Shown: one piece after another, positions 1 through 35,179 of the stretch
How the letters are laid out: each line of letters starts with the position of its first letter
How positions within the stretch are numbered: the first letter of the stretch is position 1
Virus record (IMG/VR): IMGVR_UViG_3300010885_006184
Location: 1-35,179 of that record
Reading direction: 5' to 3' (one strand)
Origin: a virus
Length of the DNA stretch: 35,179 nucleotides
The notes under the pieces: model-generated
The model's database searches: none
The model's input: the letters and a program-made list of their open reading frames with translations, nothing else
What the model was told of the DNA's origin: nothing
Position numbers and translations under genes: made by a program

Positions 1-438
1 CAGCTTGCGACCGCCGCCGCGCTGTCGCAGACCTCGCTGGAGCAGATCCTCATTCAGGTCCGCAACGCTGTTGACAACAACGGCAAGCGCATCCGTCTGA
101 ACCCGACCAAGCTGGTTGTGTCGCCCTCCAACGTGTTTCAGGCGGAAGTGCTCCTCAAGAGCGTCCTCCGCACCGGCACGGGGAACAACGACATCAACCC
201 GGTGAAGTCGATGGGATTGCTGTCCGGTGGTCAGGCTAACTTGTCTCGTCTGACCTCGACCACCGCTTGGTGGGTCGAGACGGATGCCCCCGAGGGTCTG
301 AAGCTCATGATGCGCCGCAAGCTCGAAAAGAGCATGGAGGGCGATTTTGAAACCGACTCGATGCGCTTCAAGTCCACCGAGCGTTATGACCTCGGCTGGA
401 CCGATCCTCGTGGTGTCTACGGCACCGCTGGCGTCTAA
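1..438 (+). CDS. Major capsid protein, C-terminal part (5' end outside window)
   Basis: The reading frame is open from base 1, so this is the last 145 residues of a larger protein. The text resembles the C-terminal part of HK97-fold phage capsid proteins: a TKLVVSPSN strand, an alpha/beta region, the TDAPEGLKLMMRRK segment, and a closing segment around YDLGWTDPRGVYG typical of the end of these coats. It would form the icosahedral shell. It is the first visible gene of the late, plus-strand block and is followed directly by a strong terminator, which fits a highly expressed coat gene. Protease, portal and terminase are expected upstream, outside the window. The family call is by recognition; the exact capsid subfamily is not certain. 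Confidence 0.85.
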   Translation, partial: QLATAAALSQTSLEQILIQVRNAVDNNGKRIRLNPTKLVVSPSNVFQAEVLLKSVLRTGTGNNDINPVKSMGLLSGGQANLSRLTSTTAWWVETDAPEGLKLMMRRKLEKSMEGDFETDSMRFKSTERYDLGWTDPRGVYGTAGV

Positions 439-447
439 GCCAACAGG

Positions 448-476
448 AAGGGGCGGCTGGACCGCCCCTTCTTTTT
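448..476 (+). terminator. Rho-independent terminator after capsid gene
   Basis: A perfect 9-bp stem (AAGGGGCGG at 448-456 with CCGCCCCTT at 462-470) closes a 5-base loop and is followed by CTTTTT. It starts nine bases after the capsid stop codon. This is a canonical intrinsic terminator and probably limits transcription from the capsid gene into the genes downstream. Confidence 0.9.
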
Positions 477-528
477 ATGCAAAAATACCCCTACCGAAAT
501 CCGGTCAAGCTTTTCATGGAGAAGACCA

Positions 529-1245
529 ATGCCTCAGTATAGTGATGATCTCTGGCTCGGTGCAGCCACTGGCCCTCAGTCCCAAGGTTGGGCTGGCCCC
601 GGTCAGGTTTTCGCGGGCGTCGGCCCCTTGGGTCGCGTTTATATCTTCGACGTTGTCCCTGCTACCCTTTCCGCCACCGCTGTCTGCGCCGCTCAGGCTG
701 TCGCTGCGGCTGGCAACGCTACAATCAATGGCGCTTCTGCTTCTGGCGGCGTGGCAACGCTTGATTGCGCCCGCATTGTCAGCATCGTTTCTTCCAGCGC
801 AAGCGACACCGCCCAGACCGTGACCATCACTGGCACGGACTATTGGGGTCAGACTCAGACGCAGTTGCTGACGATCAACGGCACCACCACCGTGAACAGC
901 ACCAAGACCTTCAAGACCGTCACCGCTGTGGCTGTCTCGGCTGTGTTTGTTGGCAATCTGTCGGTTGGCTCTGGCGACGTTTTTGGCCTTCCCTACAAGG
1001 TCACGGACGCTGGCTACCTGCTCCGCACCGGCTGGGCTGGAGCTGTCGCCGACAATGCTGGCACCTTCGTGGCTGCTGTCACCGCCACCCCTTCGGCTAC
1101 GACGGGCGACGTTCGCGGTACGTTTGCCCCTACCGGCTCGGCTGCGAACGGCTCGCGTCGTCTCGTCATCGCTATTGGCCTCACCGCCTCTCAGGCTGGC
1201 CCGAACGCGACCCAGACGGGCGCTATCGGCGCTGTCCCCGCCTAA
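529..1245 (+). CDS. Putative head decoration/virion protein
   Basis: 238 residues, rich in Ala, Thr, Ser, Gly and Val, with strongly alternating beta-strand character and no membrane segment. The ATG at 529 follows a TGGAGAAG ribosome site. The centre contains DTAQTVTITGTDYWGQ and GLPYKVTDAGYLLR; similar text occurs in unnamed proteins encoded right after the capsid gene in environmental phages. It is set between two terminator-like hairpins, so it may be transcribed as its own unit. Position and composition suggest a capsid-surface or cement protein; that is an inference, and no catalytic motif is visible. Confidence 0.75.
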   Translation: MPQYSDDLWLGAATGPQSQGWAGPGQVFAGVGPLGRVYIFDVVPATLSATAVCAAQAVAAAGNATINGASASGGVATLDCARIVSIVSSSASDTAQTVTITGTDYWGQTQTQLLTINGTTTVNSTKTFKTVTAVAVSAVFVGNLSVGSGDVFGLPYKVTDAGYLLRTGWAGAVADNAGTFVAAVTATPSATTGDVRGTFAPTGSAANGSRRLVIAIGLTASQAGPNATQTGAIGAVPA

Positions 1246-1249
1246 TAAC

Positions 1250-1277
1250 GGGGAGCTTCGGCTCCCCTCATTCCTTT
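1250..1277 (+). terminator. UUCG-loop hairpin terminator
   Basis: A 7-bp stem (GGGGAGC at 1250-1256, GCTCCCC at 1261-1267) closes a TTCG tetraloop and is followed by TCATTCCTTT. It lies four bases after the stop of the gene ending at 1245. The T tract is interrupted, so termination may be partial. Nearly the same stem and loop occur on the minus strand at 26719-26738. Confidence 0.7.
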
Positions 1278-1288
1278 AGGAGGGACCA

Positions 1289-1693
1289 ATGGTCGATACA
1301 GTTGCGACACAGACGCTGCTCGACGGCGAGCGGCTGGTGATCCAGAAATTCACGAACCTCTCTGATGGGACTGGTGAAGTCGCCGTCAACAAGGTGATCG
1401 TGGCAAACCTTGCGCCAAACTCTTTTGGCGTTGCCTGCACGGGCGTCAAGATCAACAAGATCTGGGCCACCACGCACGGCATGGAGGTCAGGATCCTCTG
1501 GGATGCCACAACAGACTTGTTCGCGTGGGGGATCCCGCAGAACACGAACTATTTCATGGACTTCTCTGAGTTCGGCGGCCTTACCAACAACGCTGCCCCC
1601 ACGAAGACCGGGAACATCGCGTTCAGCACCGCAGACGCCTCGTCTGGGGATTTCTACTCGATTGTGCTCGAGTGCATCAAGACTTACGGGTGA
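1289..1693 (+). CDS. Small virion structural protein
   Basis: 134 residues starting at an ATG seven bases past a strong AGGAGGG site. The protein looks globular and beta-rich (ATQTLLDGERLVIQKFTNL at the N terminus, SGDFYSIVLECIKTYG at the end). I recognise it as a type found next to capsid genes in environmental podovirus-like genomes, with conserved TGVKINKIWATTHGMEV and FGGLTNN segments, but I know no established function. The late-gene position makes a head or head-tail role likely. No enzyme motif or membrane segment is present. Confidence 0.75.
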   Translation: MVDTVATQTLLDGERLVIQKFTNLSDGTGEVAVNKVIVANLAPNSFGVACTGVKINKIWATTHGMEVRILWDATTDLFAWGIPQNTNYFMDFSEFGGLTNNAAPTKTGNIAFSTADASSGDFYSIVLECIKTYG

Positions 1694-1696
1694 TCC

Positions 1697-2011
1697 ATGG
1701 GACGCTTGTGCATGGCCAAGGGCGGAGCCACCCCGGTCTACAAGAGCGGGGGCGCTTGGACGCGCTCTGAGGGAAAGAACCCAGAGGGCGGGCTTAATGC
1801 TAAGGGCAGGGCTTCTCTCAAAGCTCAAGGCCACGATATCAAGCCTCCTGTGAGCGCCAAGCAGGCCGCAAAAAGTGACACAGCAGCTTCGCGGCGCAGT
1901 TCATTCTGTAGCCGAATGAATGGCATGAAAGCGAAGCTGACATCCGCTGAGACTGCGCGCGATCCAGATTCACGCATCAACAAGTCTCTCAGGAAATGGG
2001 ATTGCCACTAG
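1697..2011 (+). CDS. Small basic conserved phage protein (DUF6321-like)
   Basis: 104 residues, very basic. The core reads SEGKNPEGGLNAKGRAS, then a KSFC-like segment (RRSSFCSRMNGMKAKLTS) and ends with DPDSRINKSLRKWDC. This pattern is common in marine and environmental phage structural blocks; I believe it corresponds to DUF6321, but that name is from memory. Function is unknown; the charge suggests nucleic-acid contact. An alternative ATG at 1712 would give a protein beginning MAKGG. Neither start has a good ribosome site, so translation may depend on the upstream gene, whose stop is three bases away. Confidence 0.75.
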   Translation: MGRLCMAKGGATPVYKSGGAWTRSEGKNPEGGLNAKGRASLKAQGHDIKPPVSAKQAAKSDTAASRRSSFCSRMNGMKAKLTSAETARDPDSRINKSLRKWDCH

Positions 2012-2020
2012 GAGGGCAAA

Positions 2021-3118
2021 ATGACCGTCGGTAAAGTCAAAGATTTCAACTTTTCGCACAAGGGCAGCATTGGCCGTGGCCCGGTGAAGAAATTTGAGGA
2101 CGGCGGCATGTACAGCGATGTTACCAGCGCTGATCCGCAGCCTGTCTCGCAGTCTGCCCCGCAACTTACGCCTATGCAGAAGCGTCGGATGCAGATGCAG
2201 CAGGCCTCCAAGCGGCAGGCGGCTGTCGCTCAGCAGTCGCGCGATCTGACGATGAATCTGCCAATGGATAGGGGCCTGTCTTTTGGCCGCGATGTCATTC
2301 AAACCCTTCCTAACGACATGGGTGCCTCATCTGCCTATGAAAAGATGTACAAAAAGGGCGGCAAAGTAGCCAAGGTCATGCATGAATTCGGCGAAGGCAA
2401 ACTGCACTCTGGATCCAAAAAGGGCCCCGAGGTAAAGAGCTCCAAGCAGGCTATTGCTATTGCTCTCAGCGAGGCTGGCAAGGCCAAGAAGGCTAAGGGC
2501 GGCAGCGTAAAGTCTGTGCCGGTCAAGGATGTCAAAAGCGGCAAAATTCCGCAGTCCACTGACGAGGACTTCTACGGCAAAGAGATCCCTATGCCTCCCC
2601 GTCGCCCAGACGGGATGAAAAAGGGTGGCGAATGGGAAGGCTCCGCCAAGGATGAAGCGCAGGACAAGAAGCTGGCCAAGAAGCATGGCATGAGCATGGA
2701 GAAGTGGGAATCATCCAAAATGGATGAGAAGCACGACCGTCAAAAGTCCATGAAGGGGCTGAAGGACGGCGGCATGGCTCAGAAGGTTCAGATGGCGAAG
2801 TCGAACGCTGTTGAGCAATCTTTGCAGGGCCAGAAGAAGACCCCGTATGCCGATGGCGGCAATGTTATGGGAGCTCTAGCTGGTCTTGGAACGCGCAGGC
2901 CGATGACTGCAATGCCGCCCAAGTCCGTGCCTGTCGCATCACGCGCGCCTGTCATCGCGCAGCAGGTTCCTTCGACTGGCGCAGTTGCCGTTGGCAAATC
3001 TCGCCCCGGGCAGCCTAACGTAGGAGCAATCCGCGCGGCTATGGCTCGCAAGGCATCAATGGCTATGCCTGAGAATGCCCCTGATATGATGAAGAAGGGT
3101 GGAAAGGTGCGGTGCTAA
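2021..3118 (+). CDS. Lys/Gly-rich virion-associated protein with DUF6496-like segment
   Basis: 365 residues, Lys-, Met- and Gly-rich, starting after AGGAGGGC. Residues about 110-160 carry YKKGGKVAKVMHEFGEGKLH followed by SGSKKGPEVKSSKQAIAIAL, which matches the DUF6496 pattern as I remember it. Short KKGG, KDGG and YADGG motifs recur along the chain, and the protein ends in MKKGGKVRC. Most of the remainder looks disordered (Gln/Met-rich near residues 45-70, Pro-rich near 290-340). The role is unknown; scaffold, DNA-binding packaging factor or ejected basic protein are all possible. The stop codon directly abuts the next ATG. Confidence 0.75.
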   Translation: MTVGKVKDFNFSHKGSIGRGPVKKFEDGGMYSDVTSADPQPVSQSAPQLTPMQKRRMQMQQASKRQAAVAQQSRDLTMNLPMDRGLSFGRDVIQTLPNDMGASSAYEKMYKKGGKVAKVMHEFGEGKLHSGSKKGPEVKSSKQAIAIALSEAGKAKKAKGGSVKSVPVKDVKSGKIPQSTDEDFYGKEIPMPPRRPDGMKKGGEWEGSAKDEAQDKKLAKKHGMSMEKWESSKMDEKHDRQKSMKGLKDGGMAQKVQMAKSNAVEQSLQGQKKTPYADGGNVMGALAGLGTRRPMTAMPPKSVPVASRAPVIAQQVPSTGAVAVGKSRPGQPNVGAIRAAMARKASMAMPENAPDMMKKGGKVRC

Positions 3119-4203
3119 ATGGCCGTCTCCGGCACTGTCTCAACAACCGTATTTCAGACCCGGAAGGTGATTGATCACGCCTTCCGGCGCTGTCGCATGC
3201 AACCGCAACAGATTTCCTCTGAGCTAATCGAGACGGCGAAAGATAACCTTTATCTTTTGCTGTCCTCGCTTGGCAGTCAGGGTGTCCCTCTTTGGTGCAT
3301 CGAGAAAGAGATCCTCCCGCTCTATCTTGGTCAGGCAGCTATTGTGCCACCCAAAGGTACGATGGACATCCTGAATGCCAACTATCGCTGGCTGTCGCGC
3401 CAGAACGGGCCTGTTCAGTACAGTGCCCCGGGTGGCATCCCGCAGTATGCCTTTGACGGCGACCTCGACACGTCTTGCGCCCAGACTGGCCCTAACGGGA
3501 ACATTGAGATCGCCTATATTGGTTCTGATCCGATCAGTGACCCTCAATCTCAAGTGCAGGTGACAACTGTCGGCGTGATGATGGCGACGACTGGCACCTT
3601 CAATATTGAGTTTGAATGGTCAAATGATGGTGCGACGTGGACCTCAAGCCTATCACCGGGGGCTACCCTCTACACCGCTGGTAAGTGGCAGTGGTACGAC
3701 ATCGATGGCACCCAGCCGGTGAACTACTTCCGCATGCGCGAGACTAGTGGCAACACGCTCAATGTCATTGAGTTCTATGCTGCCAATAACCCCACCGAGA
3801 TCCCTCTTGCTCGCATGAACCGCGACGATTGGACAAATCTGCCCAACAAGGTCTTCGCTGGCCGACCTCTCCAGTATTGGTTCGACCGGCAGCGCGACTA
3901 CCCTGTGATGCGGATCTGGCCAGTGACTGATACGACCAGCATGTTTGGACAGCTCACGATCTGGCGGCAACGCTATATCATGGATGTTGGGACACTCACA
4001 GACGAGCTCGATATCCCGCAGCGCTGGTATGAGACGATTGTCTGGCAACTTGCATGGCGGCTTGCTATGGAGCTTCCAGAGTTCAATTTGCAGTTGATCG
4101 GGCCCATCAAATCAACTGCTGATGAAGCTCTCAAGATTGCGCAGGACGAAGAGCGCGACAACTCACCCATCTACTTTGCTCCTAACATCTCGCCGTACAC
4201 CAG

Positions 4204-4207
<4 letters not shown>
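3119..4207 (+). CDS. Head-tail connector protein with inserted discoidin-like (F5/8C) domain
   Basis: 362 residues. Residues 1-97 (TRKVIDHAFRRCRM, LYLLLSSLGSQGVPLWCIEK) and about 225-362 (RQRDYPVMRIWPV, WYETIVWQLAWRLAMELPEF) look like a helical connector/adaptor of the type found between portal and tail in short-tailed phages. Between them, residues about 98-222 resemble an F5/8 type C galactose-binding-like domain: YAFDGDLDTSC at the start, a WSNDGATW turn in the middle, WYDIDG, VNYFRMRETSG and LNVIEFYAANN at the end. Such domains often bind sugars or mediate contacts. The next gene overlaps by ATGA. The connector call is fairly secure; the insertion's fold is inferred from pattern. Confidence 0.75.
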
Positions 4208-5945
<1,738 letters not shown>

Positions 5946-5957
5946 GAGGGGGTATCT

Positions 5958-6164
5958 ATGGGCATTGTTTATCTGGAAGATGGCCGTCTGGCTGATGAGT
6001 TTGAGATCGGCACGGAGCCTTTCGTGCTGAAGGATGCGCTCGTTATGATGCCGGATGTCTATGAGGTTCTGACGCAAGACGAAATCGCCGCCATGAAGCA
6101 GGCCCGTTACGACAATTGGTATGCGGTTGTCACTGCGCCTGCCACCGACGCGCCACAGGAGTAA
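5958..6164 (+). CDS. Small fibre-associated protein, copy 1 (MKQxR family)
   Basis: 68 residues, acidic, starting after a GAGGGGG ribosome site. It sits between the collagen-like fibre and the large beta-rich protein. Its second half, LTQDEIAAMKQARYDNWYA, matches the protein at 11440-11736 (ITEDQVEAMKQGRFNDWVA), and both have an FEI segment near the N terminus. The position after a fibre gene in both cases suggests a fibre chaperone or attachment factor, by analogy with small assembly proteins next to phage fibres. No known family name comes to mind. Confidence 0.75.
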   Translation: MGIVYLEDGRLADEFEIGTEPFVLKDALVMMPDVYEVLTQDEIAAMKQARYDNWYAVVTAPATDAPQE

Positions 6165-6167
6165 CCG

Positions 6168-9100
6168 ATGGCAACTCGTTATTGGGTTGGCGGCACGGGA
6201 AATTGGACCAACACTGCCCGTTGGTCTGCTACGTCTGGCGGTACTGGTGGCGCGTCCGTGCCCGGCACAGGTGATACTGTTACCTTCAATTCATCTTCTG
6301 GCGGTGGAACAGCCACACTAGACGCCAGTTTTACTGTCCAAACGCTGACCATGACCGGATACACCGGCACGTTGGCGTATGGGACCAATACTATTTCATT
6401 AAATAATACAAGCGGCACAATTTTCACTGGTGACACCACTTATAGTGTGTCTGGAACGCCTGTAATCAATGTTATCAGTGTCGGGTCTACGGCCATAACG
6501 GTTCTTCCCGGCGCAACCACAGAAGCCAACAGTATCTCTTTCAACTTCACTGGCGGAACATATGCTCTGACGTTCTTGGGCCTTCCCGCTGGTCAAGCCG
6601 CAAAAAATGTAAATTTTACTGGTTTTGCCGGATCATGGAGTAAAAACAACGGCATACTTTATGGTAACATCACACTTTCATCGTCTATGACTCTTGTCTC
6701 TGGTACTTATTTTGTAACTTGTGGCGCAACTTCCGGGACTCAGGTAATCACCACTAATGGTGTTACGATCTTTGGCTCTTTAACAATTAACGGTATTGGT
6801 GGAACGGTACAACTTGCGGACGCTTTAACTTTTGGTTCAACAAGCTACGCAATTAATTTGCTTAATGGAACCTTTGACGGAAACAGCAAAACAATATCAG
6901 GTGGCAATGCTTCAGCAGGCTTTGCTGCATCTGTTTCCGCAGGCTCAACAACCATAAAGAACATCATCTCTACGGGTATGGGGGTGGATCAATCGGCTGG
7001 CACCATAACGCTTGGGTCTGATGTCAGCTTTGGCGGCGTATTTAACTCCAACAATCTGGGAACGGTCAATCTTGTCAGTTATAAATTAACTTGTACGGGT
7101 TTCAGTTCAAATGCTTCAAATTCTCGCACCATTGCTTTTGGAACAGGTAATATAACGATTGACGCTACTGCTGGAGGAACTGTATGGACTACAGCAACTA
7201 CTACTAATTTAACGGTAACAGGAACTCCAGTAGTTAATGTATCTAGTACAGGTGCGCTTTCTACTACGGTAGCCACTGGAATCTTGACTGAAGCGCAGGC
7301 AATTTCTTTCAATTTTATAAGCGGCAGCTATTCGCTAGTTTTTCTTGCTACCGCATCGTACTCAGCCAAGAGTGTTGATTTTACAGGTTTTACTGGCACA
7401 TGGGCTGCTCATAACGCTGCCGCCACACTTTATGGATCTTTAACCCTTTCAACCGGCATGGCCTTTACTGCGTCTGGCGGCAGCATGACGTTTGGGGCAT
7501 CGTCCGGCACACAAACCATAACCACTAGTGGTAAAACATATGACCAAGCGATAACCATTAACTGCGGCGGCACGGTGCGTCTTGTTGACGCTGTGCTTAT
7601 GGGCACATCAAGGGCATTCACGCATACGGCTGGAACATTAGACCTGAACGGTAAAACGCTGACTGTTGGCACAACCTACACAACGGCGGCTGGCACTAAG
7701 GTACTCACCTTTAACGGTGGAACGCTTGTCTGCCCGGCAGCGACAGTAACCGCATTCAATAACGTAGCGCCCACCAATTTTAGCACAATAGCCGGAACAG
7801 GAACCGGCACGATCAGTATGACTGCTGCAACAAACAAGAGTTTTATTGGCGGCGGTTCCACCTATAATTGTACCTTATCCAATGACGGCGCAGGCTCATT
7901 GTCGATAACAGGCGGCAACACCTTCACCACTCTCGCCAATGGTGTGACGCCTGTTACGTTTGCTTTTACTGCTGGCACAACGACAACAGTAACTAATTTC
8001 AATTTGAATGGTGTTTCGGGTGCCCCTGTTGGCATCACTGGCGTGACAGCAGCAACTTACACGCTTTCTAAAGCTAGCGGAACTGTTTTAGCGCAGTATC
8101 TTAACATCGCATTTTCAACAGCCATTGGTGGCGCAACATGGTACGCCATCAACTCCACTAATAGTGGCAGCAACACCGGATGGATTTTTGGAGTTAACAA
8201 GTATTGGGTTGGCGGGACGGGCAACTGGAGTACGGCTGCTAGATGGGCTTTATCATCCAATGGCGCTGGTGGAGCTGGAATTAACATAGCCGACAATGCG
8301 GTGTTTGACTCATTGTCAGGCGGCGGAACATCTACTGTAGACAGCAATGTTAGTGTTCAAACATTGACGATGACTGGCTATACCGGCACATTGGGTTTTG
8401 GGGCAAACACGATCTCTTTGACAACCGCTGTTCCCGGTACAGCGTATACTGGTGATTCAACATATTCCGTAGGATTCACCACAGGCACAACGCCTACTAT
8501 CAATATTACTAATTCAACTGCAAACGCTTTGACGGTTTCGCCCGGAACGACAATAACCGAAGCGAATACTATCTCTTTTAATTTTACAGCCGGAACGTAT
8601 GCCCTCACTATTACAGCTTCATCCAGAGTTCGTAATCTTAATTTCACGGGTTATTCTGGTTCGCTTACATCAACAACGCTTTCAATTTATGGCGATTTAA
8701 ATCTTGGAACAACAGCCACTTTCCCGTCGTCTACTAGTGCTTGGACGTTTGCATCAACAAATGCTACTGCACGAACCATAACGACAAATGGGTTAACGCT
8801 AGATAGGCCACTGACTTTCAATGGCGTAAACGGAACATGGCAACTTGTTGATGCCTTGACGATGGGATCAACCCGTATTCTGACGCACAATAATGGGACG
8901 ATTGATTTTAACGTAAAAACACTGACCGTTGGTACTCGATATTTAACTGGTACTGGAACAAAAGTTCTTGCTTTCAATGGCGGAACACTTGTTTGCCCAA
9001 GCAGTAATACAACTTCATTCAACAATGCCGCTCCAACCGGATTTAGTACGGTTGCCACCGGCACAATCAGCATGACGGCAGCGGGTACAAAAACATTTGT

Positions 9101-9551
9101 CGGTGGGGGCTCCACCTTCAACTGCACGGTGTCTAATGGTGGCGCTGGCTTGTTGACCATATCTGGCGGCAATACCATTGATACCGTCACTACGGCATCC
9201 GGCAGTGTCGCCATAACTGGTAGCAACACAATCACCACCATCTCAAATAGTGTTCAACCTGTTACTTTCACTTTTACTGCCGCTACAACACAAACTATCA
9301 CTAACTGGAATGTCAATGGCACTGCTGGCAATCTCGTCACCATCATCAGCAGCGCCGCTGGCGTCCCGGCACTTTTGTCCAAAGCATCTGGCACTGTGTC
9401 GGCGGACTATCTGAGCATCAAAGACAGCACGGCTCTTGGTGGCGCTGCATGGTACGCTGGCGCAAACTCTACCAATGTCAGCGGAAATTTGGGTTGGATA
9501 TTCACTGCTGCCCCATCAGCATCCACCGGCAACTTTTTCTTGTTGTTCTGA
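6168..9551 (+). CDS. Giant beta-rich fibre/adhesin with two YWVGGTGNW units
   Basis: 1127 residues made almost entirely of short Thr/Ser/Gly/Asn-rich beta strands, as in beta-helix or beta-solenoid adhesins. The sequence is internally duplicated: unit 1 starts at residue 3 (RYWVGGTGNWTNTARW) and ends in NTGWIF near residue 675; unit 2 starts near residue 678 (KYWVGGTGNWSTAARW) and ends in NLGWIF near the C terminus. Each unit has matching strands such as VQTLTMTGYTGTL and LSKASGTV. There is no signal peptide and no enzyme motif. The likely role is receptor binding at the tail. Base composition is visibly AT-richer than in the flanking genes. It starts at an ATG after AGGAGTAACC. Confidence 0.85.
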   Translation: MATRYWVGGTGNWTNTARWSATSGGTGGASVPGTGDTVTFNSSSGGGTATLDASFTVQTLTMTGYTGTLAYGTNTISLNNTSGTIFTGDTTYSVSGTPVINVISVGSTAITVLPGATTEANSISFNFTGGTYALTFLGLPAGQAAKNVNFTGFAGSWSKNNGILYGNITLSSSMTLVSGTYFVTCGATSGTQVITTNGVTIFGSLTINGIGGTVQLADALTFGSTSYAINLLNGTFDGNSKTISGGNASAGFAASVSAGSTTIKNIISTGMGVDQSAGTITLGSDVSFGGVFNSNNLGTVNLVSYKLTCTGFSSNASNSRTIAFGTGNITIDATAGGTVWTTATTTNLTVTGTPVVNVSSTGALSTTVATGILTEAQAISFNFISGSYSLVFLATASYSAKSVDFTGFTGTWAAHNAAATLYGSLTLSTGMAFTASGGSMTFGASSGTQTITTSGKTYDQAITINCGGTVRLVDAVLMGTSRAFTHTAGTLDLNGKTLTVGTTYTTAAGTKVLTFNGGTLVCPAATVTAFNNVAPTNFSTIAGTGTGTISMTAATNKSFIGGGSTYNCTLSNDGAGSLSITGGNTFTTLANGVTPVTFAFTAGTTTTVTNFNLNGVSGAPVGITGVTAATYTLSKASGTVLAQYLNIAFSTAIGGATWYAINSTNSGSNTGWIFGVNKYWVGGTGNWSTAARWALSSNGAGGAGINIADNAVFDSLSGGGTSTVDSNVSVQTLTMTGYTGTLGFGANTISLTTAVPGTAYTGDSTYSVGFTTGTTPTINITNSTANALTVSPGTTITEANTISFNFTAGTYALTITASSRVRNLNFTGYSGSLTSTTLSIYGDLNLGTTATFPSSTSAWTFASTNATARTITTNGLTLDRPLTFNGVNGTWQLVDALTMGSTRILTHNNGTIDFNVKTLTVGTRYLTGTGTKVLAFNGGTLVCPSSNTTSFNNAAPTGFSTVATGTISMTAAGTKTFVGGGSTFNCTVSNGGAGLLTISGGNTIDTVTTASGSVAITGSNTITTISNSVQPVTFTFTAATTQTITNWNVNGTAGNLVTIISSAAGVPALLSKASGTVSADYLSIKDSTALGGAAWYAGANSTNVSGNLGWIFTAAPSASTGNFFLLF

Positions 9552-9558
9552 GGGTTCA

Positions 9559-10638
9559 ATGAAAATAGCGGTTTACGCCATCAGCAAGAATGAATCCAAG
9601 TTCGTTGAGCGTTTCTGCGCGTCAGCGAAGGACGCTGATTTGATCCTTATTGCAGACACTGGGAGCGATGATGACACAGCAGAGGTGGCATGGGGATGTG
9701 GCGCGGCTGTTCACCATATTAGCGTTGTCCCTTGGCGTTTTGATACTGCTCGCAACGCTGCTCTTTCCCTTGTTCCTAGCGATGTGGATATCTGTATCAG
9801 CCTAGACATTGACGAGGTTCTTGAGCCCGGATGGCGCAAGGAGATTGAGCGTCTTTGGGTTGATGGGGCCACTCGTCTTGATTTTCTGTTCGACTGCGGC
9901 AACGGCATCGTATTCAGGCCACGGCGCATTCACGCTCGGCATGGTTATCGGTGGCAGTACCCTTGCCATGAGCTTTTAGTTTCAGACAGCCGATACCCGG
10001 AAAAGCCCGTCAGCACGGACATGGTGCTGATGCGCCACGACCAAGATCCAACCAAGCCTCGCGGTCAATATCTCGACATGCTTGAACATGCGGCCAAGGA
10101 AGACCCTAGCTGCTCTCGCAGCGCGTTCTACTATGCCCGCGAGCTAAGCTACCGCCAACGGTGGGGCGATTGCATATTGGCCTTTCAACGGTACTTGCAT
10201 CTTCCTGCGGACCTGTGGTGGCATGAAAAGGCGTTCGCCTATCGTGTGATTGGCAACGCCCACAGCAAGCTCGGCAACCCCTATGACGCCGAGAGAAACT
10301 TCCATCTGGCGGCTGCTGAGGCACCCGGCACCCGTGAGCCTTGGTGCAATCTGGCCATGCTTATGTACACGCAGAACCGATGGGAAGAGTGTTTCGCCTA
10401 CTCCATGCGGGCGCTGCGGATTACAGAGCCAGAGCACGTCCATACTTCTGACCCCGGCACATGGGGATCTTGGCCTCACGATCTCGCCAGTTTGGCGGCT
10501 TGGCATTTGAAGCTACCGGAAATCTGCATCGAGCAGGCTCGTTTGGCGGTTGAGAAAGACCCCAACGACGAGCGCCTGAAGAAAAATTTGGATTTCGTGA
10601 CATCCGCGCTGGAACCCGCTAAAATGGCGGCGGAATAG
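9559..10638 (+). CDS. GT2-type glycosyltransferase with C-terminal TPR-like repeats
   Basis: 359 residues. The N terminus (MKIAVYAISKNE, IADTGSDDDTAEVA) is a GT-A nucleotide-sugar fold, and DID at residues 83-85 (ISLDIDEVLEPGW) is the expected metal/donor DXD motif. Residues about 200-340 form helical repeats (RSAFYYARELSYRQRW, YRVIGNAHSKLGN, EPWCNLAMLMYTQNRW) typical of TPR units, which may hold an acceptor protein. The frame stays open upstream to 9436, but ATG 9559 is preferred because it follows the previous stop and an AGGG site. It sits inside the fibre locus, so its substrate could be a Thr/Ser-rich fibre or host surface glycan; that is inference. Confidence 0.85.
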   Translation: MKIAVYAISKNESKFVERFCASAKDADLILIADTGSDDDTAEVAWGCGAAVHHISVVPWRFDTARNAALSLVPSDVDICISLDIDEVLEPGWRKEIERLWVDGATRLDFLFDCGNGIVFRPRRIHARHGYRWQYPCHELLVSDSRYPEKPVSTDMVLMRHDQDPTKPRGQYLDMLEHAAKEDPSCSRSAFYYARELSYRQRWGDCILAFQRYLHLPADLWWHEKAFAYRVIGNAHSKLGNPYDAERNFHLAAAEAPGTREPWCNLAMLMYTQNRWEECFAYSMRALRITEPEHVHTSDPGTWGSWPHDLASLAAWHLKLPEICIEQARLAVEKDPNDERLKKNLDFVTSALEPAKMAAE

Positions 10639-10653
10639 ATTTGAGGTATCCCC

Positions 10654-11430
10654 ATGGCGGCAACAGGCTACACCCCGATTCAGCTTTACCGCACAGCCAC
10701 CTCCGGGGCTGCGCCATCGGCTGCTGATCTGACCAGCGGCGAATTGGCCATCAACTATTACACCAGCGACATGGCGATCTACGCCAAGAACTCGGCGGGA
10801 TCTGTCATTCGTCTGATGAACAACCCGGTAGGGTTGAAATATCCAATCGCTGACGGCTCCGCCAATCAGGTCATCAAGACGGATGGATCCGGGAATCTTT
10901 CGTTCGCTACCGTTGGTTCGGGGACCGTTAATTCAGGAACTTCCGGCCAGCTTGCCTATTATGCCTCAACCGGAACTGCTATCTCTGGCCTCACCACGGG
11001 CACTGGCGTTGCAACTGCCTTGGGCATCGCTGTTAATACAACAGCCGGTGGGTTCCCCACCATTGACGGTACGTCAACGCTCACCAACAAGCGGATAAAT
11101 CCCCGCATCATCAGCATTACCGGCAGCGCAGGCGGGGCGATCACGCCGACAGGCGACACTGCCGATCAATATGAAGTCACCGCCCTTGGGGCTTCCGCTA
11201 CGTTTGCCGTTCCGTCAGGAACCCCTGTTGATGGGCAAATTCTTGTTATCCGCATCAAGGATAACGGTACAGCGCGAGGTTTGACTTGGACCATAACGAG
11301 CGGCGGCTACCGTGTAATTGGAAACACTCTTCCGACGACTACCGTCATATCGAAGACAATCTATGTCGGATGTATTTACAATAGCGCCGATTCATTCTGG
11401 GATGTCGTCGGTGTCGCCTCGCAGGCTTAA
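10654..11430 (+). CDS. Tail fibre protein sharing the collagen-fibre C-terminal domain
   Basis: 258 residues. The N terminus (TPIQLYRTATSGAAPSAADL, GELAINYYTSDMAIYAKNSAG) is a common phage fibre or tail-tip head module. After a Gly/Ser/Thr linker, residues about 140-258 (STLTNKRINPRIISITGSAG through VVGVASQA) match the C-terminal domain of the collagen-like fibre at 4503-5945. This gene has no Gly-X-Y stalk. It may be an alternative short fibre using the same tip or trimerisation module. A GAGGT ribosome site precedes the ATG. It opens the second copy of the fibre cassette. Confidence 0.85.
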   Translation: MAATGYTPIQLYRTATSGAAPSAADLTSGELAINYYTSDMAIYAKNSAGSVIRLMNNPVGLKYPIADGSANQVIKTDGSGNLSFATVGSGTVNSGTSGQLAYYASTGTAISGLTTGTGVATALGIAVNTTAGGFPTIDGTSTLTNKRINPRIISITGSAGGAITPTGDTADQYEVTALGASATFAVPSGTPVDGQILVIRIKDNGTARGLTWTITSGGYRVIGNTLPTTTVISKTIYVGCIYNSADSFWDVVGVASQA

Positions 11431-11439
11431 GGGTGCCCC

Positions 11440-11736
11440 ATGAATTATACCGTCTTGAATAATGGTTGGTATCAAATCGCGTTTGAAATCCCGCATGAGC
11501 AGTACGGGATCTACCGCGATGCCATTGTCCTGTCTCCGTCAGATTATGCATCTATAACCGAAGATCAGGTTGAGGCGATGAAACAGGGTCGCTTCAATGA
11601 TTGGGTAGCTGCCCTTCAACCCACATTGACGACAACTGAAGAGGAAGTTGCCCTGAAGCTTGCCGATCAGTTTGACCTATCTAACCCAGAGCAACGTCGC
11701 CTTTTCCGTCAGTCTCTTAAGAATGGGGTGTCCTGA
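11440..11736 (+). CDS. Small fibre-associated protein, copy 2 (MKQxR family)
   Basis: 98 residues. The first two thirds match the 68-residue protein at 5958-6164 (FEI near the start, ITEDQVEAMKQGRFNDWVA later). A charged helical extension follows, ending EQRRLFRQSLKNGVS, which copy 1 lacks. It lies between a fibre and a beta-rich protein, exactly as copy 1 does, and its stop overlaps the next start (TGATG). A fibre assembly or attachment role is inferred from the conserved position; the family is not one I can name. Confidence 0.75.
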   Translation: MNYTVLNNGWYQIAFEIPHEQYGIYRDAIVLSPSDYASITEDQVEAMKQGRFNDWVAALQPTLTTTEEEVALKLADQFDLSNPEQRRLFRQSLKNGVS

Positions 11737-12806
11737 TGGCTAACAAGTACTGGGCCGGTGGAAGTGGAACTTGGGACGCAACTAGCACTGCCCACTGGTC
11801 GGATAGTCCTACAGGCATACCTACAGGCGCATCTGTTCCCACCAATACAGATGACGTTTTTTTTACTAGCGTCTCCAGCGCAACGTCCTATGCGGTAGAT
11901 TTGGATAACTCAGGCGGGACTCTGTCTTGCCGATCTTTGTCTATTTCTGGCCCTGCCAGTGGGACACTCACGTTTTCAAACACAGGTTATGGTCCATACG
12001 TTTACGGAGATCTAACCATCTCTGCAACTGGTGTTGTTGCTTCACTTGCGACACCTGTTTTATTTTCAGCCACAACTGCGACAATTTCTACAAATAACGT
12101 CCCAGTAGATACTGTCCAAATTAACGGTGGCGGAACCTTTACGCTCGGAAGCGCATTCACCGGCAGCCTTTTTATAGGTTCCAGTAATTACCCAACCTTT
12201 AACACTTCAAATTTTAACGTAACGTGCCCTGCTATTATAGGTATATTTACCACAGCATCTGGGGCAGGTGTCACCCTAAACCTAGGCACATCAACGCTTA
12301 CCTTTAGCGGTCTTGCATCCAGTTTTATTGCGACAAATGCATCTAGCGTGTCTGCTGCATCGGCTACGTTTGTTATGTCGGGCACAAACACAAATTTTAA
12401 CGGAAATGGGTTTAGTTACGGGACGTTTACTCATTCTGGGGTGTCTAAAACCACCACCATTTCTGGCAGTAACACATTCGCGACGATCTCAAACACCGTC
12501 CAACCATGCACATTCAACTTTACAAGCGGGAAAACTCAGACGGTCACGAACTTCACTGTTAATGGAACGTCTGGGAACTTAGTGACGATTCAAAGCTCTT
12601 CGTCAGGCTCAGCCTCCACTCTTTCAAAGGCGAGTGGTACGGTAAATTCCGACTACCTTAGTATCACAGACAGCACTGCCACTGGCGGCGCAGCTTGGTA
12701 TGCTGGCGCGAACTCTACTAACGGCGGCAACAACACTGGGTGGATTTTTACCGCTTCGCCATCGACCTCGACAGGCTTCTTAGGCCTCCTTCTCCGCAAA
12801 AGGTAA
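11736..12806 (+). CDS. Beta-rich fibre/adhesin with a single YWAGGSGTW unit
   Basis: 356 residues, rich in Thr, Ser, Gly and Asn. It starts KYWAGGSGTWDATSTAHW and ends with a TLSKASGTVNSDYLSITDS segment and NNTGWIFTASPSTSTG, so it equals one unit of the two-unit protein at 6168-9551. The last residues are GLLLRKR, a basic end that the longer paralogue lacks. No catalytic motif or signal peptide is visible. It is probably a tail-associated adhesin; whether both paralogues are present on one particle cannot be told from sequence. Confidence 0.85.
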   Translation: MANKYWAGGSGTWDATSTAHWSDSPTGIPTGASVPTNTDDVFFTSVSSATSYAVDLDNSGGTLSCRSLSISGPASGTLTFSNTGYGPYVYGDLTISATGVVASLATPVLFSATTATISTNNVPVDTVQINGGGTFTLGSAFTGSLFIGSSNYPTFNTSNFNVTCPAIIGIFTTASGAGVTLNLGTSTLTFSGLASSFIATNASSVSAASATFVMSGTNTNFNGNGFSYGTFTHSGVSKTTTISGSNTFATISNTVQPCTFNFTSGKTQTVTNFTVNGTSGNLVTIQSSSSGSASTLSKASGTVNSDYLSITDSTATGGAAWYAGANSTNGGNNTGWIFTASPSTSTGFLGLLLRKR

Positions 12807-12811
12807 CGACA

Positions 12812-13042
12812 ATGGATCAGCCGACCTTAAACATGATCTTCGGGGGCGTCCTTGCGGTATCTGGATGGTTTGCGCGGCAACTATGGGAAGCCGTGCAAGC
12901 GTTGAAGGGTGATATTCATAAGATTGAAGTCGATTTGCCTATAAGTTACGTCCGCAAAGACGACCTCGACAAGCGCATGGACCATATCGAAGACATGTTC
13001 AAGCGCATCTACGACAAGCTGGATGGGAAGGCTGACAAATGA
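12812..13042 (+). CDS. Small membrane/coiled-coil protein of the lysis block
   Basis: 76 residues. Residues 6-20 are hydrophobic (LNMIFGGVLAVSGWF) and could form one membrane helix; the rest is charged and helical (VRKDDLDKRMDHIEDMFKRI). The ATG at 12812 is chosen over an upstream frame extension because it follows the stop of the fibre gene and fits the lysis-gene order. It overlaps the next gene by ATGA. It precedes two further membrane proteins and an endolysin, so a holin accessory, antiholin or spanin-like role is plausible, but no family is recognised. Confidence 0.7.
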   Translation: MDQPTLNMIFGGVLAVSGWFARQLWEAVQALKGDIHKIEVDLPISYVRKDDLDKRMDHIEDMFKRIYDKLDGKADK

Positions 13043-13512
13043 GCACGACCGAAGAGAAACAGGAAAAAATTGCACTCGAAATGGCTGCAAGCGCCAGCAA
13101 AGGCGCGCTGGTCGAGAAGATCACTTTCGCCGGTATCCCGATCCTGTTCTCTTGTGTCGTCTATTTGATGAGCGCCCTTTCCAACGCCAACAACGAAATT
13201 ATTCAAATCAAATCCAAGATCGCAGTTGTGGTGAACGCTGATAACAAAGCGATTCCGCCGCAGGGTACGACCATTGATATGGCTCAGATCAGAGAAGCCC
13301 TGAGTGACAAGATTGAAAAAGTTGAGCGGGAGGCCGCATTGGCTCGCGCTGCCATGACGCTTGATCGTGAGCGGTCTATGGCCGCCATTGAAAAAAGCCG
13401 CATGGATATGGCAGCAGACGCAGCTATGGCCCGTGCCGCCATACGCTTTGATATGGCGCAAATGATCGCTGCATTGGACAAGCGCATCACCCTTTTGGAG
13501 AAAGACAAATGA
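13039..13512 (+). CDS. Single-TM coiled-coil protein of the lysis block
   Basis: 157 residues. Residues about 27-47 (KITFAGIPILFSCVVYLMSA) form one membrane helix. Residues about 85-157 are an Ala/Met/Arg-rich coiled coil (IEKVEREAALARAAM, MDMAADAAMARAAIRF). ATGA overlaps link it to both the preceding gene and the 3-TM holin-like gene. It could be an i-spanin-like or holin-regulating protein; the coiled coil would then project into the periplasm. No Cys lipobox is visible. The assignment to lysis rests on gene order and topology. Confidence 0.7.
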   Translation: MSTTEEKQEKIALEMAASASKGALVEKITFAGIPILFSCVVYLMSALSNANNEIIQIKSKIAVVVNADNKAIPPQGTTIDMAQIREALSDKIEKVEREAALARAAMTLDRERSMAAIEKSRMDMAADAAMARAAIRFDMAQMIAALDKRITLLEKDK

Positions 13513-14030
13513 GCCTGCTTGATACATTTGGCCCTCTGCTTGGTCAGGTTGCCCCCACGATTGCCACGGCGCTCGGTGGCCCGCTGGCTGGCGTTGCCGT
13601 CAAGGCCCTATCAGCCGTTCTGCTGGGCCACGAGAACGGGTCAGAGGACGATGTGAAGGCGGCTATGGCTTCCGCCTCGCCTGATCAGCTTGCCGCTCTC
13701 AAGAAGATCGACGCCGACTTCAAGGTCAGCATGAAGGAACTGGATATTGATCTTGAGCGGATTGCCGCCGGGGATCGAGACAGTGCCCGCAAGATGCAGA
13801 CCGAGACAAAGGACTGGGTGCCCAAGCTTCTGGCCATTGTCATCACGCTCGGGTTCTTTGGCATCCTTGTTTGGATGCTGGTGCAGGGCATGCCGCAAAC
13901 CGGCACCGAGGCGCTGTTGATGATGTTGGGAGCGCTGGGCACTGCTTGGACTGGTGTTGTGAACTTCTACTATGGCTCATCCGCTGGCTCTAAGGCCAAG
14001 AACGACATGCTTGCTGCGAAGGACAAGTGA
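13509..14030 (+). CDS. Holin, 3-TM family-like
   Basis: 173 residues. Hydrophobic segments lie near residues 24-40, 104-126 and 134-155; between the first and second is a helical stretch containing ELDIDLERIAAGDRDSARKM. The C-terminal part (GALGTAWTGVVNFYYGSSAG followed by SKAKN) is the characteristic end of the Holin_3TM family. Holins form lethal lesions in the inner membrane and set lysis time. The gene overlaps the previous one by ATGA and is separated by one base from the endolysin gene, giving a compact lysis cassette. Confidence 0.8.
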   Translation: MSLLDTFGPLLGQVAPTIATALGGPLAGVAVKALSAVLLGHENGSEDDVKAAMASASPDQLAALKKIDADFKVSMKELDIDLERIAAGDRDSARKMQTETKDWVPKLLAIVITLGFFGILVWMLVQGMPQTGTEALLMMLGALGTAWTGVVNFYYGSSAGSKAKNDMLAAKDK

Positions 14031-14031
14031 C

Positions 14032-14550
14032 ATGAAAGAAAATTGGGAAAACTGTTTCGCCATGGTTTTGAAGCACGAAGGTGGGTTCGTAAACCACCCA
14101 AAAGACCCCGGTGGCATGACCAATTTAGGGGTCACGAGGGCAAATTGGGAGCGCTACCTTAACCGGGACGTGACTGAGGCCGAGATGCGCGCCCTGACGC
14201 CTGAAACCGTCAAGCCCTTCTACAAAACGCAATATTGGGACAAGATCAAGGGCGACCAACTCCCATCTGGCGTTGACTACGCTGCATATGATCTTGCCGT
14301 AAACTCTGGCACCGGCAGGGCTGCCAAGTACCTCCAAGAGATCGCTGGTGTAACTGCGGACGGCATGATCGGCCCCAAATCTCTGGAAGCAATACAGTCT
14401 TGCAATGCTACGGAAGTAGCAGATGCGATATGCGACATGCGGCTGGATTTCCTCAAAAAACTCTCGACTTTCGAGACTTTTGGCAATGGCTGGACAGACC
14501 GTGTTGTTAAGGTCAGGGCCAAGTCAGTCAGTATGGCGGATGAGGCCTGA
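14032..14550 (+). CDS. Endolysin, GH108-type N-acetylmuramidase
   Basis: 172 residues. The N terminus has HEGGFVNHPKDPGGMTNLGV, the signature of GH108 muramidases, with the catalytic Glu at residue 16. The helical core (MRALTPETVKPFYKTQYWDK, VDYAAYDLAVNSG) and a peptidoglycan-binding-like second part with TADGMIGPKSLEAI complete the usual 170-190-residue enzyme. There is no signal peptide, so export should depend on the holin encoded just upstream. ATG 14032 is preferred over the in-frame codon at 13972, which would overlap the holin gene. Confidence 0.9.
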   Translation: MKENWENCFAMVLKHEGGFVNHPKDPGGMTNLGVTRANWERYLNRDVTEAEMRALTPETVKPFYKTQYWDKIKGDQLPSGVDYAAYDLAVNSGTGRAAKYLQEIAGVTADGMIGPKSLEAIQSCNATEVADAICDMRLDFLKKLSTFETFGNGWTDRVVKVRAKSVSMADEA

Positions 14551-14568
14551 TAGTGTTAGGATGCGGCC

Positions 14569-15222
14569 ATGGCTACAACGACGACGTTCACGACCCTTCT
14601 GGAAGATCTCCGGCGCTATCTTGAGCGAGGCTTTACGCTCGAGTCGGATCAGCTTGTCTATGAGCAGCTCCCCCGCCTGATTAACCTCGCCGAGCGCAGG
14701 ATTGCTCGCGAATTGAAGGTTCAAGGGCTCATCAACGTGCTGACAGGCACTCTTCAGGCTGGCCTCGCCGTCTACCCAAAGCCGGATCGCTGGCGCACTA
14801 CGGTCTCCTTCAACTTCGGTTCTGGAGACCAAAACAACGAATACAACCAGCTTTTCCCGCGCGACTATGAGTATGTCCGCAGCTACTGGCCGGATCGCAC
14901 CCAGACAGGGTTCCCGCTTTTCTATGCTGACTACGACTACAATAATTGGATCATCGCGCCGACACCGGATGCTGCGTATCCCTTCGAGGTTCTGGTCTAC
15001 CAGATCCTGCCCCTGCTTGATGAGTCTAACCAGACAAACTGGCTGACCGAATACGCGCCGCAGGTGCTGCTCTACGCTTGCTTGCTTGAGGCGACCCCGT
15101 TCCTCAAGAACGACGAGCGGATTGCTGTCTGGCAGCAGATGTACGACCGCGCGGCACAATCTCTCAACGGAGAGGATCTGTCGAAGATCCTTGATCGTTC
15201 TGCCCGCAGGACGGAGGCATAA
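14569..15222 (+). CDS. Phage adaptor protein (SU10 adaptor-like)
   Basis: 217 residues. The opening (LLEDLRRYLERGFT, LINLAERRIARELKVQG) and the later TWRTTVSFNF-like strand, WPDRTQTGFPLFYADYDYN and WLTEYAPQVLLYACLLEA match adaptor proteins that dock below the portal in SU10-like and P22 gp4-like tails. The ATG follows TTAGGATG and 18 bases after the endolysin stop. The next gene starts directly after its stop. Together with the gene at 3119 this gives two connector-type proteins in one genome. Confidence 0.8.
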   Translation: MATTTTFTTLLEDLRRYLERGFTLESDQLVYEQLPRLINLAERRIARELKVQGLINVLTGTLQAGLAVYPKPDRWRTTVSFNFGSGDQNNEYNQLFPRDYEYVRSYWPDRTQTGFPLFYADYDYNNWIIAPTPDAAYPFEVLVYQILPLLDESNQTNWLTEYAPQVLLYACLLEATPFLKNDERIAVWQQMYDRAAQSLNGEDLSKILDRSARRTEA

Positions 15223-16641
15223 ATGACCACGAGCTACACAGAAGTCTTTGGCGGCACGAACATCTACCCCTCAGATGTCTCATATTTAGCCTTTAACCTA
15301 ACTACCACTGACATTGTCCTCGCATGGCCAGTCGAGACCAATGCGCCCAATGATCTGGCTGATTACCCTGCTGCTCGCATCATGGACGTGAACAGCACCG
15401 GCACAAGCAGAAAGGTCTACCTCCCGGCAGCCAATGAGGCCTCAGTCGGCGAGTGTTTCCTGTTCAACAACACCGGAAGCACCTCATTTTCAGTTGTGGG
15501 CAGCACGGGAACTGTTGTCTGCACTGTTGCTGCGGGCCAGCTTTGGCAGGCCTATATGACCTCAAATACCACTGTGGCAGGTACTTGGGTATCGTATCAG
15601 TTTGGATCGGCTACAACTCAGGCAAATGCTGCCGCCCTTGCTGGCGCTGGCTTGATAGCGATCACCAATACGCTAAACCAAGCAATCGTTACCAATGCTC
15701 TGAACTCAAATTACACACTTGGTATTACCGAGCGAGCTCACCTTATCAACTGGACTGGAGCAAGCGGCACACTAAGCCTGTCAGCCAGCTCGGCGCTTGG
15801 CTCAGATTGGTTTTGCTATATTCGCAACAGCGGATCTAGCTCGATCACCATCGACCCAAACAGCACAGAGCTGGTTAACGGACTTGCCACGCTAACGCTG
15901 ACCGTCGGTCAGTCCGCCATGCTCATCTGCGATGGATCTAATTTCTACACAGTGTCGGGCGCAAGCAGCTCTGGATCCGCTTTCGACTATACGACCATCA
16001 ATGTTGCGGGAACAGGGAACTACACGCTTTCGGGCACCCAACTCAACCGCATATCGTATAATTTAACAGGCGCACTGACCGGCAACAGGAACATCATTGT
16101 TCCGGCTACCGTGCAGCAATACTGGATCACCAACTCAACGACTGGCGCATTCACTCTCACCGTAAAAACATCTGCCGGAACTGGCATCGTCGTCCCCTCT
16201 GGTGAGGCAAGGATCCTCTATTGCAATGGAACGAATGTTGTTGAGGGTCAGACATCGAGCGGCATCGCAACACCAATCGCGATAGCAGATGGAGGAACTG
16301 GCGCGACGACGGCTTCTGGAGCTCGCGTAAACCTCGGTGGAACGTCTATTGGCATCGGCGTTTTTACAGCTGCTAACACTGCTGACGCTCTTACAACTCT
16401 CGGCGGGACGACAGTTGGTCAGGCTGTTTTTATTGCCGCTGATACAACCGCAGCTCAGACTGCTATTGGCGGAACAGCCACAGGCAAGGCATTGTTCACA
16501 GCAGCTAATGCTCTTGCTGGCAGAAACGCCTTGAACGCTACAACGGTTGGCAACGCTCTTTTTATCGCTGCTAATCAAGCGGCTGCGTGGACGGCTCTTG
16601 GTATTGCGCCTTCAGGCGTTGTCGATGGCGGGACATTCTAA
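15223..16641 (+). CDS. Tail fibre/tip protein with GGTGATTASGAR-type repeats
   Basis: 472 residues. The first about 340 residues are Thr/Ser/Asn-rich beta structure. After IADGGTGATTASGARVNLGG the C-terminal part is a series of about 33-residue repeats of the type TIGIGVFTAANTADALTTLG, with at least four copies (FTAAN, FIAAD, FTAAN, FIAAN). This DGGTGATTASGAR hinge and repeat end is widespread in phage tail fibres and usually forms a trimeric stem near the tip. It ends GVVDGGTF. The stop overlaps the next ATG (TAATG). It is a third fibre-type system, unlike the cassette proteins. Confidence 0.85.
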   Translation: MTTSYTEVFGGTNIYPSDVSYLAFNLTTTDIVLAWPVETNAPNDLADYPAARIMDVNSTGTSRKVYLPAANEASVGECFLFNNTGSTSFSVVGSTGTVVCTVAAGQLWQAYMTSNTTVAGTWVSYQFGSATTQANAAALAGAGLIAITNTLNQAIVTNALNSNYTLGITERAHLINWTGASGTLSLSASSALGSDWFCYIRNSGSSSITIDPNSTELVNGLATLTLTVGQSAMLICDGSNFYTVSGASSSGSAFDYTTINVAGTGNYTLSGTQLNRISYNLTGALTGNRNIIVPATVQQYWITNSTTGAFTLTVKTSAGTGIVVPSGEARILYCNGTNVVEGQTSSGIATPIAIADGGTGATTASGARVNLGGTSIGIGVFTAANTADALTTLGGTTVGQAVFIAADTTAAQTAIGGTATGKALFTAANALAGRNALNATTVGNALFIAANQAAAWTALGIAPSGVVDGGTF

Positions 16642-18185
16642 TGGCTCCATATACCATCAAATCTCTTCCCGGGATCAAGCGCGATGGAACGCGCCTTGAG
16701 AACGGTTTTTATGTTGACGGTCAGTGGTGCCGGTTTCAGCGCGGGTTGCCCCGTAAGATGTGGGGCTATCGCCGCCTTACGAATGATTTTTCCGAAATAT
16801 CTCGTGGCCTGAGCACCTACAACGAAAACGGTCTTCTCTATATCGCTTCTGGAAGTGCCGGGCTTCTTCAGCAAATCTCGATGAACACAGATGGCGTCGT
16901 CACATCGTTCTCTGATAGGACGCCAGCAGGCTTCACATCTGATGCAAGGCATCTTTGGTCATTCGACACACTGTTCGATGCCACCGTTGTTACCCCCGGC
17001 GGCTACATCATGGCGGTCCCGGGTAAAAACCTCGCAGAGATTGATAGCACCGCTACGTCTTCGCTATATATCGGGCCGGTAACTGGCTCCGCAGCGCTCG
17101 TTGAGGTGACGGGCGCAACAGCGCCAACGCCCGTTTCTGGCGGCGTTGTCAGCCTGTACCCTTATGCATTTCTTTTTGGATCAGATGGATATGTGGCTTG
17201 GTCTGTTCCCAACAATCCGCAAGATTGGACAGGAGCTGGGTCTGGCGAGGCTAATGTTACGTCTCAAAAGATTGTCGCAGCGCTTCCTCTTCGTGCGGGC
17301 CCGGGCAACGCGCCTGCCGGTCTCTTCTGGTCTCTGGACAGCCTTGTGCGCTGCACCTTCGTGGGTGGTGATGCGATCTTTCAGTTCGACATCCTCACAT
17401 CTCAGTCGTCGATTCTATCCTCGCAGTCTGTTATTGAGTATGACGGTATTTTCTACTGGGTCGGGGTGGACAGATTCTTGCTGTTCAATGGCGTTGTGCG
17501 CGAAGTTCCGAACCAGCTCAATCAAAACTGGTTCTTCGACAACGTCAACTATGCCCAAAGGCAGAAGGTGTTCGCCTATAAGGTTCCGCGCTTTGGCGAG
17601 ATCTGGTGGTGCTACCCCCGTGGCAACGCCACAGAGTGCACTCACGCCGTGATCTACAACATCCGTGAAAACACATGGTACGACACCGAACTACCCAATG
17701 GTGGACGCTCCAGCGGGAAATTTGCGACCGTTTACGAATTCCCTGTCCTCACAGGCATCGACGACGCCAGCGGCGGATACAAGCTCTGGCAGCACGAATA
17801 CGGCGTCGATGAGATCGACGGCAGTGAGCTCAACTCAATTCCGTCCTACTTTCAGACTGCTGACGTTTCCTATGTCGCGGATCCTCAGCAGCCTAAAAAC
17901 AAGTCTCTTCGCTGCACATTGATTGAGCCGGATTTCATCCAAACGGGTGACATGACCGTTCAAATCAGCGGCAGGGCAAATGCCAGAGCCCCCGAGGTCA
18001 TCACTGATCCGATAGTTTTTGCTGATCAGGAAGACACGATCAGGCCTCATCAGCAGGTTGTTATGTTCAAGCAAATTCGCCGTGAAATGCGATTCTTGTT
18101 CAAATCCAACACGGTTGGTGGCGACTATCAGATGGGTCAGTGCATTGCCCATATCGAGCCCGCTGATGGAACGGTGCTGGGATGA
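16641..18185 (+). CDS. Tail protein, P22 gp10-like (packaged-DNA stabilisation/tail hub)
   Basis: 514 residues, starting at the ATG that overlaps the previous stop. The beginning (SLPGIKRDGTRLENGFYVDG, WCRFQRGLPRKMWGYRRL) and a blade-like repeat region with Trp/Tyr-rich strands (YIASGSAGLLQQI, YVAWSVPNNPQDW, FYWVGVDRFLLFNG) resemble the beta-propeller tail hub proteins of P22 gp10 type, which seal packaged DNA and form the base of a short tail. Order after the adaptor gene supports this. A frame extension upstream to 16587 overlaps the fibre gene and is not used. Confidence 0.8.
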   Translation: MAPYTIKSLPGIKRDGTRLENGFYVDGQWCRFQRGLPRKMWGYRRLTNDFSEISRGLSTYNENGLLYIASGSAGLLQQISMNTDGVVTSFSDRTPAGFTSDARHLWSFDTLFDATVVTPGGYIMAVPGKNLAEIDSTATSSLYIGPVTGSAALVEVTGATAPTPVSGGVVSLYPYAFLFGSDGYVAWSVPNNPQDWTGAGSGEANVTSQKIVAALPLRAGPGNAPAGLFWSLDSLVRCTFVGGDAIFQFDILTSQSSILSSQSVIEYDGIFYWVGVDRFLLFNGVVREVPNQLNQNWFFDNVNYAQRQKVFAYKVPRFGEIWWCYPRGNATECTHAVIYNIRENTWYDTELPNGGRSSGKFATVYEFPVLTGIDDASGGYKLWQHEYGVDEIDGSELNSIPSYFQTADVSYVADPQQPKNKSLRCTLIEPDFIQTGDMTVQISGRANARAPEVITDPIVFADQEDTIRPHQQVVMFKQIRREMRFLFKSNTVGGDYQMGQCIAHIEPADGTVLG

Positions 18186-18418
18186 TCGACCCTCGCGGCA
18201 TGACGGTTACTGACTGGACTGACTCAATGAGTTATAGTCTTGAAAAATATGGCACAATAGGTCGTCTCGACGACCCTCAGAAGTGGCAGACTTGGGCTTT
18301 AGGCGTTGTTTCTTTCTTCAAAGTAGGAGAGCAAAACCCGCCTAACCCTTTGGAATATAACGACTGGCAAGACTGGGCGTTCGCGTTCATTCGAGCTGTA
18401 ACCTTACCGGGTGGATGA
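18182..18418 (+). CDS. Small Trp-rich conserved phage protein
   Basis: 78 residues, overlapping the previous gene by ATGA. Aromatic motifs TDWTDSMSYSLEKYG, PQKWQTWALGVVSFF and YNDWQDWAFAFIRAV are regularly spaced, suggesting a small alpha-helical packing unit. No membrane helix is clear, no catalytic motif is present, and I do not recognise a named family. Its place between the gp10-like protein and the internal virion proteins suggests a small tail or head-neck component. Confidence 0.75.
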   Translation: MIDPRGMTVTDWTDSMSYSLEKYGTIGRLDDPQKWQTWALGVVSFFKVGEQNPPNPLEYNDWQDWAFAFIRAVTLPGG

Positions 18419-18419
18419 T

Positions 18420-19748
18420 ATGCCTGACTATCCCGCTAACTGGATGCCCCTCGCCAACGACGCCGCTGATTCTTCGTGGCGTGGGAGCCCTATGAGTATG
18501 TTCCGCGAGGGCGGGCGCGTCGGCACGAAGCCGGTGTCGGTCAAGATACCGCAGGAACATATTACAAAGATGGCCAAAGGCGGCCTTGCCAGCGAAGCCG
18601 CTCGAGTGGCCCATTCAGGCGTCGGCGGCGACACCATGATCATCCATATCAATAAGGATGAGTTTGAAAAGCTTCGGAAGGAATGGGGCGAGCCTACCGT
18701 CAACCCTCACACCGGGATGCCTCAGTTCACGCCGTTCTACAAGCAGTCTTGGTTTGCCCCTGTGGCTGGCCTTGTTGGTACGGCGCTCATGGCGACAGGC
18801 TTTGGCGCACCTATTGGTGCCGCCCTTCTTGGTGAAGGGCTTGCTGGCACTACGCTTGCTGGGGCCACGGGTATAGGCGCGCTTGGATCGACAACGCTCG
18901 GCACTGTTGCTGGCAACATGGCGCTCGGCGCTGGTATCGGCGGTCTTTCCGGCGGCTTGAAGGGCGCAGCCTTGAGCGGCGGTCTTGCCGGTCTTGGTTC
19001 TGTGGGTGCGTCGGCGCTTGGAAATTACATGGGCACAGGCTCTGTCAGCGGCCTTTCCTCATCTGACGCAAAGACACTTGATAGCGCTTTGGGCAAGGGC
19101 TTCTACGACCAGAACATCAACATTTATCAACCCGGTCCAGAAGGTGCAGCAGCAAGCGGCGGGTGGGGATCTGGCCTAGCCAATGCCGCAAAAGGATTCG
19201 TCACAGATCCAAACAAACTAGCGGCCACGGCTCTCGTGCTTGGCGATATGGCTGGTGCCAATGATAGCGGCTCATCTCAGGATCCGGCTACCGCAACAGG
19301 CGGAACTTCTGGGTCCAAGAGCAGCTACATGGGGATGCCGCTGAACACCGCCGCTCTGATGAGAACGCGCGCGGTGGATCCGGGTGGATACTACAAATAT
19401 GGAAAGATGCCCGAGCGTGTCTTCTTCCGTGACAACTCAATCAATCAGCAAGATGCGACCCAAGAGGAGACCGTCAAGGCGGCTCGTGGCGGCCCATTGA
19501 CGCAATATGTTCAGGGTGGCGGCACAGGGCGCTCTGATAGCATCAATGCGAAGCTGTCAGATGGTGAGTACGTCATGGATGCAGAGACTGTGGCATTGCT
19601 TGGCGACGGCTCATCCAAGGCAGGAGCAGAGCGGCTTGACCAGTTCCGTGCTAATATCCGCAAACAGAAAGGGCAGGCGCTTGCAAAGGGCAAAATTAGC
19701 CCCGATGCTAGAGATCCTGAGCATTACCTAATGGGTGGGAGGGCTTAA
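18420..19748 (+). CDS. Internal virion protein with glycine-zipper segment
   Basis: 442 residues from ATG 18420, chosen over GTG 18411 because GGGTGG lies at the right distance. Residues about 110-210 are a long Gly/Ala/Leu stretch (GLVGTALMATGFGAPIGAAL, GNMALGAGIGGLSGG) like membrane-active glycine zippers. The C-terminal part has GRSDSINAKLSDGEYVMDAE, then GDGSSKAGAERLDQFR and ends in YLMGGRA, a combination common in environmental podovirus internal or ejected proteins. Near residues 25-55 it has FREGGRVG and MAKGGLA, echoing the KKGG motifs of the gene at 2021. An ejection-channel role is inferred. Confidence 0.75.
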   Translation: MPDYPANWMPLANDAADSSWRGSPMSMFREGGRVGTKPVSVKIPQEHITKMAKGGLASEAARVAHSGVGGDTMIIHINKDEFEKLRKEWGEPTVNPHTGMPQFTPFYKQSWFAPVAGLVGTALMATGFGAPIGAALLGEGLAGTTLAGATGIGALGSTTLGTVAGNMALGAGIGGLSGGLKGAALSGGLAGLGSVGASALGNYMGTGSVSGLSSSDAKTLDSALGKGFYDQNINIYQPGPEGAAASGGWGSGLANAAKGFVTDPNKLAATALVLGDMAGANDSGSSQDPATATGGTSGSKSSYMGMPLNTAALMRTRAVDPGGYYKYGKMPERVFFRDNSINQQDATQEETVKAARGGPLTQYVQGGGTGRSDSINAKLSDGEYVMDAETVALLGDGSSKAGAERLDQFRANIRKQKGQALAKGKISPDARDPEHYLMGGRA

Positions 19749-19750
19749 TC

Positions 19751-20830
19751 ATGGGTTTCACCAACTTTCTCACGCAGGGTACGCCTAACACCTCAACGGA
19801 AAAAGCGTATACCACCACTGAGATTCCTCAGTTTATGTCGGACTACCTCACCAAGCTGCTTGGTGGGGCGTATGCTGTTGCTTCGGAAGGCTACCAGCCT
19901 TACGGGCCGACCATTCCGCAAGACATACAGGCCAAGGGCCCCGACGCTATTCGTGATTATATGTCTAATCTTTCGCCTGACGAAATGGCGAAATATCAGC
20001 GCATCGCTGAATTTGATCCTTTGCAGACGAAAGCTTTCGCTGACACGGAAAAAGCTGCCGATGCATATAAAACTGGTTTAACCAGCGCTGAGACATCCGC
20101 AAACAAATCCGGTGCGCTCAGCGCGATTGGAGCGGCGAATCCGTATCTGGCAAAGGCTGGCGTCAGCGCGCCAACAAATGTGTCTGACTATTTGAACCCG
20201 TATCAGACCAACGTCACCGACCGCATGGGTGACATTGCTCAACGGCAGGTTCAAGAGAAGCTCCTCCCCGGATTGAGCGACACGTTCACGCGCGCCGGTC
20301 AGTATGGTTCAACCCGCCATCAAGAACTGGCCAATCGTGGCGTCAGGGACATCGCCAGCGAGCTTCAGTCAAACATAGGACTTCAGCTCGCCAAGGGCTA
20401 CGACACTTCTCTGGGGGCCGCACAGAAGGATCTGGAGCGGCAAGGGACGCTTGGCCAAGTCGCAGGAACTCTGACTGGCACGGAAGAGGCAAACAAGACA
20501 GCTTTGGCTAACGTCCAAGCTGGCCTTGCTGGTAAAGAACAGTCGCTTGGATTGACTGGTGCGGCGGCCAAGGAAGCTGTTGGTGCGGAGCAGCGTGATC
20601 TGGAACAGCAAAGAATGGATCTTGCGTATCAAGATTTCATCAATCAACGCGATGATCCAATGAAAAAAGTCACATTCCTCAATGAGGCTGTTCGTGGGTT
20701 GCCGTCTACTGGGAATGCTGTGACTAAAACTGGAACCACAGTTGGTGGCAGCTATTCTGCATCACCTCTGGCAAGCATTGCAGGCGCGGCGTCAGGCGCA
20801 AGCGCTCTCAGCACACTTTTGAAGACGTAA
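19751..20830 (+). CDS. Putative internal virion protein
   Basis: 359 residues, mostly helical and rich in Ala, Gln, Thr and Gly. The centre contains YLNPYQTNVTDRMGDIAQRQ, TFTRAGQYGSTRHQELANRG and LASIAGAASGASAL at the end. Such NPYQTNV and GSTRHQELANRGVRD segments appear in proteins placed between the tail hub and large ejection proteins in related phages. No enzymatic motif is visible. It lies two bases after the preceding gene and 10 bases before the next, in one operon. Confidence 0.7.
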   Translation: MGFTNFLTQGTPNTSTEKAYTTTEIPQFMSDYLTKLLGGAYAVASEGYQPYGPTIPQDIQAKGPDAIRDYMSNLSPDEMAKYQRIAEFDPLQTKAFADTEKAADAYKTGLTSAETSANKSGALSAIGAANPYLAKAGVSAPTNVSDYLNPYQTNVTDRMGDIAQRQVQEKLLPGLSDTFTRAGQYGSTRHQELANRGVRDIASELQSNIGLQLAKGYDTSLGAAQKDLERQGTLGQVAGTLTGTEEANKTALANVQAGLAGKEQSLGLTGAAAKEAVGAEQRDLEQQRMDLAYQDFINQRDDPMKKVTFLNEAVRGLPSTGNAVTKTGTTVGGSYSASPLASIAGAASGASALSTLLKT

Positions 20831-20840
20831 GGAGCGGAAG

Positions 20841-22262
20841 ATGGAAGAAGAAGACGAAGTCCAGAAGCCAGCTGGCGCTCTCCAGACGCTTCAGCCTTCC
20901 GCTAACCCTTATGGGCTGGCGGGGCCGTATGCCAAAATGTACGAAGAAATGCAGAAGCAGAGTGCGGCGCAGAACGCCGCTCGGCAGCAGTATCTTAATT
21001 CCATCCAGAAGAGAGAGGCTGATCTTCAGTCGCAGGGCATGAGCGACTACGACAAGGCTGGAGCCCTGTTTCAGTTGAGCGGGGCTCTTCTGTCGCCGAC
21101 TACTTCAGGCGGCATTGGTGGGACGATGGAGAGCTTCGGCAAGGGCGCAACAGCTCTTTCCGGCCCGCTGTCCAAGGCTGCTGAGGCTCAGCGTCAACGC
21201 CAACAGCAGATCCAGCAGCTTCAGGATGCTCGCGCCAAGATGGGCGTCGAGATGGCTGGCGGCATGGATCCACAGAATGCTATGTCTTTGCTCAAGGCTC
21301 AGCAAGATCAAGAGAGAGAGCCAACTGAATTTGACGAACTGCTGAAGCGCCCCGAGCTAACTGATGAGCAGCGCCGCGCAGCCGTTCTTCAAAAGCTTGG
21401 GATCAGGAAAGAGGCGGAGCAGGAAGAGTACAGAAACGTAGTGCGCCCCGACGGCAGCACGATCACGATCCTCAGCAAAGGCAACAAGGCGTATGATCCG
21501 ATCACGCGCGAGCCTCTTGATCTCGCCAGAATGGCCGAGGAGCAGAGGTCATCTGCGACTGCTGATCGGCAAGCGCAAGCGATTGATTATGGAGTTCCCA
21601 TCGCAACTTCAGATCCTTTCGCTGCTTTACCTCCCAAGGATCGTGAAAAGGCAAGAATCGCTAGGTACAATGCAGATACGCGCGTCTTGCAAAAACTGGC
21701 AGAGGATGTTCCTGACGCTGCTCTTCGAAACGAGATCATGGATTACAAGCGTTTCTTGTCCTTGAACCAAGAGAATCAGAGGACCGGACCCGGCTGGGGG
21801 AGCACGCTGAATCTCACGACTTCGGCCCAAAATATGAAGGAAATTGAATCAAAGCTCACGGTGGCTGCGGGTAAAGATCTCAAGGGCGCGGCGTCTGACC
21901 GCGATGTTGCAATGTTTGGTCAGGCCTCCCCCTCAACCTCCAAGGGTCTTGAGGCAAATGCCAATATCGTAAAATTTGGCGTCATGCGGAATGCGACTGA
22001 ACTAGATCGGCGCGCGTTCCTGCGCGACTATCTTGCGGTGAACAAAACCCTTGATGGGGCTGATAGGCAATGGTCTCAGTACATCAACGACAATCCATTC
22101 TTCATATACCCGCCAAGAGTTGATCCTTCAAAACTTGACGTTTCGAAGCTTCAAGAAAATAAGAATCGACTCTCCTACGGTGACTATTTCCGTCAGAGAT
22201 CGGAAAGAGGTCCGACAACTGTCAGGCGCAATGAGCAGGGCCAACTTGTGACCGGGGATTAG
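20841..22262 (+). CDS. Putative internal virion protein, Gln-rich coiled coil
   Basis: 473 residues, starting after AAGGAGCGGAAG. The N-terminal third has heptad-like, Gln-rich helix (AEAQRQRQQQIQQLQDARAK). The centre is charged (FDELLKRPELTDEQRRAAVL). The last part includes TVAAGKDLKGAASDRDVAMF, which resembles segments of injected phage proteins, and ends GQLVTGD. No membrane segment or catalytic site is visible. Position in the row of large late proteins favours an internal or ejected component. Confidence 0.7.
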   Translation: MEEEDEVQKPAGALQTLQPSANPYGLAGPYAKMYEEMQKQSAAQNAARQQYLNSIQKREADLQSQGMSDYDKAGALFQLSGALLSPTTSGGIGGTMESFGKGATALSGPLSKAAEAQRQRQQQIQQLQDARAKMGVEMAGGMDPQNAMSLLKAQQDQEREPTEFDELLKRPELTDEQRRAAVLQKLGIRKEAEQEEYRNVVRPDGSTITILSKGNKAYDPITREPLDLARMAEEQRSSATADRQAQAIDYGVPIATSDPFAALPPKDREKARIARYNADTRVLQKLAEDVPDAALRNEIMDYKRFLSLNQENQRTGPGWGSTLNLTTSAQNMKEIESKLTVAAGKDLKGAASDRDVAMFGQASPSTSKGLEANANIVKFGVMRNATELDRRAFLRDYLAVNKTLDGADRQWSQYINDNPFFIYPPRVDPSKLDVSKLQENKNRLSYGDYFRQRSERGPTTVRRNEQGQLVTGD

Positions 22263-22267
22263 TAACT

Positions 22268-24346
22268 ATGGCGAAGGTTGTCGAAGGTTTTAGTTTCCCT
22301 GATGATGCAACAGGTGAAGAGATAACCTCTTTTCTGAGGCAGAATCGTCGCGCTTCCCAAGACCCTCTTGCCGACATGCCCGAGAAAAAGGACATGTCTT
22401 GGGGAGATGTAGCCAAAGGTGTCGGTCGTTCGGCTGCTTCAGGATTGACGTTTAATTGGAGCGATGAACTGATCGCTGGGTATCGGGCGAAGAATGAGGG
22501 CATCCCCTACGAGCAGGCTCTGAAAGAGGAGCGCGAAGCGAAGAAAGAGTTTGAAGGCCAATATCCGGTGACGGCTATTGCCTCCGAAATCGCGGGCAGT
22601 GTTCCTACCATGTTTGTGCCGGGCCTTGGTATCGCCAAGGGCGCTCAGGTCGCAAGCAGGGTGGCAAGGCCTGCCCTGTCCATGGGCGAAAAGGCTGCGC
22701 AGTTTGCTGCCTCGCCAGTGGGGCAAGGGATCAAGACAGGGGCTGTTCAGGGCGGCCTCAGCGGCCTTGGAGAGAGTGAGAGCGAGAATCTGTTCTCCGC
22801 CGAGGACATCGGCAGCCGCCTCAAATCTGCGGCTCAGGGTTCTACAGTCGGGGGCGTTGTTGGCGGCGGCCTGACCAAAGGCGCGCAAGTTCTGACTCCT
22901 GCTGTGACAAGCGTCATGGAGCGGTTCAGCCCCAAGATTTCCGAAAACGTCGGCATGTCCCGTGTGCTCCAAGATCTGGAACGTAGCGGCATGACGCCTG
23001 AGCAGGCCGGGAAAGAGTGGGAGCGCATGCACAAGGCTGGCGCACCCGCCCAGCTCTTCGATGTGGCCCCCGCCCTCACAAACCGGGCAGAGGTCATTGC
23101 GCAGCGCCCCGGTCAGGCCGGTATCGATATAGCATCAGATGTTGAGAATCGACAATCTGGACAACGTGGGCGCGTCATGCAGGCGACCCGTGACACCATG
23201 GGCGTGAAGGGCGACTATTACGGTACTGAAGATGCCCTCAACAACGCTCTACGCAGCAATGCCAAGCCTTTTTATGAGGCCGCTTACAAGGCCAAAATTC
23301 CAACTCAGGCACAGGCAGAGCTTCAAACTGTTATGGATTCTGTCAAAGAGGCGTTCCCCGAAGCGATATCTTCGGCCAAAAAACTATACGCTTCCGACGA
23401 CAAGGGGCGCATGGGCAAGTTCGGCACAAAAGAGGCCAGCTCTATTCCCGGCCAGTCCATGAAGGCCTTCGAGGAGATCCCAGAAGTTCAACAGTGGGAT
23501 TATATCATGCGAGGCCTGTATCAAGCATCTCGGGCCGCCGGTCAGGGCACCCCCCTTGCTAGCAACGCCTTGAGCATGCGAGGCCGCATTGCTGGAATCC
23601 TCGATCAGAACGTCGGAGAATTCAAAGCCGCTCGTGCCGTCTACAAAGGCGACAAGGAGATCATGGAGGCGCTGGAGAACGGGCGCGCGTTCAACCGCGC
23701 GGATCCCGAGCTACTGGCCCGTGAGTGGAAGGACATGGGCGCTGGCGAGCGTCAGGCTTACCGTGTCGGCGCACTCAAGAACATGCGCGACAACATCTTT
23801 GGGTCTGCGGACACCAGCGATGTCACCAAGCGCGTTGGGCAGAACATTGAGGATCGCCGTGAAGCCCTGCGCATCATCATGCCGAACCCAACGCATGCTC
23901 GTCTTCTCGAAGAGAGCCTAGAGGCTGAGGCCCGCTTGTTCAAGAACGCTAGCAGGATCACAGGCGGCCCGGCAACGGCTCGACGTATTGCGGGTGGCAA
24001 AGACCTCGACGCCAGCGACTTCCACCTTCTAGGTGTCGCCGCAGATGTAGCGCAGGGGAAACCGTCGGCAATCTTCAAAACCATGGCCAATGTATTATCT
24101 GGCGACGTGCTGATACCTGAAGCACGGGCGAACGCCATTGGTAAGATTCTGCGATCCGGCACACCGGCGGAGATTAAAAGTGCCGTCAACGCTCTTGAGA
24201 ATTTTTCCACAGAGAATGCGAAGAGGCAGGCCAGCACGGCGCGCAAGACCGTTCGTGGCGCTGGTTTGGTGGCCGAGGAGGCTGGTGAATATGCAGGTAC
24301 GCCTGACTATCAGTTGCCTCCGCTGACGATTACAAGAGGCCCTTAA
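22268..24346 (+). CDS. Large internal virion/ejection protein
   Basis: 692 residues, the last gene of the late block. It opens with VEGFSFPDDATGEEITSFLR, a short module often found at the N terminus of large phage internal proteins. Residues about 100-210 hold hydrophobic Gly/Ala segments (AGSVPTMFVPGLGIAKGAQV, GSTVGGVVGGGLTKGA) that could enter a membrane, and the rest is long charged helix. There is no obvious lytic-enzyme motif. The stop TAA at 24344-24346 interlocks with the stop of the convergent gene, inside a hairpin loop. The ribosome site is weak (GGGGAT). Confidence 0.75.
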   Translation: MAKVVEGFSFPDDATGEEITSFLRQNRRASQDPLADMPEKKDMSWGDVAKGVGRSAASGLTFNWSDELIAGYRAKNEGIPYEQALKEEREAKKEFEGQYPVTAIASEIAGSVPTMFVPGLGIAKGAQVASRVARPALSMGEKAAQFAASPVGQGIKTGAVQGGLSGLGESESENLFSAEDIGSRLKSAAQGSTVGGVVGGGLTKGAQVLTPAVTSVMERFSPKISENVGMSRVLQDLERSGMTPEQAGKEWERMHKAGAPAQLFDVAPALTNRAEVIAQRPGQAGIDIASDVENRQSGQRGRVMQATRDTMGVKGDYYGTEDALNNALRSNAKPFYEAAYKAKIPTQAQAELQTVMDSVKEAFPEAISSAKKLYASDDKGRMGKFGTKEASSIPGQSMKAFEEIPEVQQWDYIMRGLYQASRAAGQGTPLASNALSMRGRIAGILDQNVGEFKAARAVYKGDKEIMEALENGRAFNRADPELLAREWKDMGAGERQAYRVGALKNMRDNIFGSADTSDVTKRVGQNIEDRREALRIIMPNPTHARLLEESLEAEARLFKNASRITGGPATARRIAGGKDLDASDFHLLGVAADVAQGKPSAIFKTMANVLSGDVLIPEARANAIGKILRSGTPAEIKSAVNALENFSTENAKRQASTARKTVRGAGLVAEEAGEYAGTPDYQLPPLTITRGP

Positions 24347-24355
24347 TTGGGCCTC
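24336..24355. terminator. Hairpin at the convergent gene junction
   Basis: A perfect 7-bp stem (GAGGCCC at 24336-24342, GGGCCTC at 24349-24355) closes the 6-base loop TTAATT. The loop holds both stop codons: TAA at 24344-24346 on the plus strand and the complement of TAA at 24343-24345 for the minus-strand gene. Neither side has a long T tract, so it may act as a weak bidirectional terminator or 3'-end stabiliser. Confidence 0.6.
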
Positions 24356-24537
24356 CCCATGCTCGGGTTTGTTTGAGCGCGGATGTCTGGGTTTGACCAG
24401 CACCAGCACTCGCGGGTGTCGTTTTGAAAGCAAACCCAGAGCATATGATGCTCTGGGCCATAGTCGATCCATGCAATGCACAGCGCCTTACCCCTTGGCG
24501 TTTCGACTGGAATGGGCGGATTTAGCTGATGGATCAT
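24343..24537 (-). CDS. Small conserved phage protein (MIHQLNPPIP type)
   Basis: 64 residues. It begins MIHQLNPPIPVETPRGKAL and contains HHMLWVCFQNDTRECW and SNPDIRAQTNPSMGR; I recognise this as a recurrent small protein of phages of Proteobacteria, without known function. It overlaps the gene upstream by 50 bases, and its ribosome site is poor, so translation may be coupled. The stop codon is shared in TTAA with the convergent late gene. It is the last gene of the minus-strand block. Confidence 0.75.
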   Translation of the reverse strand: MIHQLNPPIPVETPRGKALCIAWIDYGPEHHMLWVCFQNDTRECWCWSNPDIRAQTNPSMGRPN

Positions 24538-24754
24538 AGTTCATAGGCTTTCTGGGTATGGGTGATCTGCATGTGTAAATCTCGCCAGTTTTGCTATCCC
24601 TACGGCAGTCAAGGTAGAGGGCCGAGAGTTTTGCCATCCACAATTCCCCATCTGGATGTTCGTAGCAATACCAATCATCCAGATCGTACTCAGGTCTTCT
24701 GAGCCATCCGAATGACCAATGCCATCCATGCTTGAGGAGCATATCAGATCTCAT
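24488..24754 (-). CDS. Small Trp-rich hypothetical protein
   Basis: 88 residues from the ATG that overlaps the previous stop as ATGA, preceded by a strong GAGGAGC site. The first half is aromatic and acidic (HGWHWSFGWLRRPEYDLDDW, CYEHPDGELWMAKL), which looks like a real folded protein; the last 30 residues are polar and overlap the next gene. A competing frame (24541-24729) has a less protein-like composition and no good ribosome site. Function unknown. Confidence 0.65.
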   Translation of the reverse strand: MRSDMLLKHGWHWSFGWLRRPEYDLDDWYCYEHPDGELWMAKLSALYLDCRRDSKTGEIYTCRSPIPRKPMNYDPSAKSAHSSRNAKG

Positions 24755-24876
24755 AGAAGCTCCTCGCACACAAAATCCCGCACGAGGACATAGAGAAAAA
24801 CGATTGCTGCGATGCTGCCCGTAACCGTGACGCCAGTGGCGCAGAACAGCATGATGGTAATCAAGGCTTCATTCAT
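24751..24876 (-). CDS. 41-residue single-TM membrane peptide
   Basis: The frame is open further upstream to 24963, but ATG 24876 follows the strong site GGAGGGGAAAG and gives a compact protein: MNEA, then a long hydrophobic helix (LITIMLFCATGVTVTGSIAA and IVFLYVLV), then RDFVCEELL. It overlaps the upstream gene by eight bases and the downstream gene by ATGA, so the set is translated in a chain. It should insert in the inner membrane. The target is unknown; small early phage membrane peptides often affect host membrane proteins or superinfection. Confidence 0.7.
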   Translation of the reverse strand: MNEALITIMLFCATGVTVTGSIAAIVFLYVLVRDFVCEELL

Positions 24877-25099
24877 CTTTCCCCTCCAGTGCTTTGCGGG
24901 CAACCCTGACGCGCTCGTTGTAAACCCCTGAAAGCTCCACGAGCGCATCCCAATCGGTTTCAAAAATTGGGCTATTCCAATCCTCGCAGCATTTCCGCAG
25001 CGCCGCCTCCAGCTTTTCGATGCGGTCAGCGGCCTCCGCTGGCTCTTTGCAGGCGCAGGCGAACATGTGGCGAAGGCGGAAGGGTAGGGATTCGCTCAT
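24869..25099 (-). CDS. Small coiled-coil phage protein
   Basis: 76 residues, starting four bases before the upstream stop ends (ATGA) after a GAGGGGGAGGGG site. The N terminus is basic (LPFRLRHMFACACKEP). Residues about 22-40 (EAADRIEKLEAALRKCCEDW) are a short coiled coil found in many small phage proteins, and the C terminus is helical (YNERVRVARKALEG). The chain contains four Cys in two clusters (CAC, CC). Function is not known. Confidence 0.75.
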   Translation of the reverse strand: MSESLPFRLRHMFACACKEPAEAADRIEKLEAALRKCCEDWNSPIFETDWDALVELSGVYNERVRVARKALEGKDE

Positions 25100-25428
25100 A
25101 GCCCCTCCCCCTCTTCAAAATCCAACTCGACTTTGATGCAGGCGATGCGGTTAGTGATTTCGTAATATGCCTCTTCAGTGGCGCAGACTGTGCTGTTTTT
25201 GAACACATGCAGCCACACCGTCCGCTTGTGGCGGGGGCGGACCTCGATGAGGTCAAGAAGCATGTCCCGGCAGTGCGATCCGCTTGCTTCCCAATCACAG
25301 GAGGTCCAGCAACCGCTATAGATATTCTTGAAGGCGCCATGCACACGTTTGAGTTCATTCCCATCCGTCGCATAGATGCGGACTTCACGGCCATCTCTGG
25401 TGCGGTAGTTTTTAGATTTGTCGATCAT
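25096..25428 (-). CDS. Conserved small phage protein (MIDKSKNYRTRDGREVRI type)
   Basis: 110 residues. The opening YRTRDGREVRIYATDGNELK, the middle DLIEVRPRHKRTVWLHVFKN and the ending IACIKVELDFEEGEGL define a family I recognise as common in phages of Alphaproteobacteria. It is a small beta-rich protein that is often repeated within one genome with different middle parts. No function is established that I know of. An AGGAGGGGATTAATC site precedes the ATG and overlaps the stop of the 28-residue gene upstream. Confidence 0.8.
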   Translation of the reverse strand: MIDKSKNYRTRDGREVRIYATDGNELKRVHGAFKNIYSGCWTSCDWEASGSHCRDMLLDLIEVRPRHKRTVWLHVFKNSTVCATEEAYYEITNRIACIKVELDFEEGEGL

Positions 25429-25430
25429 GA

Positions 25431-25517
25431 TTAATCCCCTCCTGTCGCAAGAAGAAATGCTATGAGGCTAACCCCATAAACTGCTGCTACCCATAGGGCC
25501 GATTCAATTTTGCGCAT
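25431..25517 (-). CDS. 28-residue membrane peptide
   Basis: A short frame runs from ATG 25517 to TAA 25431 and encodes MRKIESALWVAAVYG then a hydrophobic stretch VSLIAFLLATGGD. It is preceded by GAGGGAAGAAC, overlaps the end of the DnaA-like gene by 14 bases, and its tail forms the ribosome site of the next gene. The basic N terminus and single helix of about 18 residues predict an inner-membrane peptide. It is easily missed by gene callers. Its reality rests on the ribosome site and exact tiling with both neighbours. Confidence 0.65.
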   Translation of the reverse strand: MRKIESALWVAAVYGVSLIAFLLATGGD

Positions 25518-26034
25518 GTTCTTCCCTCATTCTCTTCAGTTGCATTTTCCAGTAGAGATATCGGACAGGATCCATCTCCACAACTTCGCAAACCTCAAAA
25601 TCAAGGCTGGTCAAATTGGCGTTCACAAACCTCCTGATGCTGTTGAGAACTGTTGTGTGATCTCTCTTACCAACAAGTCTGCCGATTTGAGGTAGTGACC
25701 AACCATTCGCCTTCAAAGCTATGTAAATTTCAGACCGAATGTGGACATATCGAGCCGTCTGTTTTCTGCCGCAAACGTCCTTCCAAGTAATTCTATGACG
25801 CTCAAGGATCGGCAAGATTCTGCCTTTGGTTTCATCTGATGCTGGTATGCCCCTAATCAGATCAAACTTTGGAACAGGCTTGATGTGGTCTAGTGGCATC
25901 ATTGGCTGGGGCGCGGGCTCTGGCGCAGGCTCAGGGGCGGCTTTCGGTTTTTCGACTACCTTTGGCCGCCCTGCATTCAACCGGCTGCGCACGGCCTTGT
26001 AATGGGTGTGGAGGTCCATAAGAGCGTCAGACAT
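25504..26034 (-). CDS. DnaA domain IV-like DNA-binding protein
   Basis: 176 residues. ATG 26034 is chosen because GGGAGAG lies five bases upstream; an in-frame TTG at 26055 is not favoured. Residues 24-46 are a Pro/Ala/Glu linker. Residues about 97-137 (RSEIYIALKANGWSLPQIGR and LVGKRDHTTVLNSIRRF) match DnaA domain IV, including the GxRDHTTV signature that reads the DnaA box. The AAA+ ATPase and other DnaA domains are absent. It could compete with host DnaA at the chromosome origin, or act as a regulator or initiator at phage sites. The C terminus (RYLYWKMQLKRMREE) is basic and helical. Function beyond DNA binding is inferred. Confidence 0.8.
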   Translation of the reverse strand: MSDALMDLHTHYKAVRSRLNAGRPKVVEKPKAAPEPAPEPAPQPMMPLDHIKPVPKFDLIRGIPASDETKGRILPILERHRITWKDVCGRKQTARYVHIRSEIYIALKANGWSLPQIGRLVGKRDHTTVLNSIRRFVNANLTSLDFEVCEVVEMDPVRYLYWKMQLKRMREEHAQN

Positions 26035-26263
26035 TGTTCTCTCCCAATGCGGCAATCACGATGCCGTCTATATGATCGCTGAAACGGTCGCGCTTGTTGT
26101 TGACCTTTGCAATCTCTCGAAGAGCACCCTCCAGAAACTCAATTCTGCTGGTTTGCTCCCAAACTTTGCCCTCAAGATTGTCGATCAGCTTTTCAGCTTC
26201 TAAATACTGCTGATGCCAGCGGTTTTCTTGTGTTTCCCAATAGTGAGCTTGTTTCATGTTCAT
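26027..26263 (-). CDS. Small coiled-coil hypothetical protein
   Basis: 78 residues from ATG 26263, seven bases after AAAGGAG; the frame is open further upstream but without a better start. It begins MNMKQAHYWETQENRWHQQY and continues with coiled coil (EAEKLIDNLEGKV, RIEFLEGALREIAKVN), ending in IDGIVIAALGENNV. The stop overlaps the DnaA-like start by eight bases, so expression of the two may be coupled. No named family recognised. Confidence 0.7.
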   Translation of the reverse strand: MNMKQAHYWETQENRWHQQYLEAEKLIDNLEGKVWEQTSRIEFLEGALREIAKVNNKRDRFSDHIDGIVIAALGENNV

Positions 26264-26486
26264 TTTGGACTCCTTTGATCGCGGCATATGCGTGTTTCTC
26301 AATCTGCTTTCTGGTTGGCTCGTCGTGTATGTTCTCAAGGGCAATCTTAATGATATAGCCCATGTGTTCAATCATATTCTGGATGTAGTTGGCGGCCTCC
26401 TCACCGTCCGGGTTGATCGGGGTTTCCCATGTGCCGGGGAGATGGTCTCGGTTCTTGATGGTTGCTCTAAGCTTGGTCTGGATCAC
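26193..26486 (-). CDS. Hypothetical helical protein with GTG start
   Basis: 97 residues. A GTG at 26486 lies five bases after a perfect AGGAGG, which makes it a better start than the ATG at 26573, which has no such site. The protein is helical, with PGTWETPINPDGEEAANYIQ, MIEHMGYIIKIALENIHDEP and RKQIEKHAYAAIKGV. The last 23 residues overlap the next gene. It has no membrane helix or enzyme motif that I can see. Function unknown. Confidence 0.65.
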   Translation of the reverse strand: MIQTKLRATIKNRDHLPGTWETPINPDGEEAANYIQNMIEHMGYIIKIALENIHDEPTRKQIEKHAYAAIKGVQNEHETSSLLGNTRKPLASAVFRS

Positions 26487-26526
26487 GGCTGCCTCCTCAA
26501 TCACAAGGCACCCTACAAAACATCCG

Positions 26527-26676
26527 TTAAGATTTGGTTTCCTTTTTTTGGGGAAGGTAGCAGATCTTTGCATGTTTTTCGCAGTAGGCGCGTCTCGTAA
26601 CCTGCTCGCAGCAATATTCGGGCCGACTTGTATCGCTGTTCAGAATGAAGCGGCAGGTGCTCCATTTCAGATCCAT
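26527..26676 (-). CDS. GcrA C-terminus-like Cys-rich mini-protein
   Basis: 49 residues: MDLKWSTCRFILN, then a Cys pattern C8, C22-C23, C32, H35, C39, with ARRAYCEKHAKICYLP-like text near the end (RRAYCEKHAKICYLP). The spacing C-x13-C-x9-C-x2-H and the AYC..HA..CY ending match the C-terminal segment of GcrA, the alphaproteobacterial cell-cycle transcription factor, which contacts sigma70; here the DNA-binding N terminus is missing. An in-frame ATG at 26700 would add eight basic residues. The gene lies in a different frame from a longer open frame covering the same bases (26513-26797) and has the far better protein signature. Sigma-factor binding is a hypothesis. Confidence 0.65.
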   Translation of the reverse strand: MDLKWSTCRFILNSDTSRPEYCCEQVTRRAYCEKHAKICYLPQKKETKS

Positions 26677-26718
26677 TATTCCATTTTTTCTCTTCCTCAT
26701 TTTGGTCTCGTTGGGTTA

Positions 26719-26738
26719 GGGGGAGCCGAAGCTCCCCC
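26719..26738 (-). terminator. UUCG-loop hairpin after the transglycosylase gene
   Basis: A perfect 8-bp stem (GGGGGAGC with GCTCCCCC) closes a loop that reads TTCG on the minus strand. It starts three bases after the stop at 26742 and has no T tract. It is almost the same element as the terminator at 1250-1267. It may attenuate or stabilise the transcript rather than stop it completely. Confidence 0.55.
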
Positions 26739-26741
26739 ATG

Positions 26742-27266
26742 TTAGGCCGTGGCCATTCGAATATATTTTTGCTTGTACATCTCATGTTGACGAGCAAGCT
26801 TCACATTCCAACGGTTCCAGCCTGCAACGTGGCAGGCAGCCATGCCACGAGGGTCTTTCACGCCATACTTGATGCAGACCTTCATGTGCGCAACACCCGC
26901 CGCGATGTTCTCATTGCAATCGTACATTTTTGCAGGGTCGAAACCCAACGACTTGGCAGAGGAGTCCAGCATCTGAAAGACACCCTTTGCGTGACCGTGA
27001 CGAGTCCGTGGACCTGTCGCCTTGCAGTTAAAACCACTCTCGACCTTTGCGATCTTCAGAGCGCTTTCAACCCACTCTTCACCAAGTTCTTTCCTGACAA
27101 CCTTCGTGATCTGATCCACGACAGCAGATCTTTTTTGCACAGGTTTGACAGTTTCTTTCTTGGCTGCCTCTTGGCGGAAGAAAGCTCCTACGTCTTCCTC
27201 ATTCGCTAGGACTGGCGATGACAGTAGTGCTACTGCCGTCAAAGTGTACGCTGATGTTCTGAGCAT
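26742..27266 (-). CDS. Secreted lytic transglycosylase (SLT-like)
   Basis: 174 residues from an ATG preceded by AGGAGAACCAT. Residues 1-21 (LRTSAYTLTAVALLSSPVLA) are a Sec signal peptide. The mature part has the lytic transglycosylase core: catalytic Glu76 in AKVESGFNC, GHAKGVFQML, NIAAGVAHMKVCIKYG and a closing helix region. It cleaves peptidoglycan glycan strands without water. Four Cys suggest disulfides in the periplasm. It is unusual in being an accessory-region gene, far from the holin and GH108 endolysin. It could weaken the wall, modify it during infection, or aid superinfection exclusion. The first bases overlap the end of the gene upstream. Confidence 0.85.
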   Translation of the reverse strand: MLRTSAYTLTAVALLSSPVLANEEDVGAFFRQEAAKKETVKPVQKRSAVVDQITKVVRKELGEEWVESALKIAKVESGFNCKATGPRTRHGHAKGVFQMLDSSAKSLGFDPAKMYDCNENIAAGVAHMKVCIKYGVKDPRGMAACHVAGWNRWNVKLARQHEMYKQKYIRMATA

Positions 27267-27585
27267 ATGGTTCTCCTAATTCAACAGGCTGCGTTGCCAC
27301 GGCAGCGGATTTCTCTCCTTCGATGTCGTTCAAGGCAAACTGCGCCGAAAACGCAGTGTAGTTTACATTGTCAACGTAATGATCAGCAAGCTTAGGATTT
27401 GCTCTGCGTCTTGCTAGTTTCACAGACTCCATGACCACAGAAATGTCGTATTCAGTGTAGTCTTTTCCTGTGATGATAGATGCTAGTTGCGCCGCATTCT
27501 TAAAAAGAATGGCGATATCTCCATACATTTGGTCTCGTTCATTTAGCGTTGATGCAGCCTTGTAGAGTATTTCTTTGTGGTTCAT
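27199..27585 (-). CDS. DUF6378/MazG-like all-alpha protein
   Basis: 128 residues from ATG 27585, which overlaps the upstream stop as ATGA. The helical core has LNERDQMYGDIAILFKNAA, YDISVVMESVKLARRRANPK and HYVDNVNYTAFSAQF, a pattern I associate with DUF6378, related in shape to MazG-type nucleotide pyrophosphohydrolases. A nucleotide-pool role is possible but the acidic metal-binding set of MazG is incomplete. The last 35 residues are low complexity and overlap the transglycosylase gene by 68 bases. The family name is from memory. Confidence 0.75.
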   Translation of the reverse strand: MNHKEILYKAASTLNERDQMYGDIAILFKNAAQLASIITGKDYTEYDISVVMESVKLARRRANPKLADHYVDNVNYTAFSAQFALNDIEGEKSAAVATQPVELGEPYAQNISVHFDGSSTTVIASPSE

Positions 27586-27875
27586 TTTCGTTCCCATTGT
27601 TTTATCTTTCCGATGTGTCGGCGGTTAAGGGCAACAAGCCCATGCGACTCGTACTCCTTACTGAACTTGCCGGGGTAGAACTCCTCCACAATGATGAAGT
27701 CATCTTCGATGGTTTCATTGAGAAAATCGACAAGACTTCCAGCAGGATAATCAACGATGATCCTGTGAATCAACGCAGGAGGTTGAACAGGCGCAGGATG
27801 CGAGGCCGGATCAGGTTCCCGGCGTTGCGCGTCATTCCCCCTCACGGGCATGTTCATGATGATTTCAAAACGCAT
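27582..27875 (-). CDS. Hypothetical phage protein
   Basis: 97 residues from an ATG six bases after CTGGAG. A Pro-rich stretch (residues 20-35) separates an N-terminal strand (FEIIMNMPV) from a folded part (HRIIVDYPAGSLVDFLNETI, FIIVEEFYPGKFSKEYESHG, VALNRRHIGKIKQW). The ending VALNRRHIGKIK reads like a small beta domain with a basic tail. It lies just after the ssDNA-binding gene and is coupled by ATGA to the next gene. Function unknown. Confidence 0.75.
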   Translation of the reverse strand: MRFEIIMNMPVRGNDAQRREPDPASHPAPVQPPALIHRIIVDYPAGSLVDFLNETIEDDFIIVEEFYPGKFSKEYESHGLVALNRRHIGKIKQWERK

Positions 27876-27893
27876 TTCTGCTCCAGTTTGAAT

Positions 27894-27915
27894 GGGTGCG
27901 CCTGACGACGCACCC
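27894..27915. terminator. Hairpin between ssDNA-binding gene and next gene
   Basis: A 7-bp perfect stem (GGGTGCG at 27894-27900, CGCACCC at 27909-27915) with an 8-base loop lies between the stop at 27923 and the next start at 27875. There is no T tract on the minus strand. It may reduce readthrough from the strongly needed ssDNA-binding gene or protect its mRNA end. Confidence 0.4.
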
Positions 27916-27922
27916 GGTTGTT

Positions 27923-28588
27923 TTACCCGAAGTCTTCTTCATCCTTCACAGCAACGCGCGGAGCGGGTGCAGCTGCACGAGTGGACCCAGTGGCGGGAGG
28001 TGCAGGACGAGCAGCAGGCGCTGCGGGCGCTACAGAGTCTCCACGGGGGCTGGCAACCAGATCATTCGGGCGCGCAGACCACCCAACGATCTCGAAGATA
28101 GGCGTGTAGTTGGTGTTCTTGTACTGGCCGCTGCCGCTCTCAACGGCAATAGTGTCGATCAGTGCAACTATAGGCAGCTTTCCGGGGTTATCAGAAAGAC
28201 CGGCCAGATATTCATCATGCAGCTTCTCAAGGGAATTGAGCATGGCCTTCGACGTTCCAGCAAGTTCACGAACGTCGCCACCGTTTTCCTTGCTGAGCTT
28301 CACCAAGAACCGAACGCCCTTGTTGTGATTTGCACTAGGTTTCTCAGGAAGATCCGCACCGAGCGGAACCAAGCGAAGATCCGGCGCAGTTCCTGCGGCA
28401 AAAGCCATCCAGCCGATCTCGACATTTGCAAGGTCAAAGACCGCCTTGAAATTGCGAGTGATATCGACAGGCGTCGAAACGCCACTGTCTTTGTCCACAC
28501 GAAACATGCGGCCCGCACGGGCGTCATATTTTACAATCGGCAAGAAGTCCTTCGAGCCGCCGCTGCTGAGATTCAAACCAAAACCCAT
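27923..28588 (-). CDS. Phage single-stranded DNA-binding protein
   Basis: 221 residues from ATG 28588, preceded by GGAGAACGACT; upstream in-frame codons are not used. The chain starts MGFGLNLSSGGSKDFLPIVK and has a beta-rich core (ARAGRMFRVDK, NFKAVFDLANVEIGWMAF, VRFLVKLSKENGG, LIDTIAVESGSGQYKN) typical of phage OB-fold ssDNA-binding proteins. A Pro/Ala-rich linker then leads to an acidic end, VKDEEDFG, like the partner-binding tails of bacterial SSB and T7 gp2.5. It should coat ssDNA during replication and recombination, in line with the nuclease encoded upstream. Family call by recognition of this phage type. Confidence 0.75.
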   Translation of the reverse strand: MGFGLNLSSGGSKDFLPIVKYDARAGRMFRVDKDSGVSTPVDITRNFKAVFDLANVEIGWMAFAAGTAPDLRLVPLGADLPEKPSANHNKGVRFLVKLSKENGGDVRELAGTSKAMLNSLEKLHDEYLAGLSDNPGKLPIVALIDTIAVESGSGQYKNTNYTPIFEIVGWSARPNDLVASPRGDSVAPAAPAARPAPPATGSTRAAAPAPRVAVKDEEDFG

Positions 28589-28616
28589 AGTCGTTCTCCA
28601 TTTACCAAATGCGCCT

Positions 28617-28628
28617 GTCTGGCCAGAC
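28617..28628. promoter_or_regulatory. 12-bp perfect palindrome upstream of ssDNA-binding gene
   Basis: GTCTGGCCAGAC is a perfect palindrome 29 bases before the start of the ssDNA-binding gene. The half CGCCTGTCTGGC recurs at 28751-28762, just inside the nuclease gene end. The 138-base gap also holds the small hairpins GCCC-ACAT-GGGC and GTGGG-GCTAT-CCCAC. A regulator site is plausible; no promoter consensus is clear. Confidence 0.4.
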
Positions 28629-28726
28629 GCTCGCCTTTGCCCACATGGGCGAAACTTGATCGAGCGAGTGGGGCTATCCCACACCTCCGGTTTACCCGGT
28701 ATGCTCTTACACCACCGCTCGGAACC

Positions 28727-29476
28727 CTACAGACCCCACACTTCATAAACCGCCTGTCTGGCGAGTGGGTCTGAGAAATAGAAGCTCTCGGTGTCTGGCA
28801 CCACATATGACGCCAGCTCTGCGGGATCATCGCTGAGCGACAGAAACCGCTGAATCGTAAACGCAATGCGCTCCAATGCGCGCACATGCTCAGGCACGTT
28901 CTCAAGCTTGTACGTCGCCACCTTCTTCGGTGTGATGTAGGTCAACCGGGCGTCGATGTTGTTGCCAAGGCAAGCGGCATACAGGGCCACCTGACGCGCA
29001 TGGTTCACCTTGATCTTCGAAGGCAGCGCATGTGTGGTCTTCAGATCGGTCAGGATGCCGTGGTCTTCCCATGCGCAGTCGTAAAACCCGATCATGGGCA
29101 CAGCGAGGCCTTCAATCTTCCACTCGATCCTGCCCTGCGTCGATGTCGGCGCACCATATGGGCGAAGCTCCTTGAGGCCTTGGCGCACCATTTCGGGCAC
29201 CGCATCATGCTCTTTGTCGAGGCGAGGGTCGCCGCTCAAAGCGGTCAAGCGATTGAATGTATCTTTAGCCACCTTCACACACTCATCGTCAGACGAGCCG
29301 TTCACCAGCCCGTAGACTACACCTTCCTCCACCGCCGTCCCGCGATGTGCAGCAGCGCCCACAGCGCTCTTACGTTTCATCAAACGCTCAAGCACAAAGG
29401 CGGCGGGTGAGCCGATGAATGTGTTGCAGGCTGAGGGGGAAAGATGCTCGATGCCGTGTTTTTGGAAAGGGTTCAT
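28727..29476 (-). CDS. PD-(D/E)XK nuclease (Cas4/RecB-like phage exonuclease)
   Basis: 249 residues from ATG 29476. The N terminus has HLSPSACNTFIGSPAAFVLE and AAAHRGTAVEEGV, as in RecB/Cas4-type nucleases. The catalytic set is visible: Glu50/51, Asp133 in GFYDC, Asp144-x-Lys146 in LTDLKTT, and Gln162-x3-Tyr166 in RQVALYA. No four-Cys iron-sulphur cluster is seen, unlike Cas4. Next to an ssDNA-binding gene it probably supplies DNA end resection for recombination or host DNA breakdown. The frame is open upstream to 29794, overlapping the opposite genes, but the candidate promoter near 29504-29532 and a GAG site favour 29476. Confidence 0.85.
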   Translation of the reverse strand: MNPFQKHGIEHLSPSACNTFIGSPAAFVLERLMKRKSAVGAAAHRGTAVEEGVVYGLVNGSSDDECVKVAKDTFNRLTALSGDPRLDKEHDAVPEMVRQGLKELRPYGAPTSTQGRIEWKIEGLAVPMIGFYDCAWEDHGILTDLKTTHALPSKIKVNHARQVALYAACLGNNIDARLTYITPKKVATYKLENVPEHVRALERIAFTIQRFLSLSDDPAELASYVVPDTESFYFSDPLARQAVYEVWGL

Positions 29477-29503
29477 TTTGATTTGCTCTGCTTCGGTGAC
29501 GCC

Positions 29504-29532
29504 AGATTGGCGAAGGCCGAACAACCTGTCAA
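29504..29532 (-). promoter_or_regulatory. Candidate promoter for the minus-strand block
   Basis: On the minus strand TTGACA (29532-29527) is a perfect -35, with CAATCT 17 bases later as a weak -10. Transcription would start near 29497, about 20 bases before the nuclease ATG. Only the -35 is convincing. Confidence 0.4.
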
Positions 29533-29557
29533 GCGCCATCCACTGAAAAACTTCAAG

Positions 29558-29586
29558 TTGACACATTGGATTTTTTGTCCAATCCT
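29558..29586 (+). promoter_or_regulatory. Candidate promoter for the plus-strand replication block, with operator
   Basis: TTGACA at 29558-29563 is followed 17 bases later by AATCCT, a weak -10. The inverted repeat ATTGGA-N7-TCCAAT (29565-29583) fills the spacer and touches the -10, the classic place for a repressor site. The next ATG, at 29593, is only seven bases past the -10, so the message may be leaderless or nearly so. Confidence 0.5.
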
Positions 29587-29592
29587 CGGGAT

Positions 29593-29796
29593 ATGACCAA
29601 ATCGCAAATCGACTGGGATCTGATCGACACCTACGCAGAGTTGAAGGGTGTCTCCTACTGGGCCCGCCGTAAATGGCGGCAGCGCAACCATGTGCCGCAC
29701 AAGTGGCGCATCGGTCTTGCTTGGTGGTCAGCTGGGCGCATCGACCTAAAATGGTTTCAGGACATGGACAAAAAAAATCGGGGGAAAGCAGCATGA
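29593..29796 (+). CDS. Small HTH transcription regulator, Cro/YdaS-like
   Basis: 67 residues. The core (LIDTYAELKGVSYWARRKWR followed by QRNHVPHKWRIGLAWW) reads as a small helix-turn-helix of the Cro/YdaS type, with the recognition helix near RKWRQRNHVPHKWR. It is the first gene of the rightward block, immediately downstream of the 6-bp inverted repeat and facing the leftward block, so it probably regulates both promoters. ATG 29593 is preferred over an in-frame TTG at 29566, which lies inside the operator. The ribosome site is weak. ATGA overlaps the next gene. Confidence 0.75.
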   Translation: MTKSQIDWDLIDTYAELKGVSYWARRKWRQRNHVPHKWRIGLAWWSAGRIDLKWFQDMDKKNRGKAA

Positions 29797-30275
29797 TCTA
29801 CATTGGTATCGACCCCGGTTTGAATGGCGCAATCGCATTCCTCGACATGGAAATTGGGCACTTGTCTGTTCTGGACATGCCTACCTTTGAAGTGAAGCGG
29901 AATAACAAGTTAAAGCGCGAAGTGAGCCCACAGGGGCTTGCCAACATTTTTGATTTGACCGACGGACCAGCTTGGAACATCCGCGAAGTTGTCTTGGAGA
30001 GGGTCGGGGCAATGCCGGGGCAGGGCGTCAGTTCTGTCTTTTCTTTCGGCCGCAGCGTCGGAGTAATCGAGGGAGTTCTGGCGGCGCGGGGCCTTTCGGT
30101 CTCTATTGTAACCCCGCAGGCGTGGCAAAAGGCCGCAGGCGTTCGCGGTGGCAAGGATGGAAGTCGGATGAGGGCCTGCGAACTGTTCCCCAATTATGCG
30201 AATCTCTTCGCCCGCAAGAAGGATGATGGTCGCGCAGATGCGGCTCTCATGGCTTGGTATGCAGCAACAAAGTGA
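29793..30275 (+). CDS. RuvC-like Holliday junction resolvase
   Basis: 160 residues. The fold is RNase H-like, starting MIYIGIDPGLNGAIAF with the first catalytic Asp7. Glu69 lies in VVLERVGAM, and the acidic end is KKDDGRADAALMAW (Asp145 and Asp149). These give the four-acidic-residue metal site of RuvC. TPQAWQKAAGV is also typical. It should cut branched DNA in replication or packaging. ATG 29793 overlaps the HTH gene by ATGA; the longer frame upstream is a shadow. Confidence 0.9.
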   Translation: MIYIGIDPGLNGAIAFLDMEIGHLSVLDMPTFEVKRNNKLKREVSPQGLANIFDLTDGPAWNIREVVLERVGAMPGQGVSSVFSFGRSVGVIEGVLAARGLSVSIVTPQAWQKAAGVRGGKDGSRMRACELFPNYANLFARKKDDGRADAALMAWYAATK

Positions 30276-30302
30276 ACCAATCAAATTAGCAAGGAGACCA
30301 AC

Positions 30303-31010
30303 ATGATCGACAAACGCTTGCCGCTGTTCAAGATAGCATCGAATATTTTTGATTCGATCAGCCTTAAGGATGTTGAGAAAACAGCAGACGACATGGAGGA
30401 GCTTGGCATTTATCTGCCGCCCTACAATCATTTCTATATTCAGGGCAATATGAAGTTAATTCTCACCATGATGCAGCATATTTCGGAAGAAGATCTGTCG
30501 AGCGTTATGGAAGGAATTAAGGCCGATAAAATGCAAGTCATGTTTGAATATCTTTTTGATGGAACGCATATGCAAGTTGCTATGTTGCGCTCCTTTAATG
30601 GTTCTGAATTTATTCCCGTTGAATCAAAAATGTTTACAGGGACGGACAAGGATTGGACCGAATGGGTGGCGTTCACGTCGGTTGAATTATTGATAGTTCT
30701 TTTGTCCACGAAGAACATCGAGAAAGAAACCGAGACATGCAATAAGCCGAATTCGCGCAACAGGCGCGAGCGCACCATTTCAAAATATGCGTCGATCACA
30801 ACTATTAAGATCGGCAAAATTACCGAAACGGCTCGGTCTGGTAATGGTAATGGCGGCCCTGTTCGCCCTCACCTGCGCCGTGGTCACATTCGCAGCCAGC
30901 CATACGGCAAGGGCAGGTCTGAGGTCAAAAAGATCTTCATCCAGCCGATGTTCATCAATGCCGATCAGGGGTGGATTGACTCACAAAAAGAATATCGGGT
31001 GAAGGCATGA
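30303..31010 (+). CDS. Conserved phage protein with PVRPHLRRGHIR motif
   Basis: 235 residues, starting after AAGGAGACCAAC. The first half is helical (LFKIASNIFDSISLKDVEKT, YIQGNMKLILTMMQHI). The C-terminal part has PVRPHLRRGHIRSQPYGKGR followed by IFIQPMFIN, which I recognise from many phage and prophage proteins; no function is known to me. Codons are AT-richer than in the genes on both sides. It overlaps the primase-helicase gene by ATGA and is therefore likely coupled to replication. Confidence 0.75.
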   Translation: MIDKRLPLFKIASNIFDSISLKDVEKTADDMEELGIYLPPYNHFYIQGNMKLILTMMQHISEEDLSSVMEGIKADKMQVMFEYLFDGTHMQVAMLRSFNGSEFIPVESKMFTGTDKDWTEWVAFTSVELLIVLLSTKNIEKETETCNKPNSRNRRERTISKYASITTIKIGKITETARSGNGNGGPVRPHLRRGHIRSQPYGKGRSEVKKIFIQPMFINADQGWIDSQKEYRVKA

Positions 31011-33139
31011 ACGAAGGCAAAGCAATGAGCAATTTCGATCCAGACTTCGCAGGCCCGGCTGAGTGGGCAAACATGTATCGCGGGCTCGGCCTTCAGGTGG
31101 TGCCTGCAATGAGCCATCGGGAGAACAAGCAGCAGTGGAAGCGCCCGGCCCTCCCCAAGTGGCGCGAGCTTGAACACGAGCTGACGCCAAACTTCACCTT
31201 CGAGCGCTGGTACGGCGAATCAGGTGAGCATTCTCGGCGCAACAACATGGGGGTGATCGCGGGCGCTTGCTCATCTGGCGTTTTTGTTGTGGATCTAGAT
31301 CTCCACAAGGATCTTCGCGCACAGGCATGGTGGGACGAAATGTCGCACATGCAGCAGAAGGCTGGTGAGCTTGAAACAGCCGAGCAGGAAACTGGCGGCG
31401 GGGGCATCCAACTGTTTTTTCGCGCCCCCTTGGGCTGGACCCCACCCACCTGCAAGACATCCATCGGTGTGGATATCCGTGGCCAAGGCGGTTTCGCCAT
31501 GATGCCGCCCTCGATGCACGAAAGCGGGCGGGCGTATGCATGGAAGGCCGGGCACGAGCCTTGGGAGATAGATATTGCTCAGGCCCCGGCATGGTTCTGC
31601 GATCAGGTCACAGCACTTGCCAAAGAGCATGGTGGATCCACAGGATCGACAGGCCCGGCACAGCGCACCTCGACCCCCACCATGGCGTCCACAGCCTTCG
31701 GCACGATCACAGACGGGCGCGAGGACTACATGACCAGAATGGTCTGGGCGCGCGTTGTCGATGAGTACAGGCAGTGCCCCATTCCTCCGGGGGTGACAGA
31801 ATTTGACACCATGCTGCGCGACACCTTCGCCACCTACGAGCGCGCGGTGAAGTCTCGCATCAGGGAGCCCGGCACCCCGAACCACATCTTGCTGGAGCGC
31901 GAAGGCAGGGGCATCACCCTGCTCAGGCAGAAGCTGACCAGCGCCATCTCGCAGTGGGATGACAAGGTTTCAACCCATGCCGCAGTTCCGCCAGCGCCCA
32001 AGCAGCAGGTGAGGGCATCGATCCCTCTCCCCGGAGGCGGCGAAGCCTTGCAAGGCGTAGCCGCCGACCCAGAGGCGCACCCAGCAGACCCATCCCTCTT
32101 TGAGCTTCTCTCAGTGACAGCGATCAAAAACCTCCCCGACCCCGACTGGCTCATTGACGGATTCGTGATCGACCGTGGCCTCGGGTTCGTGTTCGGCCCC
32201 CCCGGATGCGGCAAGTCGTTCATCACCCTTGGGCAGGCCCTCTCAATAGCCACAGGGCAGGCCACATGGTGGGGCAAGAAGATCATCCGCACAGGCCCCG
32301 TGATCTACATCAGCAGCGAGGGCGTCGGTGATATCAAGTTCCGCCTGCGGGCATGGGAGACTCACCTCGGCGTGAAGGCGGATGAGGCCCCCTTCTATCT
32401 GATCAGGCAGACCATCAATTTCATGCTCGACACGGACATCGACCGGCTGCTGCGCACCATCAACGCCCTGTGCGAGCAGCTCGGGGAGCTGCCGGTGGCT
32501 GTATTCGTGGACACGGTCAGCCGTGTGCTGCCCGGCGCAGACGAGAACTTGCAGAAGGACATGACCCTGTTTATTCGGGCCTGTGACGCCGTCAGGGAGA
32601 CCTTTGCGGCCACTGTCGTCGGTGTCCACCATACCAGCCGGGCGGGCAACATGCGCGGATCCAGCGTCTTTGATGGCGCTGGCGACTTCCTCGCCCAGAT
32701 CGAACGTGATGAAGGCGACATGATCGGAACCATGACAGCCAAGAAGATCAAGGCTGCTGCGGACGGGTGGAAGCAGCATTTTGAGCTGATCTCGGTGAAC
32801 ATGGGCGACATCAAGGGCACCACCAGTCTGGTCGCCGAGGCTTGTGACGCCAAGGCGCAGCCGGACAAGAGCGTGTGGCCACCCAAGGATGTGTGCCGCA
32901 AGATCCTCACCGAGATCAGCAGCGCATGGAACTCGGGCAAGCCGTGGTCATCCATGCCGCAGACAAAGGCCAAGGGGAGATATGCCCCGGGCCTTATCAA
33001 GGCCAAGTTCGACATCGTCGAAAAGACCGCCGAGATGATGGTGCAGACGTGGTTACAGAACGGAATCTTGTCCTACGAGATGCGGGACAAGGTAACCAAA
33101 ATGCAAGGGCTCAAAGTGACAGGGAGCATAGATTCATGA
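31007..33139 (+). CDS. Primase-polymerase/helicase fusion (Prim-Pol + RepA-like AAA ATPase)
   Basis: 710 residues. The N-terminal third is a bifunctional primase-polymerase: Asp96-x-Asp98 in FVVDLDLHK, GGGGIQLFFRAP near residues 131-141, and Asp156 in GVDIRG. A Gln stands where the family usually has His in the GG-x-H motif. The C-terminal half has a Walker A (GPPGCGKSF near residue 395), the SSEGVGDIKFRL segment, Walker B-like PVAVFVDTVSR, and VVGVHHTSRAGNMRGSS, all typical of RepA-type hexameric helicases. It should prime and unwind DNA at the phage origin. It overlaps both neighbours by ATGA. Confidence 0.85.
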   Translation: MNEGKAMSNFDPDFAGPAEWANMYRGLGLQVVPAMSHRENKQQWKRPALPKWRELEHELTPNFTFERWYGESGEHSRRNNMGVIAGACSSGVFVVDLDLHKDLRAQAWWDEMSHMQQKAGELETAEQETGGGGIQLFFRAPLGWTPPTCKTSIGVDIRGQGGFAMMPPSMHESGRAYAWKAGHEPWEIDIAQAPAWFCDQVTALAKEHGGSTGSTGPAQRTSTPTMASTAFGTITDGREDYMTRMVWARVVDEYRQCPIPPGVTEFDTMLRDTFATYERAVKSRIREPGTPNHILLEREGRGITLLRQKLTSAISQWDDKVSTHAAVPPAPKQQVRASIPLPGGGEALQGVAADPEAHPADPSLFELLSVTAIKNLPDPDWLIDGFVIDRGLGFVFGPPGCGKSFITLGQALSIATGQATWWGKKIIRTGPVIYISSEGVGDIKFRLRAWETHLGVKADEAPFYLIRQTINFMLDTDIDRLLRTINALCEQLGELPVAVFVDTVSRVLPGADENLQKDMTLFIRACDAVRETFAATVVGVHHTSRAGNMRGSSVFDGAGDFLAQIERDEGDMIGTMTAKKIKAAADGWKQHFELISVNMGDIKGTTSLVAEACDAKAQPDKSVWPPKDVCRKILTEISSAWNSGKPWSSMPQTKAKGRYAPGLIKAKFDIVEKTAEMMVQTWLQNGILSYEMRDKVTKMQGLKVTGSIDS

Positions 33140-33459
33140 ACGCTTACGCTAGATCAACAGACCCACAATCGTCGCACGATGCAGCAGCCAACATAAACGT
33201 GACCTACCTACAACAGGTGGTCATTGATTGTTTGGCGGCGCACCAGACACCCATGACAAGCCTGTCAATTGCAGCCGCTGTCGGCATCCCCGTCTGGTCT
33301 ATCTCCCCCCGTATGAGGCCATTGGAGAACGCCGGGAAGATCGTTTGCGTTGGTTCACTCCCGGCCCTGAACTCATCCGGCAAGATCCGCAATTTGCGCC
33401 ATTATGTGCTTACGGAAGTCGCCGGAGGTCATACGGAGGTTACGGAGGTCTCCAGCTAA
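33136..33459 (+). CDS. Small winged-helix DNA-binding protein
   Basis: 107 residues from ATG 33136, which overlaps the helicase stop by ATGA. Residues about 25-70 (YLQQVVIDCLAAHQTPMTSL, AAAVGIPVWSISPRMRPLEN, AGKIVCVGS) form a winged helix-turn-helix like those of phage replication and regulator proteins. The last 15 residues (TEVAGGHTEVTEVSS) are encoded by the first repeats of the downstream array, so gene and repeat have grown together. It is a natural candidate to bind the array, as iteron-binding initiators often do; this is not shown. Confidence 0.7.
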   Translation: MNAYARSTDPQSSHDAAANINVTYLQQVVIDCLAAHQTPMTSLSIAAAVGIPVWSISPRMRPLENAGKIVCVGSLPALNSSGKIRNLRHYVLTEVAGGHTEVTEVSS

Positions 33460-33558
33460 GTCATTGAAATCATTATACGGAGGTTGGTACGGAGGTTACG
33501 GAGGTCTGGAAAAACACCATTGAAATCATTGAGCAATTTTACGGAAGTGTACGGAGGT
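33411..33558 (+). repeat. Iteron-like direct repeat array, consensus TACGGAGGT
   Basis: Nine copies of TACGGAGGT or one/two-base variants start at 33411, 33421, 33432, 33441, 33476, 33488, 33497, 33540 and 33550. Several lie in pairs 9-10 bases apart, one DNA helix turn. The 13-bp AT-rich repeat CATTGAAATCATT separates them at 33462-33474 and 33518-33530. An inverted copy of the core, ACCTCCG, lies at 33589-33595. The array begins inside the wHTH gene and continues through the intergenic gap. Regular spacing, AT-rich segments and position after primase-helicase suggest an origin or operator. Confidence 0.8.
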
Positions 33559-33563
33559 TGAAC

Positions 33564-33597
33564 CCCTATACTTCGTATAGGGTGGCGGACCTCCGCC
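33564..33597 (+). promoter_or_regulatory. Two perfect hairpins beside the iteron-like array
   Basis: CCCTATAC (33564-33571) pairs with GTATAGGG (33575-33582) over a 3-base loop, and GGCGGA (33584-33589) pairs with TCCGCC (33592-33597). Neither has a T tract. The second stem includes the reverse complement of the repeat core. They may be origin hairpins, or block translation or transcription between the two genes. Confidence 0.6.
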
Positions 33598-33650
33598 GCC
33601 ACCCCGAAGTGAGCAAGTCGGTAACACAAACTAGGCTAATGGAGAACAAC

Positions 33651-34280
33651 ATGAACAAGGCAAAAGCAAACACCGGCAAGAAAACAAAAACCCAGTTCGG
33701 TTTACCGGCGGATCATGTCGCCCCGCCGCCATGGCAGGAGACGGTCGGGACGTACCTCGGGGGGCAGGCGCATGTCGATGAGATGGATCTGGTCGCCATC
33801 GAGATGGAGAAGCGGTGGGGCGCTGGCAGGCTGAGGCTGGTGGTCGATCCGATCCTGCGGGAGAAGTTCGACCGGCAGCGCTACCTCGTGAATCAGGCGC
33901 TGTGGCATGGCGAGCTTCAGGACGTGATCCGGGAGTCCAAGCGGATGGTCTTGGCGTGGCAGGCTCTGGATCGAGCTGCAACGGCTGCTGGCAGGCAGGC
34001 GCTCGCCCCCGAGGTGTGGGAGGTCACGCTGGCCAGCGGGACGGTGGCGGCCATCGTCAGGGATAGCCATCACGCCAGCAAGGTGGCGGTCGAGAACCGC
34101 AGCGTCAGGGTCTACACGCTCGAGGAGATCGGCCACCTGCTGCACGGGTTCCCCGAGCTGTCGAAGGCCAAGGCTACATTCCCCGGCGCGGCCGTCGAGA
34201 AGGTCAGCACCCGGGTGATCGATCCCTTGCAGGCCGTGCCTGACAGCAAAGCACCCATTGACGACGCGATTCCATTTTGA
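33651..34280 (+). CDS. Phage protein with SSB-like C-terminal acidic tip
   Basis: 209 residues from ATG 33651, seven bases after GGAG; ATG 33639 is an alternative. The N terminus is a basic tail (NKAKANTGKKTKTQFG). The body has APPPWQETVGTYLGGQAHVD, EMEKRWGAGRLRLVVDPILR and VWEVTLASGTVAAIVRDSHH. It ends in SKAPIDDAIPF, which is close to the DDDIPF tip of bacterial SSB that recruits repair and replication partners. No OB fold is evident. It may bind the same partners as SSB. The gene has GC-rich codons. Confidence 0.75.
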   Translation: MNKAKANTGKKTKTQFGLPADHVAPPPWQETVGTYLGGQAHVDEMDLVAIEMEKRWGAGRLRLVVDPILREKFDRQRYLVNQALWHGELQDVIRESKRMVLAWQALDRAATAAGRQALAPEVWEVTLASGTVAAIVRDSHHASKVAVENRSVRVYTLEEIGHLLHGFPELSKAKATFPGAAVEKVSTRVIDPLQAVPDSKAPIDDAIPF

Positions 34281-34291
34281 GGAACTAGAAC

Positions 34292-35179
34292 ATGGCCGCC
34301 TACTACAACGAAATCGAACCCTACGCCGCCGAATGGCTCCGCAACCTCATAGCCAAGGGACTGATAGCAGATGGTGAAGTCGATACCCGGTCAATTGTCG
34401 ATGTTCGACCTGCCGATTTGGCAGGATTCTCCCAATGCCACTTCTTCGCCGGAATCGGCGGGTGGGGGCACGCCCTCCGCCTCGCCGGGTGGCCAGACAA
34501 CCGGCCTGTGTGGACGGGCTCCTGCCCGTGCCAGCCGTTCTCGGTCGCAGGCAAAGGAGCCGGTGTTAACGATCCAAGGCACCTGTGGCCTCACTTCCAT
34601 CGCCTCATCACCGCCTGTCGGCCACCTGTCATCATGGGAGAACAAGTTGCGGGACAAGCTGGGTATGGTTGGCTCGACGGAGTGCGCGCTGATTTGGCGC
34701 GAGAAAACTACGCCAGCCGGGGCGTCGATATCCCGGCTTGCTCGGTGGACGCCCCCCACATCCGACAGCGGCTCTACTGGGTCGCTACAGACTTGGGGAA
34801 CCCCAACGTGTCACATGGCGAAGGAGGCGGGGTATCCAGCCGAGTTCACCCGCAACACGCTCACGCTGACTGCGGAGGCGCACATAGCCACATGGCGAAC
34901 GCCAGCCGCCACAGAACCGGGGGTGACGCTGGAGCGTCTGGAGACGGCGGGCGGTCAGCCTTGGACGCCGGGCCAGAGAGCTTACGACAGACACACGGGC
35001 AGGGTGGCACAGGTGGGCCTAACGCACGAAGTGTTGGCCACATGGCCGACGCCCAGAACGACGGACAAAGCCGACGGCCGCATTTTGACGCCGAATGGTC
35101 AGAGGACGAACGCCGCAGGGACGATTACCTTCGGCGCGAACATATCGGATTTGGTTCATCTGTATGTAGCGACGTGGCC
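34292..35179 (+). CDS. DNA cytosine-C5 methyltransferase, N-terminal part (cut by window end)
   Basis: 296 codons are visible and the frame is still open at 35179. The ATG follows GAGGAACTAGAAC. Motif I is FFAGIGG at residues 51-57, motif IV is PCQPFS with the catalytic Cys80, motif VI is EQV at 117-119 where ENV is usual, and motif VIII is RQRLYWVA near 158-165. After this the text has LGNPN, HMANASRH and HMADAQN segments, as in variable target-recognition parts of phage enzymes. It would methylate C5 of cytosine and could protect phage DNA from host restriction. A cognate restriction gene is not in the window. Confidence 0.85.
   Translation, partial: MAAYYNEIEPYAAEWLRNLIAKGLIADGEVDTRSIVDVRPADLAGFSQCHFFAGIGGWGHALRLAGWPDNRPVWTGSCPCQPFSVAGKGAGVNDPRHLWPHFHRLITACRPPVIMGEQVAGQAGYGWLDGVRADLARENYASRGVDIPACSVDAPHIRQRLYWVATDLGNPNVSHGEGGGVSSRVHPQHAHADCGGAHSHMANASRHRTGGDAGASGDGGRSALDAGPESLRQTHGQGGTGGPNARSVGHMADAQNDGQSRRPHFDAEWSEDERRRDDYLRREHIGFGSSVCSDVA

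Follow-up and report, generated by a model that had tools for sequence, protein, structure and literature searches.

The region between positions 33411 and 33604 of the 35,179-nucleotide stretch of viral DNA that was analysed (the window) very probably constitutes a replication origin, as judged from sequence comparison. The fuller reading that we favour, and consider likely, is that of a phage replication origin in which the C-terminal winged helix of the primase-helicase encoded upstream acts as reader of the direct repeats (iterons) and as loader of the helicase. The features involved are as follows.

31007..33139, + strand: Prim-Pol/RepA-like helicase fusion of 710 aa (Prim-Pol, AAA_25 core, C-terminal winged helix predicted at about aa 626-705); proposed self-loading initiator
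33136..33459, + strand: small ORF of the winged helix-turn-helix (wHTH) type, 107 aa, phrog_1123; its 3' end overlaps repeats 1-4
33411..33449, + strand: iteron cluster A, 9-bp repeats at 33411, 33421, 33432 and 33441
33458..33474, + strand: AT box 1, AAGTCATTGAAATCATT, with two TCATTGA-like units; candidate unwinding element
33476..33505, + strand: iteron cluster B, repeats at 33476, 33488 and 33497
33514..33530, + strand: AT box 2, ACACCATTGAAATCATT
33540..33558, + strand: iteron cluster C, repeats at 33540 and 33550
33564..33582, + strand: hairpin 1, CCCTATAC-TTC-GTATAGGG, perfect, 8 bp, loop TTC; candidate priming or assembly site
33580..33604, + strand: hairpin 2, GGGTGGCGG-ACCTCCG-CCGCCACCC, perfect, 9 bp, loop ACCTCCG
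33589..33595, - strand: tenth repeat (CGGAGGT), inverted, inside the loop of hairpin 2
About 33651..34280, + strand: gene D, 209 aa, of a family without assignment; accessory partner outside the cis element

The direct repeats share the core CGGA(A/G)GT, nine copies of which are arranged in clusters of four, three and two (core starts at 33413, 33423, 33434 and 33443; at 33478, 33490 and 33499; and at 33542 and 33552). Within the clusters the repeats are spaced by 9 to 12 bp, i.e. near a helical turn as in iteron origins, and the clusters themselves follow each other with a period of about 65 bp. The longer form TACGGARGT is exact in eight of the nine repeats, repeat 2 being GCCGGAGGT, and its sole exact occurrence outside the array in the 35 kb window is at 14409. 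The array is genuine and lies far above chance: CGGAGGT is found eight times on the two strands of 33136-33736, as compared to a maximum of three for any 7-mer in 300 dinucleotide shuffles. The original prediction had described nine repeats, several of them at helix-turn spacing, together with two copies of an AT-rich 13-mer and two perfect hairpins, lying downstream of a primase-polymerase/helicase gene and overlapping the end of a small ORF. All of these elements were recovered, with Prim-Pol and AAA_25 domains encoded upstream and repeats 1-4 within the overlap; the tenth, inverted repeat had escaped it.

The 13-mer CATTGAAATCATT occurs once inside each AT box, and no further such box was found in the window when up to three mismatches were allowed. 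The same or nearly the same box as AT box 1 is present in relatives that use different repeat words, and 0.2% of shuffles show one. The AT-rich element that is expected beside the repeats of an iteron origin is represented here by two boxes that are kept across lineages, and for which unwinding is a candidate role.

The two hairpins overlap by 3 nt. An alignment of 13 sequences indicates that hairpin 1 carries compensatory changes: with a covariation score of 0.651 it exceeds all of 500 shuffles (mean 0.222) as well as structures obtained by sliding the hairpin (0.04-0.26), and changes on both sides are seen in eight of nine pairs. In the same alignment 81% of the cells pair, a percentage that is biased towards structure as the sequences were selected and centred on the palindrome. 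At the place of hairpin 2 the relatives usually carry a G+C-rich hairpin. An inverted repeat copy 3' of hairpin 1 was observed in 19 of 39 loci, where about 3.5 would be expected, and is absent in half of the loci; it is present in six of seven phage records from outside IMG/VR, with several unrelated words.

A scan of IMG/VR with the primase-helicase yielded 80 loci, most of which display a common module order: repeats, AT box, repeats, AT box, repeat pair, hairpin and G+C-rich hairpin. The array is located at the helicase stop codon in L003, L005, L007, L008, L016, L046, L047, L074 and L077; others have it as far as about 4 kb 3' of the helicase gene, in unchanged orientation. By a strict cut-off (one 7-mer at least six times in 330 nt) an array is found downstream in 28 of 41 dereplicated helicase loci versus upstream in two of 34; one of the 28 (L066) resembles a coding repeat, and nine loci below the cut-off are clear by eye. 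When read by eye, about 36 of the 41 dereplicated loci with enough downstream sequence carry the array, at 0-4 kb 3' of the helicase gene, and none was seen in L027, L037, L041 and L063. The repeat words vary by lineage, partly in step with the C-terminal domain of the primase-helicase. Those upstream of gene D include CGGAGGT, CGGAAGT, CGGAACT, CGGATAA, GGCGGAGA, CCGTCGA, TGGCGCA, TGTGCCC, CTGTTTC, GACGATG and CTGAACG; hairpin 1 persists despite these word changes, as does the AT box in many loci. This comparison supports the proposal of an iteron origin: in many phages the module keeps its orientation and its place 3' of a primase-helicase gene of this family, its hairpin changes in a compensatory manner, and the words are specific to lineages. 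The cumulative GC skew of the window has no extreme at the array (its minimum is at 18.0 kb) and is uninformative.

The same arrangement was observed in isolated phages. In RHph_N65 (MN988536) the helicase/primase gene is directly followed by 11 direct copies of CGGAGAT (34937 to 35099) and one inverted copy (35125), together with the AT box CTAAGTCATTGAAATCATTGA and the two hairpins; this array is the strongest repeat cluster of the genome. The cumulative GC skew of RHph_N65 shows no extreme at the array (35.0 kb), its minimum being at 24.3 kb. Other words directly follow an AAA_25 gene in Rhizobium phage 16-3 (p101) and RHph_X2_25 (13-15 CGTGACA), Alteromonas PB15 (8 TGGTTCA), MW202867 (8 TGGGACA) and Roseobacter CRP-406 (5 GCTGGAA), and each of these arrays ends with a hairpin. 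The CGTGACA arrays of 16-3 (L205, about 56250-56610 of the record) and RHph_X2_25 (L211) are dense, run in both orientations and are candidate origins. The primase part is a Prim-Pol in some isolated phages and a Toprim in PB15 and CRP-406; therefore, the constant component is the AAA_25 helicase and not the primase type. No array was found with the actinophage helicase homologues of Wanda, Upyo and Shagrat, nor right after the gene in Caulobacter GB2A and MW202711. The latter record (L207) contains seven TGAACGT at 3050-3149, within the repA-like coding region and not after the gene. In the open-access literature that was searched, neither 16-3 nor the AAA_25 phages were found to have a described origin.

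Repeat arrays can serve as operators, and both in the window and in most relatives the array and hairpins are situated just upstream of gene D. We nevertheless consider it very unlikely that the array controls D or the replication operon as an operator or attenuator whose hairpins would act at the RNA level. In RHph_N65 gene D is not detectable and the genes beyond the array point back towards it; a position 3' of both neighbours, as here, speaks against an operator. No promoter-like site and no Rfam match were found, nor any terminator-like site at the hairpins. AT boxes and an inverted iteron would be unexpected for an operator. A terminator reading of the hairpins was rejected for the lack of a T run. 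Likewise, GGAGGT was rejected as a ribosome-binding sequence since homologous arrays use CGTGACA, TGGTTCA and others, and words such as CGTGACA are unlike a ribosome site.

Partition centromeres, packaging sites and attachment sites may contain phased direct repeats too. That the array represents one of these is the least probable of the readings considered, and hardly credible, as its constant neighbour is the primase-helicase gene and not a gene of the ParA/ParM type, a terminase gene or an integrase gene. In RHph_N65 the integrase is found at 12.6 kb and the terminase at 43.8 kb, whereas the array is at 35.0 kb.

With respect to the protein that would act on the putative origin, the primase-helicase of the window matches Prim-Pol (PF09250, E 1.2e-23) and AAA_25 (PF13481, E 2.2e-33) and no other Pfam family. 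Its sole sequence match in the PDB is RepA of RSF1010 (1g8y, E 4.2e-5), by which the helicase core is recognized as a homolog of that protein. For the C-terminus a winged helix is predicted: a model of the last 130 residues, built with 49 relatives, places this fold at the end (mean pLDDT 77, domain blocks 78-95), and VIA returned mostly winged-helix domains for the model, the complex of the SAMD1 winged helix with DNA ranking first (Z 8.2). Foldseek gave no match to the same model at E < 0.001.

The original prediction had put forward the small wHTH protein as the cognate binder of the repeats. The ORF matches phrog_1123 (E 5.6e-11) and shows a weak likeness to a protein annotated as 'marr family'; the repeats supply roughly its last 16 codons. 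No copy was detected in the 44 relatives, of which many retain the array, an empty result that alone proves little, and none was found in a scan of viral contigs. In L007 and L016 the array comes right after the helicase stop codon, without an intervening gene. Because the ORF is undetected in the 44 records and these two arrays exist without it, it was discarded as a general binder; it is probably an insertion between helicase and array. The origin part of the initial interpretation has gained comparative support; its binder part is not supported. Loss of the repeats in relatives that keep the genes, which would have spoken against an origin, was not encountered: the array stays and the wHTH gene is missing.

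A better candidate for the binder is the primase-helicase itself, by way of its predicted C-terminal winged helix and with its RepA-homologous core. Provided that the element is an origin, we expect with good confidence that the C-terminus reads the repeats, in line with the way in which repeat word and domain vary together. Among pairs of loci repeat similarity rises with C-terminal identity, and where the cores differ, similar repeats are found in 58% of the pairs with a C-terminal identity of at least 0.38, as compared to 11-13% below that value. When core and primase identity are controlled for, the partial Mantel coefficient for repeat versus C-terminus is 0.35 (0 of 2000 permutations). 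The link is confounded by descent, however: the AAA core has a partial coefficient of 0.48 with the repeats, as strong as the C-terminal link, and the relation is for that reason consistent with a C-terminal reader and not proof of one. Exceptions are L100, which combines a similar repeat with a diverged C-terminus, and L182, where a similar C-terminus goes with a different repeat.

The repeats of the origin might instead be read by gene D, by a DnaA-domain-IV-like protein (25504-26055), by the stand-alone winged-helix proteins of some relatives or by a host protein, which we regard as unlikely, though clearly less so than the operator. At least 30 loci have gene D 3' of the array, but RHph_N65 retains the array without a detectable D, so the array goes with the primase-helicase. 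The DnaA domain-IV-like segment is encoded on the - strand (TIGR00362, E 7e-8); with relatives in 16 of 44 records only, it was rejected as a general initiator, and it was not found in the array-bearing 45-kb records L014 and L016 (which may be incomplete). A stand-alone homologue of the helicase C-terminus, finally, is encoded in L003 between the array and D. What also speaks against such other readers is that every isolated phage examined that has an array shows the AAA_25 gene as its shared neighbour.

The stand-alone protein of L003 (2703-3305) ends in a part that is like the helicase C-terminal winged helix (39% identity). A protein with such an end is also encoded upstream of D in L089, L091 and L125.

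Relatives of gene D were found in 334 IMG/VR stretches and on 32 genome contigs, largely alphaproteobacterial (Bradyrhizobium, Magnetospirillum, Roseomonas and others), but there was no match in 50,697 phage records and no convincing one in Pfam or the PDB. Many, if not most, copies end in an SSB-like tail (DDxIPF). The protein is predicted to form a helical bundle with a small alpha/beta part, for which Foldseek and VIA gave generic helical matches only. Of 109 dereplicated loci scanned upstream of D, 70 repeat some 7-mer five times or more within 330 nt (a few of these being coding repeats), a level that none of 545 shuffles reached. D is likely an accessory replication protein in this subgroup that is not needed for the general plan. 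Downstream of it the record (35,179 bases) ends inside a cytosine-C5 DNA methylase gene (34292-35179), and the phage genome is therefore incomplete here. Among the structural genes a collagen-like GXY-repeat protein is encoded (4503-5945).

The following mechanism can be proposed. The C-terminal winged helix of the primase-helicase would bind the iterons and, once bound, would assemble the hexameric RepA-like helicase, which in turn would open the AT boxes. The fused Prim-Pol domain would then make primers on the exposed strands at or near the hairpins, to be extended by a DNA polymerase. A second helicase, facing the opposite way, may owe its placement to the inverted iteron that follows hairpin 1. 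That the hairpins are the priming sites themselves is a tentative assignment, with a chance somewhat below even.

Taken together, the loci may belong to one large class of replicons, undescribed so far and self-contained, in phages of proteobacteria, a generalization that we favour by a small margin over its negation. The class would have one chassis (iteron clusters, AT boxes, covarying hairpin and inverted iteron) and RepA-type helicases, with an exchangeable primase and C-terminal DNA-binding domain and with its own repeat 'password' in each lineage. If true, the sequence would directly reveal where 16-3, RHph_N65 and other such phages have their origins. Most origins of environmental phages are unknown, and the simple rule to read the stretch after the AAA_25 primase-helicase gene yields candidates in dozens of distant phages, including isolated ones that are open to immediate testing. 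The constant chassis with its variable words would also form a natural data set on the joint change of winged helix and origin, and might supply the alphaproteobacteria with phage-derived replicons that are compatible with one another.

Several known systems resemble this organization. The iterons that are bound by the C-terminal domain of SaPI Rep and of SCC Cch2 lie immediately 3' of the helicase gene (PMC7581432). The SaPI Rep/ori and SCCmec Cch2 systems share with the relatives of the window a helicase with iterons just 3' of its gene and a fused or neighbouring primase (PMC7581432), although in the window, where the C-terminus would do the binding, one small gene intervenes. Their helicases are of the DUF927 or D5_N/Primase_Cterm type, whereas the core in the window is AAA_25 and RSF1010 RepA-like, and the window adds AT boxes, hairpins and an inverted iteron in a fixed layout.

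Phage P4 alpha unites primase, helicase and origin recognition in one protein and also uses iterons (summarised in PMC4234260), as the primase-helicase would do here; it has a Toprim primase and another helicase type, in contrast to the AEP Prim-Pol and AAA_25 RepA-like core of the window. The Prim-Pol plasmid pRN1 has its origin 3' of the replication gene as well (PMC4234260). Its ORF904 is, like the protein of the window, a Prim-Pol-helicase fusion (PF09250 in the window) that ends in a winged helix, predicted in our case, but it contains an SF3 helicase and acts with a 100-nt stem-loop without iterons, where the window has an iteron array and short hairpins.

Finally, the IncQ oriV of RSF1010 is similar in its homologous RepA-family helicase (1g8y; a hexamer in RSF1010), its iterons and the presence of hairpins near them, which in RSF1010 are the priming sites ssiA and ssiB used by the primase. 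In RSF1010, however, RepA, RepB' and the iteron binder RepC are separate proteins, whereas the window combines primase, helicase and predicted winged helix in one 710-aa chain. The iterons of the window are short, and its covarying hairpin belongs to two adjacent hairpins, a layout unlike the separate ssi sites. The origin of the window would appear to work like the SaPI/SCC and IncQ origins; because one defining feature of each fails here, it is assigned to neither group.
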